Source of the DNA: Roseinatronobacter ekhonensis
GTDB taxonomy: Bacteria > Pseudomonadota > Alphaproteobacteria > Rhodobacterales > Rhodobacteraceae
Reading direction: 5' to 3'
NCBI RefSeq assembly: GCF_900499075.1
Contig: NZ_UIHC01000001.1
Coordinates: forward strand, 62,001 to 126,000
Length of the DNA stretch: 64,000 bases
In this document: piece after piece, positions 1 to 64,000 of the stretch
Layout: every line of letters begins with the position of its first letter
How positions within the stretch are numbered: position 1 is the first letter of the stretch
Translations under genes and position numbers: made by a program
Notes under the pieces: generated by a model
What the model saw: the letters and a program-made list of their open reading frames with translations, nothing else
Database searches by the model: none
What the model was told of the DNA's origin: nothing

Positions 1-747
1 GCCCGAGCGCCACAGGTTCGGCGTGATCTCATCCAGAAAGGCCCAAAGCGGTGCGGTCACGGCGTCGTAATCCACGTCGTCGGTCGGCTTTAGCAGGATC
101 GACGGGTCGTCCAGCACGCCATATAGCGCTTGTTTCAGAAAAGATGTGCCCAGAAAATCGGGGGGCTGCGGATATGTGAAGCGACCGGGGTTCGCGGCAA
201 TCCACGCGCGCAACGCGTCCAGCGAACGGGGCGGTTGCGGCACCGTCGCGCTGTCATATTCGAACACCATCTGGAACATCGCCCACGGGCTGCCATAGCC
301 CTCTACCGGCAGGGTGAAGTCGATCAGGATGGCCGGGTTGGCGTCGGTATCGACAAGCGACCAGTTGGGCAAATCCTCGGCAAAGGGGCCGAACAGCAGG
401 TCTTGGTCCTTCATAGAGGCGAAATTCGCCCCGTTGATCCAGATCACATCGACCGCGCCGCCGTCGTCACGGCCCGCCGCGCGTTCTGACACCACGCGGG
501 TCACAGCATCGGCGGTATCGGCCAAGCGGACATGTTCCAACGTGACATCGTGGCGCTCGGACAGCTCGGCCCCGACCTGCGCGATAAAGCTGTTGATCCG
601 GGGATCGCCGCCCCAAGCGTGCCAATACACGGTCTGGCCGCGCGCCTCTTCCAGCACAGCGGGCCAATCGGAGGTGTCCGGCGTCTGTGCGAATGCAGGC
701 ATCGCAAGCGCCAGCGCGCAAGCCGCGGCGCAAGTCTGAAATCGCAT
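1..747 (-). CDS. ynjB: YnjB-family ABC transporter substrate-binding protein (3' end outside window)
   Basis: This is a periplasmic binding protein of an ABC importer whose substrate is not known. The first 249 residues are visible and the gene runs off the left edge. Residues 1-20 form a Sec signal peptide ending in a PAFA cleavage site before Q21. The mature part has ARGQTV and HAWGGD (about 35-48), VRLADTADAV, VIWINGANF, LPNW and YPQPPDF in the same order as I recall from Escherichia coli YnjB. The ATG is preceded by a GGAG ribosome site. It diverges from a YnjF-like gene, the same partner as in the E. coli ynj cluster. The matching permease and ATPase (ynjC, ynjD) would be expected just left of the window. 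Family assignment is firm and the substrate is unknown. Confidence 0.85.
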   Translation of the reverse strand, partial: MRFQTCAAACALALAMPAFAQTPDTSDWPAVLEEARGQTVYWHAWGGDPRINSFIAQVGAELSERHDVTLEHVRLADTADAVTRVVSERAAGRDDGGAVDVIWINGANFASMKDQDLLFGPFAEDLPNWSLVDTDANPAILIDFTLPVEGYGSPWAMFQMVFEYDSATVPQPPRSLDALRAWIAANPGRFTYPQPPDFLGTSFLKQALYGVLDDPSILLKPTDDVDYDAVTAPLWAFLDEITPNLWRSG

Positions 748-826
748 GTTTTTACTCCATCGTGGTTTGCGTCTCAGTGCCTTTACGTTACGAGTTTGTC
801 AAAGGTTCCAATGTTTTTCGCTTTTG

Positions 827-839
827 CGACACGGTGTCG
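827..839. promoter_or_regulatory. 13-bp perfect palindrome between ynjB and ynjF, possible operator
   Basis: CGACAC-G-GTGTCG is a perfect inverted repeat in the AT-richer spacer shared by the divergent ynjB and ynjF genes. Its place, 68 bases before the ynjF start and 80 bases from the ynjB start, suits a shared operator. No cognate regulator is in view, so this is inferred from symmetry and position only. Confidence 0.3.
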
Positions 840-906
840 TGAAACACATTGCGGCCTTGGGCCGTATATTGATGACAAAGACCCGACTCCGGAAGGCCGC
901 CTGCCC

Positions 907-1515
907 ATGCTTGACCGACATTTGCGCCCGCTGATCGACCCGCCGCTCAACCTGATCGGCGGACAAATCGCGCGGGTTGGCCTGACCGCGAATATGGTCA
1001 CGCTGATCGGGCTGGCGTTCGGGCTGGCGGGCGCGGGGGCCATCGTTGCCGGGCATTTTCTGTTGGCGGTGGCGCTTATCCTGGCATCGCGCGTGGCGGA
1101 CGGGCTGGACGGCGCGGTTGCCCGCGCGCAAGGCGTGACCGATTTTGGCGGGTATCTGGATATAACCTGTGATTTCGTCTTCTATGCCGCCATACCCTTG
1201 GCTTTCGTGTTGCATGATCCGGCAGCCAATGGCGTGGCGGGTGCGGTGCTGCTGGCCAGTTTCTACATCAACGGCGCATCGTTTCTGGGATACGCGATCT
1301 TGGCGGAAAAGAAGCAGATGCGCAGCGACAGCCACGGGGTGAAATCGCTCTATTTCACCGGCGGATTACTAGAAGGGGCGGAAACCATCGCCTTTTTCGT
1401 TGCAATTTGCCTGTGGTCGCAATGGTTCGCGCCCATGGCCTATGTGTTCGCGGCCTTGTGTGCCGTGACAACAACTGCCCGTGTATTGCTGGCAGCGCGC
1501 GTGTTTCGGGGGTAG
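907..1515 (+). CDS. ynjF: CDP-alcohol phosphatidyltransferase, YnjF type
   Basis: This is an inner-membrane enzyme expected to move a phosphatidyl (CDP-linked) group onto an alcohol. The acceptor is unknown. The 202-residue protein carries the CDP-alcohol signature around residues 62-84: DG-x2-AR, then seven residues, then G-x3-D-x3-D. The usual spacing after AR is eight, and seven is what I recall for YnjF. Several hydrophobic helices surround it. The N-terminus MLDRHL and the late GGLLEGAET stretch also match my memory of E. coli YnjF. ATG 907 was chosen because MLDRHL is the conserved start and a GGAAGG site lies about 10 bases before it. An in-frame upstream extension looks non-coding. 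It diverges from ynjB and converges on bpt with only 6 bases between the stops. Confidence 0.85.
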   Translation: MLDRHLRPLIDPPLNLIGGQIARVGLTANMVTLIGLAFGLAGAGAIVAGHFLLAVALILASRVADGLDGAVARAQGVTDFGGYLDITCDFVFYAAIPLAFVLHDPAANGVAGAVLLASFYINGASFLGYAILAEKKQMRSDSHGVKSLYFTGGLLEGAETIAFFVAICLWSQWFAPMAYVFAALCAVTTTARVLLAARVFRG

Positions 1516-1521
1516 CTGTGG

Positions 1522-2379
1522 CTATAGCTTGGCTTTGCCGGGCGGTATGCTGACAGGGCCGCCGACATCGCTGGGCAAGGCAAGTTGCGCGACCTGTTCG
1601 GCAATAGGCTGCACCGAAAGCGGGTGGCGTGTGCCGGAAAACCGCTCGGGAGAGTCGAGCACCTGCCACTCACCTTGATGATATACTTCGAGAGCAGAGA
1701 AGCGCGCCTTGTAGTCCATCTTGGGGCTGCCCGGCACCCAGTAGCCCAGATACACAAAGGGCAGGCCCACGCGGCGTGCAAGCTCGATCTGGTCAAGGAT
1801 CATGTAGCTGCCCAGCGACTGGTCGGACAACTCCGGATCAAAGAATGAATAGACAAGGCTCAGCCCGTCGTCGAGCACATCGCTGAGACACGCCGCCACA
1901 AGCGGACCGTTTGGCCCAAGCGCCGCGTCGCGATATTCCAGAACCCGCGTGCGCACCGGTGTTTCCTCGACCATGGCTGAAAACTCGAACACATCCATAT
2001 CGGCCATGCCACCATGAGTGTGGCGGTGGTCCAGATAGCGGCGGAACAGGGCGTATTGATCCTCGGTCGCCCATGCGCTGGCAACATCGCGTTGCAGATA
2101 CGCGTTGCGCTTTATTACGCGGCGTTGCGACCGCGACGGCGTAAAGTCGGCCACGCGAATACGGGCCGACAGGCATGCCGCACAATCTGCGCAGGAGGGA
2201 CGATACAGCACATTCTGCGACCGACGAAATCCTTGCTGCGATAGCTTGTCATTCATTGCCTCTGAATGGTCGCCTTGCAGGGCCGTGAACAGTTTGCGCT
2301 CCATCCGGCCGGGCAAATAGGGGCAGGGCTGGGGTGCGGTCACATAAAACTGCGGCACGGTCGGCAAGGAATGGCGCAT
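1522..2379 (-). CDS. bpt: Aspartate/glutamate leucyltransferase (Bpt)
   Basis: Bpt transfers leucine from Leu-tRNA to proteins with N-terminal Asp or Glu, marking them for ClpAPS degradation through the bacterial N-end rule. It is the bacterial relative of eukaryotic arginyltransferase Ate1. The 285-residue protein has the family's N-terminal region with [13 protein letters not shown] (about 19-31), [13 protein letters not shown] and the cysteine cluster CADCAAC (63-69). Later come [25 protein letters not shown] and YLGYWV, typical of the C-terminal ATE domain. The length is normal. It lies 83 bases downstream of the RDD gene on the same strand and could be the last gene of that run. Confidence 0.93.
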
Positions 2380-2462
2380 CAGACACTCATGATCATTGAA
2401 AACACGAAAAGACTAGCAAGCGTTTCACCATTCGCCAAGCCTGCAATCGGGCAGAACTAGGG

Positions 2463-2897
2463 TCAATCGGGTGCAATCTTGTGCAACATGGTGGTCGATA
2501 GCAGGTGATCGTGCAACCCTTGCCGGTAAGAGGACATTAATATTAACGCAATGGAAACAATCTGAAGCGGGAACACTGTCCACATCACTGCATGCGCGCT
2601 GCTATAGATCAGCGCGGTGGTGGCATCTGGCGTGCGTCCGTTCAGGTGGCGCCATTTCAGCGCCATGACCATCATGCCCAAGGTTGCCCCGTAGCGTGAC
2701 AGCATGACCGTGCGGTACGCCACCGAGACTGCCGCGAACAGAAGCGGCAAGAAAAAGGCGCTTATGAACAAAGTCAGGACCAGCCCGACCAGTGTCAGCG
2801 CAAGTGTGACCACAAGGTCGATCGCCCAAGCGCCTGCGCGTTTGAACGGGACATCGGTGTAGAAATCTGGCTGGAGCGCCGGGTCGGGCAAGGTCAT
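2463..2897 (-). CDS. RDD family membrane protein
   Basis: This 144-residue protein has about three hydrophobic helices (near residues 24-45, 48-68 and 103-123) and belongs to the RDD family of small inner-membrane proteins. Some RDD proteins act as ion exchangers, but this one's role is not known. The start FKRAGAWAIDLVV with Arg and Asp placed in the first helix is the family hallmark, and GATLGMMVMALKW is the usual second motif. Its ATG overlaps the stop of the YbaK-type gene by 4 bases (ATGA), so translation is probably coupled. The bpt gene follows on the same strand. Confidence 0.82.
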   Translation of the reverse strand: MTLPDPALQPDFYTDVPFKRAGAWAIDLVVTLALTLVGLVLTLFISAFFLPLLFAAVSVAYRTVMLSRYGATLGMMVMALKWRHLNGRTPDATTALIYSSAHAVMWTVFPLQIVSIALILMSSYRQGLHDHLLSTTMLHKIAPD

Positions 2898-3361
2898 TCG
2901 GTGAAATCCGCAATTGTGGCTTGGGCAATTGACATAAGAACGCGCGGGTCAATTGAAAAGACATGGCGCGGCGTTCCGGCGGCGGCAAACACCGTGTCGA
3001 AGGCCAGAAGCCTTGGGTCGGCCCATGTCGCAGGCGCACTCAGATGGCCGATAGGGGCCACGCCGCCAATGGCAAAACCCGTCACGGCCCGCACCTGTGT
3101 CGCATCGGCGCGCCCCAAATCCTCGTCGGCCAAGGCGCTGGCTTTGGCCGCGCAGATTCGGTTGCCGCCCGCGGTCAGGAACAAATACAGCGCGCCACTG
3201 GCTGTGCCTGTAAACAGGATCGACTTTACAATCTGGTCCAATACGCACCCACAGGCCTGCGCTGCCATCTCTGCGGTGCGCGCCTCTCCGGGTTCCGATA
3301 TCGTGTTGGGCAGGCCCGCGCCGTCCAGCGCGCGCGCCACGCGGGCAACGGATTTACTCAA
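2894..3361 (-). CDS. YbaK/ProX-type aminoacyl-tRNA deacylase
   Basis: Proteins of the YbaK/EbsC family hydrolyse mischarged tRNAs, such as Cys- or Ala-tRNA(Pro), in trans. The 155-residue product opens MSKSVARV and keeps family features: LDQIVKSILF with the central Lys, the TAGGNRI segment, and the GGVAPIGHL loop near residue 110. I chose the TTG at 3361 because the resulting MSKS N-terminus is typical, and this TTG overlaps the stop of the upstream aminotransferase (TTGAGTAA). A second TTG three codons earlier would add MIP. The 3' end overlaps the RDD start by 4 bases. Which mischarged tRNA it acts on cannot be read from the sequence. Confidence 0.82.
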   Translation of the reverse strand: MSKSVARVARALDGAGLPNTISEPGEARTAEMAAQACGCVLDQIVKSILFTGTASGALYLFLTAGGNRICAAKASALADEDLGRADATQVRAVTGFAIGGVAPIGHLSAPATWADPRLLAFDTVFAAAGTPRHVFSIDPRVLMSIAQATIADFTE

Positions 3362-4673
3362 GGGTATCAAGCACCTCTGCCAATGTGCCGATCAACTGGT
3401 CGATATGCGATTTCTCTATGATCAGTGGTGGCGACATGGCGATGATATCGCCCGTGGTGCGGATCAGGATGCCCTTTTCATAGGCGCGCAGGAACGCATT
3501 GAAGGCCCGCTCGGTCGGCTTGCCCGCGATGGGTTCCAGTTCCACCGCGCCGATCAGCCCCATATTGCGCGTGTCGATGACGTGGCGGTGACCTTTCAGC
3601 GAATGCACCGCATCCTCCCAATAAGGCGCAATGTCATGTGCGCGGGCGAACAGGTCGTCCTGTTTATAAGTCTCCAACGTGGCAAGCCCGGCGGCCGAGG
3701 CAATCGGGCTTCCGGAGTAGGTGTAGCCGTGGAACAGTTCGATCAGGTTCTCTGGCCCTTGCATGAAGGCATCATGAATATCGGCCGTTGTCAGCACCGC
3801 GCCCATCGGGATCACGCCATTGGTCAAGCCCTTGGCGCAGGTGATCATATCGGGCGTCACGTCGAAATGTTGCGCGGCAAAGGCACTGCCAAGGCGGCCA
3901 AACCCGGTGATGACCTCGTCAAATATCAGCAATATACCGTGCTTGCGGGTCAGTTCGCGCAAGCGCTGCAAATAGCCCTTGGGCGGGATCAGAACGCCGG
4001 TGGACCCGGCCACAGGCTCGACGATCACAGCGGCAATCGTGTCAGCGCCGTGCAGCGCGACCATGCGTTCCAGATCATCGGCGAGATGCATGCCATGCTC
4101 CGGCTGCCCGCGCGACCATTGGTTTTCTGGCAGATGCGTGTGGGGCAGGTGGTCGACCCCGGCCAACATCGCCCCGAAATGGCGGCGGTTGTTGACGATG
4201 CCGCCCACCGAAATGCCACCGAAATTCACCCCGTGATAGCCCCGCTCGCGCCCGATCAGGCGGGTGCGGGTGCCGTTGCCAAGTGCGCGGTGGTAAGCGA
4301 TGGCGATTTTCAGCGCCGTTTCCACGCTTTCCGACCCGGAATTGGTGAAGAACGCATGGTCCATACCGTCAGGCGCAAGGTCCACCAGCCGGTTCGCCAA
4401 CTCAAACGCCTTGGGGTGCCCCATCTGGAAGGCGGGCGCGTAATCCAGTTCCGTCACCTGCTTCTGGATTGCTTCTGTAATCAGCGGGCGCGCATGGCCT
4501 GCGTTGCAGCACCAAAGCCCCGCTGTGCCGTCCAGCACCTGCCGTCCGTCCGAGGTGGTGTAATGCATGCCATTGGCCGCGACCAACATGCGCGGTGCGG
4601 ATTTGAACTGGCGGTTCGCGGTGAACGGCATCCAGAAGGCGCGCAGGTCATTGGGCGTAGGACGGTCAAGCAT
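3354..4673 (-). CDS. Omega-amino acid:pyruvate aminotransferase (class III, PLP)
   Basis: This is a class III pyridoxal-phosphate aminotransferase of the beta-alanine/omega-amino acid:pyruvate type, cytosolic, 439 residues. The fold markers are FTNSGSESVETAL (about 109-121), IVEPVAGSTGV, the cofactor-binding FDEV with Asp252, and CAKGLTNG with the Schiff-base Lys281. WCCNAGH near 54-60 and GYTYSGSP fit the omega-aminotransferase branch rather than ornithine or GABA enzymes. An in-frame extension upstream reaches 5027 but overlaps fabD. The ATG at 4673 has a GGAGCG site and starts with MLDRPTPND, so it was preferred. The stop overlaps the TTG start of the YbaK-type gene. The exact amino donor is uncertain. 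Confidence 0.85.
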   Translation of the reverse strand: MLDRPTPNDLRAFWMPFTANRQFKSAPRMLVAANGMHYTTSDGRQVLDGTAGLWCCNAGHARPLITEAIQKQVTELDYAPAFQMGHPKAFELANRLVDLAPDGMDHAFFTNSGSESVETALKIAIAYHRALGNGTRTRLIGRERGYHGVNFGGISVGGIVNNRRHFGAMLAGVDHLPHTHLPENQWSRGQPEHGMHLADDLERMVALHGADTIAAVIVEPVAGSTGVLIPPKGYLQRLRELTRKHGILLIFDEVITGFGRLGSAFAAQHFDVTPDMITCAKGLTNGVIPMGAVLTTADIHDAFMQGPENLIELFHGYTYSGSPIASAAGLATLETYKQDDLFARAHDIAPYWEDAVHSLKGHRHVIDTRNMGLIGAVELEPIAGKPTERAFNAFLRAYEKGILIRTTGDIIAMSPPLIIEKSHIDQLIGTLAEVLDTLE

Positions 4674-4801
4674 GGGGCGCTCCGATTGAAAGATTGCGGG
4701 AACGCTACCACAATAGCGCATCCGCGCAAGCCCGACGGACGCTTGAACCGGCCCGCGCTTTGGGGCATTTCCTATAAGGTAAACAAGGGTTGGAGACAGA
4801 C

Positions 4802-5731
4802 ATGAGCCGCGCATTCGTATTTCCCGGTCAAGGGGCACAAACCATCGGCATGGGCCGCGCGCTGGCCGATAGCTACCCGGCGGCGAAAGCTGTCTTTCAG
4901 GAAGTGGATGACGCGCTGGGCGAGCCATTGTCAGCCCTGATCTGGGACGGCGACATTGCCGATCTGACCCTGACGGCGAATGCCCAACCGGCGCTGATGG
5001 CGACATCTCTGGCCGCGTTCCGCGCAATGCAAGTCGAAGGCGTGGCGATCAGCGATGCGGCTTTTGTTGCGGGTCATTCGCTGGGGGAATATTCGGCGCT
5101 GGCAGCGGCGGGCAGCCTGAGCATTTCCGATGCGGCCAAACTGCTGCGCATCCGCGGGCGCGCGATGCAACAGGCGGTGCCAGTGGGCGAAGGCGCGATG
5201 GCGGCGCTTTTGGGGCTGGATTTCGCCACCGCGTCCGAGGTCGCGGCAGAGGCCGCGCAGGGCGATGTGTGTCAGGCCGCGAATGACAATGACCCTGCGC
5301 AGGTGGTTGTGTCGGGCCACAAGGCTGCCGTGGAGCGCGCGGTCGAGATTGCCAAAACCCGTGGCGCGCGCCGCGCGATGTTGTTGCCTGTCTCGGCCCC
5401 TTTCCATTGCGCGCTGATGCAGCCAGCCGCCGATGCCATGGCAGAGGCGCTGGCGGGTGTTTCCCTGAATGCGCCTGCCGTGCCACTGGTTGCCAATGTG
5501 CGCGCCGACGCGGTCAGCGACCCCGCTACCATCCGCACGCTGTTGGTCGAGCAGGTGACAGGGTCGGTGCGCTGGCGCGAGTCTGTCGGCTACATGGCCG
5601 ATCAGGGCGTGACCGAGTTTTGGGAAATCGGTGCGGGCAAGGCGTTGTCGGGGATGGTCAAGCGTATCGCCAAAGGGTCCGAGACCCGTACCATTGGTAC
5701 ACCAGAGGAATTGGCCGCCTTGGCGCATTGA
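4802..5731 (+). CDS. fabD: Malonyl-CoA:ACP transacylase (FabD)
   Basis: FabD loads malonyl groups from CoA onto acyl carrier protein to start type II fatty-acid synthesis in the cytosol. The 309-residue protein has FPGQGAQ (7-13), the nucleophile elbow GHSLGEYSA with Ser93, and the catalytic His202 in SAPFHC. The ATG at 4802 is preceded by GGAG at 4792-4795. A TTG further up would place the ribosome site inside the gene. It stands alone here: the next gene is on the opposite strand and fabG, acpP and fabF are not seen, although fab genes are often clustered. The spacer after it holds two near-identical GC hairpins. Confidence 0.96.
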   Translation: MSRAFVFPGQGAQTIGMGRALADSYPAAKAVFQEVDDALGEPLSALIWDGDIADLTLTANAQPALMATSLAAFRAMQVEGVAISDAAFVAGHSLGEYSALAAAGSLSISDAAKLLRIRGRAMQQAVPVGEGAMAALLGLDFATASEVAAEAAQGDVCQAANDNDPAQVVVSGHKAAVERAVEIAKTRGARRAMLLPVSAPFHCALMQPAADAMAEALAGVSLNAPAVPLVANVRADAVSDPATIRTLLVEQVTGSVRWRESVGYMADQGVTEFWEIGAGKALSGMVKRIAKGSETRTIGTPEELAALAH

Positions 5732-5737
5732 CCAAGA

Positions 5738-5803
5738 GGCCCCGGCTCGGGGCCGGGGCGCGACGGTGGGATGGGGCGCAAGGCCCCGGCTCGGGGGCCG
5801 GGG
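5738..5803. terminator. Tandem pair of near-identical GC hairpins between convergent genes
   Basis: Two copies of CCCCGGC...GCCGGGG (5740-5758 and 5784-5803) lie about 44 bases apart in the spacer between convergent fabD and the SYLF gene. Flanking bases (CAAG before, GGGGCGCG after) are repeated too, so this looks like a small tandem duplication of a hairpin. No T-run follows, so it may act as a bidirectional barrier or RNA stabiliser rather than a classic intrinsic terminator. Confidence 0.5.
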
Positions 5804-5811
5804 CGCGCGGT

Positions 5812-6375
5812 TCAGGGGATGATACGCGCGTACTTGACGCCTGCCAGCGATGCACCCGCCAGAATGCCCGACTGCCCGAAGACCACGGCGATGACGGGCG
5901 CGAATTGCGTCGTGGTTTCGGCCCCAAGCGACCCACCTTGCGAGGGTGTCGCATAGCGCAGATCGGCGCTTGCGGCCCAGCCTTCGGAATAGCGGAAATC
6001 CGACAGTGCTTGCTCTGTCATGAAGAACAGCGCATGGGCATATTGCTGGGCGCCGATTTGCAGACCAAGGCTGGCGCGGGTGGCCTGATAATAATCGACT
6101 GTCGCATCGTTGATGCGCAGCGCGCCACGCCCATAAGAACCACCGACGAACAGTCCTGCTTCGGTAACGACGGGGATATACAAAATGCCGCGTGAATTCT
6201 GGAACAGCTCTCCAAGGCTGGGATAGTTGTTGCGCAAATAGTCGCGAGCTGCATCGACGCGCGCATCCAGACGGTCAGCACCGCCGCCGCCGATCGGGTT
6301 GCCGCACGCGGCCAAACCAGTGGTAATGCCCGCCAATCCCGCGAGCGTGAAGGCTCGTCTGTTTATCTGTGTCAT
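5812..6375 (-). CDS. SYLF (Ysc84-like) domain lipoprotein
   Basis: This is a small exported protein of the SYLF/Ysc84 family, linked to lipid binding. Its role in bacteria is poorly known. The 187-residue protein begins with NRRAFTLAG and a hydrophobic stretch ending in LAAC (21-24), which looks like a lipobox with a twin-arginine-like start, so it is probably a lipoprotein at Cys24. The body carries GILYIPVVTEAGLFVGGSYGRG, then FFMTEQALSDFR and GVKYARIIP at the C-terminus. ATG 6375 gives this signal sequence directly, and the longer in-frame extension would hide it. It converges on fabD across the tandem hairpins. Confidence 0.78.
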   Translation of the reverse strand: MTQINRRAFTLAGLAGITTGLAACGNPIGGGGADRLDARVDAARDYLRNNYPSLGELFQNSRGILYIPVVTEAGLFVGGSYGRGALRINDATVDYYQATRASLGLQIGAQQYAHALFFMTEQALSDFRYSEGWAASADLRYATPSQGGSLGAETTTQFAPVIAVVFGQSGILAGASLAGVKYARIIP

Positions 6376-6473
6376 TGCTCTGCCTCTGGTTTGATATGCC
6401 GCTATATTGCGGCTTTGGTCAAAGATACCGCGAACGCGCGAGCTTGTCACCTACACCGCTGTACGCTTGGCAG

Positions 6474-7535
<1,062 letters not shown>

Positions 7536-8129
7536 CTATCGAAACACCATCAACGCCGATAGTGCCAGCAGTGCCGCCATGATCCGCATGAAGATTTTCC
7601 ACCGGACGGGTGATGACAAAAGCGTTGTCAGAACCGCGCCCGCGCCGGTCCAGAACAGGCAAACAAACAGGTTCACCCCGCTGAACGCGGTTGCCAGGCG
7701 GGCCGATTCCATCACCGGTCCCATGCCCGCGCCATAGCCCGCAGAGGCCGCGAAGGCGACCGCCCAGACCTTGGGGTTTATCCATTGGAACAGCATGGCT
7801 TGCCAAAGTGTCATGGGCGCGCCGTCATCCTTGGCCTGTGCAGCGGGGCGGCGGGTGGCGTTGAAATAGTTCCACGCCATATACAGGATCCATGCCGCCG
7901 CAAGCGAGCGTAGCACCAGCCCCAGCGCCGGGTTGGCAAGAATCAGCGCGCCCACGCCCAACCCCGTGACCGCGCCGATGACGCCCACCCCCAGCACCAC
8001 GCCGAACAGATGCGGCAGGGTGCGCTGGAACCCGAAGCGTGCGCCGGAGGCGGTCAGCATGATGACATTCGGCCCGGGAGAGAACAGGCCCAGAAACATG
8101 AAGCTGTAAAGCAGCGGGTCGAAAAACAT
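7536..8129 (-). CDS. LysE family amino-acid exporter
   Basis: This is an inner-membrane exporter of the LysE/RhtB family, which usually expels amino acids or related metabolites. The 197-residue protein has five to six hydrophobic helices. The N-terminal FLGLFSPGPNVIM (about 12-24) is the family's SPGP signature, and QWINPKVW comes at about 133-140. An AAGG ribosome site precedes ATG 8129. It sits between hemB and the TRAP operon on the same strand, but the terminator at 8147-8176 isolates it from the TRAP genes. The substrate cannot be predicted. Confidence 0.88.
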   Translation of the reverse strand: MFFDPLLYSFMFLGLFSPGPNVIMLTASGARFGFQRTLPHLFGVVLGVGVIGAVTGLGVGALILANPALGLVLRSLAAAWILYMAWNYFNATRRPAAQAKDDGAPMTLWQAMLFQWINPKVWAVAFAASAGYGAGMGPVMESARLATAFSGVNLFVCLFWTGAGAVLTTLLSSPVRWKIFMRIMAALLALSALMVFR

Positions 8130-8146
8130 CTGTGATTCCTTGCCAC

Positions 8147-8176
8147 GAAAAACCCCGGCACAGACATGCCGGGGTT
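8147..8176 (-). terminator. Intrinsic terminator after the TRAP operon
   Basis: Read on the minus strand, AACCCCGGCA and TGCCGGGGTT pair around a 6-base loop (TGTCTG), and the second arm runs into TTTTT. This perfect 10-bp stem with a T-tract lies just after the dctM stop and should end the TRAP transcript. Confidence 0.88.
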
Positions 8177-8204
8177 CGTCTTTAATCCGTTAAGTTTCGG
8201 CCCG

Positions 8205-9593
8205 CTAGCCCCCGCCAAGCATGTAGCTTGGGAACCACAACACGATGGACGGGAAGATCACGCACAGCATCAACCCGAAAGCCTGCAGGCCCACGAAGGG
8301 AATGATCCCCTTGTAGATGTCCTGAATACGCACTTCGGGTGGCGCGACGCCTTTCATGTAGAACAACGCAAAGCCGAAAGGCGGTGTCAGGAAGCTGGTT
8401 TGCAGGTTCACGGCCACCAATATCAGGAACCAGATGATAATCGGCTGGCTGATCCCATCCCAAGCACCGACATGGCCACCGAAATCCAGCAGGCCGACGA
8501 TGGGGGCAAAGATCGGCAGCACGATCAGCGTGATCTCGATCCAGTCGAAGAAGAAGCCCAGGAAGAACACCATCAGCAACAGCACGATCATGATGGACCA
8601 GGGTCCGGCGCTGCTTGCATTGATGAAGTCTACGATCAGATGCTCACCCCCGATGGATTTGAACACGAAGGCAAAGGCTGTTGCACCGACGAAGATGCCG
8701 AACAGCATCGCGACCGTCAGCGCGGAGCGTTTGCACACTTCGACAAAGTTCTCCCACGTCAGTTGGCGGTTGAACGCGGCCAACAGGATGGACCCGAATG
8801 CGCCAACGCCTGCGGCCTCTGTCGGTGTGGCGAAGCCAAGGAAGATCGAGCCGAGCACACACAAGATCAAGAAGATCGGTGGCAGGAAGCTGCGGAAGAC
8901 CATGGCCCAGAACTCTGTCCGCGTTGACGGCCCAACATCATCATCCATGGGCGGTGCCAGCTTCGGATTGAACCTGCAGATCACCAGTAGGTAGATGAAA
9001 TAGAGCGCGGCCAGCAACAGCCCCGGCATCAGCGCCGCGATGAACACGGTACCTACGGGAACCGACAACAGGTCGGACATGATGACCAGCATGATCGACG
9101 GCGGGATCAGAATGCCAAGCGTGCCAGAGGACGCGATTGTCCCCGTGGCCAGCGGCATCGAATAGCCCGCTTTCATCATGACGGGCAGCGCCATCAGCGT
9201 AATCATCACAACCGACGCGCCGATAATCCCGGTCGTCGCAGCCATGATCGTGCCCATGAGCGTGACCGACAGCGCCAGACCGCCCGGCACACGCCGCAGC
9301 ATGACCTGCAAGGCAAACAGCAAGTCACGCGCGGCGCCGGATTTTTCCAGCATGGTGCCCATGAAGGTGAACATGGGTATGGCCACAAGCACCAGACTTT
9401 CCATAGTCCCGCCATAAATGCGCAGCGGAATAAGGGTCAGTTGTTGTAGCCGGAAGGTGCCTGCCAGATCGCCCAAGACGGCGAATAGCAGTGCAACGCC
9501 GCCAAGAATAAAGGCTACGGGGTAGCCGCTGAACAAGAGGAACGCCAACACGGCGAACATTACGAGCGGCAAGTATTCGATCAGGAATTCCAT
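8205..9593 (-). CDS. dctM: TRAP transporter large permease subunit (DctM)
   Basis: This is the large membrane subunit of a tripartite ATP-independent periplasmic transporter, driving substrate uptake with a sodium or proton gradient. The 462-residue protein has about 12 hydrophobic helices. Family motifs visible are IPMFTFMGTML (about 72-82), GIIGASVVMI, SSGTLGILIPPSIMLVI (about 154-170) and FATPTEAAGVGA. It starts 18 bases after the dctQ stop, so the two are probably co-translated. The order P-Q-M on one strand and a terminator after this gene define the operon end. The large size and the binding protein's features point to the TakP-type (keto acid/organic acid) branch, but the substrate is inferred. 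Confidence 0.94.
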   Translation of the reverse strand: MEFLIEYLPLVMFAVLAFLLFSGYPVAFILGGVALLFAVLGDLAGTFRLQQLTLIPLRIYGGTMESLVLVAIPMFTFMGTMLEKSGAARDLLFALQVMLRRVPGGLALSVTLMGTIMAATTGIIGASVVMITLMALPVMMKAGYSMPLATGTIASSGTLGILIPPSIMLVIMSDLLSVPVGTVFIAALMPGLLLAALYFIYLLVICRFNPKLAPPMDDDVGPSTRTEFWAMVFRSFLPPIFLILCVLGSIFLGFATPTEAAGVGAFGSILLAAFNRQLTWENFVEVCKRSALTVAMLFGIFVGATAFAFVFKSIGGEHLIVDFINASSAGPWSIMIVLLLMVFFLGFFFDWIEITLIVLPIFAPIVGLLDFGGHVGAWDGISQPIIIWFLILVAVNLQTSFLTPPFGFALFYMKGVAPPEVRIQDIYKGIIPFVGLQAFGLMLCVIFPSIVLWFPSYMLGGG

Positions 9594-9610
9594 TATCTCT
9601 GTCTCTCCGC

Positions 9611-10654
9611 TCAGGCGTGTTTCGTATCGGCAGGGGTATCATCCTCTGCTGGGGCCGGGTTTTGATGGCTATGGGCGTAGTAGTTGCTCTTCCCGCGCAG
9701 ACTTGGCGGACCGAACAAGTAGACCACGCATTTCAAGGCCACCGACATGCCTGCAAGCGCGATCAGGGCAAAGCCGAAGGGCAGCATAGCCTTGATGATG
9801 AAACGGTTGGGCAAACCGGTTGTGGCAGCAGAGCTTTCGCCGATCGTCCAGGACCGCATGGCATTTTCAATGCCGTAATTCATGACGACGTAGCAGTAGG
9901 GCACCATGAAAAGGATCGCCCCGAAAAACTCGATCCAGACCCGCGTGCGGGGTTTCATGGTATCGCGCACCAGTTCGATACGGACATGCGCATCCTGAAT
10001 ATAGCCATAACCCAGCACCATCAGGAACAACGCGGCATGCAGGTGCCATTCCATTTCCTGAACGCGGGTAGAGCTGAAGAACTTATACCATTCTGTATTC
10101 GTCCATTCAGAGTTGAACCCGAGATACTGCCGCTGCGTGACGTCATACATGATGGCGAAAATCAGCACGCTGAACAACACCACCGCAGAGGTGACGCCGA
10201 CACGGTTCAGAAACTTGGCCAGACCATCGCTGGCCGCCAGCATGTTTTGGAAAAACAAAAGCCGCCCGCGCGCCATGCCGAAGATCAGAATGGCCAGCAG
10301 CAGGGCTGTCAGGGCAAACATCAGATAGATCGCGAAGGGCGAGAGCGCCTCGTAATAGGCCAGCAAATCTGCGGCCTCTTGGTCATCTCGGCCAGCTTGG
10401 CGGCGCAACCCGTTGAATTCACGCGTGCTAAGCGAGAAGGGCTGCGCGAACATGATCCCGAACCAGCCCAGCACGGTCGCGGCGGCAATGGTGCCGGGGT
10501 TGCCTTGCAACACCGCTGCGCCAATGAGCGAGCCGATCAGAACCGCCAGCGTGGGCAGGATCTCGTTGGAGCTTGCGGGCAGAACGCTCAGCCAGAACGC
10601 TGCGGCCAATGCCAGCACCGCCAACGCGGTTCCGGTCAGTTCCCTGATTGCCAT
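9611..10654 (-). CDS. dctQ: TRAP transporter small permease subunit (DctQ), unusually large
   Basis: This is the small membrane subunit of the TRAP transporter, expected to link the binding protein with DctM. At 347 residues it is about twice the usual 160-200. The C-terminal half holds the DctQ domain: a first helix near 155-172, then SSTRVQEMEWHLHAAL (about 193-208), GYGYIQDAHVRIELVRD and KPRTRVWIEFFG. The N-terminal 130 residues add about four extra hydrophobic segments with no function I recognise. The N-terminus (MAIRELTG) follows a CGGAGAC ribosome site. It is separated from dctP by a strong terminator-like hairpin, suggesting much lower expression than the binding protein. Confidence 0.85.
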   Translation of the reverse strand: MAIRELTGTALAVLALAAAFWLSVLPASSNEILPTLAVLIGSLIGAAVLQGNPGTIAAATVLGWFGIMFAQPFSLSTREFNGLRRQAGRDDQEAADLLAYYEALSPFAIYLMFALTALLLAILIFGMARGRLLFFQNMLAASDGLAKFLNRVGVTSAVVLFSVLIFAIMYDVTQRQYLGFNSEWTNTEWYKFFSSTRVQEMEWHLHAALFLMVLGYGYIQDAHVRIELVRDTMKPRTRVWIEFFGAILFMVPYCYVVMNYGIENAMRSWTIGESSAATTGLPNRFIIKAMLPFGFALIALAGMSVALKCVVYLFGPPSLRGKSNYYAHSHQNPAPAEDDTPADTKHA

Positions 10655-10677
10655 CGGATGTCTCCGTCAATTCTGTG

Positions 10678-10739
10678 AAAAAACCGCGCACCCCTCGACG
10701 GGGGTGCGCGGCGCTGGGCTGGCCTTGTGCGGCCAGCCC
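10678..10739 (-). terminator. Two hairpins with T6 tract between dctP and dctQ (partial terminator)
   Basis: On the minus strand, right after the dctP stop, there is first a 9-bp stem (GGGCTGGCC/GGCCAGCCC, 10716-10739). Then comes an 11-bp stem (CCGCGCACCCC/GGGGTGCGCGG, 10684-10711) followed by TTTTTT. The second has full intrinsic-terminator form. Since dctQ and dctM lie beyond it, some read-through is expected, with high dctP and low dctQM expression. Confidence 0.85.
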
Positions 10740-10748
10740 GATCCCGAC

Positions 10749-11774
10749 TTACTTCAGGTAGCCAAGCTCGCCCCAAACCGCGTAGTTTTCGCGGAACTGG
10801 GTGTAGCTTTCGTAGACGCGGGCGAAGTCGGCGTCATTTGCAGCTTCTTCTGCGGCCACTTCTTCCCAAGCGGCTTGCAACGCGTCGAGCATCTCATCGG
10901 ACAGGGTGTTGATGTTCACGCCGTTCGCTTCCAGCTCTTGCAGGGCCGAGAATTGCAGCGCTTCGCCTTCGGCAAGACCGAATGCAAGGTTCGCATCGCA
11001 CACGGTTTCCAGCTTGAACTGGGTGCTTTCGTCCAGGCTCTCCCACAGATCAAGGTTGATCATCAGGTCAAAGAAGGTCGATTGCTGGTGCCAGCCGGGG
11101 AAATAATACTCGCTGGCGACCTGGTAGAAGCCCAGGTTAAGGTCAATCGCGGGCATCGAGAACTCAGTCGCGTCGATGGTGCCCAGTTCCAGCGCCGGGA
11201 AAATGTCGCCACCGGCCAGAAGCTGCGTGGACACGCCCATCTTTTCCATGACTTTCGCGCCCAGACCGAAGAAGCGCATGGTCAGACCTTGCAGGTCTTC
11301 GGGGCTGTTGACCGGGTTGCGGAACCAGCCAGCGGCTTCCGGCGCGATGACGGCGCAGGGCAGCGACTTGATGTTGTTGGGCTCATACAGTTCGTCCAGG
11401 AAATCCTGACCGCCGCCGAACTTCATCCATGCCATGTATTCGCCAGCCTGCGGGCCGAAGGGAACAGCGGCAAGAAGCTGAAGCGCGGGCACGCGGCCAG
11501 CCCAGTAACCGGGGGTGGACCAGCCGGCTTCGACCGCGCCGGTCGCAACTGCGTCGAACACTTCCAGCGCAGGCACAATCGCGCCGGGCTCTTGGAAGAC
11601 CAGTTCGATCTCGCCATCCGTGATTTTGGTCACCTGCTCTGCGATCCGCTTGCCCAGCGTGCCAAGCTGCGGCAACGAACCCGGATAGGTCGATTGCAGA
11701 TTCCAAGTTTCCGCCTGTGCGGTTCCCGCGATCAGGCCGGCGCAAAGCGCGGTCGTGGTCAAAAAGGTTTTCAT
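10749..11774 (-). CDS. dctP: TRAP transporter substrate-binding protein (DctP, TakP-like)
   Basis: This is the periplasmic receptor of the TRAP transporter, 341 residues with a Sec signal peptide (1-21, cleavage after TAQA). The mature protein has W-x-LQSTYPGS, EIELVFQEPGAIVPALEVFDAV, GLTMRFFGLGAKV (around the conserved binding Arg), ALELGTIDATEFSMP and YYFPGWHQQ. These resemble the TakP/SmoM branch that binds keto acids or polyols, but the ligand is not established. ATG 11774 follows a very strong GGAGGAGAA site, 6 bases away. The longer in-frame reading lacks both signal peptide and ribosome site. It is first in the operon and followed by a terminator hairpin. Confidence 0.93.
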   Translation of the reverse strand: MKTFLTTTALCAGLIAGTAQAETWNLQSTYPGSLPQLGTLGKRIAEQVTKITDGEIELVFQEPGAIVPALEVFDAVATGAVEAGWSTPGYWAGRVPALQLLAAVPFGPQAGEYMAWMKFGGGQDFLDELYEPNNIKSLPCAVIAPEAAGWFRNPVNSPEDLQGLTMRFFGLGAKVMEKMGVSTQLLAGGDIFPALELGTIDATEFSMPAIDLNLGFYQVASEYYFPGWHQQSTFFDLMINLDLWESLDESTQFKLETVCDANLAFGLAEGEALQFSALQELEANGVNINTLSDEMLDALQAAWEEVAAEEAANDADFARVYESYTQFRENYAVWGELGYLK

Positions 11775-11916
11775 GTCGGTTCTCCTCCACCGTTGATATT
11801 TTGTATCGCCATCCAGTCTTGGACAACGCCTGAGGTCAAGCAGAGAGTGCCATGGCGCGCAATATTCTTGCGCAAAAAACCACAATCATGTGCCTCACCC
11901 GGCCTCCCTCGCCGCC

Positions 11917-11937
11917 TTGGTAAAATGAATTTACCAA
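11917..11937. promoter_or_regulatory. Perfect 8-5-8 inverted repeat between dctP and glnE, probable operator
   Basis: TTGGTAAA - ATGAA - TTTACCAA is a perfect inverted repeat in the 293-base spacer between divergent dctP and glnE. The TTGGT...ACCAA ends resemble sites of GntR-type regulators. It lies 143 bases upstream of dctP and 131 bases upstream of glnE. Control of the TRAP operon is the likelier target, since glnE is generally constitutive. No regulator gene sits next to it. I see no other clear signal in this spacer. Confidence 0.5.
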
Positions 11938-12067
11938 TTTGCGCAAGAAAAAAATCCATGCGGCGGCATGTCGCGTCCATGTTTGCGCGCGCGAACGCAG
12001 GAATATTGATCCTTGCGAACAGCTTGGATGAATTGACGCGGCAACACCCGCGCGGCATGGTCCGCTC

Positions 12068-14857
12068 ATGAATTTCGGACCTATCATCCGCCGCCCCATC
12101 CCTTATGACCGCGAATCAGGTCATGAGGCGCGGATGGCTTTTCCCGGTCAGCCTGATGACGTGGCCGCGCTGATCGAGGGCGCGGCGGGGTGCAGCCCCT
12201 ACCTGAAAGCCCTGATGCTGCGAGAGCGCGACTGGTTGGATACGGCGCTGACCATCACACCCGATGCGGCCTGTGCCGAAGAGTTGGATAGCCTCGCTGA
12301 GTGCGGCTTGCCCGACCTGTCGTCGCGCCTGCGCCGTGCCAAACGACGCATCGCCCTGCTGGCCGCGCTGGCCGATCTGGGAGGTGTCTGGTCCTTGGAC
12401 CAAGTGACCGGCGCGTTGACCGATCTGGCGGACCGCGCCACCCATACTGCACTGACCGCCCTTGTCGCGGACGAAATCCGCCGCCGCAAACTTCCGGGTA
12501 AAGCCGAGGAAGATGCTGCCACCGGTGCGGGAATGGTCGTGCTGGCCATGGGCAAGATGGGCGCGCGCGAGTTGAATTATTCCTCCGATATCGACCTGAT
12601 CTGCCTGTTCGACGAGGACGCGTTCAACCCGGATGAGTTTCACGACGCGCGGGCAGCGTTCATCCGTGTCACCCGCAAGATGTGCGGGTTGCTGTCCGAT
12701 CTGACCGCCGAAGGCTATGTCTTCCGCACCGATCTTCGGCTGCGCCCCGACCCTTCGGTTACGCCGGTTTGCCTGTCGATGGATGCAGCCGAACGCTACT
12801 ATGAAAGTCTTGGGCGGACATGGGAACGCGCGGCCTATATCAAGGCCCGCCCCTGCGCGGGTGATCTTGTGGCGGGCGCGCGGTTTCTGGACCGCTTGCG
12901 CCCCTTTGTCTGGCGCCGTCATCTGGATTTCGCGGCTATTCAGGATGCCCATGACATGCGCCTGCGGATCAAGTCGCATAAGGGCCTTGGCAGTGCCCTG
13001 TGTCTGGACGGGCATGACCTGAAGCTGGGGCAGGGCGGCATTCGTGAGATCGAGTTTTTCACACAGACCCGCCAGCTTATCGCGGGCGGGCGCGACCCCG
13101 ACCTGCGCAGCCCGCGCACGGTCGAAGGGCTGTCCGCGCTGGCGGATAAGGGATGGATTCCGCAAGATGTCTCCCGGAAACTGACGGCCCATTACACCGA
13201 ACACCGAGAGATCGAGCACCGTTTGCAGATGGTGCAGGATGCACAAACCCAGACGATGCCCACACGGTCCGAGGAAATGGACCGCATTGCGCGGTTCTGC
13301 GGTATGGCCGAAACAGCGGCGTTCCGCGACCGGCTTATGGCGCGGCTGCAAGATGTGTCGGGCCTGACCGAAGGGTTCTTCGCGCCCGAGTCCGGCACCG
13401 ATGCCGAACCCGACCTGTCTGATCAAGCCCAAGACATCGTCGCGGGCTGGTATGCCTTTCCCGCGCTGCGCTCCGACCGGGCAAAACAAATTTTCCAGCG
13501 GATGCGCCCCAAGCTTTTGTGCAAGCTTTACAAAGCGGCCGATCCAGAGGCCGCTCTGGTCCAGTTCGACCGCTTTCTGGGCGGGTTGCCCGCCGGTGTG
13601 CAGGTATTTTCTCTGTTCGAGGCCAATCCGCAACTCATCGACCTGATCGTCGACATCTGCACCACCGCGCCGCGCCTTGCGGGCTATCTGTCACGCAATG
13701 CTGCGGTGTTCGACGCGGTCATCGGCGGTGATTTTTTCGCACCTTGGCCCGAAACTGCAGCGCTGCGCGCCGATCTGGTGGCGCGGCTCTCAGAGCTGGA
13801 CGATTACGAGCGCCAGTTGGATGCCGCGCGCGTCTGGGCGCGCGAATGGCATTTCCGCGTCGGCGTGCATCACCTGCGTGGGCTGATCGACGCGTTCGAA
13901 GCGGGGGCGGAATATGCTTCGCTGGCCGAAGCCGTTCTGGGCGCACTCTGGCCTGTGGTTCATGCAGAATTTGCGCGCAAACACGGGGTGGTGGCCGGTG
14001 ATGGTGCGGTTGTGCTGGGCATGGGCTCGCTCGGAGCGGGGCGTCTCAACGCGGCCTCTGACCTTGATCTGATCGTGATCTACGATGCCGCAGCGGATGC
14101 GCACTCGGATGGCCGCCGCCCGCTGGATGCGCGCACCTATTACGCCCGCCTGACCAAGGCCTTTCTGACCGCGATCAGCGCCCCGACGGCCGAAGGGCGT
14201 CTATACGAGGTCGATATGCGCCTGCGTCCGTCGGGGCGCCAGGGTCCGGTCGCGACCAGCCTGCCCGCCTTCCAGACCTATCAGCAGACCGAAGCCTGGA
14301 CATGGGAACACCTCGCACTCACGCGTGCGCGGCATGTCGCTGGCAGCGCGGAGCTGGCGCGCGCTGTCGAAGACGTGCGCCGCAAGGTGCTGACCGACAA
14401 GGCCCAAGGCGCGACCATCCGTCAGGACGTCGCCGATATGCGCGCACGGCTGGCGCAGGCCAAGCCCGCACATGGCTTGTGGGATGCCAAATCCGGGCCG
14501 GGGCGGTTGATGGATATCGAACTGGCCGCGCAATTCTGCGCGCTGGCCAGTGGCCATCATGCTCGCCGTGTCGAAGCGCAGTTCCAAGCCGGTCTGCGCG
14601 CGGGTATCCTCGACAAACCCTGCCTCGAAGACCTGCTCGCGGCCTATCGCCTGTGCTGGAACATGCAGGCGACGGGGCGGCTTTTGGCCGATACGATCCC
14701 GGATCTGGCGGAGCTAGGCGAAACAGGGCAACATCTGGTTCTGTCCGCCGCCGGGGCGGCCACCGTCACTGACCTTACCGAAAAATTGCGTGCGTGTAGC
14801 GATGCTGCTGCCGCGCGTTTTGAAACCCTCCTCGCACAGCAGGAAACCCAGACATGA
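12068..14857 (+). CDS. glnE: Bifunctional glutamine synthetase adenylyltransferase/deadenylylase
   Basis: GlnE adds AMP to glutamine synthetase when nitrogen is plentiful and removes it when nitrogen is short, under PII control. The 929-residue protein has two nucleotidyltransferase domains. The N-terminal removase domain has MGKMGARELNYSSDIDL (metal-binding Asp near 174), and the C-terminal transferase domain has MGSLGAGRLNAASDLDL (near 660). Both keep the G-S/A...D-x-D metal motif, so both activities look intact. GQGGIREIEFFTQ (about 320) and PGRLMDIELAAQF are the conserved linkers after each domain. It diverges from the TRAP operon and its stop overlaps the next small gene by 4 bases. Confidence 0.96.
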   Translation: MNFGPIIRRPIPYDRESGHEARMAFPGQPDDVAALIEGAAGCSPYLKALMLRERDWLDTALTITPDAACAEELDSLAECGLPDLSSRLRRAKRRIALLAALADLGGVWSLDQVTGALTDLADRATHTALTALVADEIRRRKLPGKAEEDAATGAGMVVLAMGKMGARELNYSSDIDLICLFDEDAFNPDEFHDARAAFIRVTRKMCGLLSDLTAEGYVFRTDLRLRPDPSVTPVCLSMDAAERYYESLGRTWERAAYIKARPCAGDLVAGARFLDRLRPFVWRRHLDFAAIQDAHDMRLRIKSHKGLGSALCLDGHDLKLGQGGIREIEFFTQTRQLIAGGRDPDLRSPRTVEGLSALADKGWIPQDVSRKLTAHYTEHREIEHRLQMVQDAQTQTMPTRSEEMDRIARFCGMAETAAFRDRLMARLQDVSGLTEGFFAPESGTDAEPDLSDQAQDIVAGWYAFPALRSDRAKQIFQRMRPKLLCKLYKAADPEAALVQFDRFLGGLPAGVQVFSLFEANPQLIDLIVDICTTAPRLAGYLSRNAAVFDAVIGGDFFAPWPETAALRADLVARLSELDDYERQLDAARVWAREWHFRVGVHHLRGLIDAFEAGAEYASLAEAVLGALWPVVHAEFARKHGVVAGDGAVVLGMGSLGAGRLNAASDLDLIVIYDAAADAHSDGRRPLDARTYYARLTKAFLTAISAPTAEGRLYEVDMRLRPSGRQGPVATSLPAFQTYQQTEAWTWEHLALTRARHVAGSAELARAVEDVRRKVLTDKAQGATIRQDVADMRARLAQAKPAHGLWDAKSGPGRLMDIELAAQFCALASGHHARRVEAQFQAGLRAGILDKPCLEDLLAAYRLCWNMQATGRLLADTIPDLAELGETGQHLVLSAAGAATVTDLTEKLRACSDAAAARFETLLAQQETQT

Positions 14858-15099
14858 CCGACCCCAAAGGCCTGATTCGTGAAAGCTACCGCATCGACGG
14901 GATCACCGATGCCGAATGCCGTTCCATCCTCGTTGACTGGGCCCTCAGCCTGCCCGACGGCCAAGACCAAAAAGCTGCGCTTGCCGAGCAACTGGCGACC
15001 CGCGGCGCCGACAGCCCGGATCATCCAATGACCGCGCTGTTGCGTGAAGGGCTGGAGCATTCAGCGCCCAAGCGCTCGGGCCGTCGAAAACGCCCCTGA
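14854..15099 (+). CDS. Small conserved hypothetical protein coupled to glnE
   Basis: This is an 81-residue soluble protein that I cannot assign. Its ATG overlaps the glnE stop by 4 bases (ATGA), so it is very probably translated together with GlnE. The sequence has MTDPKGLIRESYRIDG, an acidic helix-like middle (ADAECRS-type, LVDWALSLPDG) and a basic tail (KRSGRRKRP). There are no membrane segments and one cysteine. Codon use matches its neighbours, which supports a real gene. The stop is followed immediately by a dispersed element and two hairpins. A role linked to glutamine synthetase regulation is possible but rests only on position. Confidence 0.72.
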   Translation: MTDPKGLIRESYRIDGITDAECRSILVDWALSLPDGQDQKAALAEQLATRGADSPDHPMTALLREGLEHSAPKRSGRRKRP

Positions 15100-15162
15100 T
15101 TTCATCCTTGCTTAAATATCCTGGGGTGAATTGGGCCAAAGGCCCAAGAGGGGCAAAGCCCC
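15100..15162 (+). repeat. Stop-linked dispersed element, copy A (motif plus two hairpins)
   Basis: A 27-base motif of the form TTTCATCCTTG...AAATATCCTGGGG starts directly after the TGA of the small glnE-linked gene. Two stem-loops follow: TTGGGCC-AAA-GGCCCAA (15131-15147) and GGGGC-AAA-GCCCC (15150-15162). Four other copies of the motif occur in this window at 28387, 35322 (reverse), 40990 and 44552. Confidence 0.75.
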
Positions 15163-15192
15163 TTACTCTCGGGTTGTCCGGTGCCAAGCCGA

Positions 15193-15828
15193 TCAGGCTT
15201 GCGCCGCCAAGGCGCGTCCCAGATCGCCATAGCCGGTAAACCGCCGTTCATATGTCAGTCCAAGCCGTGCCGCGCAGTCGCGCGCTTTGGTGTCCAGCGC
15301 CGGGTCATCGGTTTGCGCTTGGTAGATCAGCTTGGTGTAGTTCCCGAACATCATCGCGATCAACTCTGGATGGCGGTCAAACCCCATGGGCTGCCATACG
15401 AAGGCATCGAATTGCCGGACAAGAAAATCTGTCAGGTAAAACGCTGTGATCTCGTCCTCGGCGTTGGCCGCGAACGTGTCGACGCCTTCGAAAAACGCGT
15501 AGCAATGCGGCCCTGCGACCATCTCGACGCCCAGGCGTTCGCAGCGTGCCTGCAATAACCCGCCGGTGCCGCAATCGGCATAGACGACGAATATCCGGTC
15601 ATAGCGGGCGCGGTTTTCGTGCACGGCCCGCTCGACCGCATCTGGAATGCGGTCGGGCCACAGATGCAGGTTCGCAGGCAGGCAGTGCAGGTCCATATGG
15701 TCCCAGCCATTCGCGGCTTTCAGCGCCAGAATTTCGCGCGCCAATGCACCGCAGGCCAGTAGCAAAATGCGGCCCTGTCCGCGTGCGGGTAGCCCCTGTT
15801 CGGTCAGAATCCCGTCATCCAGCCGCAT
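15193..15828 (-). CDS. DUF1638 domain protein
   Basis: This is a 211-residue soluble protein of the DUF1638 family, function unknown. Recognisable family features are ILLLACGALAREI (about 21-33), LHCLPANLHLWPDRIP, a conserved YADCGTGG (about 82-89), GPHCYAFFEG (about 105-114), FYLTDFLVR and HPELIAMMFGNY. The conserved Cys and His residues suggest a metal or cofactor site, which is inference. It begins inside the mazG 3' end (14-base overlap), after a GAAGG site, and is the last gene of a TspO-like - mazG - DUF1638 overlap series. It converges on the glnE-linked gene across the dispersed element. Confidence 0.85.
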   Translation of the reverse strand: MRLDDGILTEQGLPARGQGRILLLACGALAREILALKAANGWDHMDLHCLPANLHLWPDRIPDAVERAVHENRARYDRIFVVYADCGTGGLLQARCERLGVEMVAGPHCYAFFEGVDTFAANAEDEITAFYLTDFLVRQFDAFVWQPMGFDRHPELIAMMFGNYTKLIYQAQTDDPALDTKARDCAARLGLTYERRFTGYGDLGRALAAQA

Positions 15829-16642
15829 TGCCCTTCTCCGCTGCCTTTGCCGCGTTCCAGAGTGCGTCCATCTCGGTCAGGTTGCTGTCCTGCGGGCGAC
15901 GGTTCTGGTCTGCAAGCGCCGCTTCGATGGCGCGAAAGCGGCGGGTAAACTTGGCATTGGCGGCGCGCAGGGCCTCTTCCGGGTCCACCTCTAGGTGTCG
16001 CGCCAGATTGGCCATGACGAACAGCAGATCGCCCATCTCCTCTGCCACCTCTGCCGGGGTCAGGGTGTCGCGCGCCTCGACCAATTCGGCGCTTTCTTCG
16101 GCGATCTTATCCAGAACCTGCGCTGTGTCGGGCCAGTCGAACCCCACGCGGGCTGCCCGCTTTTGCAGTTTGACCGCACGCATCAGCGCGGGCAGACCAA
16201 GCGCTACGTCGTCCAGCACGCCGCTTTGCGCACGCGCCGCGCGCTCCGCGGCCTTGACGGTTTCCCAATCCTGCACTTGCTGCGCGGCGGATTTCTCGCG
16301 ATCTTCGTCGCCAAACACATGCGGGTGGCGCGCGACCATCTTGTCGCTGATCGACTTTGCCACATTGGCAAAGGTGAAATGCCCCGCCTCTTCGGCCAGT
16401 TGCGCGTGATAGACCACCTGCAACAGCAGATCGCCCAATTCGCCCTGCAGCGCGGGCCAGTCCTGTTTCTCAATCGCGTCGGCGACCTCGTAAGCCTCTT
16501 CGATTGTGTAGGGTGCGATGCTGGCGAAATCCTGCTCTATGTCCCAAGGGCAGCCGGTGCTTGGATCGCGGAGCGCGGCCATGATCGCGCGCAGCCGCGC
16601 GGTGCTGCCATCGGGCGCAAATATCAGCGGGTCATGCGCCAT
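15815..16642 (-). CDS. mazG: Nucleoside triphosphate pyrophosphohydrolase (MazG)
   Basis: MazG hydrolyses (d)NTPs to monophosphates and pyrophosphate, cleaning the nucleotide pool and damping the stringent response. The 275-residue protein has the tandem MazG arrangement. The first domain has CPWD, YTIEEAYEVADAI with the E-x2-E metal motif, and GELGDLLLQVVYHAQ. The linker has HPHVFGDE. The second domain has EESAELVEA and EEMGDLLFVMANLARHL. Both metal sites look intact and the length is normal. The start overlaps the TspO-like gene by 11 bases, and the 3' end overlaps the DUF1638 gene by 14 bases, indicating one operon. Confidence 0.95.
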   Translation of the reverse strand: MAHDPLIFAPDGSTARLRAIMAALRDPSTGCPWDIEQDFASIAPYTIEEAYEVADAIEKQDWPALQGELGDLLLQVVYHAQLAEEAGHFTFANVAKSISDKMVARHPHVFGDEDREKSAAQQVQDWETVKAAERAARAQSGVLDDVALGLPALMRAVKLQKRAARVGFDWPDTAQVLDKIAEESAELVEARDTLTPAEVAEEMGDLLFVMANLARHLEVDPEEALRAANAKFTRRFRAIEAALADQNRRPQDSNLTEMDALWNAAKAAEKGNAAG

Positions 16643-17345
16643 GGGGACGTGCTTTCACAATCCCGCGTGCCGCCATGGCGCCGATCACGGCCAGCCCGGC
16701 CAAGGCCAGTGCCATTACGGTGCCATTTGTGCCGGAATTGTCCACGGCAATGCCGATCAGCGCCCATCCTACGGCGGCACCGTATTCGGGCGCGTCTGGC
16801 TTGCGCCATAGCACCGCCAGCGCCACGCCAAGCGCCAGCAGGATGCACAGCACCGCCGCCCCGGTTGCACCAAGCCAGCCATAGCCGCCCAGCACCACCC
16901 CAAGAGAGACATGCGCCGCCGCCGTCAGCCAGCCCGAATAGAGCGCGACGGGCGCTTGCAGCCACCAGCGGTCCGCGATCGGAGCGCGTGTGAGCGCCCA
17001 GATGGCACAGCCCATCATCCAGAAGATCAGGACCGTCGCCGTGATCGGCGCGAAACCTGCAACCCACAGCCACGCGGCGCCCGGCCCAAGGCTGAGTGTG
17101 AGCGGAACGGCCACGCGCTGCCACGCGGCGTCGGCCTTGCGGCGCAGCACGCCAAAAGCGGCCATCGCGCCCAACCAAATGTAAATGATGCCCCAGATGG
17201 CAAAGGCGTATCCCGCAGGCTGGACCGGCGGGTCGACCTGTTCCACTGGGAAACTGCCCGGCGCGTAGCCGGTGAAAGGCTCTGTCAAAGAGGGCGACAG
17301 CAGGAAGGCCAGAGTGGCGACTGCAAGAAGATAGATTTGTATCAT
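16632..17345 (-). CDS. Tryptophan-rich sensory protein-like (TspO/MBR) membrane protein
   Basis: This is a 237-residue integral membrane protein with seven or eight hydrophobic segments. QPAGYAFAIWGIIYIWLG (about 43-60) and YSGWLTAAAHVSLG resemble the TspO/MBR fold, in which tryptophans and a P-x-GYAF start mark the first helices. It is longer than the classical 160-residue TspO and belongs to the extended group usually annotated as tryptophan-rich sensory proteins. A tetrapyrrole-related role would be a guess. ATG 17345 is chosen because it starts directly with a hydrophobic helix. The upstream in-frame extension has no coding character and crosses the gltA terminator. Confidence 0.68.
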   Translation of the reverse strand: MIQIYLLAVATLAFLLSPSLTEPFTGYAPGSFPVEQVDPPVQPAGYAFAIWGIIYIWLGAMAAFGVLRRKADAAWQRVAVPLTLSLGPGAAWLWVAGFAPITATVLIFWMMGCAIWALTRAPIADRWWLQAPVALYSGWLTAAAHVSLGVVLGGYGWLGATGAAVLCILLALGVALAVLWRKPDAPEYGAAVGWALIGIAVDNSGTNGTVMALALAGLAVIGAMAARGIVKARPHGA

Positions 17346-17393
17346 GCGGCCTTGATAGCAGGCGTAGCCGGCATGCCAAGAGCCAAGCCCATG

Positions 17394-17418
17394 AAAAACG
17401 CCGCCCCGAAGGGCGGCG
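17394..17418 (-). terminator. Intrinsic terminator of gltA
   Basis: On the minus strand, 7 bases after the gltA stop, CGCCGCCC-TTCG-GGGCGGCG forms an 8-bp stem with a stable tetraloop and is followed by TTTTT. It separates gltA from the downstream TspO-like gene. Confidence 0.9.
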
Positions 17419-17425
17419 TGGCGGA

Positions 17426-18718
17426 TCAACGATCCTCGATCTCGATATACTCGCGGCGCGGCGCGCCCATGTAGCGCTGACGCGGGCGACCGATCTTTTG
17501 CTCTGGGTCGGCGATCATCTCTTTCCACTGACTGATCCAGCCCACAGTGCGCGACAGCGCGAAAATGGGCGTGAACATGGACGTCGGGAAGCCCATCGCT
17601 TCCAGAATGATCCCAGAGTAGAAATCTACGTTCGGATACAGCTTCTTGTCGACGAAATAAGGATCTTCCAGCGCGATGCGCTCCAGTTCCTTGGCGACTT
17701 TCAGCGTTTCGTTATTCTCGATGCCAAGCAGCCCCAGAACTTCATCCGCCGACTGTTTCATGACTTTCGCGCGCGGGTCGAAATTCTTGTACACGCGGTG
17801 GCCAAAGCCCATCAGGCGGAAGGGATCATCCTTGTCCTTGGCGCGGGCGATGTATTCCGGAATGCGGTCGACAGTGCCGATTTGCTGCAACATTTCAAGG
17901 CAGGCTTGGTTCGCACCGCCATGCGCCGGTCCCCACAGGCAGGCGATACCTGCTGCGATGGATGCAAACGGGTTCGCGCCAGAGCTTGATGCCAGACGCA
18001 CGGTCGAGGTCGAGGCGTTTTGCTCGTGATCTGCGTGCAGCATCATGATCCGGTCCATCGCGCGGCTCAGGATCGGGTCGACCACATATTCCTCTGCCGG
18101 GACAGAGAAGCACATATGCAGGAAATTACCTGCATAATCATGGCTGTTCTTGGGATAGACGAAGGGCTGACCGATGGAATACTTATAGGCCATGGCCGCG
18201 ATGGTCGGCATTTTCGCGATCATCCGGATCGACGCGACCTCGCGCTGCCAAGGATCACCAATATCGGTCGAATCGTGGTAGAATGCCGACATCGCGCCGA
18301 CCACGCCCACCATAATCGCCATCGGATGCGCGTCGCGGCGGAAGCCGCGGAAGAAGTTGTGCATCTGCTCGTGGATCATCGTGTGCCGTGTGACCCGGCT
18401 CTCGAAATCCTCCAGCTCGCCCGCGCTGGGGAGTTCGCCGTAGAGCAACAAGTAGCAGCATTCCAGAAAGTGGGATTTGTCGGCCAGTCCCTCGATCGGA
18501 TAGCCGCGATACAGCAATTCGCCCTTGTCGCCGTCAATATACGTGATGGTCGATGAACAGGCGGCGGTAGAGGTGAAGCCGGGGTCGTAAGTGAAAATAT
18601 CGCCTTGGGCGTATAGCTTGCGGATATCGACCACATTGGGCCCGACCGATGGTTTCATGATCGGCAGGTCGATTTCCTTGCCGCCGATTGTCAGCTTTGC
18701 CGTATCAGTATCCGCCAT
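17426..18718 (-). CDS. gltA: Citrate synthase
   Basis: Citrate synthase condenses acetyl-CoA and oxaloacetate in the first step of the TCA cycle. The 430-residue protein is the hexameric, NADH-sensitive type common in Proteobacteria. Catalytic motifs are visible: [16 protein letters not shown] with the first active His, [16 protein letters not shown] with the second, and the aspartate in YPNVDFYSG. The N-terminal extension with [12 protein letters not shown] is also typical. ATG 18718 has a GAAGGA site. A start ten codons earlier is possible but lacks one. It lies 75 bases after gltX on the same strand and ends at a strong terminator. Confidence 0.97.
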
Positions 18719-18793
18719 TGCGCTTCCTTCATGTCTGCCTGCCGGCACGATGGCCGCGCAGATGGGCTACGGTCACGGCGCAAGCGCGCCTTG

Positions 18794-20197
18794 TTATGTC
18801 GTCGCGTCGGCAATCCGCGCAAGGGTTTCCTCGCGGCCAAGCACAACCATCATATCGAATACGCTGGGGCTGGCCATACGGCCGGCAAGTGCAGCGCGCA
18901 AAGGTTGCGCCAGCTTGCCAAGACCAAGGCCATGCTCTTGCGCCAGCGCGCCGACAATCTCCTCCAGCTCAATCCGCGACCACGTAGCAGTTTGCAAGCG
19001 CGGCGTCAATTCTTTCAGTATACCGCGGGATGCATCATCCAGCGCCTTGGCCGCTTTTTCGTCGAGGACGAGTGGCCGATCAGACAAGATAAAATATGCT
19101 TTATCAAGTAGTTGATCGAACCCTTTAGCCTTTTCTTTTACCAGTGGCATGGCCTGCAAAAGTGCCGCGCTGCGGGTGCCTGACATGGGTTCAAAGCCTT
19201 TGGCAGCACGATACGCCTGCAATTCATGCAGCAGTGCAGCATTATCGGCCGCGCTCATATGCTGGCCCGTCAGATGGTCCAGCTTCTTGAAATCAAGCCG
19301 CGCGGGCGATTTGCCGATCCCTGTCAGATCGAACCACTCTTGTGCCTGCGAATCGTTAAAGAACTCGTCGTCGCCATGGCTCCAGCCCAGTCGGGCCAGA
19401 TAGTTGCGCATCGCAGCAGCGGGATAGCCCATAAGCTGGTATTCCTCGACACCCAGCGCACCGTGCCGCTTGGACAGCTTCTTGCCATCGGGGCCGTGGA
19501 TGAGCGGGATATGAGCCCACACCGGCACATCCCAGCCCATGGCGGTATAGACCAGCATCTGGCGGGCGGCATTGTTCAGGTGATCATCGCCGCGAATGAC
19601 ATGGGTGACGCCCATGTCATGGTCATCGACCACCACGGCCAGCATGTAGGTCGGCGACCCATCAGAGCGCAGCAGCACCATGTCGTCCAACTGGTCGTTG
19701 CGGATGCGCACGTCGCCCTGCACCTGGTCGTGGATGATGGTATCACCCTCCAGCGGGGCTTTCACCCGCACGACATAGGGCGCATCGGGGTGGCTGGCGA
19801 CGCCCGAGTCCCGCCACGGCGAGCGGTAGAGGGTCGAGCGCCCTTCGGCGCGGGCGGCCTCGCGGAACGCTTCGATCTCATCTTGTGTAGCGAAACACTT
19901 ATAGGCGCTGCCCGCGTCCAGCATTTGCTGCACGACCTGCATATGGCGGTCAGCGCGCGCGAACTGGCTGACCGGCTCACCATCCCAATCCAGCCCCAGC
20001 CAAGTCAAGCCCTTCAGGATCGCCTCGGTCGCTTCGGGAGTGGACCGCTCGCGGTCGGTATCTTCTATCCGGAGCAGGAACTTGCCCCCGCGTCCACGGG
20101 CATAAAGCCAGTTGAACAACGCGGTCCGCGCCCCGCCGATATGCAGGAACCCGGTGGGAGAGGGCGCGAAACGAGTGACGACGGGCGTATCGGACAT
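18794..20197 (-). CDS. gltX: Glutamyl-tRNA synthetase
   Basis: GltX charges tRNA(Glu) with glutamate. In alphaproteobacteria it usually also charges tRNA(Gln), with correction by GatCAB. The 467-residue class I synthetase has [13 protein letters not shown] (10-22, the HIGH equivalent), LRIEDTD (42-48), RGDDHLNN and KLSKRHG (240-246, the KMSKS equivalent). Length and order are normal. It is divergent from comEC and is followed by gltA, an arrangement I recall from other Rhodobacterales. It is also needed where tetrapyrroles are made by the C5 route, but that route is not indicated here. Confidence 0.97.
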
Positions 20198-20276
20198 GGG
20201 GTTCTTAACCTTTTGGAAACCATCTGCGGGGCATTGTTGAGGCAGGTTCTAGGCAAGCACAGGGGATAGGGCAAGG

Positions 20277-22352
20277 GTGGCTGTCACCGGCATGGATGGC
20301 GCGGCCGCGCGTATCGGTGAAGGTCCGGTCGCCATGGCGCTGGCCGCGCAATACGGGCGCTTGTTCCTGTTTGTGCCGGTCTGCCTTGGCATCGGGATCG
20401 GGCTATATTTCATGTCGCCGCAGGAACCTGCGCGCGCGGAATGGGTCTGGCTTGGGGGGGCGATGGTGTTTGTCGGCGCTTTGGGGGCCCTGCTTCCCGC
20501 CATGCTGCGCCCCTTGGCCTATGCCGGCCTTCTGGTCGGTGCCGGTGCGGCCTTGGCCGGTATCCGCACATATGCCGTCGCCGCGCCAGTGCTGGAGTAT
20601 CGGTATTATGGCCCCATCGCGGGCAGGGTTGTCGAGATCGACCGCTCCAGCACCGGTGCGCTACGGCTCACGCTCGACCGGCCCGTTTTGTCGGGCATGG
20701 CGCCCGCGCGCACCCCTGCGCGGGTTCGGGTTTCACTACACGGGCAGCAGGGATATATAACCCCGCGCCCCGGCCTGCGGGTTATGACCACCGGACATCT
20801 TTCGCCGCCGCCTGCGCCATCCGAACCCGGTGGCTTCGATTTTCGCCGCCATGCGTGGTTTGAGGGGTTGGGTGCCGTCGGCTACACGCGCGCGCCTGTG
20901 CTGGGGCTGCGCGACGAAGGCGGTCTGCCATTGGGGGCGCTGCGCACCGAACTGTCAAACGCGATTCAGGATAGAATGCCGGGTGCCGCCGGGGGGTTTG
21001 CAGCGGCCATCCTGACCGGCGACCGCTCTGGCGTCGATATGGCGTATCTGGAGGATTTACGCCGCTCCAACCTTGCGCATCTGCTGGCCATATCCGGGCT
21101 GCATATGGGGCTGCTGACCGGGTTTGTGTTTGCCGCTCTGCGCGTCTTGATGGCCCTGTGGCCTGCCTTTGCCTTGCGAGCGCCCACGCGCAAGCTGGCG
21201 GCCCTTGGGGCGCTGGCTGCGGGTGCGCTTTACCTTGCACTGTCTGGCGGCAATGTCGCCACACAGCGCGCTTACATCATGGTGGCAGTGATGTTTGTCG
21301 CGGTCCTGTTGGACCGGCGCGCGATATCGCTGCGAAGCGTGGCGATTGCGGCGTTGATCGTCCTGTTGCTGCGACCAGAGGCGCTGGTGCAGGCTGGCTT
21401 CCAGATGAGTTTTGCCGCCACCGTGGCGCTGGTCGCCATTTTTCGCGCCCTCAACGATGATGGGACATGGCGAGGGCGCGTGCCGCGCTGGGCGATGCCG
21501 CTTGTTTCGATCATCCTGTGTTCGGTTGTGGCGGGGGTCGCGACCGCGCCAATCGCGGCGGCGAGTTTCAACCGATTGGTTGAATACGGACTGCTTGCCA
21601 ACCTGCTGGCGGTGCCGCTGATGGGCTTGGTCATCATGCCAGCCGGTGTGGTTGCCGCATTGCTTGCCCCTTTTGGATTGGAAGGGCTTGCGCTTGCGGT
21701 GATGGGGCCCGCGATAGACTGGATTCTGCTTGTGGCGCGTTTCGTCGCGGCGATCGACGGCAGTGTTACCGGCGTTGTGCAGCCCCCGGCATGGGTCTTG
21801 CCGGTCATGGCGCTTGCATGCTTGTGGCTCATCCTGTGGGCCGCGCCCGCGCGCTGGCTGGGCGTGCCGGTCGCTGCTTTGGCGGTGTTGGGCTGGGCGC
21901 TTGCGGACCGCCCAGTTCTTCTGGTGGCCGGGGATGGCGCGGTCGTCGGACTGATGGGGCCGCAGGGCCGCATTCTGAGCCGCGCGCGCTCTGGCGCATA
22001 TGCAGCCGAAAGCTGGTTACAGGCCGATGGCGATCTGGCGAGCCAGGAACAGGCGCAAAGGCGCGGGCCGCACGGGCCAAGCGATGCGATTGTCTTGCTG
22101 AAAGGGCGGGGGGTGGATGTGGTTCACCTGTCGGGCAAACGCGCGCTAGAGGTGGTCGATGCATTGTGCCTGCGCGGGCGCATTCTGGTGACAAACATCG
22201 AGCCCGAGCGTGACACCGTCGGGCAGTGTCGTGTGCTGACACCAAGCGACCTGCGCGACAGCGGCGCGCTGGCACTGTATCAGACCACAAACGGTATCAC
22301 GCAACGCAGCGTGCGTGATACCGAAGGCGCACGGCCATGGACCGGGCGTTAG
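20277..22352 (+). CDS. comEC: ComEC/Rec2-family DNA uptake channel protein
   Basis: This is a polytopic inner-membrane protein of the ComEC/Rec2 family, which forms the channel for single-stranded DNA during transformation. The 691-residue protein has an N-terminal helix region plus a soluble OB-like domain (about 110-200, DUF4131), then the competence domain with HLLAISGLHMGLLTGF (about 262-277), FQMSFAATVAL and a run of about ten helices. The last 130 residues lack the HxHxDH metallo-beta-lactamase motif of Gram-positive ComEC. The start is uncertain: GTG 20277 gives the full length, while ATG 20292 would remove five residues. No other competence gene is nearby, so natural transformation is not demonstrated. 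Confidence 0.88.
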   Translation: MAVTGMDGAAARIGEGPVAMALAAQYGRLFLFVPVCLGIGIGLYFMSPQEPARAEWVWLGGAMVFVGALGALLPAMLRPLAYAGLLVGAGAALAGIRTYAVAAPVLEYRYYGPIAGRVVEIDRSSTGALRLTLDRPVLSGMAPARTPARVRVSLHGQQGYITPRPGLRVMTTGHLSPPPAPSEPGGFDFRRHAWFEGLGAVGYTRAPVLGLRDEGGLPLGALRTELSNAIQDRMPGAAGGFAAAILTGDRSGVDMAYLEDLRRSNLAHLLAISGLHMGLLTGFVFAALRVLMALWPAFALRAPTRKLAALGALAAGALYLALSGGNVATQRAYIMVAVMFVAVLLDRRAISLRSVAIAALIVLLLRPEALVQAGFQMSFAATVALVAIFRALNDDGTWRGRVPRWAMPLVSIILCSVVAGVATAPIAAASFNRLVEYGLLANLLAVPLMGLVIMPAGVVAALLAPFGLEGLALAVMGPAIDWILLVARFVAAIDGSVTGVVQPPAWVLPVMALACLWLILWAAPARWLGVPVAALAVLGWALADRPVLLVAGDGAVVGLMGPQGRILSRARSGAYAAESWLQADGDLASQEQAQRRGPHGPSDAIVLLKGRGVDVVHLSGKRALEVVDALCLRGRILVTNIEPERDTVGQCRVLTPSDLRDSGALALYQTTNGITQRSVRDTEGARPWTGR

Positions 22353-22357
22353 TCCGT

Positions 22358-22720
22358 TTACGCGTTGGCTTCGCGGATCTTTTCGGCAGCATCCTTATCA
22401 AAGCTGACACCTTTGGTCGCGAAGAGCTGATCCAGCTCGCCCGACAGGGTCATCTCTGTCACGATATCGCAACCGCCGACGAATTCGCCTTTGACGTAGA
22501 GTTGCGGAATGGTTGGCCAGTCGGAGTATTCCTTGATGCTATGACGGACATCTTCATCGGCCAACACGTTCACATCGGCGTAGTCCACACCCATGAAGTT
22601 CAGCACCCCGGCCACGCGGCTGGAGAAACCGCATTGCGGCATGGTCTTGGTGCCTTTCATGAACAGCACCACGTCGTTACTTTTCACGGTCGTGTCAATC
22701 TGGGTCTTTGCGTCGGTCAT
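22358..22720 (-). CDS. grxD: Monothiol glutaredoxin (Grx4 type)
   Basis: CGFS glutaredoxins bind and deliver [2Fe-2S] clusters, usually together with BolA proteins. The 120-residue protein has the active motif CGFS (30-33) after MKGTKTMPQ, then [20 protein letters not shown] with the TIPQ and GG glutathione-binding features. ATG 22720 gives the normal N-terminus, and an upstream in-frame extension of 29 codons was rejected. The first 26 bases overlap the end of a one-helix microprotein gene, and bolA lies just upstream. The order bolA - microprotein - grxD fits a cluster-transfer unit. The 3' end abuts comEC (5 bases between stops). Confidence 0.95.
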
Positions 22721-22883
22721 TTTCCGCTTCCTCTGAGGCCGGTTTTGAGGCGATAGCTTTGGTATGGAGGTAATAAACGAATGCGTATAGGGCAAGCCCC
22801 GCGCCAAGAATCATAATCCCGGTCATCTCGCCGAAAGTGCTTTCCAGCCAACGGGTGAAAGCGGTTTCGCGATACCGCTCCAA
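22695..22883 (-). CDS. Small one-helix membrane protein between bolA and grxD
   Basis: This is a 62-residue protein that I do not recognise. It has a charged N-terminus ([20 protein letters not shown], 1-20), one hydrophobic helix (about 20-40: [19 protein letters not shown]) and a charged tail rich in Lys, Glu and Asp. The only start in a suitable place is TTG 22883, with no clear ribosome site. The stop lies 26 bases inside grxD, so the two are probably coupled. Codon use resembles that of its neighbours and the amphipathic-helix layout is protein-like, which argues for a real gene. It may tether BolA/GrxD to the membrane, an idea based only on gene order. Confidence 0.5.
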
Positions 22884-22908
22884 ACTTGCGAGGGCCGGAC
22901 CCAGCGGT

Positions 22909-23151
22909 CTACTCCGGGGCTTTGGTGGTCAGGGCGAGCGCATGCAATTCGCCGTGGCTCCCGTCCATTTTGCCTTTCAAAGCTGCATAGACGGCGCGTT
23001 GTTGCTGCACGCGGTTCAACCCGCGAAAGCTCTCGTCAATCACCTCTGCCGCATAGTGATTTCCATCGCCTGCGAGGTCTGTGATGGTCACTTGCCCATC
23101 GGGAAAGCTCTGTTTCAGCAGTGTTTCGAGTTCTACGACACTTATGGCCAT
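22909..23151 (-). CDS. BolA-family protein
   Basis: This is an 80-residue BolA-like protein. The family partners with CGFS glutaredoxins in [2Fe-2S] cluster handling, and E. coli IbaG and BolA are the models. The sequence shows the short helix-turn start MAISVVELETLLKQSFPD, then GDGNHYAAEVIDESFRGLNRVQQQRAVYAAL with the conserved H32 and the FRGL...R-Q-R stretch, and SHGELHALALTT with a conserved His near the C-terminus. Size and motifs fit the IbaG-like group. It follows purL by 54 bases and precedes the microprotein and grxD on the same strand. Confidence 0.9.
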   Translation of the reverse strand: MAISVVELETLLKQSFPDGQVTITDLAGDGNHYAAEVIDESFRGLNRVQQQRAVYAALKGKMDGSHGELHALALTTKAPE

Positions 23152-23205
23152 GCTTTGGTCCCTGTCTGGTCACGCGAAGATAGGTAATCCCAGCGTTTTG
23201 GTGAA

Positions 23206-25371
23206 TCAAGCCGCGCCGATGGCTTTGGCGAAACTGCCCCGATAAAGTGCGGACAATTCGGCCAGGGGCGCGCTGTCGCGGCCCAGTTTGACGGTATCGC
23301 CACCGAAGCGGCCAACCATGGCCACGGTCACACCGGCCTGACCTGCCGCCACCATCAGCGCCTCTGCCTGATCGAAGCTGGCGGCGACAAGGTAGCGTGC
23401 CTGATCCTCGCCGAACAGCTGGCCGATATTGCGGATGTCGAGCGCAACGCCGATCCCTGCGGCTTCGGCCATTTCAAACGCGGCGAGTGCAAGCCCGCCA
23501 TCCGACAGGTCGGTCGCGGCCCGCGCGCAAATCCGGTTCGCGCGTAGGAACTCGCCGTTCCGGCGCTCGGCGTCCAGATCGACATAAGGGGCGTCGCCCG
23601 CCTCTATCCCAGCGGCTTCGGCCAGAAGAGCGGATTGGCCCAGATGCCCCGTCGTCTCACCGATGACAATCGCCAGATCACCCTCGGCAGGCAGGCCCGC
23701 AATCATATCGCCCATGTCCGCGATCAGACCGACCGCGCCAATGGTGGGTGTGGGCAGGATGGGTGCGCCATCGGTTTCGTTATACAGGCTCACATTGCCC
23801 GACACGATGGGCATATCCAATGCTGTGCAGGCCGCCCCGATGCCTTGAATAGCACCCACGAACTGGCCCATGATCTCGGGTTTTTCGGGGTTGCCGAAAT
23901 TCATGTTGTCGGTGCTCGCCAATGGGGTCGCTCCCACGGCGGTCAGGTTGCGGTAAGCTTCGGCCACGGCCTGTTTGCCGCCCTCGAACGGGTTGGCCCG
24001 CACATAGCGCGGGGTCACATCGCTGGTAAAGGCCAGCGCTTTGTTAGTCCCGTGCACGCGCACAACACCCGCGCCAAGACCGGGGGTGCGGATGGTGTCG
24101 CCCATGACCTGACTGTCATACTGCTCCCACACCCACGCTTTATGGGCGTAATTGGGCGAGGAGATGAGCGCGCGCAGCCCGTCCATCGGGGCTATCGCGG
24201 GCAGGTCGGTCAGGTCGTCCGCGACGGGTGTCTCCACCCACGGGCGGTCATATTCCGGCGCGCTTGACGACAGTTGCGACAGTGGCAGATCGGCCACCAC
24301 GTCATTGCCATGCACAATGAGAAAGCGATCCTCTGCAATCGTCTCGCCGACGATGGCGAAATCCAGGTCCCATTTGACGAAAATCGCGCGGGCCTCTGCC
24401 TCCATCTCAGGCTTCAGAACCATGAGCATGCGTTCCTGAGATTCGGACAGCATCATCTCGTAGGCCGTCATCGCCGCTTCGCGTTGCGGCACGTCATCGA
24501 GTTGCAGCTTCACACCCAAACCGCCCTTGTCGCCCATTTCCACGGCCGAGCATGTCAGGCCCGCGGCCCCCATATCCTGAATGGAAATCACGGCACCCGA
24601 TGCCATCAGTTCCAGACACGCTTCCAGCAGGCGCTTTTCGGTAAACGGGTCGCCCACCTGCACGGTGGGGCGTTTTTCTTCTATCGTTTCGTCGAATTCA
24701 GCGCTGGCCATGGTTGCGCCGCCCACACCGTCGCGACCTGTTTTGGCCCCAAGGTAAACCACGGGCATGCCGACACCGCTGGCGGCGGAATAGAAAATCT
24801 TGTCCGCATCTGCCAGACCGGCTGCAAAGGCATTTACAAGGCAATTGCCGTTATAGGCCGGATGGAAGCGGACTTCGCCGCCCACGGTTGGCACGCCGAA
24901 ACAGTTGCCATAACCGCCCACGCCCTGCACCACGCCCGATACCAGATGCGGGGTTTTTGGATGGCCGGGTTCCCCGAAGCTGAGCGCATTCATGGCCGCA
25001 ATCGGCCGCGCGCCCATTGTGAACACGTCGCGCAGAATGCCGCCCACGCCTGTCGCAGCCCCCTGATAGGGTTCGATGTAGCTGGGGTGGTTGTGGCTTT
25101 CCATCTTGAAGATCACGGCCTGCCCGTCACCGATATCGACCACGCCCGCATTCTCGCCCGGCCCGCATATCACCTGCGCTCCGGTGGTCGGCAGGGTGCG
25201 CAGCCATTTCTTCGAAGACTTATAGGAACAATGCTCGTTCCACATGGCCGAGAAGATTCCAAGTTCGGTGAAACTTGGCGTGCGACCGATGATTTCCAAC
25301 ACCCGGTCGTATTCGTCGGGCGACAGGCCATGCGCTGCGATCAGTTCCGGGGTCAGGGCAGGGTCGGTCAT
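23206..25371 (-). CDS. purL: Phosphoribosylformylglycinamidine synthase, large subunit (PurL)
   Basis: PurL is the synthetase subunit of the three-part PurS-PurQ-PurL enzyme, which turns FGAR into FGAM in purine synthesis with ATP and ammonia from PurQ. The 721-residue size identifies the small-type PurL rather than the 1,300-residue E. coli form. Motifs are NEHCSYKSS (45-53), [24 protein letters not shown] (catalytic His93 region), [12 protein letters not shown] and a C-terminal [13 protein letters not shown] 25371 is preferred, because a GAGAGG site lies 9 bases upstream, whereas that site would abut the ATG at 25380. bolA, the microprotein and grxD follow downstream. Confidence 0.96.
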
Positions 25372-25455
25372 CGGCGGCATCCTCTCAGGCAGGCTTCCAG
25401 CCTCTTAGGGCATCATGTGTCCAAGAAAAAGGGGGCAAACGCCGATCTTGCCCCG

Positions 25456-26079
25456 TCAACCTCGGGCCAAGGCCCATTGGCCACCGGGACCGGCGGCCGC
25501 AATCTGCCACGGCTGCATGCGCGTAAACTCTTGCACTGCGCGGAACACGCCGTGGTGTTGATGGGCGGGATTGATCTGCCAGTCATCACCCAGAATGACT
25601 CCATCCGTAGCAATATGGTCTGACAACGCCAGAAGCTCGGTCAAGGTCGCTGCGTAATCATGCGAGGCATCCAGATAGGCGAAGTCAAGCATGTCCGCCA
25701 GGCTGTCGCGGCAAGCGGGAAAGCGGTCTTCGAGCAGAACTGCCTCGACCTCATCAAAAGCCGTGACGCGCGCGCGGGCCTCATCGCGGGCCTGTGCCGT
25801 GGGCAAAGTGTCGTCGGCGGTATAGGCCTTGCCCCAGCCAAAGGTTGCGCCCAACTTGGTCCAAGGATCTATCAGGTATAGCTTGCGCGGCGCGATTGTC
25901 TGGCAGATGATTTCACTGAAATGCCCGCGAAAAACTCCGATTTCCGCGCCAACACCGCCTTTGCGTGCATATCGTAAAATCCATCGGCGCTGTGAAAGGC
26001 GATCCAGTTCCCGCTGCGGCATTGGAAATGCAGCCTCACCGCGCCCTAAGAAATCTGTATTGGCAGAGGTTTGCGGCAT
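25456..26079 (-). CDS. Class I SAM-dependent methyltransferase-like protein
   Basis: This 207-residue protein resembles the Methyltransf_24 group of SAM-dependent methyltransferases. GAEIGVFRGHFS (about 44-55) looks like the glycine-rich SAM loop, IDPW is the usual acidic end of strand 2, and FAYLDASHDYAATLTELLAL matches the D-A-S-H-x-Y stretch of the family. GVILGDDW follows. Members act on small molecules or sugar chains, and the substrate here is unknown. ATG 26079 has only a weak ribosome site. A further 22 in-frame codons exist upstream, so the start is uncertain. It is 84 bases from purL on the same strand but may be a separate unit. Confidence 0.7.
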   Translation of the reverse strand: MPQTSANTDFLGRGEAAFPMPQRELDRLSQRRWILRYARKGGVGAEIGVFRGHFSEIICQTIAPRKLYLIDPWTKLGATFGWGKAYTADDTLPTAQARDEARARVTAFDEVEAVLLEDRFPACRDSLADMLDFAYLDASHDYAATLTELLALSDHIATDGVILGDDWQINPAHQHHGVFRAVQEFTRMQPWQIAAAGPGGQWALARG

Positions 26080-26397
26080 AGGGTGTTCCCAACATAAGGC
26101 ACATGGTCGCGCGCGGGTCATCGTCGACGCATCTGATACGCACACTCCGATGGGGCGAAAGCAGCGCTGGCTGGCGTTTTGCGACTGGCCACTTCACAGA
26201 GCGCCTAGCGTAAAAAAAAGGCCGAGCGCAATGCTCGGCCGAAGTCCAACAGGGAGGTTAAGACATGAAAGATCCTCAATCACGTCTTACTTGCCTATTA
26301 AATGACCATCTACTTGCTACGCAAGTTAAATTCCCCTGCGACGCAAACAACTCCGATATGCGTTGCACACATGCCTCAGGCGCGCCCAAAAAACCCG
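26080..26397. other. 318-base AT-richer spacer with a terminator and a strong unused-looking ribosome site
   Basis: This spacer between the methyltransferase-like gene and the LysR gene is less GC-rich than its surroundings. It holds one clear terminator (26211-26240). Right after that, on the plus strand, AGGGAGG stands 8 bases before an ATG at 26265. The reading frame from that ATG runs on antisense through the LysR gene with unusual codon use (AAA, TTA, CTA and AAT are common), so I do not call it a gene. It may be a decayed gene start or a short peptide. Nothing else is recognised. Confidence 0.5.
26211..26240 (-). terminator. Intrinsic terminator downstream of the LysR gene
   Basis: On the minus strand GGCCGAGC-ATTGC-GCTCGGCC forms a perfect 8-bp stem followed by TTTTTTTT. 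It should end transcription coming from the LysR gene about 160 bases upstream. Read on the plus strand the hairpin lacks a T-run. Confidence 0.88.
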
Positions 26398-27297
26398 CTA
26401 GGGTTGAAGCTGGCGCGCACGCCTATACGCTTGAATTTCCTGCACGACGAAATCGCGAAAAGCCCCGATCCGTCGCGAATGGCGCAATTCCTCTGGGAAG
26501 GCCAGAAAGACAGGAATATCGCCGCTCGAGACCTCTGGCAGGACATGCACCAGTTCCGGGAAATCTTCTGCGACGTAATCGGGCAGAACCCCGATTCCCA
26601 GATGGTTCAGCACCGCCTGCAACACCCCGAAGTAGTTATTGACCGTAAAGGTCGACCGCAGCGGGCGGGCATTCAACTCTCGGATAAGTTGCGAGCCGAC
26701 ACTGACCTGCGCAGAGGTCACGTTCTGCGAGATCAGGCGATAATCCGACAGGTCGTCGACAATCGCAGGTGTCCCGTTCGCGCGCAGGTATTCAGAGGTC
26801 GCGAATAGTCGCATGTTCACATTCATCAGGCGTTTGCGGATCAGGTCAGCCTGGCTTGGTTCTTTCATGCGGATCGCGACATCGGCTTCGCGCATCGGCA
26901 GGTCGAGCACGCGCTCTTCCAGCATCAGGTCGATCTTCAGCTCCGGATATTGCGCGTAAAGCGCGGGCAGGCGCGGCGCTAGAAACAGCGTCCCGAAACC
27001 CGTGGTCGTCGTCACACGCAACTCGCCGAACACCTCGTCCTCGCTGTCGCGGATGCGCGCAGAGGCGGTTTCCAGATCGCGCGACATCGACTTGGTGGCG
27101 TTGAACAGCAGTTCGCCCTGCTCGGTCAGGATCAGTCCGCGCGCGTGTCGGTGAAACAGGCTGGCATCCAAGGCCTCTTCCAACGCACGGATCTGGCGGC
27201 TGACGGCGGATTGCGACAATTGCAGCGCGTCTCCGGCATGCGTCAGGCTGCCGGCATCGGCAACGGCGTGAAAAATTCTCAGCTTGTCCCAATCCAT
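26398..27297 (-). CDS. LysR-family transcriptional regulator
   Basis: This 299-residue LysR-type regulator has the winged helix-turn-helix at 1-62 ([18 protein letters not shown], then [17 protein letters not shown] and [12 protein letters not shown]) and a periplasmic-binding-like effector domain behind it. [17 protein letters not shown] and [22 protein letters not shown] are conserved in a Rhodobacterales group I recognise but whose targets I do not know. ATG 27297 gives the conserved MDWDKLRIF start, and a TTG ten codons earlier is possible. It diverges from murI across 276 bases, so either gene could be a target. A strong terminator follows downstream. Confidence 0.9.
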
Positions 27298-27573
27298 CGC
27301 GTCAATGTCTTTGCTCTGTTTCCGCAATCACTCTGCCGCGTCTTATGCCCAAACGTCGGCTCAGGAAAGCGCGACCTGCTCAATAACATGTTTTCAGGCG
27401 CATTGCGTGCCAAAAGGCTGCCCGTTGCGCGTTCGCTGTGCGAAAGGCGTGGGCCGCGACGGCGCAGATGGGACAAAGAACAGGATGGATTTTCGCGCCC
27501 ATGCGGCCTAATCATGCAACGATTGCCCGCAACGGTATTGCCGTGCGGGGCGCAACGACCAAGGATTAGGCAG

Positions 27574-28386
27574 ATGGCAGTCGGCGTGTTCGATTCGGGC
27601 TTGGGCGGTTTGACGGTGCTGGGCGCTCTGGTGGACAAGCTGCCGGACGTGCCGTTCGTTTATTACGGTGACAACGCGCACACCCCTTATGGCACCCGCA
27701 ATCCGCAAGAGATTTTCGATCTGACCTGCGCGGGGGTCGAACGGCTCTGGGCCGAGGGGTGCGATCTGGTCATTCTTGCGTGCAACACCGCCTCTGCGGC
27801 GGCGCTGAAACGGATGCAGGAAACATGGGTGCCCGCCGACAAGCGCGTGCTGGGCGTGTTCGTGCCGCTGATCGAAGCGTTGACCGAACGCCAGTGGGGC
27901 GACAACTCCCCCCCGCGTGAGGTGGGTGTCGGGCATGTTGCGCTCTTTGCCACGCCCGCGACCGTCTCCAGCCGCGCGTTCCAGCGCGAACTGGCGTTCC
28001 GCGCCATCGGCGTCGACGTAGAGGCACAGCCCTGCGGTGGCGTGGTCGATGCGATCGAGTTGGGCGACATGATCCTCGCCGAGGCGCTCGTGCACAGCCA
28101 TGTCGAATCGCTCAAGCGCCGGATGCCCCATCCCCAAGCCGCCGTTCTGGGCTGCACGCACTATCCGCTTCTCGAAGAGGCGTTCCGCGCCGCGCTCGGC
28201 CCAGATGTTGCCGTCTATTCCCAGCCCGACCTGGTGGCCGACAGCTTGTCGGACTATCTTGCCCGCCGCCCCGAAATGATCGGGCCGGGGCAGGCATCCG
28301 TCTTCCTGACCACGGGCGATCCGGCCAACGTCTCGCGCAAGGCCACGCAATTCCTGCGTCGCCAGATTACCTTTCAACCGGCCTGA
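27574..28386 (+). CDS. murI: Glutamate racemase
   Basis: MurI turns L-glutamate into D-glutamate for peptidoglycan. The 270-residue protein has [12 protein letters not shown] (4-15), [11 protein letters not shown] (30-40), the first catalytic Cys70 in LACNTAS and the second Cys194 in LGCTHYP, so both acid-base residues are present. ATG 27574 is chosen because it starts at the conserved [12 protein letters not shown]. The long in-frame extension upstream overlaps the LysR promoter region and looks non-coding. Copy B of the dispersed element follows the stop directly, then argC. Confidence 0.96.
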
Positions 28387-28413
28387 TCTTCATCTTGCCC
28401 CAAATACTCACGG
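28387..28413 (+). repeat. Stop-linked dispersed element, copy B
   Basis: The motif (TTCATCTTG, then CCCCAAATACTC) begins directly after the murI TGA. This copy lacks the GGGG end and has no clear hairpin behind it, so it is the most diverged of the five copies in the window. Confidence 0.6.
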
Positions 28414-28455
28414 CACGCCGCTGGCCTGCCCGCGCATCCGACAGGGGACCGCACC

Positions 28456-29484
28456 ATGACCAAAAACATCGCAATCCTTGGCGCGTCGGGCTATACCGGC
28501 GCAGAGCTTGTGCGCCTGATCTCCACCCATCCCGACCTGCGGATCGCGGCGCTGACCGGCGAGCGCAAGGCGGGCCAGCCCATGGCTTCGGTGTTTCCGT
28601 TTCTGCGCCATCTGGATCTGCCCGACCTGTGCCGCATCGACGAGGTGGATTTCGCCAAGATTGATCTTGCCTTCTGCGCGTTGCCCCATGCGACCAGCCA
28701 AGCGGTCATAAAGGCGTTGCCCGGTGATCTGCGCGTGGTGGACCTGTCCGCTGATTTCCGTCTGCGCGACCCTGCGGCCTATGAAAAGTGGTATGGCCAG
28801 CACCATGCCGCGCCCGAGTTGCAGGCAGAGGCCGTCTACGGTCTGACCGAATTCTACCGCGCGCAGATCAGCGGCGCGCGTCTGGTCGCGGGCACGGGCT
28901 GCAACGCGGCCACCGGCCAGTATATCCTGCGCCCGCTGATAGAGGCGGGGTGTATTGATCTGGACCGAATCATTATGGATCTGAAATGCGGGGTTTCGGG
29001 CGCGGGACGCGCGCTCAAGGAAAACCTGCTGCATGCCGAATTGTCCGAGGGCACAGCGGCTTATGCCGTGGGCGGCACACACCGGCATTTGGGCGAATTC
29101 GATCAGGAATTCTCGGCCATTGCCGGGCGCGAGGTCCGGATCCAGTTCACACCGCATCTGCTGCCAATGAACCGTGGTATCCTTGCGACCGCGTGGCTGG
29201 ATGGCGATGCCGACCGCATTCACAACGTCTTGCAAGCGCGCTACGCCGATGAACCTTTCGTGAAAGTGCTACCTTTTGGCACAACCCCGTCAACTCATGA
29301 TGTGCGGGGATCGAATTTCGTGCATATTGGCATTGTGGGCGACCGTATACCGGGGCGCGCTCTGGTGGTGGCTGTGCTGGACAACCTGTGCAAAGGGTCC
29401 AGCGGGCAGGCGGTGCAGAACGCAAACCTTATGCTCGGTCTGCCCGAGACGACTGGCTTGATGGGTGCGCCCGTCTTTCCATAA
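28456..29484 (+). CDS. argC: N-acetyl-gamma-glutamyl-phosphate reductase
   Basis: ArgC reduces N-acetylglutamyl phosphate with NADPH in the third step of arginine synthesis. The 342-residue protein has the nucleotide-binding [15 protein letters not shown] (7-21), then [10 protein letters not shown], the active-site Cys149 in AGTGCNAATG, and [10 protein letters not shown]. The active-site surroundings differ from the common PGCYPTA form, but the Cys is in place, and I recall this variant in related bacteria. HLLPMNRGI and [13 protein letters not shown] mark the C-terminal part. argD and argF lie some 14 kb away, so the arginine genes here are scattered. ccmE starts 12 bases after the stop. Confidence 0.95.
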
Positions 29485-29496
29485 CGTGAGGATGAG

Positions 29497-29958
29497 ATGA
29501 AAAGCCTGAAGAAAACCCGCCGTATCCAGATTATCGCCGTTGCGGCGGTAGCGCTGGCCCTATCGACCGCGCTGATCGGGTATGCGATGCGCGACGGGAT
29601 CAATTTCTTCCGCTCACCCAGCCAGGTGGTCGAAACCCCGCCCGAACCGACCGAAGTTTTCCGCATCGGTGGCCTGGTAGAACCGGGGTCCATCGTGCGC
29701 GGCCAGTCCGATACAGTCATCTTCCGCGTGACTGACGGCCCTGCATCTGTCGAAGTGCATTTCCGAGGGATCTTGCCGGACCTGTTTTCGGAAAACGAAG
29801 GCATGGTTGGCACCGGGCGGCTGGTCGACGGTGTGTTCGTGGCCAGCGAAATCCTCGCCAAGCATGACGAGACCTATATGCCACGCGAAGTGATGGAAGC
29901 GCTGAAAGAGCAGGGCGAATGGCGCGGGCCGGACCCGCAGGCCGAACCGCAAACCTAA
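29497..29958 (+). CDS. ccmE: Cytochrome c maturation haem chaperone CcmE
   Basis: CcmE is a membrane-anchored periplasmic chaperone that binds haem covalently and passes it to the CcmFH ligase for attachment to cytochrome c. The 153-residue protein has a basic N-terminus, one helix (about 11-30), a beta-barrel domain with VRGQSDTVIFRVTDG and LPDLFSENEG, and the haem-binding His123 in AKHDETYMPRE with Tyr127 (HxxxY). It starts 12 bases after argC, with a GAGG site, so they are probably co-transcribed. ccmF and ccmH do not follow, and a SpoIIAA-like gene is next instead. Confidence 0.96.
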   Translation: MKSLKKTRRIQIIAVAAVALALSTALIGYAMRDGINFFRSPSQVVETPPEPTEVFRIGGLVEPGSIVRGQSDTVIFRVTDGPASVEVHFRGILPDLFSENEGMVGTGRLVDGVFVASEILAKHDETYMPREVMEALKEQGEWRGPDPQAEPQT

Positions 29959-30036
29959 GCGCGCGCGCTGATCTGGGTCAATTCCGGATGCACGGGGCAA
30001 TGCTACACTCTTCTTTCAGCGAAAGGAGTGTGGCAC

Positions 30037-30399
30037 ATGACGATCGAATATCGAGAAGATGACGCAACCCGCGTGGCCGAAATCATCGTGCATGGCAAAA
30101 TCACGATGGATGACTACACCGCAGCCGTAGAGCCGATGCAGGCCTTCATTGACCGGCACGGCAAGGTCAAGTTCATCGAGGTGATCGAAAGCTTTCAGGG
30201 TTTCGATCCGTCCATGTTGTGGCCCGGCATCAAGTTCGACTGGCAGAACATTCCAAAGATCAGCCATGTCGCGGTTGTGTCGGATCTTGGCTGGATCGGC
30301 CCGATGTCAAAAGCCGCAGGCGCGGTTATCCACTCGCAGGTGCGGTTTTTCGGAATGGAAGACCTCGACGCCGCGCGCGACTGGATCGCGTTGGCGTGA
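30037..30399 (+). CDS. SpoIIAA-like (STAS-fold) protein
   Basis: This is a 120-residue soluble protein of the SpoIIAA-like family (Pfam SpoIIAA-like, formerly DUF3478), a STAS-fold group with possible lipid or regulatory-partner binding and no fixed function. It shows the alternating strand-helix pattern: AEIIVHGKITMDDYTAAVEPM, KFIEVIESFQGFD, then PKISHVAVVSDLGWIG and RFFGMEDLDAARDWI. The start at ATG 30037 is set by AAGGAG at 30022-30027, since a GTG at 30028 abuts that site. It stands between ccmE and smc and gives no clear functional context. Confidence 0.8.
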   Translation: MTIEYREDDATRVAEIIVHGKITMDDYTAAVEPMQAFIDRHGKVKFIEVIESFQGFDPSMLWPGIKFDWQNIPKISHVAVVSDLGWIGPMSKAAGAVIHSQVRFFGMEDLDAARDWIALA

Positions 30400-30543
30400 C
30401 ACCCGGCCGACTGGCGTTGTCGGGCGGCGCGTATTGGACCATATGTTGTGGATAAGTTATATTTATGCACAGCATGCAGTCAAGTTGCTTGACTCTGCGC
30501 TTCGTCCCTTGCCAAGCTAACCGCTGTTACAACGTGGTCGCCC

Positions 30544-33500
30544 ATGCAATTCACCCGCCTGCGCCTGAACGGTTTCAAGAGTTTTGTCGACCCGACGGAT
30601 TTGATAATCCATCCGGGCCTGACCGGCGTGGTCGGGCCGAACGGCTGCGGAAAATCCAACCTGCTGGAAGCCCTGCGCTGGGTCATGGGCGAAAATCGCG
30701 CCAGCGCGGTGCGTGGCGCGGGCATGGAAGATGTGATCTTCGCGGGGACCGACAGTCGCGGCGCACGTCATTTCGCCGAAGTCACGCTTCAGCTCGACAA
30801 TTCCGCGCGTCTTGCCCCGGCGGCGTTTAACCATGCCGACACGTTGGAGGTGGTCCGCCGCATCACCCGCGACGCGGGCAGCGCCTATCGCATCAACGGC
30901 AAAGAGGTGCGCGCGCGCGATGTTCAAATGCTGTTCGCCGATGCCTCGACCGGCGCGCATAGCCCGGCGCTGGTGCGGCAGGGGCAAATATCCGAACTGA
31001 TTTCCGCCAAACCCAAGGCCCGCCGCCGCATTCTGGAAGAAGCGGCGGGCATTTCCGGCCTGTATCAGCGCCGTCACGAAGCCGAATTGCGGCTGCGGGC
31101 GACCGAAACCAATCTGGAGCGCATCGGCGACGTGGTCGAGCAACTGGCGGGGCAGCTTGCCGGCCTTGCACGGCAGGCAAAACAGGCCGAGCGCTACCGC
31201 AAGATCGGGGCGGAGTTGCGCCACATTGAAGGGCTTTTGCTGTATGCGCGCTGGCGCGAAGCCGACCATGCCCGCACAGAGGCCGACGCGACACTGCGCG
31301 CGGCACTCACAACATTGGCTCAGGCAGAGACCGCCGCGCGACAGGCCGCGCTTGCCCGGACAGAGGCCGATGGCAAGCTGGACCCGTTGCGCGAGGAATC
31401 GGCAGTTGCGGGCGCGGTGCTGCAACGGTTGGCGGTCGAGCGGCAGACGCTGGATGCCGACACCGAACGCGCCGATGCGCGGCTGCGCAGCCTGCGCGCG
31501 CGCATTGCCCAGTTGGACCAAGACATCACCCGCGAAGAGGCGCTGAACACCGACGCCCATGACACGCTCGCACAGCTAGAGGCAGAGGCGTCGGCACTGG
31601 AAGAGGCCGCCAGCGGCGAAGAGGCCCGCCAGCACGCCGCCGACGCGGATATGGAGGCCTGCGCGGCCCGTCTGGCCGAAGCAGAGGCCGCGCATAGCGC
31701 TGCAACCCAACAGGTTGCAGGACTTGTGGCCGAAGCGCAAAGCGTCGCCCGCGCGCTGGAAGAGGCCGAACGTCAGGCCGCCCGCGCACAGGATCAGGCG
31801 GCAACGGCACAGACCGCGCAGGATGAAGCTGTGACAGAGCTAGAGCGCGCGGTCGCCGCGCTCGCGCATGCCGAGGATGAGGCGACCGCAGGCGAAGACC
31901 TTGCCACCCGCGCCGATGCGGCGCTTGGCCAGACCGAAGCCGCTCGCGCTGCGGCCCAAACGACAGAATCAGAGGCGCGTGCCGCACTCTCAGAGGCAGA
32001 GGGCACCGCCCGCAGCCTGCGTTCTGAAGAGGCCGCGCTTGCCAAGCTGGTCGCGCGTGACACGGATGGGACAGCGCAGCTTATCGACCGGCTGCGGGTG
32101 GCACCGGGGTATGAGCAGGCGCTGGGCGCGGCGCTGGCCGACGATCTGCGTGCTCCGGTTGCGGATGGCGGGTCCGGTTGGGCCGCCTTGCCCGCGTATC
32201 CCGCGCCAGCGCCTTTGCCGGCACTGGCCGACCCGTTGGCCCCACATGTTACCGGCAGCGATGTGCTGCTGCGCCGACTGTCGCAGGTGGGCATCGTGTC
32301 ACCGGAACAGGGGGCCACGCTTCAGGCGGCGCTTGCGCCGGGTCAGCGACTTGTCACGCGGGCGGGCGATCTGTGGCGCTGGGATGGGCTGCATGTTGCC
32401 GAACGGGATGCCACGAGTACCACTGCGTTGCGGCTGGAACAGCGCAACCGTCTGGACGCGTTGCGCCCCGAGTTGGCGGTTGCGGAGCAGTCCGCGCAAG
32501 AATTGCGCGATGACCACGCCGCCCGCAAGGCGCGGCTGGATGCGCTGGTTGCCGCCGAGCGTCAGGCCAGAGAGGCCCGCAAATCCGCCGAAGCCCGGCA
32601 GGCAGAGGCCATGCGCGCGCGCTCGAAAGCGGCGGCAGCGCGGGATATGGCGCAGTCGCGGCGCGATTCGGCGCATGCCCAGTCCGAGCGCGCGCGCTTG
32701 GAACTGGCCGAAGTGAGCGACCGTCTGGACGGGCTGCGCGAAGCGCACGCGGCCTTGCCGGATTTGACTGACGCCCGCGCGGGTGTAGATGCACTTGCCG
32801 CCCGCATGGCAGAAGCGCGCCGCGCCTCACTTGCTGCACAGAGCGAGGCTGACAGGTTGCGCCGCGACAGTGCATCGCGTGCCCGGCGCGCGCAAGAGGT
32901 CGCCACATCATTGTCAGGATGGCGCGCGCGCTTGGAAACGGCCAGTGATCGTGTTGCCGATCTGAGCGCGCGGCGCGCCGACGCCGAGCGCCGCTTGGCA
33001 GATGCCCGCCAAGCGCCTGCCGAACTGGCCGAAAAGCGTGCCGCGCTGCATCATGAAATGTCCCGCGCCGAGGCGCGCGCCGCCGCTGCCGAGGATGCGC
33101 TAAAGGCGGGCGAGGGTGCCGCGCGCGCCGCGGCTGACACAGAGCGCGCCGCCGAACGTGCCGCCGCCGACGCGCGCGAAGGCCGTGCCACGGCAGAAGC
33201 CCGCCATGAGGCCGCACAAGAGGCTGCCGCGCGGGCTGCGACCCGTATTGCAGAGGAACTGGAAAGCACCCCGCAAGCGTTGTTGGACGATCTGGCGATT
33301 GACCCCGACGATTTGCCTGACCCGCGTGGGCTGGAAGACAGCTTGACCCGATTGCGGCGCGCGCGCGACGCGCTGGGCGCGGTGAACCTGCGCGCCGAAG
33401 AGGACGCGCGCGAGGTGCAGCAGGAACATGACAAATTGGTGCAGGAAAGCGCGGACCTAGAGGCGGCCATTGCAAAACTGCGCGCCGGGATCGCCGCCCT

Positions 33501-33993
33501 GAACCGCGAGGGGCGCGAGCGCCTGCTCGACGCGTTTGACAAGGTGAATGCCAATTTCTCCAACCTGTTCCAGCATCTGTTCACAGGCGGGGAGGCGCGG
33601 CTGGTACTGGTCGAATCCGATGACCCGTTGGACGCGGGGCTGGAGATCATGTGCCAGCCGCCGGGCAAGAAACTCTCGACGCTGTCGCTTTTGTCCGGCG
33701 GAGAGCAGACGCTGACCGCGCTCGCGCTGATCTTCGCGGTGTTTCTGGCCAACCCCGCGCCAATCTGCGTGCTTGACGAAGTGGATGCGCCTTTGGACGA
33801 TGCCAATGTCGCGCGCTTTTGCGACCTGCTGGACGAGATGACGCGCCGCGCCGACACAAGGTATCTGGTCATCACCCACAATGCCATTTCGATGGCGCGT
33901 ATGGACCGGTTGTTCGGTGTGACGATGGGCGAACGCGGCGTCAGCCAGTTGGTCAGCGTGGATCTGACACAGGCCGAGGATATGGTCGCTTGA
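30544..33993 (+). CDS. smc: Chromosome segregation ATPase SMC
   Basis: SMC dimers with ScpA and ScpB organise and segregate the chromosome. The 1,149-residue protein has the N-terminal ATPase half with Walker A GPNGCGKSN (31-39), and a first coiled coil very rich in Ala, Glu and Arg. The hinge is at about 512-617 (from LIDRLRVAPGYEQ). A second coiled coil follows, then the C-terminal half with signature LSGGEQ (about 1051) and Walker B CVLDEVDAPLDD (about 1075). All ATPase motifs are intact. The coiled coils are among the most Ala-rich stretches in the window. scpA and scpB are not nearby. Confidence 0.97.
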   Translation: MQFTRLRLNGFKSFVDPTDLIIHPGLTGVVGPNGCGKSNLLEALRWVMGENRASAVRGAGMEDVIFAGTDSRGARHFAEVTLQLDNSARLAPAAFNHADTLEVVRRITRDAGSAYRINGKEVRARDVQMLFADASTGAHSPALVRQGQISELISAKPKARRRILEEAAGISGLYQRRHEAELRLRATETNLERIGDVVEQLAGQLAGLARQAKQAERYRKIGAELRHIEGLLLYARWREADHARTEADATLRAALTTLAQAETAARQAALARTEADGKLDPLREESAVAGAVLQRLAVERQTLDADTERADARLRSLRARIAQLDQDITREEALNTDAHDTLAQLEAEASALEEAASGEEARQHAADADMEACAARLAEAEAAHSAATQQVAGLVAEAQSVARALEEAERQAARAQDQAATAQTAQDEAVTELERAVAALAHAEDEATAGEDLATRADAALGQTEAARAAAQTTESEARAALSEAEGTARSLRSEEAALAKLVARDTDGTAQLIDRLRVAPGYEQALGAALADDLRAPVADGGSGWAALPAYPAPAPLPALADPLAPHVTGSDVLLRRLSQVGIVSPEQGATLQAALAPGQRLVTRAGDLWRWDGLHVAERDATSTTALRLEQRNRLDALRPELAVAEQSAQELRDDHAARKARLDALVAAERQAREARKSAEARQAEAMRARSKAAAARDMAQSRRDSAHAQSERARLELAEVSDRLDGLREAHAALPDLTDARAGVDALAARMAEARRASLAAQSEADRLRRDSASRARRAQEVATSLSGWRARLETASDRVADLSARRADAERRLADARQAPAELAEKRAALHHEMSRAEARAAAAEDALKAGEGAARAAADTERAAERAAADAREGRATAEARHEAAQEAAARAATRIAEELESTPQALLDDLAIDPDDLPDPRGLEDSLTRLRRARDALGAVNLRAEEDAREVQQEHDKLVQESADLEAAIAKLRAGIAALNREGRERLLDAFDKVNANFSNLFQHLFTGGEARLVLVESDDPLDAGLEIMCQPPGKKLSTLSLLSGGEQTLTALALIFAVFLANPAPICVLDEVDAPLDDANVARFCDLLDEMTRRADTRYLVITHNAISMARMDRLFGVTMGERGVSQLVSVDLTQAEDMVA

Positions 33994-34045
33994 CCACCGT
34001 GTTTGTTTTGAACATGTTAAGCGCATCTTTTCGCAAGGTGCCGCC

Positions 34046-35290
34046 ATGCAAGACCGCTCTCATGCGCCGCTGATAACGCCGGTCCTGATTGGCGGTTGCA
34101 TCATCATCATGATCAGCTTTGCCATCCGGGCAAGCTTTGGGGTGTTCCAGATCCCGATTGCAGAAGAATTCGGCTGGCTGCGTGCCGAATTCTCGCTCGC
34201 GATTGCGGTCCAGAATCTGGCTTGGGGTGTGGGCCAGCCGTTGTTCGGGGCACTGGCCGAACGCTTCGGCGACCGTCGCGCCATTGTCCTTGGGGCCCTC
34301 GTCTATGCGTTGGGACTGGTGCTGTCGTCTTTCGCGGTCACGCCGGGCGCGCATCAGATGTTGGAAATACTGGTCGGCTTTGGCGTAGCCGGCACCGGGT
34401 TCGGGGTTATCCTTGCCGTTGTCGGGCGCGCCGCGTCGGATGAAAACCGCAGCGTGGCGCTGGGCATTGCGACCGCCGCGGGCAGCGCGGGACAGGTTTT
34501 CGGCGCGCCTGTGGCCGAGATATTGCTGGGCTTTTACAGCTGGCAAATGGTGTTCGTGATTTTCGCGGCGGCCATTTTGCTGGTCCTTCTGGCACTGCCG
34601 ATGATGCGCGCGCCCACCCCGGCCAGCCGTGCAGAACTGGAGCAAAGCATGGGGGCTGCACTGCGGCAAGCCGCGCGCGACCCGAGTTTTGCGCTGATCT
34701 TTCTGGGCTTTTTTTCCTGCGGTTACCAACTGGCCTTCGTGACGGCGCATTTCCCCGCCATGGTGACAGAGATGTGCGGACCTATCGACCCGAACGGCAT
34801 GCTGGCGGGGTTTGGCATAACCACCACATCCGCCTTGGGCGCGGTGGCGATTTCGTTGATCGGGCTGGCGAATATCGCAGGCACGATTTTCGCGGCATGG
34901 CTGGGCAACCGGTATTCCAAGAAATACCTTTTGGCGAGCATCTACATGGCGCGCACCGTGGTTGCGGCGGCGTTTATCCTGTCGCCCATCACGCCGGGAT
35001 CGGTGTTGCTCTTCTCGCTGATCATGGGGGCGCTGTGGCTGGCAACCGTGCCGCTGACATCGGGACTGATCGCGCATATCTACGGGTTGCGCTACATGGG
35101 CACGCTATACGGGATCGTGTTTTTCAGCCATCAGCTTGGCAGCTTTATGGGCGTTTGGCTGGGCGGAGAATTGTATGACCTGTATGGCGACTACACTTTG
35201 GTATGGTGGATCGGCGTGGGCGTGGGGCTGTTTTCAGCCATCGTGCATTTGCCCGTGCGCGAGCGGGCGTTGAACGCGCGGCCAATTTAG
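34046..35290 (+). CDS. Major facilitator superfamily transporter
   Basis: This 414-residue inner-membrane carrier has 12 hydrophobic helices in two sets of six and a cytoplasmic loop near 190-215. RASFGVFQIPIAEEFGW near the start, GALAERFGDRRAIVLGAL in loop 2-3 (the MFS signature) and GVAGTGFGVILAV suggest the oxalate/formate or monocarboxylate-type branch (OFA/MCT), though the substrate is unknown. The ATG is preceded by AAGGTG. It starts 52 bases after smc but is likely independent. Behind its stop are the hairpins of dispersed element copy C. Confidence 0.87.
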   Translation: MQDRSHAPLITPVLIGGCIIIMISFAIRASFGVFQIPIAEEFGWLRAEFSLAIAVQNLAWGVGQPLFGALAERFGDRRAIVLGALVYALGLVLSSFAVTPGAHQMLEILVGFGVAGTGFGVILAVVGRAASDENRSVALGIATAAGSAGQVFGAPVAEILLGFYSWQMVFVIFAAAILLVLLALPMMRAPTPASRAELEQSMGAALRQAARDPSFALIFLGFFSCGYQLAFVTAHFPAMVTEMCGPIDPNGMLAGFGITTTSALGAVAISLIGLANIAGTIFAAWLGNRYSKKYLLASIYMARTVVAAAFILSPITPGSVLLFSLIMGALWLATVPLTSGLIAHIYGLRYMGTLYGIVFFSHQLGSFMGVWLGGELYDLYGDYTLVWWIGVGVGLFSAIVHLPVRERALNARPI

Positions 35291-35350
35291 GGGGCGTTGC
35301 CCCCATCGCCCTTCGGGCGATTCCCCCAGGATATTTTTGCAAGGATGAAT
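35290..35350 (-). repeat. Stop-linked dispersed element, copy C (reverse, with two hairpins)
   Basis: Read on the minus strand, the motif (ATTCATCCTTG, AAAAATATCC, TGGGGG) starts 3 bases after the stop of the flavoprotein gene (35322-35350). It is followed by ATCGCCC-GAA-GGGCGAT (35305-35321) and GGGGGC-AAC-GCCCCC (35290-35304). The element fills the spacer between two convergent genes and may terminate both. Confidence 0.75.
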
Positions 35351-35353
35351 GGG

Positions 35354-36511
35354 CTAGATTTGCGCGGCGTGGATGCCCGCCCAATGTCCGGTCGCAAGGC
35401 ATGCGGTGAGCAAGTAACCGCCTGTCGGAGCCTCCCAGTCGAGCATTTCACCCGCCGCAAAGGTGCCGGGCCATTTGTGCAGCATCAGGCCATGGTCAAG
35501 TTCGGGGCGGGCGATGCCGCCCGCAGTCGAAATCGCCTCTGCAATCGGGTGGGGCGCACCAAGGGGCAATGGCAATGCCTTGAGCGCGGCGCCGTCCGGC
35601 GTGCGGGTGCATTCGTTGACAAGCGCCAGTCGCGCGCCGGTCAAGCCAAGCGCTTTGCGCAGGCGGTTGCCGCGCGATTCCTTGGCGGGACGGCGGGCCA
35701 GACGGGTGTCGAGCGTCGCAGCGTCAAGATCGGGGAAGAGGTCGAGCACGAGGGGCGCCCCCTCCCGCAAGCGGCGCGAGAGGGCGTATATGCCGCCGCC
35801 TTCGACCCCGCGCGCGCTGAGCACGAATTCTGCGCGCAGGCTCTGGTCCCCCGCGCTGAGCCCCACACCCTTGACCGGCTGGCCGAAATGAGGGTGCATA
35901 TAGTCGGACCATGCGACCGAAAAGCCCATATTTGCGGGCTGGAACGGCGTGCAGATGATGCCGCGCGCCGCGAGATGGGGGCGCCAGCCGCCGTCCGATC
36001 CAAGACGCGGCCAGCTTGCGCCGCCGAGCGCGAGCACGGCCACGCGTGGGGCAAGTTGGCGCGGCCCTTCCGGCGTGGCGAAATCGAAGTCACCGCCGGT
36101 CCAGCGCCAGCCGCGCCGCAGAGTGACGCCATGGGCTTCGAGCCGCGCCAGCCACGCCCGCAGCAGTGGCGAGGCCTTCATCGCACGCGGAAATATCCGC
36201 CCGGACGAGCCGGTGAACACTGGCTGGCCCAAACTCTCTGCCCAGCGACGGATATCATCGGGACCAAAGGCGTGGAGCATGGGGGCAAGCCAGTCGCCTG
36301 CATCCGCGAAGGTCGCGATCTGGTCGGGCAGGGGGGCGGCGTTGAGCAGGTTCAGCCCTGTTTTTCCGGCCATCAGGAATTTGCGCGCCGGCGACGGCTT
36401 GGCCTCGCATATCGTGACGCGGCGGCCTGCGCGGGCCAAAACCTCTGCCGCCATCAGACCAGCCGGCCCGGCGCCGATGACCAGCGCATCGCATGTGTCT
36501 GACTGCGTCAC
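35354..36511 (-). CDS. HI0933-like FAD-dependent oxidoreductase (TIGR03862 type)
   Basis: This 385-residue flavoprotein belongs to the HI0933/YhiN-like group and has no assigned substrate. DALVIGAGPAGLMAAEVLARAG near the N-terminus is the FAD-binding GxGxxG fold, followed by EAKPSPARKFLMAGKTGLNLLN. VAVLALGGASWPRLGSDG and GEMLDWEAPTGGYLL near the C-terminus are the second and last FAD contacts. I chose GTG 36511 because AAGAGG lies 6 bases upstream and it gives MTQSDTCDALV. The reading frame stays open for 180 more codons across the divergent EEP gene, but that part has no coding features. It converges on the MFS gene. Confidence 0.82.
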   Translation of the reverse strand: MTQSDTCDALVIGAGPAGLMAAEVLARAGRRVTICEAKPSPARKFLMAGKTGLNLLNAAPLPDQIATFADAGDWLAPMLHAFGPDDIRRWAESLGQPVFTGSSGRIFPRAMKASPLLRAWLARLEAHGVTLRRGWRWTGGDFDFATPEGPRQLAPRVAVLALGGASWPRLGSDGGWRPHLAARGIICTPFQPANMGFSVAWSDYMHPHFGQPVKGVGLSAGDQSLRAEFVLSARGVEGGGIYALSRRLREGAPLVLDLFPDLDAATLDTRLARRPAKESRGNRLRKALGLTGARLALVNECTRTPDGAALKALPLPLGAPHPIAEAISTAGGIARPELDHGLMLHKWPGTFAAGEMLDWEAPTGGYLLTACLATGHWAGIHAAQI

Positions 36512-36612
36512 GGACTGCCTCTTGGTAACGGTTTTTTCACCTGCGCGCGCTATTGTGGGATTGTGCACAACCTCGCATAGTCTGGAAGAAGGAGAGTGCC
36601 AAGGCTGCATCC

Positions 36613-37344
36613 ATGACGATTGTCGGTTCTTACAACATACATAAAGCGGTCGGGGCCGATATGCGGCGTGATCCGGGCCGCGTGGTACAGGTAATCGCGG
36701 AACTTGGGGCCGATATTGTCGCTTTGCAAGAGGTTGATCGGCGCTTTGGCGACCGGCGCGGGGTGCTGGACCCTTCCCGCTTGGCGCAAGAAACAGGGCT
36801 GACGCCGGTGGTCCTGACCCACCGGCTGGGAAGGGCAGCGCATGGTTGGCATGGCAACCTGCTGCTGTTGCGCGGGGCAGATGTGGAACAGGCCGAGGCA
36901 GTGACGCTGCCGGGGCTAGAGCCGCGCGGTGCCATCGTGGCAGATATCCTTTTGCACGGCCAACCCTTGCGGCTGATTGCGGCCCATCTGGGCCTGTTGC
37001 GGCAGTCGCGCCTGGTGCAGGCACGGTTTCTGGCCCGCCATGTCGGCGCACCGGATGGACGACCGACGCTGGTGATGGGCGATTTCAACGAGTGGCGTCT
37101 TGGCGCGGATTGCGGGTTGATGCCGTTGCGCCGTGAATTGCGCACGGTCAAACGATCTGCCAACACGCGGCCCAGCTTTCCCGCGCGGATGCCAGTTTTG
37201 CCGTTGGACCGGATCATGGCCAGCCCGCAACTGGACCTGCATGACCTGCGCGCGCATAACAGCCCGCTTGCGCGCCGTGCGTCTGACCATTTGCCCTTGC
37301 GCGCGGTGCTTCGCTTGCCCCGGACCCAAAGCGCGGTTATGTGA
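36613..37344 (+). CDS. Endonuclease/exonuclease/phosphatase (EEP) family protein
   Basis: This is a 243-residue metal-dependent phosphoesterase of the EEP fold. Its substrate could be nucleic acid, phospholipid or inositol phosphate and cannot be told. Catalytic elements are visible: SYNIHKAVG near 6-14 (first Asn), DIVALQEVDRRFG (metal Glu), AAHLG (His), VMGDFNEWRLG (Asp/Asn pair) and SDHLPLRAVL (final Asp-His). The start ATG 36613 has AAGG 8 bases upstream. There is no signal peptide. It precedes miaB by 36 bases on the same strand and diverges from the flavoprotein gene. Confidence 0.85.
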   Translation: MTIVGSYNIHKAVGADMRRDPGRVVQVIAELGADIVALQEVDRRFGDRRGVLDPSRLAQETGLTPVVLTHRLGRAAHGWHGNLLLLRGADVEQAEAVTLPGLEPRGAIVADILLHGQPLRLIAAHLGLLRQSRLVQARFLARHVGAPDGRPTLVMGDFNEWRLGADCGLMPLRRELRTVKRSANTRPSFPARMPVLPLDRIMASPQLDLHDLRAHNSPLARRASDHLPLRAVLRLPRTQSAVM

Positions 37345-37380
37345 CCGGCCAGCAACCACGACAGCAAAAAGGGGCCGGGC

Positions 37381-38700
37381 ATGGCCGAGGCGAAGAAGCT
37401 CTTCATCAAGACCTATGGCTGCCAGATGAATGTCTATGACAGCGAGCGCATGGCCGAGGCGCTCGGCACATCCGGCTATGTCACAACAGAGCGCGCCGAA
37501 GATGCCGATATGATCCTGCTGAACACCTGCCATATCCGCGAAAAGGCGGCGGAGAAGGTGTATTCCGAACTGGGCCGGTTCAAACCCTTGAAGGCGGCCA
37601 ACCCGGCGTTGAAAATTGGCGTCGCGGGCTGCGTGGCGCAGGCCGAGGGAGAAGAGATCATGCGCCGCCAGCCGCTGGTTGATCTGGTTGTCGGCCCGCA
37701 AACTTATCACCGCCTACCCGCGATGGAGGCGGCGGTGCAAAACGGGGCGCGCGCGGTCGATACCGATTTTCCCGAAGAGGATAAATTCGACCACCTGCCC
37801 CGTGGCCCGCGTGCCACCCGTGGCCCGACCGCGTTTCTGACCGTGCAGGAAGGCTGCGACAAATTCTGTGCCTTTTGCGTCGTGCCCTATACGCGCGGGG
37901 CGGAAGTGTCGCGCCCGGTCGACCGCATCATGACCGAGGCGCGCGACCTGGTCGCGCGCGGCGTGCGCGAGATTACCTTGTTGGGCCAGAATGTGAACGC
38001 CTATCACGGGCAGGGCGACGGGGGCGACTGGACATTGGCGCGCCTGATCCGCGCCCTGGCCAAGGTTGACGGGTTGGAGCGCATCCGCTTCACCACCTCG
38101 CACCCCAATGACATGGAGGATGACCTGATCGCCGCGCATGGCGATGAGCCGAAGCTCATGCCCTATCTGCACCTGCCCGTGCAATCGGGCAGCGACCGCA
38201 TCCTCAAGGCGATGAACCGCAAACACACCGCCGAAAGCTACCTGCGGCTGATCGAGCGTTTGCGCGCGGCGCGCCCCGACCTTCTGCTGTCGGGCGATTT
38301 CATCGTCGGCTTTCCGGGCGAAACCGAGGCCGATTTCGAGGATACGATGGCGCTGGTGCGCGCGGTGCATTACGGTCAGGCCTACAGTTTCAAATATTCC
38401 GCGCGACCCGGCACGCCTGCGGCGGAACGCGAAACCGTCGCTGACGATGTGGCGACCGACCGGCTGCACCGGCTGCAATCGCTTTTGACAGAGCAACAAC
38501 GCGCCACGCAAACCGGCATGGTCGGGCGCGAACTGTCGGTTCTGTTCGAAAAACCCGGCCGTCTGCCAGGGCAGTTGATCGGGAAATCTGAATACCTGCA
38601 CGCGGTGCATGTGCGCGCGCCTGCCGACCAGATCGGCCAGATTGCGCGGGTGCGTGTGACCGAGAGTGTCACGAACTCTTTGGCCGCCGAAGTAATCTGA
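37381..38700 (+). CDS. miaB: tRNA-2-methylthio-N6-dimethylallyladenosine synthase (MiaB)
   Basis: MiaB is a radical-SAM enzyme that adds the methylthio group to i6A37 of tRNAs reading UNN codons. The 439-residue protein has the N-terminal UPF0004 domain with its three cluster cysteines (YGCQMN, NTCHIRE, AGCVAQ). The radical-SAM motif CDKFCAFC follows (Cys159, 163, 166), then FTTSHPNDM and [11 protein letters not shown], and a C-terminal TRAM domain. All cluster ligands are present. The lrgA gene begins 1 base after its stop. Confidence 0.97.
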
Positions 38701-38701
38701 C

Positions 38702-39058
38702 ATGATCCGGGTCTTTGCCCTGATCCTGTGCTGCCAACTGGCGGGTGAGGCCGCGGCGCGCAGTCTGGCCTTGCCCGTGCCCGGCCCGGTTCTGGGGATG
38801 GCGGGCCTGTTCGTCCTTATGCTGGCCAGCCCGCGCGTGGCGCAGGCCGTGCGCCCCGTGGGCGACGGGATATTGCGCCACTTGTCCTTGTTGTTCGTGC
38901 CTGCTGGCGTGGGCATCGTCGGTCACTTGCGTCTTTTGGGCGAAAACGCTTTGGCAATCGGCGTGGCGCTTATCGCCTCTACCGTGCTGGCAATTGCAGT
39001 CGGTGCGCTGGTGTTTCGGGCCGTGGCGCGACTGACCGAAGCCAAGCCCGATGCGTGA
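38702..39058 (+). CDS. CidA/LrgA-family membrane protein
   Basis: This is a 118-residue membrane protein with four hydrophobic helices, of the CidA/LrgA holin-like family linked to cell lysis control and to pyruvate or overflow-metabolite transport. LPVPGPVLGMAGLFVLM (about 23-39) is the family's core motif, and RHLSLLFVPAGVGIV follows (about 59-73). It starts 1 base after miaB and overlaps the LrgB gene by 8 bases, so the two form the usual lrgAB pair. Its role in this organism is not shown by the sequence. Confidence 0.88.
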   Translation: MIRVFALILCCQLAGEAAARSLALPVPGPVLGMAGLFVLMLASPRVAQAVRPVGDGILRHLSLLFVPAGVGIVGHLRLLGENALAIGVALIASTVLAIAVGALVFRAVARLTEAKPDA

Positions 39059-39767
39059 TTTCACCGAAATCTGGTCCTATCTGGCAGCGGGTCCGCTGGT
39101 TTGGCTCACCGCCACTCTGGTCGCCTATCTGCTGGCAGATGCGCTTGCCGCCCGTCTGGGCCGCGCGCCGGTGGCAAACCCCGTGGCGGGAGCGGTGGTG
39201 TTGCTGGCCTTGCTGCTATGGGCCACCGGCACCAGCTACGACACGTATTTCGAGGGCGCGCAATTTGTCCATTTTCTGCTCGGTCCGGCAACGGTCTGCC
39301 TTGCCGTGCCGCTTTGGGCGCATCGTGCCACCGTGCGCCGCGCCGCCCTTCCAATTGTCGCAGCGCTCTTGGCCGGGTCGTTGACCGCCGTTGCCGTGGC
39401 GTTGGCCTTGGGCCGGGCATTCGGACTGTCGCCCGAGATGCTGGCAACGCTTGCGCCCAAAAGCACCACTGCGCCCGTCGCGCTGGGGATCAGCCAGTCG
39501 CTCGGCGGCTCGCCGACGCTGACGGCGGTGCTGGTGGTGTTGACTGGCATGGTCGGCGCCGTGGTGATCACGCCGATGATGAATGCGCTGCGTATCACCG
39601 ATTGGCGGGCGCGCGGGCTGGCCGTGGGGGTCGCCGCGCATGGGATCGGCACGGCGCGGGCGCTTCAGGTCAACCCGCAGGCCGGCGCGTTCGCGGGCAT
39701 TGGCATGGCGCTGAACGCGATCGTCACGGCGCTGCTTGCCCCGTGGTTGCTGGCGCTGTTCCTCTAG
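39051..39767 (+). CDS. CidB/LrgB-family membrane protein
   Basis: This 238-residue partner of the LrgA-like protein has about seven or eight hydrophobic helices. [37 protein letters not shown] (about 64-87), [15 protein letters not shown] (about 139-153) and [13 protein letters not shown] (about 194-206) are the LrgB hallmarks. Plant PLGG1, a glycolate/glycerate transporter, is a fusion of the two halves, so a small-acid transport function is conceivable. The stop overlaps that of convergent smpB in a shared CTAG, with no terminator between them. Confidence 0.9.
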
Positions 39768-40237
39768 CCGTGCTCTTTCAGCAGACGGCGTTTTTGCTTG
39801 TCCCAGTCGCGCTTGGCCTCTGTCGCGCGCTTGTCCGCAACTTTCTTGCCCTTGCCGACGGCAATCTTGATCTTCACCAACCCGCGATGGTTGAAATACA
39901 TCACCAAGGGCACGAGCGTCATGCCCTGCTTGGCGGTGGCGGCCCATAGTTTGGCCAGCTCCTTGCGCGATGCCAGCATCTTGCGCCGCCGCCGCTCGTC
40001 ATGGCCAAAGGTCTTGGCTTGCAGATAGGGGGCAATGTAGCTGTTCACCAACCATAGTTCGCCGTCTTCCACTGCCGCATAACTTTCGGCAATATTGGCC
40101 TTGCCACTGCGCAGCGATTTCACCTCAGAGCCTGTCAGCATGATCCCGCATTCCAGGTCTTCCTCGATCGCGTAATCATACCGCGCGCGGCGGTTCTCGG
40201 CGATGATCTTGTAATTCGGGTCGGATATCTTGGCCAT
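39764..40237 (-). CDS. smpB: SsrA-binding protein SmpB
   Basis: SmpB delivers tmRNA to stalled ribosomes in trans-translation. The 157-residue protein has the family's start, [15 protein letters not shown], then [22 protein letters not shown], and SYIAPY near residue 67. A basic C-terminal tail ([19 protein letters not shown]) enters the mRNA channel. Length is normal. It lies 33 bases downstream of a NYN-domain gene on the same strand and converges with lrgB through an overlapping CTAG. The tmRNA gene itself is not in this window. Confidence 0.97.
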
Positions 40238-40270
40238 GCGACCGCAGATAAGGCCGCAACCCCGCCATGT

Positions 40271-40978
40271 CTAGGGCTTCAGCCGCACCTGCATCGCGTT
40301 GCCGGTGGTTTTACGCAGCTCGAACACGCCCGCGCGTTGCACCAATTCGCTCAGTTTCGCACAGCCATAGTTGCGGCTGTCGAAATCGGGATTTGCAGCG
40401 ACGATAAATTGTCCCAGCGGGCCAAGCGAGAACCACTCTTCATCCTTGTCGATCGCCTGCATCGCCGCCTTGATCAGCGGAATCGCTTGCGCGGGCTGCG
40501 CCTTCCCAGTGGATTTCGCAGCATCGGGCGCGGCCTCTGGCAGGATATTCTCGACGAATATGAAACGCTTGCACGCCTTGCGAAACGCTTCCGGCGTTTT
40601 CTGCTGGCCGATGCCGTACACATCCAGCCCCTGTTCGCGAATGCGCGAAGCCAGCCGCGTGAAATCGCTGTCGGAGCTGACCAGCACGAACCCGTCGAAC
40701 CGCCCTGAATGCAACAGGTCCATCGCGTCGATCACCAGCGCAATGTCAGAGGAATTTTTACCCACGGTATTGGCGGGCTGATGGTGCGGCACCAGTGCCA
40801 GGCTCGGCAACTTGTCCTGCCAGCCCGACATCTGGCTGCGCGAGAAATCGCCGTAAATCCGCCGCACGCTCGCTTCGCCCAAGGCCGCGATTTCCTCGAA
40901 AATCGCCTCGACCCATTTGGGCGAAGAATTGTCGGCGTCAATCAGAACCGCCAGAAGCGGTATTCCCGCGCGTGCCAT
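40271..40978 (-). CDS. NYN-domain protein with C-terminal OST-HTH/LOTUS domain
   Basis: This 235-residue protein joins a LabA-like NYN (PIN-fold) nuclease domain to a LOTUS/OST-HTH RNA-binding domain. The NYN part shows the acidic metal residues in VLIDADNSSP (about 11-20), SSDIALVIDAMDLL (about 75-88) and LVSSDSDFTRLASRIRE (about 96-112). After a linker, PLIKAAMQAIDKDEEWFSLG through GCAKLSELVQRAGVFELR forms the LOTUS domain. It is probably a cytosolic RNase acting on structured RNA. Gene order upstream of smpB, 33 bases apart, hints at RNA surveillance. The ribosome site AAGGG lies at the edge of dispersed element copy D. Confidence 0.85.
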   Translation of the reverse strand: MARAGIPLLAVLIDADNSSPKWVEAIFEEIAALGEASVRRIYGDFSRSQMSGWQDKLPSLALVPHHQPANTVGKNSSDIALVIDAMDLLHSGRFDGFVLVSSDSDFTRLASRIREQGLDVYGIGQQKTPEAFRKACKRFIFVENILPEAAPDAAKSTGKAQPAQAIPLIKAAMQAIDKDEEWFSLGPLGQFIVAANPDFDSRNYGCAKLSELVQRAGVFELRKTTGNAMQVRLKP

Positions 40979-40989
40979 ATGCTTGTCCC

Positions 40990-41051
40990 TTCATCTTGCC
41001 CCAAATACTCTGGGGGAGCCGCGCGGCATCGCGCGGCGGGGGCGAAGCCCC
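40990..41051 (+). repeat. Stop-linked dispersed element, copy D (with two hairpins)
   Basis: The motif (TTCATCTTG, CCCCAAATACTC, TGGGGG; 40990-41016) is followed by GCCGCGCG-GCAT-CGCGCGGC (41018-41037) and GGGGC-GAA-GCCCC (41039-41051). Unlike the other copies it lies antisense to both flanking genes, between the 3' end of the GNAT gene and the start of the NYN gene. Its reverse strand supplies AAGG just upstream of the NYN ATG. Confidence 0.75.
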
Positions 41052-41052
41052 G

Positions 41053-41553
41053 TCACAGCCCCCGATACATGACCAGCGCGTCGACGTAACCCTCTTTCGG
41101 GTGCCGGAATGCGCCCGGCAGGCGTCCCACCACGTCGAAGCCGTATTGCTGCCAGAGTGCTACGGCCCGGATGTTGGTTTCGATCACGAAATTGAACTGC
41201 ATCGCCCGAAATCCGGCGGCCCGGGCGCGGTCCAGCGCATCTTCCAGCATGGCGCGGGCGACGCCTTTGCCCTGCGCATCCGGTGCTGTCACAAACCCGC
41301 AATTGGCTACATGCGCGCCGCCGCCCTGCTGGTTCGGGCACAGGTAATAGCTGCCAACCGCAACGCCATCCGATGTCGCCAGAAACGCGCTATGGGTGCC
41401 ACTGCACCAGAGCGCTAGCGCCTCCTTGCGGGTGATGGCCGGGTCCACCGCGTAAGTCTCGCCGCTGCGAAAGACCGGCTCAAGCATCGCCCACACCGCG
41501 ATGCTGTCAGCTTCGGTGGCGGGTCGTATGTGGACCCGGCCTTTTGCGCTCAA
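41053..41553 (-). CDS. GNAT-family N-acetyltransferase
   Basis: This is a 166-residue acetyltransferase of the GNAT fold, substrate unknown. The acetyl-CoA loop is [17 protein letters not shown] (about 88-104, the R/Q-x2-G-x-G/A motif with Gln-Gly-Lys-Gly). [13 protein letters not shown] precedes it and [23 protein letters not shown] is the usual C-terminal strand-helix. The only good start is TTG 41553, which overlaps the frmA TGA (TTGA), so translation seems coupled to frmA. Acetylation of a formaldehyde-related metabolite is possible, but nothing more than position supports it. Confidence 0.82.
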
Positions 41554-42677
41554 AACTCCACCACCGCGCGGATGGATTTGCCTTGGTGCATCAGCTCGAA
41601 CCCCTCGTTGATCTGGTCGAGGCTCAGTTTATGCGTGATCATCGGGTCAATCTCAATCTTGCCCGACATGTACCAGTCGACGAATTTCGGCACATCCGAT
41701 CGCCCCTTGGCCCCGCCGAACGCCGTGCCTTTCCAGACGCGGCCCGTGACAAGCTGGAAGGGGCGGGTGCTGATTTCGGCGCCCGCGGGGGCCACCCCGA
41801 TGATGACCGACACGCCCCAGCCGCGGTGCGAACATTCCAGCGCGTCGCGCATCACACCGACATTGCCAGTCGCGTCGAAGCTGTAATCCACGCCGCCGAT
41901 CGCGTCGTCGCCGCGCTGCGTCAGCCGCGTGATCTCGGCGGTCACGCTCTCGACCTTGGACGGGTTGACGAAATGCGTCATCCCGAATTTGCGCGCCATT
42001 TCTTCCTTGCCGTCGTTCAGGTCGACCCCGATGATCATGTCCGCGCCCGCCATGCGCAGCCCCTGAATGACGTTCAGGCCAATGCCGCCCAGCCCGAACA
42101 CCGCCGCCGTCGACCCGATTTCCACGCCTGCCGTGTTGATGACCGCGCCGATCCCCGTGGTCACGCCGCAGCCAATGTAGCAAATCTTGTCGAAGGGCGC
42201 GTCGTCGCGAACTTTCGCCAGCGCGATTTCGGGCAGGACCGTGTGGTTGGCAAAGGTCGAGCAGCCCATGTAATGGTAAATCGGCGTGCCATCGAGCATG
42301 GAAAACCGCGTCGTGCCATCGGGCATCAGCCCCTTGCCCTGGGTGCCGCGAATGGCAGTGCACAGGTTCGTCTTTCCCGACCGGCAGGAATAGCACTCGC
42401 GGCATTCGGGCGTGTAAAGCGGGATGACATGGTCGCCCGGTTTCAGCGTGGTCACACCGGCGCCCACCTCCAACACAATGCCCGCCCCCTCATGGCCCAG
42501 AATGCTTGGAAACAGCCCCTCGGGGTCCGCGCCAGAGCGCGCGAACTCATCCGTGTGACAAATGCCCGTGGCCTTGATCTCGACCAACACCTCGCCGGCC
42601 TTGGGCCCGTCAAGGTTCACCTCCATGATTTCCAACGGCTTTCCGGCCTCTAGGGCAACTGCGGCGCGCGTGCGCAT
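41550..42677 (-). CDS. frmA: S-(hydroxymethyl)glutathione dehydrogenase / class III alcohol dehydrogenase
   Basis: This zinc- and NAD-dependent enzyme oxidises the glutathione-formaldehyde adduct, and may also reduce S-nitrosoglutathione. The 375-residue protein has catalytic zinc ligands Cys40 (GICHTDE) and His62-Glu63 (GHEGAG), the structural zinc set Cys92/95/98/106, [14 protein letters not shown] with the third catalytic Cys, and the NAD fold [17 protein letters not shown] 42677 follows AGGAAGGAT. The in-frame extension upstream crosses the promoter region. A GNAT gene is coupled behind it, and the formylglutathione hydrolase gene that often follows is not here. Rhodobacter literature calls the gene adhI. 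Confidence 0.95.
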
Positions 42678-42848
42678 GGGGAATCCTTCCTGTGAATTTG
42701 TCTTGGCGCGCAGCATGGCCCAGCCGCCGGGTCGCGTGCAAGTCTGTCCGCGCCAGTTTGCTGCTGAAATGCGCCCCATGTTCCAGCGGGTGGGCCTGCG
42801 CAGGTATCGGGGGTTGATTTCCGGCAGCAAGCGTCACACTCTCAATTC

Positions 42849-43181
42849 ATGAACATGCAAGCCTCGTCCCGGTCAATGGTGTCTCAGGTCAGTTTTGACC
42901 GGCGCGAACTTGGCGTTATCCTGTCGTTATACGGGCGCATGGTCGCGGCCGGCGAATGGCGCGATTACGGGATTTCCTGCCTGAGCCAATGTGCGGTGTT
43001 TTCGGTGTTCCGCCGCACCGCCGAGCATCCGCTCTACCGGATCGAAAAACATCCCGCGCTGCGAAATCGCCAAGGCATGTATATGGTGATCAACATGGAT
43101 GGCCAGATCCTGAAACGCGGGCATGATCTGGCGCAGGTGCTCAGGGTTATCGAGCGCAAATCGCTGCGCGTGGTGGACTGA
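42849..43181 (+). CDS. DUF2794 domain protein
   Basis: This is a 110-residue soluble protein of the DUF2794 family, found in alphaproteobacteria and of unknown function. Family features are VSFDRRELGVILSLYGRMVAAGEWRDYGI (about 14-42), FSVFRRTAEHPLYRIEKHPALRNRQGMY and the C-terminal VLRVIERKSLRVVD. ATG 42849 is used, and ATG 42855 two codons later is an equal candidate. It diverges from frmA across a 171-base spacer where I see no clear operator, and it precedes argD by 194 bases on the same strand. Confidence 0.85.
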   Translation: MNMQASSRSMVSQVSFDRRELGVILSLYGRMVAAGEWRDYGISCLSQCAVFSVFRRTAEHPLYRIEKHPALRNRQGMYMVINMDGQILKRGHDLAQVLRVIERKSLRVVD

Positions 43182-43375
43182 CCGTTTACAGCGCGAGCGA
43201 CCTAGAGTATCGCGATCTGCATGACCGTGCATGTCTCTTTCGCTATTGCAGTGCGACGCCGCCCCGGCGCGTGATCTGTCCTGCGCAGGCCTGCGCGCCC
43301 TTTACACCATAACCTATGTTGACTTGGCCGCGCCGCTTTGGCAGGTCAAGGGCTTCTTTTGACGGGATATTGCCC

Positions 43376-44551
43376 ATGAACGCCCCCTTTCCGCCGGTAC
43401 TGCCGACCTATAACCGCACGTCCCTGTCCTTTGTCGCGGGCGAAGGCGCGTGGCTGACGGAGGCGTCGGGCGCGCGATATCTGGACCTGACATCGGGGAT
43501 CGCCGTGAATGCTCTGGGCCATGCGCACCCGGAACTTGTGGCGGTGCTGACCCGGCAGGCGCAGGCTTTGTGGCATGTCTCGAACCTCTACACCATCCCG
43601 GCACAGGAACAGCTTGCGCAGGCGCTGGTGGACGCAACCTTCGCCGATACCGTCTTTTTCACCAATTCGGGGACAGAGGCTGCGGAACTGGCGCTGAAAA
43701 TGGTGCGCAAATACTGGTATGAGGCGGGTGAAGAGCGCCCCACCATCCTGACCTTCGAGGGCGCGTTTCACGGCCGCTCCACCGGCGCCATCGCCGCCGC
43801 CGGGTCGGACAAGATGACCAAGGGGTTCGGGCCACTCATGCCCGGTTTCAAGGTGTTGCCATGGGGCGATCACGACGCCCTGACAGCGGCGCTGGATGAT
43901 AGTGTCGCCGCCGTCATGCTCGAACCCGTACAGGGCGAAGGCGGGATCCGGCCCCTGCCGGATGCCTGTCTGAAGGGTCTGCGCGACGCCTGCGACCGGA
44001 CCGGGGCGCTGCTGGTGCTGGACGAGGTGCAGTGCGGCATGGGGCGCACCGGACGCCTGTTTGCGCATGAGTGGGCAGGTATTGCGCCCGATATCATGAT
44101 GGTCGCCAAGGGTATCGGCGGCGGCTTTCCGCTCGGTGCGGTGCTGGCGAATGCCCGCGCGGCAAGCGGCATGACAGCGGGTACGCACGGCTCTACCTAC
44201 GGGGGCAACCCTCTGGCCTGCGCCGTGGGTGCCAAGGTTGTCGAGATCATCACCGCGCCGGGTTTTCTGGAAGACGTCCGTCGCAAATCCGCCAATTTCC
44301 GCCAGAGCCTTGAGGGGCTTGTCGCCGCCCATCCCGAAATATTCGAGGGCGTGCGCGGGCAGGGCCTCATGCTTGGACTGAAATGCCGCGCCCCGGCCAT
44401 CGATCTGGTCAAAGCAGCGCAAGCCCAGCACCTTCTGACGGTGCCTGCAGCCGATAATGTCGTGCGTCTGCTGCCGCCGCTGACCATCACCGAGGAGGAA
44501 TTGGCAGAGGCCGTCGTCCGCCTGGACGCTGCTGCCCGGACCCTTGCCTGA
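43376..44551 (+). CDS. argD: Acetylornithine aminotransferase
   Basis: ArgD makes N-acetylornithine from the acetylglutamate semialdehyde produced by ArgC, with glutamate as amino donor. The 391-residue class III PLP enzyme has [20 protein letters not shown] (about 95-114), [12 protein letters not shown], the cofactor Asp216 in [12 protein letters not shown] and the Schiff-base Lys245 in AKGIGGGFP, plus [17 protein letters not shown] 43376 gives the usual N-terminus. The ribosome site is weak and a 20-codon in-frame extension upstream lacks support. argF follows after dispersed element copy E, so argD and argF probably form an operon with a hairpin between them. Confidence 0.93.
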
Positions 44552-44599
44552 TTTCATCCTTGCCCAAATATCCCGGGAGCGCGAGGGCAGCGCCCTCGC
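44552..44599 (+). repeat. Stop-linked dispersed element, copy E (with hairpin)
   Basis: The motif (TTTCATCCTTG, CCCAAATATCC, CGGG; 44552-44577) starts directly after the argD TGA and is followed by the perfect hairpin GCGAGGGC-AGC-GCCCTCGC (44581-44599). It separates argD from argF and resembles copy A closely. Confidence 0.75.
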
Positions 44600-44628
44600 A
44601 TCCTCTCTTAGCCAAAAGGCTCGACACC

Positions 44629-45555
44629 ATGCCACATTTTCTGGACATCCACAGCACTGACAAGGCGGCTTTGCGCGCCATGATTGATAGTGCCTGCAAA
44701 ATGAAAGATGCCCGTGCCGGCCGCCCCAAGGGTATGCCCGATGACGACAAACCGCTTCAGGGCCGCATGGTTGCGCTGATTTTCGAGAAGCCCTCGACCC
44801 GCACACGCGTCAGTTTCGACATGGGAGTGCGCCAGATGGGCGGTCAGAGCATGGTGCTGTCCGGCTCTGAAATGCAGCTTGGCCATGGCGAAACCATTGC
44901 CGACACCGCCCGCGTGCTGTCGCGCTATGTCGACATGATCATGATCCGCACCTATGAGGAAACGGTGCTGCACGAACTGGCCGAATATGCGTCAGTGCCG
45001 GTCATCAACGGGCTGACCAATGCGACCCATCCTTGCCAGATCATGGCCGATATCCAGACCTACGAGGAACATCGCGGCCCCATTCGCGGCCGCCGCGTGG
45101 TCTGGCTTGGCGATGGCAACAACGTCTGCGCGTCATTCCTGCACGCTGCGGGGCAATTCGGCTTTGACATGGTATTTGCCGGTCCTGATGCGCTTGACCC
45201 CGATCCGCAGGCGGTGGCGTTCGCCCGTGATCGTGGCGTGCATGTCGAGATCATGCGCGATGCGGCCCGCGCCGTGGCCGGTGCCGATCTGGTCGTGACC
45301 GACACATGGGTCAGCATGCATGACAGCCAGTCGAACCGCGAACGCCGGCACAACCTGCTGCGCCCCTATCAGGTCAATGACGCGCTGATGGCGCATGCCA
45401 AGCCCGATGCGCTGTTCATGCATTGCCTGCCTGCACACCGCGAGGAAGAGGTGACGAATGCCGTCATGGACGGTCCGCAATCCGTGGTGTTTGACGAGGC
45501 CGAGAACCGGCTGCATGCACAAAAAGCGGTGATGCGCTATTGTCTGGGCGTCTGA
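44629..45555 (+). CDS. argF: Ornithine carbamoyltransferase
   Basis: ArgF makes citrulline from ornithine and carbamoyl phosphate in the sixth step of arginine synthesis. The 308-residue protein has the carbamoyl-phosphate loop FEKPSTRTR (52-60), [20 protein letters not shown] (134-137), [10 protein letters not shown], the SMG-loop equivalent that binds ornithine, and HCLPAH (265-270). All active-site residues seem to be present. ATG 44629 has AAAGG upstream. It is followed by selO on the same strand after 80 bases containing a weak inverted repeat (TAATGGCC...GGCCGTTA). Confidence 0.96.
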
Positions 45556-45635
45556 TCCTCCGTAATGGCCGGTCCCACTCTGGCCGTTATGCCACAGGCG
45601 GCTTACCTGTCCGTTAAAGCAGCCAAGGATCATCC

Positions 45636-47087
45636 ATGTCTATCGCCTTCGACAACAGCTATGCCCGCGACCTGACCGGCGCTTATGTGGCCGCCATGCC
45701 GCAGGGCTGGCCCGACCCGCAACTGGCGCTTTTGAACACCGCTTGGGCCGAAACGCTTGGTCTGGACACGGGGTTTTTGCAAACCCCGGATGGTGTGGCG
45801 ATGCTGTCGGGTCATGCGGCCCCTGAAGCGGCGCAACCCATTGCCCAAGCTTACGCTGGCCACCAGTTCGGTGGGTTCAACCCGCAACTTGGCGACGGGC
45901 GCGCCTATTTGCTGGGCGAGGTTCTGGCCCCCGATGGCGCGCGCCATGACATCCACCTGAAGGGCGCGGGGCGCACGCCTTTCGCGCGCGGCGGCGACGG
46001 GCGCGCGGTGCTGGGGCCTGTCCTGCGCGAATATCTGGTGTCAGAGGCGATGGCGGGCTTGGGCATCCCGACCACGCGCGCGCTGGCGGCGTGCACCACA
46101 GGCGACCGGGTGCTGCGCCAAAACGGGCTGGAGCCGGGTGCGGTGCTGGCGCGCACAGGCGCCAGCCATTTGCGCGTCGGCACGCTGCAATTTTTTGCCG
46201 CGCGGGGCCAGCCCGACATGGTCGCGCGGGTTGCCGACTATGCTATTGCGCGGCATGATCCCGATCTGGCGGGCACAGAGGGGCGGTATCTCGCCTTCCT
46301 GTCCCGCGTGGGTGCACGGCAGGCGCGGTTGGTGGCGCAATGGATGGGGGTCGGGTTTGTGCATGGCGTCATGAATACCGACAATTGCACCTTGTCGGGC
46401 GAAACCATCGACTATGGCCCTTGCGCCTTCATGGAGCGCTACGATCCCGCCACTGTCTTCAGCTCGATCGACCATGGCGGGCGCTATGCCTATGGCAACC
46501 AACCGGGAATTATCATGTGGAACATGGCACGTCTGGCAGAGGCCATGTTGCCGCTGATCGACCCGGATGAGGACCGCGCGGTCTCGCTTGCGACGGCCGC
46601 GGTCGAGGCGGTTCAGGACCAGTATCGCGCCGAATGGCTGGCGGTCTTTGCGCGCAAACTGGGGTTCGAGCGGGCCTGCCCCGAGGTTCTGGTCGATGAC
46701 CTGCATCGCCTGCTAGAGGGGCAGGGGGTTGATTTTACAAATTTCTTCCGGATGTTGCCCGACGCTTTGACGGGGGACACCGCGACGCTTGCAGCGGAAT
46801 TCAACGACCCGTCGGGCCTGTCCCCTTGGCTTGACCGGTTGCGCGCCGGATTGGACAATCCCGATACCGCTGCCGCCCGTATGCGCGCGGTCAATCCGAT
46901 CTATATTCCGCGCAACCACTTGGTCGAACACGCTTTGGAGGCTGCGAGCGACTTGGGTGACATGGACCCGTTCCTGTCACTTCTGCAACATGTTCAGACA
47001 CCGTTTACCCCGCGCGCGGACGGCGCGGCATTCGCCAGCCCCGCACCGCAGGACGCGCCCTCTGTCGTTACCTTTTGCGGAACCTAG
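45636..47087 (+). CDS. selO: Protein adenylyltransferase SelO (YdiU)
   Basis: SelO is a pseudokinase-fold enzyme that moves AMP from ATP onto Ser, Thr or Tyr of target proteins and is linked to redox stress. The 483-residue protein has AYAGHQFGGFNPQLGDGRAYLLGE (about 72-95), DIHLKGAGRTPFARGGDGRA, the catalytic-region VGFVHGVMNTDNCTLSGETIDYGPCAFM (about 243-270, with the metal-binding Asn/Asp) and MWNMARLAEA. A cysteine stands three residues from the C-terminus (Cys481), at the position of Sec in eukaryotic SelO. AAGG precedes ATG 45636. It converges with the EVE gene, the stops overlapping in CTAG. Confidence 0.94.
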   Translation: MSIAFDNSYARDLTGAYVAAMPQGWPDPQLALLNTAWAETLGLDTGFLQTPDGVAMLSGHAAPEAAQPIAQAYAGHQFGGFNPQLGDGRAYLLGEVLAPDGARHDIHLKGAGRTPFARGGDGRAVLGPVLREYLVSEAMAGLGIPTTRALAACTTGDRVLRQNGLEPGAVLARTGASHLRVGTLQFFAARGQPDMVARVADYAIARHDPDLAGTEGRYLAFLSRVGARQARLVAQWMGVGFVHGVMNTDNCTLSGETIDYGPCAFMERYDPATVFSSIDHGGRYAYGNQPGIIMWNMARLAEAMLPLIDPDEDRAVSLATAAVEAVQDQYRAEWLAVFARKLGFERACPEVLVDDLHRLLEGQGVDFTNFFRMLPDALTGDTATLAAEFNDPSGLSPWLDRLRAGLDNPDTAAARMRAVNPIYIPRNHLVEHALEAASDLGDMDPFLSLLQHVQTPFTPRADGAAFASPAPQDAPSVVTFCGT

Positions 47088-47500
47088 ACACCACCGCCGA
47101 GTTCGCAAATTACCGCCCATTCGTCGGCGCGCACCGGCTGCACCGAAAGGCGTGCCTGTTTCAGCAACGCCATCTCTGACAGGCGTGGGTCATTCTTGCA
47201 CATTTCCAATGTGACTGGCTGTTTCAGCTTTGAAACTGCGCGAATATCGACACATTCCCAACGTGGGTCGTCGGTCGTGCTGTCGGGGTGGGCGGTGGCG
47301 ATCACCTCGGCTATTCCGATCACGGCCTTGTCGCTTTGCGAATGATAGACAAAGGCGCGATCACCAAGCGCCATGTCGCGCATCATGTTGCGGGCTTGGT
47401 AGTTGCGTACGCCGTCCCACTCTTCGCCCGCATCACCTTTCGCGACAAGGTCGTCCCATGAAAACGCGTCAGGTTCGGATTTCATCAGCCAGTAGCGCAT
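47084..47500 (-). CDS. EVE-domain protein
   Basis: EVE domains belong to the PUA-like fold and bind modified bases in DNA or RNA. The 138-residue protein is a single EVE domain with MRYWLMKSEPDAFSWDDL at the start (the conserved W-L-x-K-S-E-P), WDGVRNYQARNMMRDM (about 29-44), FVYHSQSD and IGIAEVIATAHPD. The target is unknown, and proposed roles include tRNA modification reading. ATG 47500 overlaps the stop of the YCII gene (TGATG). It is the last gene of the tsaD-gpsA-YCII-EVE operon. Confidence 0.9.
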   Translation of the reverse strand: MRYWLMKSEPDAFSWDDLVAKGDAGEEWDGVRNYQARNMMRDMALGDRAFVYHSQSDKAVIGIAEVIATAHPDSTTDDPRWECVDIRAVSKLKQPVTLEMCKNDPRLSEMALLKQARLSVQPVRADEWAVICELGGGV

Positions 47501-47775
47501 CAGCCGACAACCTTTTTCCATTCCTGCAAACGCACATCCGCGAACAGCCCGGCCATGGCGTAAGGATCATTCATGCCCCAAGCGGTGGCGGCGGCCATGT
47601 CCGGCAGGTCCAGCACGATCAGCGATCCGGCCATGTCGCCCGCATTATCCAGCAACGGCCCTGCCTGAACCACACAGCCGGTGTCGCGGATATAGTCCAG
47701 ATGCGCGGCGCGGTTGGCTTTGCGGGTCTCCAGCGCACCGGGTTTGTCGGTGCAGACCATCATGAAAAGCGGCAT
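47500..47775 (-). CDS. YciI-like (YCII) protein
   Basis: This is a 91-residue member of the YCII ferredoxin-like fold family. E. coli YciI is the reference, and the biological role is mostly unknown. The sequence shows MPLFMMVCTDKPGALETRKANRAAHLDYI, then VVQAGPLLDNAGDMAGSLIVLDLPDMAAATAW and a short C-terminal helix. The conserved His25 in AAHLDY and Asp35-region residues match the putative active site of the fold. TGGAG precedes ATG 47775. It is 3 bases from gpsA and overlaps the EVE gene, so all are read together. Confidence 0.88.
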   Translation of the reverse strand: MPLFMMVCTDKPGALETRKANRAAHLDYIRDTGCVVQAGPLLDNAGDMAGSLIVLDLPDMAAATAWGMNDPYAMAGLFADVRLQEWKKVVG

Positions 47776-47778
47776 GTC

Positions 47779-48729
47779 TTACTCCAGTGTCAGGGGGCGG
47801 GCGAGCAGCGCGCCCTTGGCTTCGGTCGGGGTCAGAACGCCGTCGATGACGGCGGCGACCATGCGGGTGATCGGCATGTCTATATCATGCTCTCTGGCCA
47901 GGCGGGTCACGGCGCGGGCGGTTGCCGCGCCCTCGACGGTCGTCGCCGCATCAAAGCCGGTTTGCGCGCCCAAGGCCATGCCATACCGAAAGTTGCGCGA
48001 CTTCTCCGAACCGCAGGTCAGCACCAGATCGCCCAGACCGGACAGGCCTGCAAGGGTTTCCGACTCTGCGCCCAAAGCCAGCGCCAAACGCTGCATTTCG
48101 GCATAGCCGCGCGCCATCAGTGCCGCGCGCGCAGATTCGCCAAGCCCCGCGCCAATGACCATGCCCGCCGCGATGGCGATGACGTTTTTCAGCGCCCCGC
48201 CCAGCTCTGCGCCGGTCACGTCGGTATTGCGGTACAGGCGCAGGTTCTCGGTCGACAGCCGTGCTTGCAGATCGGTGCCCAAGGCGTCGTCGCGCGCCGC
48301 CAGCGTGAGCGCGGTTGGCAGCCCGCGCGCGATATCGGCGGCAAAGCTGGGGCCGGTCAGCAGCGCGCCGCGTGCGCCGGGAAGGGCTTGCTCGATCACA
48401 CCGACCGGCCCGATCAATAGGTCCAGATCGACGCCCTTGGAGCAGGCAACCAAAATCCGCGGGGCCAGCCAGGCCGCGTGCTCTTGCAAAAATCCGCGCA
48501 TCTGCTGCATGGGCATCGCCAGCAGCAGCGTGTCGGCGTCAATCTCTGCCAGATCGCCCGTGATGGCCACGGTATCGGGCAGGTCCACGCCGGGCAAGCG
48601 CCGCGCGTTCTGGCCGGTACGGGTCATGTCGGCGGCGTGGTCGGCATCGCGCGCCCAGAGCTGTGCATGACCCAGAGCGCAGGCCAGTGCGGTGCCGAAC
48701 GCGCCCGCGCCCAAGATTGCCACGCTCAT
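47779..48729 (-). CDS. gpsA: Glycerol-3-phosphate dehydrogenase (NAD(P)+)
   Basis: GpsA reduces dihydroxyacetone phosphate to sn-glycerol-3-phosphate, the backbone for phospholipids. The 316-residue protein has the nucleotide fold [14 protein letters not shown] (3-16), [26 protein letters not shown] (about 143-159), the catalytic Lys in [13 protein letters not shown] (about 188-200) and [25 protein letters not shown] 48729 overlaps the tsaD stop by 4 bases. The in-frame extension upstream is within tsaD. YCII follows after 3 bases. Confidence 0.96.
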
Positions 48730-49832
48730 GCCTTGGCTCCTTTCTTGCCCGCACCCAGCATCGGGGCGGATGTTGTGTCCAGCGGCCAGCGCGGACGTGC
48801 AGCGAGCGTCAGGTCGTCGCGCGCCCCCATGCGCATCCGCTCCAGTCCGGCCCATGCGATCATGGCGGCATTGTCGGTGCACAGCTTCAATGGCGGGGCA
48901 AGGAAGCGCGCGCCTGCGGCTTGTCCAACGCGCTCCAGTGCGGCGCGTATGCTTTGGTTGGCCGCCACGCCACCTGCGACGGCCAGCACCGGCGCTTGTG
49001 GGGCGCGGTCCATATACAGCTTCAGCGCGCGGCGGGTTTTTTCGGCCAGAACATCGGTCATAGCCGCCTGAAAACTGGCGCAGATATCGGCACGGTCCTG
49101 CGCATAAAGCCCGCCTTGTGCGGCGACCAGCCCGTCACGCGCGCGCAGCACGGCGGTTTTCAGACCGGAAAACGACATATCGCAGTCGGGTCTGTCCAAC
49201 AGCGGGCGGGGCAGGGCGAAGCGTTCGGGATCGCCCATGCGCGCCTCTGCCTCGACCAGCGGGCCGCCCGGCTGGCCCAGTCCAAGCAGTTTGGCGACCT
49301 TGTCAAACGCCTCTCCGGGTGCGTCATCAATGGTGCCGCCAAGGCGGGTGAAGTCGTCCACCCCATCGACCAGCAGAAACTGGCAATGCCCGCCAGAAAC
49401 CAGCAGCATAAGGTACGGAAATGCGATGCCGTCGGTCAGGCGCGGGGTCAGCGCGTGACCGGCCAGATGGTTCACGCCGACCATGGGTTTGCCGGTGGCC
49501 GCCGCCAATCCCTTGGCCAGCATCACCCCCGCCATGACACCGCCGATTAGGCCCGGTCCGGCGGTGACCGCGATGGCGTCGATCTGGCTCAGGTCCAGCG
49601 CGGCGTGTTTCAGCGCAGCCTCGACCGCCAGATCCAGTTTTTCGGCATGGGCGCGTGCGGCAATCTCTGGGACCACACCGCCGAACCCCGCATGAAGCTC
49701 TTGCTGTCCCAGCACGATATTCGAAAGGATATCGACAGAGCTACCATCTGTCCGCAGAACCGCAGCGGCGGTGTCGTCGCAAGAGCTTTCCAGCCCCAGA
49801 ACGGTCAGCGTGGCAGCGGTGTGGTTTGTCAT
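48726..49832 (-). CDS. tsaD: tRNA N6-threonylcarbamoyladenosine transferase TsaD
   Basis: TsaD, with TsaB and TsaE, transfers the threonylcarbamoyl group to A37 of ANN-reading tRNAs. The 368-residue protein has [13 protein letters not shown] (12-24), the [16 protein letters not shown] region, metal-binding His122 and His126 in [16 protein letters not shown] and [10 protein letters not shown], and [13 protein letters not shown]. The metal Asp lies in [11 protein letters not shown] 49832 is used, and a second ATG one codon upstream is equally possible. It overlaps gpsA by 4 bases and heads the operon, diverging from hemD across 96 bases. Confidence 0.96.
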
Positions 49833-49928
49833 CATGCTCTCGGTTGCCAAGACGGCTGCGTTCCAGCTACCACTTGGACGCAGACCGCACAATCCCGTGC
49901 CCGGCCCTTGCCCCGAAAGCGAGCACCT

Positions 49929-50648
49929 ATGGCTTGCCTCCTTCTGACCCGCCCCCGCGCCAGCGCCGAAAGTTTCGCCGCGGCTGCCGGTTGGGTGGGC
50001 GATTTGGTGATTTCGCCGGTGCTGCAGGTTGTCTTTTACAACGTGGACCCGCCCGCGCCAGACGAGGCGGTGATCGTCACCTCGCAACACGGGGTGGACG
50101 CGCTGGTCAGGGCGACTGACCATCGCGACTGGCCGGTTTGGTGCGTGGGCCCGCGATGTCTGGAAGCCGCGCGAGATGCGGGATTTTGCAACCTGCACGA
50201 TGGCGGCGGGACCGCGCAATGCTTGTTCGACATGCTGTGCGATACCCGCCCGGACCGCATGCTGGTACATATGCGCGGAACGCATGTTGTGACCGATCTG
50301 ACCGGGCGGCTAAACGCCGCAGGACTGCGCGCGCGGGCCGTGCCGTGTTACGACCAGCAGGCCTCGCCATTGACCGCGGCGGCGCAGGCGTGCCTGCAAG
50401 CGCCCGGTGCCGTGCTTTTGCCTGTATTTTCACCACGCAGCGCGGCAATTTTCGCGCAGGAGTGGCGGGCGATCACCGCGCCGCAAGCGCAGCTACATGC
50501 CGTGGCGATCAGCCCGGCGGCGGCGTCGGGGCTGGAGTCTGTGCCAACCACCAGCGTGCATATTGCCGACACGCCCGACCAGCCCGGAATGCTGGCTGCG
50601 CTTGCGCGGGCGCAAGCCGCGCTTGAGCCTGACCAAAACCCGCGATAA
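49929..50648 (+). CDS. hemD: Uroporphyrinogen-III synthase (HemD)
   Basis: HemD closes hydroxymethylbilane to uroporphyrinogen III. The family is weakly conserved, so the 239-residue product is assigned partly from context. Sequence support includes [13 protein letters not shown] at the start, then [10 protein letters not shown] (about 56-65), [17 protein letters not shown] (the GxxTA-like region), [14 protein letters not shown] and [12 protein letters not shown] (about 159-170). The gene is followed by mic60 and hemY, the usual alphaproteobacterial order. ATG 49929 follows AAGCGAG, and the earlier in-frame extension overlaps tsaD. hemC is not beside it. Confidence 0.85.
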
Positions 50649-50697
50649 GGTATCAAGGAATTGCTGCATGGCGGCGTAACGGGTTGGGGGATAAACG

Positions 50698-52296
50698 GTG
50701 GCGCGCAGAACCACAAGCAAGACAGGAACAAGCAAGCGGGCAACCGCTCCGCGCCGATCCCGCAGCACCAAGCCCGCGTCTGATACGACTGATACTGCGG
50801 CGACGCCCACTGACCAGACGACGGACACGGCCGCGGATGCGTCATCCGGTCAAGCAGAAACGGCGACAACCGAGGACGGCACCGACACAAGCTCGCCCTT
50901 GGCAGATGGTCCGGCCCAGATGGGCGAGGACACCGCCTCTGCTCCCGATGCGGCAGCCGGTGAGAGCGCGCCCGAAGCTGGTGACACGTCCACCGAGAGC
51001 GCGATGGAAAAGCCGGACCCCGCGGCTGATACAGGTACCGTCCCCGAGACGTCAGCCGCGACAGTGTCCGACGAGGTGACGGCAGAGGCGGATGCGCCTG
51101 ATGCCTCCGAACCTGTGCCTGAAGAATCGACACCCGAAGAGGCGGTCCAATCAGACGAGGTTGCGACACCCACGGCGGAATCCGATACGACAATGACCAC
51201 ATCGGAAACAGCCGGCGCGCCAAGCGACGCGACCGTCGCGACATCAGAGCCGCAGACTCCGCCGATCGCCCCGCCCACACCCGCCCCCGAGCCGCAGAAA
51301 CGCGGCGGGTTCTTGCCCCTGTTGTTGGGCGGTGTGGTTGCGGGCGGCATCGGCTACGGCGCGCATTTTTACCAGACCAATATGCAAGCCACGGTGCCAG
51401 ACGAGGCAAGCGCATTGACCGCGATGGAGGCCGAGATCGGCGCCCTGCGCACCGAACTGGCAGACCTGCGCGAAGCAGTGGCGCAGGGGCCAGACCTGTC
51501 GGACCTGGAAGCTCAGATCGCGGCGCTTGAGCCCGCGGATATTGGCGGTGTGCAAGCTGCGATAGATGATTTGCGCAGCCGTGTTGCCGCGATTCCAGAG
51601 GTTGATGAAGCCGCTTTGCAAGCCCAGATCGAAGCATTGCGCGCCGAGCCGGATGTTGATCTTGGCCCGGTTGAAGACAGCCTTGCCGAGCTGGAGGCGG
51701 CCTATGCGCCGATGCCAGAGCAGATGGCCGCGCTGCAAGCCGATATGGACGCGTTGCGCGCGCTGGCGACCGAAGAGGTCGCGCAGGCAGAGGCCGCTGT
51801 TGACACAGCGCTTGCCACCGCAGGACTGGACCGGATACGCGCTGCACTTGTCACAGGCGCATCTTTTGATGACGCGGTTGCCCAACTGGCAGAGGCCGGG
51901 GCCGATGTGCCTGCCGCCTTGAGCGATGCCGCCAGTGACGGGGTGCAAACCGTCGAACAACTGCAAGACAGCTATGGCGTTGCCGCGCGTGCAGCCATCG
52001 GGACCAGTTTGCAAGCCGCGCCTGCCGAATCCGCAACCGAAAAATTGGGCAACTTCTTCCGTGCGCAGGTCGGTGCGCGCTCGCTTGCGCCGCGCGAGGG
52101 GGATGATCCCGACGCCGTGACCTCACGCGCCGGTGCCGTCGTGGCAGAGGGCGACTTTGCGTCGGCACTGGACGAATTGTCGGCGCTCCCGGATGAGGGG
52201 CGCGCCGCGATGGATGATTGGCTGACTGCTGTGAATACCCGTTTGAATGCAGCCGCCGCGCTTGACGCGCTGCAAGCTGAAATTTCGACAGAGTAA
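50698..52296 (+). CDS. Mic60/mitofilin-family inner-membrane protein
   Basis: This is an alphaproteobacterial homologue of mitochondrial Mic60 (COG4223), thought to shape intracytoplasmic membranes and hold envelope contact sites. The 532-residue protein has a long, low-complexity acidic N-terminus rich in Thr, Ala, Asp, Pro and Glu (about 1-200), one helix (about 204-224, FLPLLLGGVVAGG), a coiled-coil region (about 234-365) and a C-terminal mitofilin domain ending in FASALDELSALPDEGRAAMDDW. GTG 50698 is the start. The disordered cytoplasmic N-terminus is long for the family. Location between hemD and hemY is conserved in the class. Confidence 0.88.
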   Translation: MARRTTSKTGTSKRATAPRRSRSTKPASDTTDTAATPTDQTTDTAADASSGQAETATTEDGTDTSSPLADGPAQMGEDTASAPDAAAGESAPEAGDTSTESAMEKPDPAADTGTVPETSAATVSDEVTAEADAPDASEPVPEESTPEEAVQSDEVATPTAESDTTMTTSETAGAPSDATVATSEPQTPPIAPPTPAPEPQKRGGFLPLLLGGVVAGGIGYGAHFYQTNMQATVPDEASALTAMEAEIGALRTELADLREAVAQGPDLSDLEAQIAALEPADIGGVQAAIDDLRSRVAAIPEVDEAALQAQIEALRAEPDVDLGPVEDSLAELEAAYAPMPEQMAALQADMDALRALATEEVAQAEAAVDTALATAGLDRIRAALVTGASFDDAVAQLAEAGADVPAALSDAASDGVQTVEQLQDSYGVAARAAIGTSLQAAPAESATEKLGNFFRAQVGARSLAPREGDDPDAVTSRAGAVVAEGDFASALDELSALPDEGRAAMDDWLTAVNTRLNAAAALDALQAEISTE

Positions 52297-52306
52297 GGAA
52301 AACACT

Positions 52307-53773
52307 ATGTTCTGGACGTTGCTGAAACTCCTTGTCTTTGTCGTTGTGGTCATCGGGCTGGCCTATGGCGCCGGTGCGCTTATGGATAGCGGGCAGACGG
52401 TCGGTTTGCGCATTCTGGATATGGAATTCACGCTTGGCCCGATTCAGGCGATCATTGCCTTCGTTGTGTTCCTTGTGGCGCTGTGGCTGGTGCTGAAAGC
52501 GATTTCGCTGTCACTGACGCTGCTTCGGTTCATGAATGGTGATGAGACGGCAATTCGCCGCTTTTTCGTACGCAATCGCGAGAAGAAAGGGTTGGATGCG
52601 CTCCTGGCATCGATGCTGGCGCAATCTTCGGGCGACTCGAAACTGGCCATCGCCAAGGCGGAAAAGGCGCATAAGCTCTTGAATCGTCCCGTGATGACCA
52701 ATCTCTTGATTGCCCAGGCCGCTGAGGCCAAGGGCAATAACGCCTTGGCTATCACGCATTACAAAGGGCTTCTGGATGACCCGCGCAGTCGCTTTGTCGG
52801 GGTTCAGGGCCTGATCCGCGCCGAGCTTGAACTTGGCGAGACCCAAAAAGCCCGCGCACTTGCCGTGAAAGCGCTGGAAATGCAGCCGGCGCATGAGGCC
52901 ACACAGAACACGCTTCTGAAACTTCAGACCGACTCCGAAGACTGGAGCGGCGCGCGCAAGACGCTGGAAACCAAGAAATCCAGCGGTCATCTGCCGCGCG
53001 ACGTGTATCGCCGCCGCGACGCCGTACTGGCCTTGCAAGAGTCCGACGCGCTGGCCGCAAAGGACAACCTGCCCCGCGCCCGCGAAGCCGCGATTGAAGC
53101 AAACCGCCTGTCGCCCGATCTGGTGCCCGCCGCGGTTGCAGCCGCCCAAGCCTTGGTTGCGCAGGGCAAAGGCAGCTATGCGACGAAAGTCATCAAGACC
53201 GCATGGAAGGCCGCGCCGCACCCGGAATTGGCCTCTGCCTTTGCGGCGATCGAAAAGGACGAAACGCCACGTCAGCGGCTGGGCCGGTTCGAGAAACTTC
53301 TCAAGATGCACCCGCAAGCCGATGAATGCCGAATGCTGCGGGCAGAACTGCTAATTTCAGCAGAAGATTTCCCGGCCGCCCGCCGTGCCTTGGGCGACCT
53401 GTTCGAAACCCGGCCAAGCATGCGTGCCCTGACGATCATGGCCGCAATCGAACGTGGCGAAGGCGCAGATGACGCAGTTGTGCGCGGCTGGCTGGCCCGC
53501 GCTTTGACGGCCAAGCGCGGCCCCCAATGGGTGTGTTCGGCGTGTCAGCATGTGCATGCAAGCTGGCAGGCGGTCTGCGACCATTGCGGCGCATTCGACA
53601 CGCTGGAATGGCGCGACGCTCCCGACAGCGCCGGACCGTCCGCGACCCAGACAGAGCTTTTGCCACTGATCGTGGGTAGCTTGCCAAAACCGGCGGAAGA
53701 TGCAGACATCATCGATGCCGCAACGCCCCAAGGCGATGCAGAGCCTCGGCATTCGGCAGAGAAACCGGCCTGA
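52307..53773 (+). CDS. HemY-N domain TPR membrane protein (COG3898)
   Basis: This 488-residue protein has two N-terminal membrane helices (about 4-26 and 43-66) of the HemY-N domain, a TPR-like helical repeat region (about 95-390) and a C-terminal zinc ribbon with two CxxC pairs in WVCSACQH and VCDHCGAF (about 407-432). Despite the name, its enzyme role in haem synthesis is not established and it is unrelated to protoporphyrinogen oxidase HemY. It begins 10 bases after mic60, and its TAAGGA ribosome site overlaps the mic60 stop, so the genes are coupled. A hairpin follows the stop. Confidence 0.88.
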   Translation: MFWTLLKLLVFVVVVIGLAYGAGALMDSGQTVGLRILDMEFTLGPIQAIIAFVVFLVALWLVLKAISLSLTLLRFMNGDETAIRRFFVRNREKKGLDALLASMLAQSSGDSKLAIAKAEKAHKLLNRPVMTNLLIAQAAEAKGNNALAITHYKGLLDDPRSRFVGVQGLIRAELELGETQKARALAVKALEMQPAHEATQNTLLKLQTDSEDWSGARKTLETKKSSGHLPRDVYRRRDAVLALQESDALAAKDNLPRAREAAIEANRLSPDLVPAAVAAAQALVAQGKGSYATKVIKTAWKAAPHPELASAFAAIEKDETPRQRLGRFEKLLKMHPQADECRMLRAELLISAEDFPAARRALGDLFETRPSMRALTIMAAIERGEGADDAVVRGWLARALTAKRGPQWVCSACQHVHASWQAVCDHCGAFDTLEWRDAPDSAGPSATQTELLPLIVGSLPKPAEDADIIDAATPQGDAEPRHSAEKPA

Positions 53774-54041
53774 AAGGTCTGATCCGCTTTGAAAACCAGT
53801 GCTAGGGCTCGTGATAGTCGTGCCCTAGCGCTTAGTATTTCTGGCAATGGCCAAGGCATTAGGTTTCTGTGACCTCTGCCAGAAGGCTGGCAACCAAGGC
53901 CGCAACGGCGTCGCGCCAGCGTATCATTCTGCCGATGAGGAAGCGACCGTCCGGAACGGTGACCAATCCAGTGACAGAACTCAAAACACCAAAACCCGCT
54001 TTCGCGAGACGTTCAAAATAATATGTATTTCTTGCTGTTTA
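53774..54041. other. 268-base spacer between hemY and tRNA-Asn
   Basis: Apart from the inverted repeat at 53801-53829, I see no gene in this spacer. A short plus-strand frame from 53847 runs into the tRNA and has no coding character or ribosome site. Confidence 0.4.
53801..53829 (+). terminator. Possible terminator after hemY
   Basis: GCTAGGGC and GCCCTAGC pair perfectly over 8 bp around a 13-base loop, 28 bases after the hemY stop, with a moderately T-rich tail (TTAGTATTT). This is weaker than the other terminators here because of its long loop and broken T-run. Confidence 0.45.
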
Positions 54042-54116
54042 TGGCTCCGGCGGTAGGGATCGAACCTACGACCAATTGATTAACAGTCAACTGCTCTACC
54101 GCTGAGCTACGCCGGA
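54042..54116 (-). tRNA. tRNA-Asn (anticodon GTT), CCA encoded
   Basis: On the minus strand the 75-base gene folds as a standard cloverleaf. The acceptor arm is TCCGGCG/CGCCGGA, the D-arm has GCTCAGCGGTAGAGC, and the anticodon arm TTGACTGTTAATCAA carries GTT. The T-arm has GGTTCGATCC, and the discriminator G is followed by an encoded CCA. I see no repeated tRNA end nearby that would suggest an integrated element. Confidence 0.97.
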
Positions 54117-54173
54117 CCATGCGGGCGCTATAGCAACTGCGTTTCGGGGCGTCCAGTGGCATTTTGAGATTTT

Positions 54174-55061
54174 TCAATTCGGCATCTTGTAGCTGAAAAC
54201 GGCGTTCGGGGACAAAGCTGGTTGGGCGTGAACGATGTCTCGTGCGTGTAAATCGGCAAGATGGGCGAAGACGTTTCGCGCCGCGGCTTTGTGGAGGCCC
54301 TGCGGAACATTCGTGTAGATGCGGTCCACCAGTGCCGCGATCTGTGCCGGGCCGTTCCGGAGTGCTTTGAGGAGTGCCGTCTCGCGGGCGCGGCGGTGTA
54401 CGATCAGTTCCGCAACCCTTTCGCGGGGCCGGTCTATGACCGCACCATGTCCGGGATGGTAGGCGCTGGTGTCGATCTGTCCAAGGCGTTCCAGCGCGCG
54501 CATATAGGCGCTCATATCCCCATCGGGCGGGGAGACGAGTGAAGGCGCCCATCCCATAACGTGATCGCCCGTAAACAGCCTGTCGCGCCACTGAAAGCAC
54601 ATATGGTTGCTCATATGCCCCGGCGTCCAGATCGCGGTGATGGTTTCTGCGCCGACCTGCAACACCTCGCCATCCTGCAGGCAGCGGTCGGGTGCAAAGG
54701 TCAGATCAATTCCTTCGCCGCCGCCGATTGTGTCATTGGCCGCAAGGCTCTTCATCTGCTCGCTGCGGCCTGCTTTGCTGTCGCCGAAGGCGAGCACCGG
54801 CGCGCCCGTGGCCTGCGCCAGCCGGGGTGCAAGGGCGGAGTGGTCCTTGTGGCTATGTGTGACCAATATGCAGCCAACCGCACGCGGGCCGATCACGTCC
54901 AGCAGCCGCGCCAGGTGCGCAGACTCGTCTGGGCCGGGGTCTATGACAGCCAGCTCTGACATACCCAGAATATAGCTGTTGGTCCCTTCTGCCGTCATCG
55001 GAGAAGGATTGTCCGCGCGCAGCAATGTGAGACTAGGGGCAAGTTCTACGCGATTGGTCAT
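54174..55061 (-). CDS. MBL-fold metallo-hydrolase (LACTB2-like)
   Basis: This 295-residue soluble protein of the metallo-beta-lactamase fold has the two-metal motif THSHKDH (68-74, HxHxDH), then a GHMSNHM His, FTGDHVMGWA with the bridging Asp, and HPGHG with the last His. All ligands are present. The C-terminal helical domain (about 215-275) is the winged-helix-like part of LACTB2-type proteins, whose human member is an RNA nuclease, while bacterial members are mostly uncharacterised. It lies after tRNA-Asn on the same strand and diverges from the sensor kinase gene. Confidence 0.87.
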   Translation of the reverse strand: MTNRVELAPSLTLLRADNPSPMTAEGTNSYILGMSELAVIDPGPDESAHLARLLDVIGPRAVGCILVTHSHKDHSALAPRLAQATGAPVLAFGDSKAGRSEQMKSLAANDTIGGGEGIDLTFAPDRCLQDGEVLQVGAETITAIWTPGHMSNHMCFQWRDRLFTGDHVMGWAPSLVSPPDGDMSAYMRALERLGQIDTSAYHPGHGAVIDRPRERVAELIVHRRARETALLKALRNGPAQIAALVDRIYTNVPQGLHKAAARNVFAHLADLHARDIVHAQPALSPNAVFSYKMPN

Positions 55062-55134
55062 GCCGCGAAATTACAGCGGTGTAGCCGTGGTGTATAGCGT
55101 GTATATCTGCGGCGTATCAGGTAGATTGGGCCGG

Positions 55135-56466
55135 ATGAAAAAGCTGAAATCCATCTTCCCCCGTAGTTTTTTCGGGCGTGCCGTGCTGATCGTTGTTGTG
55201 CCGATACTGGTCATCCAGATCGTGCTGTCGGTCGTGTTCGTGCAGCGCCATTATGAGCGTGTGACACAACAGATGACCGGGTCGGTTCTGGACGTGGTCA
55301 ATGCGCTTGTGGCGCAGATAGACTCTCAGCCACCCGACACGCGCGCGCTGGACCGATCCGGTCTTGCCGCCGCGCTGGAGTTGGAACTGCAATGGCTGGA
55401 CGGCCCGCTGCCGCGACTGCAATCACGCGCGCCATGGTATGATCTGGCGGGCAAAGAGGCCTTGTCAGTGCTCCGTTCGCAGGCTCCCAGGTTGCGGGCC
55501 GCTGCCTTGCGCACAGAGCCAGACCGGGCGGTTTTATGGCTCGAAACAGGGCATGGCACGTTGCAGGTAGCCATTCCGCGCAATCGTCTGGCGCCTACAA
55601 ATCCGCATCAGTTGCTGGTGATTGTGTTTGCGGCGTCACTCGTGATGATCTTGGTGGCGCTGCAATACCTGCGCCTGCAAATCCGTCCTATCCGGCGGTT
55701 GGGGTCCGCCGCCGAAGCCTATGGCCGGGGCCAGGCGCTGCCCTTGCGCGCATCGGGTGCAAGAGAGATCCGTGCGGCGGGGTTGGCGTTTATCGACATG
55801 CGCAACCGGATCGAGCGGCAGAATGCACAACGCAAGCTGATGTTGTCGGGCTTGGGGCATGATATGCGCACGCCGCTGACCCGTATGCGTTTGCAGTTGT
55901 CAATGTCGGACCCGTCCGAAGACCGTGACGCGCTCGAAGCCGAGATTGCCGATCTGGAAAGCCTGCTGAACACGTTTCTGGACTATGCCCGCGGCGACAG
56001 CCAGGTGCGCGAAGGCGTTTTCGATCCAGTGGCGATCCTGACAGATCTGGCGGGACGCTATCGCGCAGCGGGCAAACCGGTAGAGATGCATGTCGCCGAC
56101 GGTGTCCCACGCAAGGTGCGTTTGCGTGAGGGGCAACTGGAGCGCGCGCTCGACAATATTCTTGGGAACGCGCTGGAATATGGCGGTCGGGCACGAGTGG
56201 CCATGTCGGCCACGCCGGACACCCTGACGCTCACTGTCGAAGATGACGGCCCCGGTATTGACCCTGCTGACCGTGCCCGCGCCTGCGAGCCGTTTGTGCG
56301 CCTGGATACGTCGCGCAATCAGGATGTGGGTGCACATGTCGGCTTGGGTCTGGCGATTGCCCAAGATGTCATGCGCGCGCAGGGCGGGCGTCTGGTGTTG
56401 GATGACAGCGACAGTCTGGGCGGTCTTCTGGTGCGTCTGACGCTACCGTTGCAAGACCGGCTTTAG
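55135..56466 (+). CDS. EnvZ-like sensor histidine kinase
   Basis: This is a 443-residue inner-membrane sensor kinase. It has a first helix (about 15-37), a periplasmic domain of about 120 residues, a second helix (about 160-180) and a HAMP domain after LRLQIRPIRRLGSAAEAYGRG. The phosphoacceptor His242 is in LGHDMRTPLTRMRL. The ATPase domain has DNILGNALEYG (N-box, about 341), DDGPGI (G1, about 369) and GLGLAIAQDV (G2). The H-box style is EnvZ/OmpR-type. No response regulator gene lies next to it, so it is orphaned here. ATG 55135 has only a weak ribosome site. The spacer to the divergent MBL gene is 73 bases. Confidence 0.9.
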   Translation: MKKLKSIFPRSFFGRAVLIVVVPILVIQIVLSVVFVQRHYERVTQQMTGSVLDVVNALVAQIDSQPPDTRALDRSGLAAALELELQWLDGPLPRLQSRAPWYDLAGKEALSVLRSQAPRLRAAALRTEPDRAVLWLETGHGTLQVAIPRNRLAPTNPHQLLVIVFAASLVMILVALQYLRLQIRPIRRLGSAAEAYGRGQALPLRASGAREIRAAGLAFIDMRNRIERQNAQRKLMLSGLGHDMRTPLTRMRLQLSMSDPSEDRDALEAEIADLESLLNTFLDYARGDSQVREGVFDPVAILTDLAGRYRAAGKPVEMHVADGVPRKVRLREGQLERALDNILGNALEYGGRARVAMSATPDTLTLTVEDDGPGIDPADRARACEPFVRLDTSRNQDVGAHVGLGLAIAQDVMRAQGGRLVLDDSDSLGGLLVRLTLPLQDRL

Positions 56467-56552
56467 GGCGCTTCGCGACCAACAGGCGGACGTATGCGGC
56501 GTAGAGAGTGGTCGGACGATTACCTTTTAGTGCCGCACTGCCCTGTGCAATG

Positions 56553-58610
56553 TCAGCGCCCTTCGCGCAGCCATGCCCCAAGCGCCAGCCCTGCGGCAAG
56601 CACAAGCCACGCCCAGCCCGGCAACAGTGCGGCGGTGGTGATGTCGGTCGTCACATAGGCGCCGCGTGGAGTAACCCCCAGCCAGCCGCGCCCCGCCGCG
56701 GCACGTCCTTCGCGCACTTGCCGCAACTCTGGCAGCCCCTCGGCGACCGTCGTGACCCCGCCGCGCGTGGGCGCGATCAGCGGGTCCAGCCGTGCGCCCG
56801 TTGCGATGGTCGTTTCATATTCACGCGGGGCTTGCGGGCCGATCGCGACCACGCTTTCCAGATCGCCTTCGCGCAGCCGGTAGAGCCCGATTTCAGGCGC
56901 GTCCCATTCGGCCTGGTATTGGCCCGGATCGCCTTCGGTCAGGGCCAGTGCGGTTTCTGTGCCGTCAGGAGCGGTTACGATCACATCGCCCACATCGTCG
57001 CCAAGACTGCGGCGCGTTATGGTTAGGCGTTGCCCCTCTGCGCTGGCGGTCAGGGCCTCTTCCTCAAGCTCGGGCTCTCTCATCATCCAATGGGCCAGAC
57101 GGCGCAACAGCTCAAGTTGCGGGCCACCGCCCTCGAATCCGCGATCCCACAGCCATGTCTGATCCGAGGCAATGAGTGCCATGCGCCCCTGTTCCACGCG
57201 GTCCAGCATTAGCAGTGGGCGACCGTCGATCCCCTCCATCACGATCTGTCCGTCTTCGGGCACCAAGTCTATCTGCCGAAACCACCGGCCCCACCCCTCG
57301 GCGGAGGGCGCAAGTGCTTCCAGTCCGGCGGTCACAGGGTGGCGCCGACCCAGATCTGTGACCTCCGGGCGGAAGCCTTCATCCAGAACCCGTGCCGTGG
57401 GGCGCGCCGGGAACACAGCCCCCAGGGGAGAGCGCCAGATGCTGTCGGCCCCCGCCAGTTCCGGCCCGCCGACCACCAGCATCGCGCCACCATCCTGCAC
57501 ATAGCGCGCGATGTTGGCGAAATAGGCAGCGGGCAGTATGCCCCGCCTGCGGTAACGGTCGAATATGATCAGGTCGAATTCGTCGATCTTCTCGATGAAC
57601 AATTCACGCGTTGGGAAGGCGATCAAAGATAGCTCATTGACCGGCACACCGTCATGCCGGTCCGGCGGGCGCAGAATGGTGAAATGGACCAAATCCACCG
57701 CGGGGTCCGACTTTAGCAGGTTGCGCCATGTGCGCTGGCCCGCATTCGGCTCGCCAGAGACCAGCAGCACGCGTAGCCGGTCGCGCACGCCGTTCATTTG
57801 CACGATGGCTGCGTTGTTGCGGTCGGTCAGCTCTCCGGGTGCGTCTTCGAGTTCGAACTGCAGAACGTTCATGCCGCCGCGGTCCAGCGTGACGTTGATC
57901 TCCATATCCTCGCCCACTGGCACCATCGCACTCTGTCGCGGCCCACCGTCGATGGAATAGAACAAAGGTGCCAGACCACCGGCGCCGGGCGGCACCGCGC
58001 CCTCATCTTCGACCCGCAGGGTCAGGGTGACGGGTTCGCCGACAATGGCAAAGGCCGGCGCATTAGAGACGATCAGACGGCGGTCCCAATCCTGCGGCTG
58101 TCCGGTTTGCAGCAAGTGTAGCGGGCTGGGCAGGTCCAGCGACAGGTCGGCATCATGCGCCAGGCCGTCCGACAGCACAAAGGTGCCCGCCAACCGGTCG
58201 CGGGGCAACTCTGCCAAGGCCCCGGCCAGCGCACCGGCGATCAGGCTACCCTGATCGCGGGCGGCATCCTCTACCGTGACAACGCGGGTTTCCACACCGT
58301 GCAGGGCCGAGAGTTCGGCGTTCAGATGCGCGCGGGCGCGCTCTGTCTGGGCTGCCCTGTCGCTCAGCCGGTTCGATGCTGTCTGGTCCGCCACAATCAG
58401 CACAATGTCGCTCAAGGTATCGCGCAACTCTGTTTGCAACGCCGGGTTTGCCAGCGCCGCCAGAAGTGCCAGCGCCGCCAAACCCCGTAGCCACCAGCCG
58501 CGCAGGCCGCGCCATAGCGCAATAGCAACCATGCAGGCAGCCAAAACGGCGACCACAGCCAAGACGGACCACGGCAGAAGCGGTGCAAATTCTATTTCTG
58601 TGCCATTCAT
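56553..58610 (-). CDS. Membrane protein with a glutamine amidotransferase-like domain (COG5426 type)
   Basis: This 685-residue protein is anchored by two N-terminal helices (about 14-32 and 41-58) and one at the C-terminus (about 660-678). The middle is periplasmic by topology. It includes Ig-like stretches (FAIVGEPVTLTLRVED; NVTLDRGG) and a class-I-amidotransferase-like fold from LRVLLVSGEPNAGQRTW through DLIIFDRYRRRG and GGAMLVVGGPEL. No cysteine exists beyond Cys26, so the catalytic nucleophile of true amidotransferases is missing and it is probably a binding or scaffold protein. Its ATG overlaps the DUF4159 stop by 4 bases. It is the last gene of the MoxR operon and its role is unknown. 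Confidence 0.8.
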   Translation of the reverse strand: MNGTEIEFAPLLPWSVLAVVAVLAACMVAIALWRGLRGWWLRGLAALALLAALANPALQTELRDTLSDIVLIVADQTASNRLSDRAAQTERARAHLNAELSALHGVETRVVTVEDAARDQGSLIAGALAGALAELPRDRLAGTFVLSDGLAHDADLSLDLPSPLHLLQTGQPQDWDRRLIVSNAPAFAIVGEPVTLTLRVEDEGAVPPGAGGLAPLFYSIDGGPRQSAMVPVGEDMEINVTLDRGGMNVLQFELEDAPGELTDRNNAAIVQMNGVRDRLRVLLVSGEPNAGQRTWRNLLKSDPAVDLVHFTILRPPDRHDGVPVNELSLIAFPTRELFIEKIDEFDLIIFDRYRRRGILPAAYFANIARYVQDGGAMLVVGGPELAGADSIWRSPLGAVFPARPTARVLDEGFRPEVTDLGRRHPVTAGLEALAPSAEGWGRWFRQIDLVPEDGQIVMEGIDGRPLLMLDRVEQGRMALIASDQTWLWDRGFEGGGPQLELLRRLAHWMMREPELEEEALTASAEGQRLTITRRSLGDDVGDVIVTAPDGTETALALTEGDPGQYQAEWDAPEIGLYRLREGDLESVVAIGPQAPREYETTIATGARLDPLIAPTRGGVTTVAEGLPELRQVREGRAAAGRGWLGVTPRGAYVTTDITTAALLPGWAWLVLAAGLALGAWLREGR

Positions 58611-61378
58611 TGCCCCAACCTTTCCAACAGCGCGGGGACATGTACCTGATCGGATTTGTAATTGCCGGTCAGCACATGGGTGATCAGGTTCACCCCGAAC
58701 CGATACGCCATTTCACGCTGCTCCTCTCCTGACAGGCCCATGCCGATGCGCACCAAGGGTTGCCCGGCCTCGTCTACCGCCCATGCGGCTGCCCAGTCAT
58801 GCCCGCCGACAACAACCGGCGTTACCCCGTCATTGAGGTTGCGAAACGGCATCCCTTCGGCTTGTTCTGCGTCCGCGGGCGCGGCTTCGACCCAGACTTG
58901 TGCGCCGCGATACCGGCCCGGAAAATCGTCCAGAAGGTAGAAGGTGCGCGTCAGAACATGGTCGTCGGGGATCGGGTCCAGTGGCGGAATGTCCAGCGGC
59001 CGCGCGATTGCCTGCAACCGGCGCGCTTCGGGTGTGGTGCGGGTCAATCCGGCCAGTTCTGCATCGCGGGTGTCAAACAGGATCATCCCGCCGCCACGCA
59101 AATACCGGTTAAGCTTGGCATAGGCCGCGTCCGACGGGATGGGCGTTGTTTCCGTGATCGGCCAGTACAGGAAGGGAAAGAAGGTCAACTCGTCACGCTC
59201 CAGGTCCACGCCGATGGGCGGGTCCGGCTCTATAGAGGTGCGGGCGAACAGAATGCGGCTCAGCCCGCGTAAACCGGCATGCGCCATGTCGTCGGCGCGG
59301 GTGTCGCCGGTCAGGACATGACCCAGCACCAAGGCGCTGGTGGCTTGCAGGGCAAGACGGTCGCCCGCCTCATTCGGGGCCGCATCTTGGGCGCGCGCGT
59401 CGATTGGCATGGCCAGGGCCAGAAGGACCGCCGCAACGGCCCCACCGCGCAAGCGCCCCGACAGCCACAGGGCGGCGAGTATGTCGACCAGCAGCAGCGC
59501 AAGCCCGGCAAGCAACACAGGCGCGCGCAGGTCGCGCGTGACCGCCACGGTGTCGCGCTCTACCGGCACAGTTGCGGGCCATAGGGCGGGTGCAAGCGTG
59601 GTGTCCGGGGCGATCAGGTTCAGCGCCAGCGTCCCTGCCGCGCTGGAATAGACGCCGGGGGGAAGCTCGGGGCCAAAGTCGCGCGCGGCAAGTGCCGTGC
59701 CCTCGACCGCCGCACCCGCGCTGGCGTCGCGCACGTCGCCAAACCCGTCCAACGCGCGCTGTGGCTGCCAGATCTGGTCGGCCACGGCATCGGCCTTGAG
59801 CGCGCCGCCGCGCGTGGACACGGCCAGCCGTTCCAACATCTGCACGAACAGCCCGGACAGGGGCAGGGTGGACCAGTTTGCATTGGCGGTGGTGTGGACC
59901 AGAACGATCTGTCCATCTTCGTCGAATTTGCGCGTGACCAGCGGCGTGCCGTCGGCGAGCGTGGCAATCGTGCGCTCTGCCAAACCGGGGTCAGGCTGGG
60001 CCAGAACCTGCGCGGCAATGGTTACATCGGGCGGAATATCCAAGCCCGCAAAAGGCGAATCGGGCGCGAAATCGCGCAGACGGCGCGGCGCGCCCCAGCT
60101 CATCGCGCCGCCCACGGTGCGCCCGCCAATGCGCAGGCGGACGGGCAAAAGCGGGTCTTCGGCGTCGCGTGCGACCTCTGACGCGGCCAAGCTGGGCCCG
60201 GCAAAACGGAGCAGCATTCCGCCCGCGCGCACGAAATCCAGAATTTGCGCGCTCTCGACCTCGCCTAAACTGGCAACATCCACCAAGATCAACACATCGG
60301 GCGCGGTCAGCAGCAGATCGTCAATCGACGGGCTTTCGACCAGTTCCGAAACCGGACCAAGCGCCTGACGCAAGTAGAAGAAGGGCGACAGCAGGTCCGC
60401 GCCCTCATCGCCTTCCCGACCCGTCAGCAGGGCCACCTTGCGGCGCTGCAAGGCGTCATCGGTCAGTGCCACCGCGCCCGCGCTGCGCTGTCCCGCGATC
60501 TGAAAGCGGGTGATGCGGTTGCGCAGTTCGGGTTGCAGCACCAATTCAGCCTCTGCGGTTTGCGCGCCTGCCTCGAAACCGGCCGTGGCACGGGCAAGCG
60601 CGCGTTCCACACCTGCCGGATCGCGGCCTGTGGCGATGATGTCGATCTCGGTCGCGGGTTGTGCGGGCAAGCGCAGGGCTTGCAGGTTCAACACACCTTC
60701 GCGCAGCTCTGGCGGGGCCAGCGCTAGAACCGGGCGCGAGGTTTCAAACACCGTCAGCGCGCCACGGCTTTGCAAAGCCGCCGTCAAACCTGCGCGGTAA
60801 GGCGTATCCAACCCGTCCGACAGCCAATAGCTGTCCAGCCGTTCGGGCAGGGCATCGGCCCATGCGGCCACGGCATCGGCCCGTGCCGCATAGGGTGCAG
60901 GCGCCAACGCGCCCACACGCTCCGCCCAGAACCCGGCATCGCGCAGGGGCAAGGGGCCTTCGGGCAGGTCACTCAGCGCGACCACGGCTACAGGGCGGTC
61001 GGCGCGCGTGGCTTCTGCCAGCACTTCGGCCACGCGCTCTGTGCGGCGCGTCCAGTCGCGGGCGCTGGCCCAGCTGGCATCCAGAACCACCAATAATGGG
61101 GCATCACCCATCCGGCTTGCCTGCGGGTTCAGCACTGGGCCGGAAAAACCAACGATCAGCGCAGCTATGGCCAAGGCGCGCAGCACCAGCAGCCACCACG
61201 GGGTTTTGTCGGTTTCCGTGCGCTCGTCGGTCAGGCCCAGCAGCAGCGCCACGCCGGGAAACCGGCGCACAACAGGGGCGGGCGGCACCGCCCGCAACAG
61301 CCACCACAGTAGCGGCAAAGCGACCAGCGCGGCCAACAGCCACGGCGTGACGAACCCTATCGAGCCGAACGCCCCCAT
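58607..61378 (-). CDS. BatA-N and DUF4159 domain membrane protein
   Basis: This 923-residue protein has the aerotolerance-regulator (BatA) N-terminal helix pair (about 8-28 and 62-80), a von Willebrand-like region (VVLDASWASARDW at about 93-105), a long middle, and a DUF4159 domain in the last 250 residues (FFPFLYWPITE; RGGGMILFDTRDAEL; MGLSGEEQREMAYRFGVN). A helix at about 624-644 is followed by a second stretch (645-668) that reads like a complete signal peptide ending in DARA, which suggests a fusion of two ancestral genes. Its ATG abuts the DUF58 stop (TGAATG). It probably cooperates with MoxR and the DUF58 protein. The function is unknown. Confidence 0.82.
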   Translation of the reverse strand: MGAFGSIGFVTPWLLAALVALPLLWWLLRAVPPAPVVRRFPGVALLLGLTDERTETDKTPWWLLVLRALAIAALIVGFSGPVLNPQASRMGDAPLLVVLDASWASARDWTRRTERVAEVLAEATRADRPVAVVALSDLPEGPLPLRDAGFWAERVGALAPAPYAARADAVAAWADALPERLDSYWLSDGLDTPYRAGLTAALQSRGALTVFETSRPVLALAPPELREGVLNLQALRLPAQPATEIDIIATGRDPAGVERALARATAGFEAGAQTAEAELVLQPELRNRITRFQIAGQRSAGAVALTDDALQRRKVALLTGREGDEGADLLSPFFYLRQALGPVSELVESPSIDDLLLTAPDVLILVDVASLGEVESAQILDFVRAGGMLLRFAGPSLAASEVARDAEDPLLPVRLRIGGRTVGGAMSWGAPRRLRDFAPDSPFAGLDIPPDVTIAAQVLAQPDPGLAERTIATLADGTPLVTRKFDEDGQIVLVHTTANANWSTLPLSGLFVQMLERLAVSTRGGALKADAVADQIWQPQRALDGFGDVRDASAGAAVEGTALAARDFGPELPPGVYSSAAGTLALNLIAPDTTLAPALWPATVPVERDTVAVTRDLRAPVLLAGLALLLVDILAALWLSGRLRGGAVAAVLLALAMPIDARAQDAAPNEAGDRLALQATSALVLGHVLTGDTRADDMAHAGLRGLSRILFARTSIEPDPPIGVDLERDELTFFPFLYWPITETTPIPSDAAYAKLNRYLRGGGMILFDTRDAELAGLTRTTPEARRLQAIARPLDIPPLDPIPDDHVLTRTFYLLDDFPGRYRGAQVWVEAAPADAEQAEGMPFRNLNDGVTPVVVGGHDWAAAWAVDEAGQPLVRIGMGLSGEEQREMAYRFGVNLITHVLTGNYKSDQVHVPALLERLGQ

Positions 61379-62242
61379 TCAGCGCCCCCCGTCCAGCGCC
61401 TGCCACAGCGCCATTAGCGCGCGGCTTGGCGGTTGGTCCGTGTGGTGGGTCAATATTTGCCAGCCACTTTGCCGCGCCAGCGCGGCCAAGGCATCCTTGC
61501 GCGCGGCCAAGCGGTCGCGGTAGCGCGCTTGCAGATCGTTGGCGCGCAGGGTCTCATGTCGCAGCGTGCCGGTCATAGACTCAAAGATTGACCGGCCCTG
61601 ATAGGGAAATTCCTCTTCCACGGGGTCCAGAATTTGCACCAACACACCCCGCACGCCCTGGCCGACGGCGCGGGCGACAGTGTGCTCCAACCCCTCTGTC
61701 GGGCCAAGGAAATCCGACAGGAACACCGCTTGCGACCGCGCGGGCATCGCGCCTTGGGGGGGCGTGCCGAAATCCGTGCTGTCATCTGCGCCAAGTGCCA
61801 GTGTCAGCGGTGCCAGTTGCGCGCGGCCCATGCGTGGCGGCACATCCGGCAGCAGGCCAACCCGTTCGCCGCCCTTCAGCAGCAGCACCGCCAGTGCAAG
61901 CCCCAACAGGCGCGCGCGGTCGGATTTGGGCGCACGGTCCCTGGCCCCCGAAAACGCCATGGCCTGCGCGCGGTCTACCCAGAGCGTCACGGCTTGTGCC
62001 GCCTGCCATTCGGTTTCGCGCACGAAATGGGCATCCGCGCGGCCAGAGCGGCGCCAGTCAATCCGCCCCGCCCCGTCAGAGGCCGTGGCAGGGCGATATT
62101 GCCAGAATTCGTCGCCTTGCCCGGCGCGCCTGCGCCCATGCGCGCCGGGTAGAACCGACGCGGCCAAATGCTCTGCCTGCGCCAGAAGCGCGGGCAGCGG
62201 GGCGGCAAGCCCTTCGGCCCTTTGGCGCAGATCGGTCGTCAC
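61379..62242 (-). CDS. DUF58 domain protein
   Basis: This 287-residue protein of the DUF58 family is nearly always encoded next to MoxR ATPases and related to von Willebrand A-type metal-binding folds. Features visible are the PGAHGRRRAGQGDEFWQYRP start motif (about 32-51), IDWRRSGRADAHFVRE (the family's most conserved stretch, about 60-75), LWVDRAQAM and SDFLGPTEG. No membrane helix is seen, so it is cytosolic or peripheral. It overlaps the moxR stop by 4 bases and abuts the DUF4159 gene, which ties it firmly to this operon. Confidence 0.9.
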   Translation of the reverse strand: MTTDLRQRAEGLAAPLPALLAQAEHLAASVLPGAHGRRRAGQGDEFWQYRPATASDGAGRIDWRRSGRADAHFVRETEWQAAQAVTLWVDRAQAMAFSGARDRAPKSDRARLLGLALAVLLLKGGERVGLLPDVPPRMGRAQLAPLTLALGADDSTDFGTPPQGAMPARSQAVFLSDFLGPTEGLEHTVARAVGQGVRGVLVQILDPVEEEFPYQGRSIFESMTGTLRHETLRANDLQARYRDRLAARKDALAALARQSGWQILTHHTDQPPSRALMALWQALDGGR

Positions 62243-63246
62243 GCAGCCGCCGCCATATCTGTAGCTTTTGCAGCCACTTGGTCAATGATGTCCGCCAAGT
62301 TTGCCCCCTGAGCGCGCGCGGCAAAACCTAGCGCCATGCGGTGCGACAGCACGGGGCGCGCCATCGCCGCCACATCTTCGAGCGAGGGGGCAAGGCGGCC
62401 TTGCAACAAGGCCCGCGCGCGCACCGTCAGCATCAGCGCCTGCGCCGCGCGCGGGCCCGGACCCCACGCGACCATGCCTTGCACGGCTTCGTGTGCCTCT
62501 GGTTCACCGGGGCGGCAGGCGCGCACCAGATCAAGGATGGCGTCCACCACGCGTTCCCCCACAGGCATACGACGCAGCAGGCCTTGCGCGGCGATCAACG
62601 CGTCTGCGCTGAACACTTCATGCGCGGTATCTTCGGCGGCGCCGGTGGTGGCGATCAGGATATCACGCTCGGTATCGCGGTCGGGGTATTCCACGTCAAT
62701 CTGTACCAGAAACCTGTCAAGCTGGGCTTCGGGCAGCGGGTAAGTGCCTTCCTGTTCCAGCGGGTTTTGGGTGGCGAGAACATGAAACGGCGCAGCCAGT
62801 TTGTGATGGGTGCCCGCCACCGTCACCTCGCGTTCCTGCATCGCTTGCAACAAAGCGGCTTGCGTGCGCGGGCTGGCGCGGTTGATTTCATCTGCCATCA
62901 GAAGCTGGCAGAAAATCGGCCCTTCCATAAAGCGGAATGCGCGCTTGCCGTCGTCATTCACATCCAGCACTTCCGACCCCAGAATGTCGGCGGGCATCAG
63001 GTCTGGGGTAAATTGCACGCGATTGCCGTGCAGCCCCATCACGGTCGACAGCGTATCGACCAGCCGTGTCTTGCCCAGACCCGGCAAGCCGATGAGCAGC
63101 CCGTGTCCGCCGCACAGCATGGCGGTCAGCGTCAGGTCGACCACGGTTTCCTGCCCGATGAAGCGGCGGTTGATGCTGGCGCGTGCCTCGGCCAGTTTTT
63201 CACCCAGTGCCTCTATCTGCTGCGGCAGGTCGGTGGCGTCGCTCAT
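62239..63246 (-). CDS. MoxR-family AAA+ ATPase
   Basis: This is a 335-residue AAA+ chaperone-type ATPase of the MoxR family. The best-studied members help assemble or insert metal cofactors and modulate stress or envelope proteins. Walker A is GLPGLGKT (53-60) and Walker B LLMADEIN (115-122). NRASPRTQAALLQAMQE (about 122-138) is the MoxR-specific stretch, followed by sensor 1 (FHVLATQNP) and DRFLVQIDVEYP. The ATG has a strong AAGGAG site. It is the first gene of a tightly overlapping four-gene operon (moxR, DUF58, DUF4159, COG5426 type) and diverges from the DUF1285 gene across 99 bases. Confidence 0.93.
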   Translation of the reverse strand: MSDATDLPQQIEALGEKLAEARASINRRFIGQETVVDLTLTAMLCGGHGLLIGLPGLGKTRLVDTLSTVMGLHGNRVQFTPDLMPADILGSEVLDVNDDGKRAFRFMEGPIFCQLLMADEINRASPRTQAALLQAMQEREVTVAGTHHKLAAPFHVLATQNPLEQEGTYPLPEAQLDRFLVQIDVEYPDRDTERDILIATTGAAEDTAHEVFSADALIAAQGLLRRMPVGERVVDAILDLVRACRPGEPEAHEAVQGMVAWGPGPRAAQALMLTVRARALLQGRLAPSLEDVAAMARPVLSHRMALGFAARAQGANLADIIDQVAAKATDMAAAA

Positions 63247-63345
63247 GGCGGTTCTCCTTGTTCGCTGTGGCGAAGCTGCCCGAAACGGGGTGAAATCGCG
63301 TGCTGTCGTGTTACGTTACCCTCAGACATATCGCAAAGGCAGCCA

Positions 63346-63948
63346 ATGGCAAAAACACCGATGCAACAAAATAACGTGACCCCGTCGGCCAATGCGCTGG
63401 CAGATGCGGCGGCGGCTGCCAGCAAAGGGCGCGGCCTGCCGCCGGTGCATTTGTGGAACCCGCCGTTTTGCGGTGATCTGGATATGCGGATCGCCCGTGA
63501 CGGGACATGGTTCTACGAAGGCACGCCCATCGGGCGGCCCGCTTTGGCGCGGCTGTTTTCAACCATCCTGAAGCGCGAGGGCGACAGGTATTTCCTTGTC
63601 ACGCCCGTGGAAAAGGTTGGCATAACGGTCGATGACGCGCCCTTTGTGGCGGTAGATTTTCGCGCCGATGGGGATGGCGAGGATCAAAACCTGATCTTCG
63701 TGACCAATATGGGCGACGAGGCTTTGGCCGGATCCGACAACCCGCTGCGCGTGGAGCGTGACGCCGACACCGGTGAACCCGCGCCATATGTGCATATCCG
63801 CGCGGGGTTGGAGGCGCTGATCGACCGCAAAAGCTTTTACCGCTTGGTAGAGCTTGGCGCCCATGCCGACCATGACGGTGCGTCATGGTTCGGGCTGTGG
63901 TCCGGCGGGCAGTTCTTTCCAGTGATCCGGTCCGAAGAGTTGGTGTAG
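63346..63948 (+). CDS. DUF1285 domain protein
   Basis: This is a 200-residue soluble protein of the DUF1285 family, function unknown. PPVHLWNPPFCGDLDMRI (about 32-49), GTWFYEGTPIGRPALARLFSTILKREGDRYFLVTP (about 52-86) and VEKVGITVDDAPFVAVDF (about 87-104) are the strongly conserved core. WFGLWSGGQFFPV lies near the C-terminus. ATG 63346 is used, and ATG 63361 five codons later is possible. It diverges from the MoxR operon, so a shared regulation is plausible. Other Rhodobacterales, as I recall, carry it beside the MoxR genes too. Confidence 0.87.
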   Translation: MAKTPMQQNNVTPSANALADAAAAASKGRGLPPVHLWNPPFCGDLDMRIARDGTWFYEGTPIGRPALARLFSTILKREGDRYFLVTPVEKVGITVDDAPFVAVDFRADGDGEDQNLIFVTNMGDEALAGSDNPLRVERDADTGEPAPYVHIRAGLEALIDRKSFYRLVELGAHADHDGASWFGLWSGGQFFPVIRSEELV

Positions 63949-64000
63949 ATTACCCCGCAGCGCGCGGACAAGGCCTGGCCAATGCGCTCGTGCCTTGTAT

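Follow-up and report, generated by a model that had tools for sequence, protein, structure and literature searches.

Conserved association of the importer YnjBCD with the CDP-alcohol phosphotransferase YnjF suggests a head-group import pathway in Pseudomonadota

Background

Rhizobia combine a high-affinity choline importer, ChoXWV, with the phosphatidylcholine synthase Pcs. The scheme put forward here would be a variant of this arrangement, in which an ABC importer for an alcohol is again joined to a class I CDP-alcohol phosphotransferase (CDP-AP) that condenses the alcohol with CDP-diacylglycerol (CDP-DAG). It would differ in that the enzyme, YnjF, is not a Pcs and its acceptor would be another alcohol, and in that the importer, YnjBCD, consists of a binding protein, a fused double permease and an ATPase whose genes form one overlapping operon.

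In Escherichia coli K-12, ynjB, ynjC, ynjD and ynjF all belong to the set of genes without known function. The ydjXYZ-ynjABCD operon is activated by FNR, and ynjABCDEFI fall into one genetic-interaction cluster with Suf, which was read in that study as iron-sulfur related (PMC3930520); such a grouping is consistent with a common function. Within the literature searched, which was covered in part, no paper contains the word ynjF, YnjBCD is called uncharacterised, and neither an acceptor, nor a lipid, nor a link between YnjBCD and YnjF was found, in agreement with an initial annotation of the locus analyzed here as a candidate undescribed system. In this work we analyze the ynjB-ynjF pair of Roseinatronobacter ekhonensis and its distribution across Pseudomonadota. 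An importer that is almost never found without the enzyme, together with an unrelated importer that stands in for it, turns four genes of unassigned function into one testable pathway, and, if the proposal is true, adds a scavenged phospholipid head group to the most studied bacterium.

Methods

The window is a stretch of 64,000 nucleotides of the R. ekhonensis genome, and features to its left are given in coordinates of the contig (C123). Proteins with full-length similarity to E. coli YnjF, and standing apart from the other CDP-APs of the same genome, were considered to be YnjF orthologues. Co-occurrence was analyzed in 398 Pseudomonadota genomes that had been evenly sampled, with the YnjB family in 51 and YnjF in 60; all YnjF matches in these genomes lay at or below 6.3e-54, with none from there up to the limit of 1e-15. 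The CNT clade linked to YnjF was delimited at >650 bits, the next CNTs scoring at most 541. Gene starts in the count of layouts were derived from profiles, and overlaps were confirmed on annotated plasmid records. For fold matches, differences in Z below 1 were taken as ties.

Results

The left edge of the window carries a ynjB gene diverging from a ynjF gene, as first described from the letters alone and now borne out by family scores, sequence identity and a 159-bp gap. The 5′ part of ynjB (positions 1..747, minus strand) encodes residues 1-249 of 403 and is truncated at the window edge, the rest lying to the left (full gene 61536-62747 of contig C123, minus strand). Its product, a periplasmic solute-binding protein with a signal peptide, matches PF13416 and NF008633 (NCBIfam; PRK11622), and scores 331 bits with the window part and 511 bits with the full gene, above the curated cut-off of 203, as a YnjB/COG4134-type binding protein. 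Directly downstream, on the minus strand of the same contig, lie ynjC (59878-61539), a fused permease gene with 43% identity to E. coli YnjC in the best segment, and the ATPase gene ynjD (59252-59881), with 49% to E. coli YnjD; ATGA overlaps join the three genes into one operon (L002), complete where the initial annotation had proposed to look for it. On the other side of the divergent region (748..906), which is common to both genes and provides both starts with plausible ribosome-binding sites, ynjF (907..1515, plus strand) encodes a class I CDP-AP of 202 aa matching PF01066. The similarity to the E. coli proteins extends over long stretches, as the initial annotation had stated, with 41% identity over 376 aa for full-length YnjB and 45.6% over 193 aa (E=6e-50) for YnjF; at the DNA level, the window ynjF matched nothing in E. 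coli genomes, as expected at 46% protein identity. An unrelated reading frame of 285 aa, convergent with ynjF, lies a few bases to its right.

The E. coli ydjXYZ-ynjABCDE/ynjF locus contains orthologues of B, C, D and F, and the initial placement of ynjB and ynjF in one ynj cluster there proved correct, since K-12 ynjF lies 4.7 kb from ynjB. It differs in layout: E. coli ynjF is convergent to ynjBCDE, with ynjE in between, whereas the window gene is divergent from ynjB, and no ydjXYZ, ynjA or ynjE was found near the window pair.

The catalytic CDP-AP motif of YnjF is intact (D65GLDGAVAR73...G81GYLD85ITCD89, residues 65-89; 1099..1173, plus strand), and its four Asp are invariant across 36 diverse YnjF. 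Together with six transmembrane helices, preceded by an N-terminal helix, this motif (DxxDGxxAR...GxxxDxxxD) assigns the protein to the class I enzymes, and the AlphaFold model (pLDDT 89) shows a CDP-AP fold. Among solved structures it comes closest to phosphatidylinositol-phosphate (PIP) synthases (Z 20.3, rmsd 2.5 over 186 residues), AF2299 (Z 19.4) and AfDIPPS (Z 18.8), with PIP synthase and AF2299 tied. In the PIP synthase RsPIPS, two arginines, Arg153 and Arg191, contact the inositol phosphate through its phosphate, which they bind; the first of them is absolutely conserved among PIP synthases and required for activity (PMC4634129). YnjF shares with RsPIPS and MtPgsA1 (PIP/archaetidylinositol phosphate synthase) the fold, the six helices, the motif and the Arg at the Arg191 position (Arg192, codon 1480..1482, plus strand), which is invariant in YnjF. 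It differs from them in the position of Arg153, occupied by Thr160 (codon 1384..1386, plus strand; Thr in 36/36 YnjF), in a GxxT replacing the RxxR motif, and in the additional invariant residues Arg62, Tyr93, Phe119 and Lys146. Because this phosphate-binding position is an invariant Thr, inositol phosphate is an unlikely acceptor for YnjF. No assignment to Pcs is possible either, as the sole match is to the Borrelia-type family NF045885, whose cut-off is 400 bits and where 21.5 were scored.

The binding protein gives no comparable indication of its ligand. A model of YnjB made on a close relative (L122) has a pLDDT of 92 and a standard binding-protein fold, and its matches to sugar, polyamine, sugar-phosphate, glycerophosphodiester, UgpB-like and iron binders are tied (Foldseek, VIA-align); a sequence search of the PDB yielded weak polyamine and maltose matches and nothing stronger. 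With these ligand classes scoring about equally, assignment of a solute from the fold was dropped. Riboswitches were sought as a further clue, and none was found at the Rfam gathering score in 21 loci (~400 kb), where the RNA matches were tRNA and SRP RNA only.

Across the phylum sample, YnjF is present in 49/51 genomes with YnjB and in 11/347 others (Fisher p 2e-49), the exceptions with YnjB alone being two genomes (G318 and G124). Counted by genus, it occurs in 30/32 with YnjB and 8/181 without (p 7e-27). Since common ancestry inflates such genome-wide figures, we also counted within the family of the window, where 11 genomes carry both proteins, none YnjB alone, six YnjF alone and ten neither (YnjF in 11/11 versus 6/16; p 0.0009); in the genus of the window, all 18 of the YnjB genomes have YnjF. 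Plasmids follow the same pattern: among 72,556 plasmid records, 75 have YnjB and 63 have YnjF, in nearly the same genera. Conversely, 11/60 YnjF genomes in the phylum sample lack YnjB, eight of them also lying outside the CNT-bearing order described below, which indicates that YnjF can act without either importer, on an endogenous acceptor or with another importer.

The two genes are also physically linked. In 35/51 genomes, spanning seven families, ynjF lies within 10 kb of ynjB, and 14 genomes carry both genes unlinked. When 80 named YnjF loci were picked regardless of YnjB, ynjB was found within 10 kb in 34, of which 33 also had C and D. All loci read fall into four layouts, namely F>B>C>D (34), B>C>D>F (20), divergent (13) and convergent beyond ynjE (7); besides the window, the divergent layout occurs in 12 other loci, where the two genes stand 170-345 nt apart when starts are taken from profiles. 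The B>C>D>F loci mostly have overlapping reading frames, D>F overlaps measuring 4-19 nt in 16 loci, and overlaps or gaps below 15 nt mark F>B in about 20. The initial annotation had read the keeping of this pair in differing arrangements as a working link, one that would fall if ynjC and ynjD were missing beside ynjB or if the pair were adjacent in only a few unrelated genomes; both genes are in place, the pair is far more widely distributed than that, and co-occurrence and linkage strongly support the link. We conclude that YnjBCD and YnjF almost certainly work together as one functional unit.

Where Sphingomonadales loci lack ynjBCD, a gene for a CNT-family permease immediately precedes ynjF, an adjacency newly described here. 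Among 149 Sphingomonadales genomes, 20 have YnjF and 16 the YnjF-linked CNT clade, and YnjF is present in 16/16 of the latter (p 4e-18); the CNT gene adjoins ynjF (≤50 nt) in 14/16 and is unlinked in two (G495, G418). YnjB was found in none of the 20 Sphingomonadales YnjF genomes, and the CNT clade in none of 34 YnjB genomes. The operon in most of the loci read runs from an nSelD-type oxidoreductase gene through a VTT-MerA fusion and the CNT gene to ynjF.

The YnjF-linked protein is a full CNT with three Pfam domains and can be compared with the nucleoside permeases NupC and vcCNT. In vcCNT, Gln154, Thr155 and Glu156 contact the base and Glu332, Asn368 and Ser371 the ribose, while Phe366 contacts both (PMC4139061, PMC5465479). 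The YnjF-linked CNTs retain Glu156, Glu332, Asn368 and Ser371 and differ from these permeases in having Val-Val (Leu-Val in one) for Gln154-Thr155 and, in many, Val for Phe366, whereas three ordinary NupC-type paralogues that share a genome with them show Gln-Ser-Glu and Phe. Retention of the ribose contacts and loss of two base contacts hint at a solute resembling a polyol or sugar and speak against an ordinary nucleoside. Four CNTs of a sister subfamily (L217, L218, L219, L220), from Sphingomonadales genomes without YnjF, also have Val-Val-Glu, which is therefore a trait of the wider subfamily and not specific to partners of YnjF.

Other neighbours recur less regularly. In about half of the lineages, the pair has as its companion a VTT (TVP38/DedA-like) protein fused with a MerA-like flavoprotein; the E. 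coli operon has separate VTT proteins, YdjX and YdjZ. The fusion was found in 21/43 genomes that have YnjB, YnjF or both, versus 4/37 others; as it is enriched yet missing from half of the YnjF/YnjB genomes tested, we discarded it as an obligate partner. In one genome (G047), ynjF follows a pssA-like gene and overlaps it.

Discussion

We propose that periplasmic YnjB would bind a small, alcohol-like solute, to be imported through the fused permease YnjC with the ATPase YnjD, and that YnjF would transfer the phosphatidyl group of CDP-DAG to a hydroxyl of this molecule or of a close derivative, so that the resulting phospholipid would carry an imported head group. The import would fall to a CNT-family symporter in Sphingomonadales. 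Uptake of an alcohol or head group for attachment to lipid had already been suggested in the initial annotation, and we adopt it as the best model. We infer a single pathway in which import comes before the YnjF step, with the imported molecule as acceptor and CDP-DAG as donor. The proposal gains support from the CDP-AP fold and motif of YnjF, from the proximity of ynjF to pssA and Mla/Pqi-type genes in single genomes and from the replacement of ynjBCD by a CNT gene beside ynjF, since the association of two unrelated importers with one enzyme makes it hard to see the imported solute as irrelevant to that enzyme. Taken in full, from alcohol import by YnjBCD or CNT to phosphatidyl transfer from CDP-DAG, we give this model an even chance of being right. 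The lipid chemistry is a prediction, as the best fold matches of YnjF include AF2299 and AfDIPPS, enzymes of soluble CDP-alcohols. More tentatively, and with less expectation of being correct, the product of YnjF could be a phospholipid class new to E. coli and other Proteobacteria, with a polyol- or sugar-like head group scavenged via YnjBCD in most lineages and via a CNT with an altered base site in Sphingomonadales.

Other readings of the same data have to be considered. The genes could form part of a redox or stress module of the envelope, made up of TVP38/VTT proteins, MerA-like flavoproteins and thiol enzymes, in which the importer supplies a cofactor or metal ligand and YnjF merely tunes the lipids, with no metabolite shared between them. 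The enrichment of the VTT-MerA fusion, which adjoins ynjF or ynjB in many loci, the genetic clustering of the E. coli genes with Suf iron-sulfur assembly and the FNR activation of ydjXYZ-ynjABCD all point this way. However, half of the YnjF/YnjB genomes lack the fusion, the compact unit of the Rhodobacteraceae and of one other family (f68) consists of BCD and F alone, and in most lineages the neighbour of ynjF is an importer gene, not a redox gene, so that we regard this reading as rather unlikely. It is also conceivable, if improbable, that the donor is a soluble CDP-alcohol, as for the archaeal DIPP synthase, and that the pair converts the imported alcohol into a soluble phosphodiester, which would act as a compatible solute or signal: AF2299 and AfDIPPS, which do not process lipids (PMC4634129), are among the nearest folds, but the CDP-DAG-using PIP synthases score as high or higher within the limits of a tie, no cytidylyltransferase gene recurs beside ynjF in the loci read, and ynjF comes after a pssA-like gene in one genome and, on a Roseivivax plasmid, after genes for lipid trafficking.

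The same fold comparison might be taken to make YnjF a PIP synthase supplied by YnjBCD with inositol or inositol phosphate, and the best weak NCBIfam matches are indeed to archaetidylinositol phosphate synthase and PIP synthase (NF045883). At 72 and 42 bits, respectively, these fall far below the cut-offs of 180 and 170, and one of the two phosphate-binding Arg is replaced by Thr160, which makes this assignment very unlikely; free inositol may nevertheless serve as acceptor, by comparison with eukaryotic PI synthases, which lack this Arg. Least probable of all, in our estimation scarcely credible, is that the linkage of ynjB and ynjF is inherited synteny devoid of functional meaning. Neighbouring species probably do share their arrangement by descent, so that genome counts are not independent, but the co-occurrence holds at genus level, inside a single family and in the 14 genomes with unlinked genes, overlaps arose at two different operon junctions (D>F and F>B), and an unrelated importer took the place of ynjBCD.

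Several neighbourhoods merit description in their own right. In one locus (L118:9673-11795), a 228-aa frame, by eye perhaps a phosphatidylserine decarboxylase, is followed by a pssA-like CDP-alcohol phosphatidyltransferase gene and ynjF, with overlap, and on the Roseivivax plasmid pTHAF40_a (L200) a pqiA-pqiA-MlaD-lipoprotein run (lipid-trafficking MCE) immediately precedes ynjF-BCD in the same orientation. VTT, pssA-like and MCE neighbours fit work on membrane lipids, and none identifies the product. Two genomes without YnjB have a tight run of genes for a HAD hydrolase, YnjF and a GCV_T-domain (aminomethyltransferase-like) protein (L109:8381-10837 and L114). Near another ynj locus, 12 near-identical tRNA genes stand in tandem, mostly ~119 bp apart (L038:14400-15873).

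Genes for TIGR04282/TIGR04283 'arsenosugar' glycosyltransferases lie near ynjBCD or ynjF in five loci (L106, L036, L037, L041, L063), all from two families (f66, f58): beside ynjBCD in f66, and near ynjF in L106. Several of these loci also have the VTT-MerA fusion, a DUF547 gene or an Nterm_to_SelD oxidoreductase gene. An arsenosugar phospholipid was considered as the product and rejected, TIGR04283 being mostly absent where YnjF is present and common where it is not. In one genome (G160:C18:63064-65223), a VTT-MerA gene beside a TIGR04283 gene contains one in-frame TGA, possibly a selenocysteine codon.
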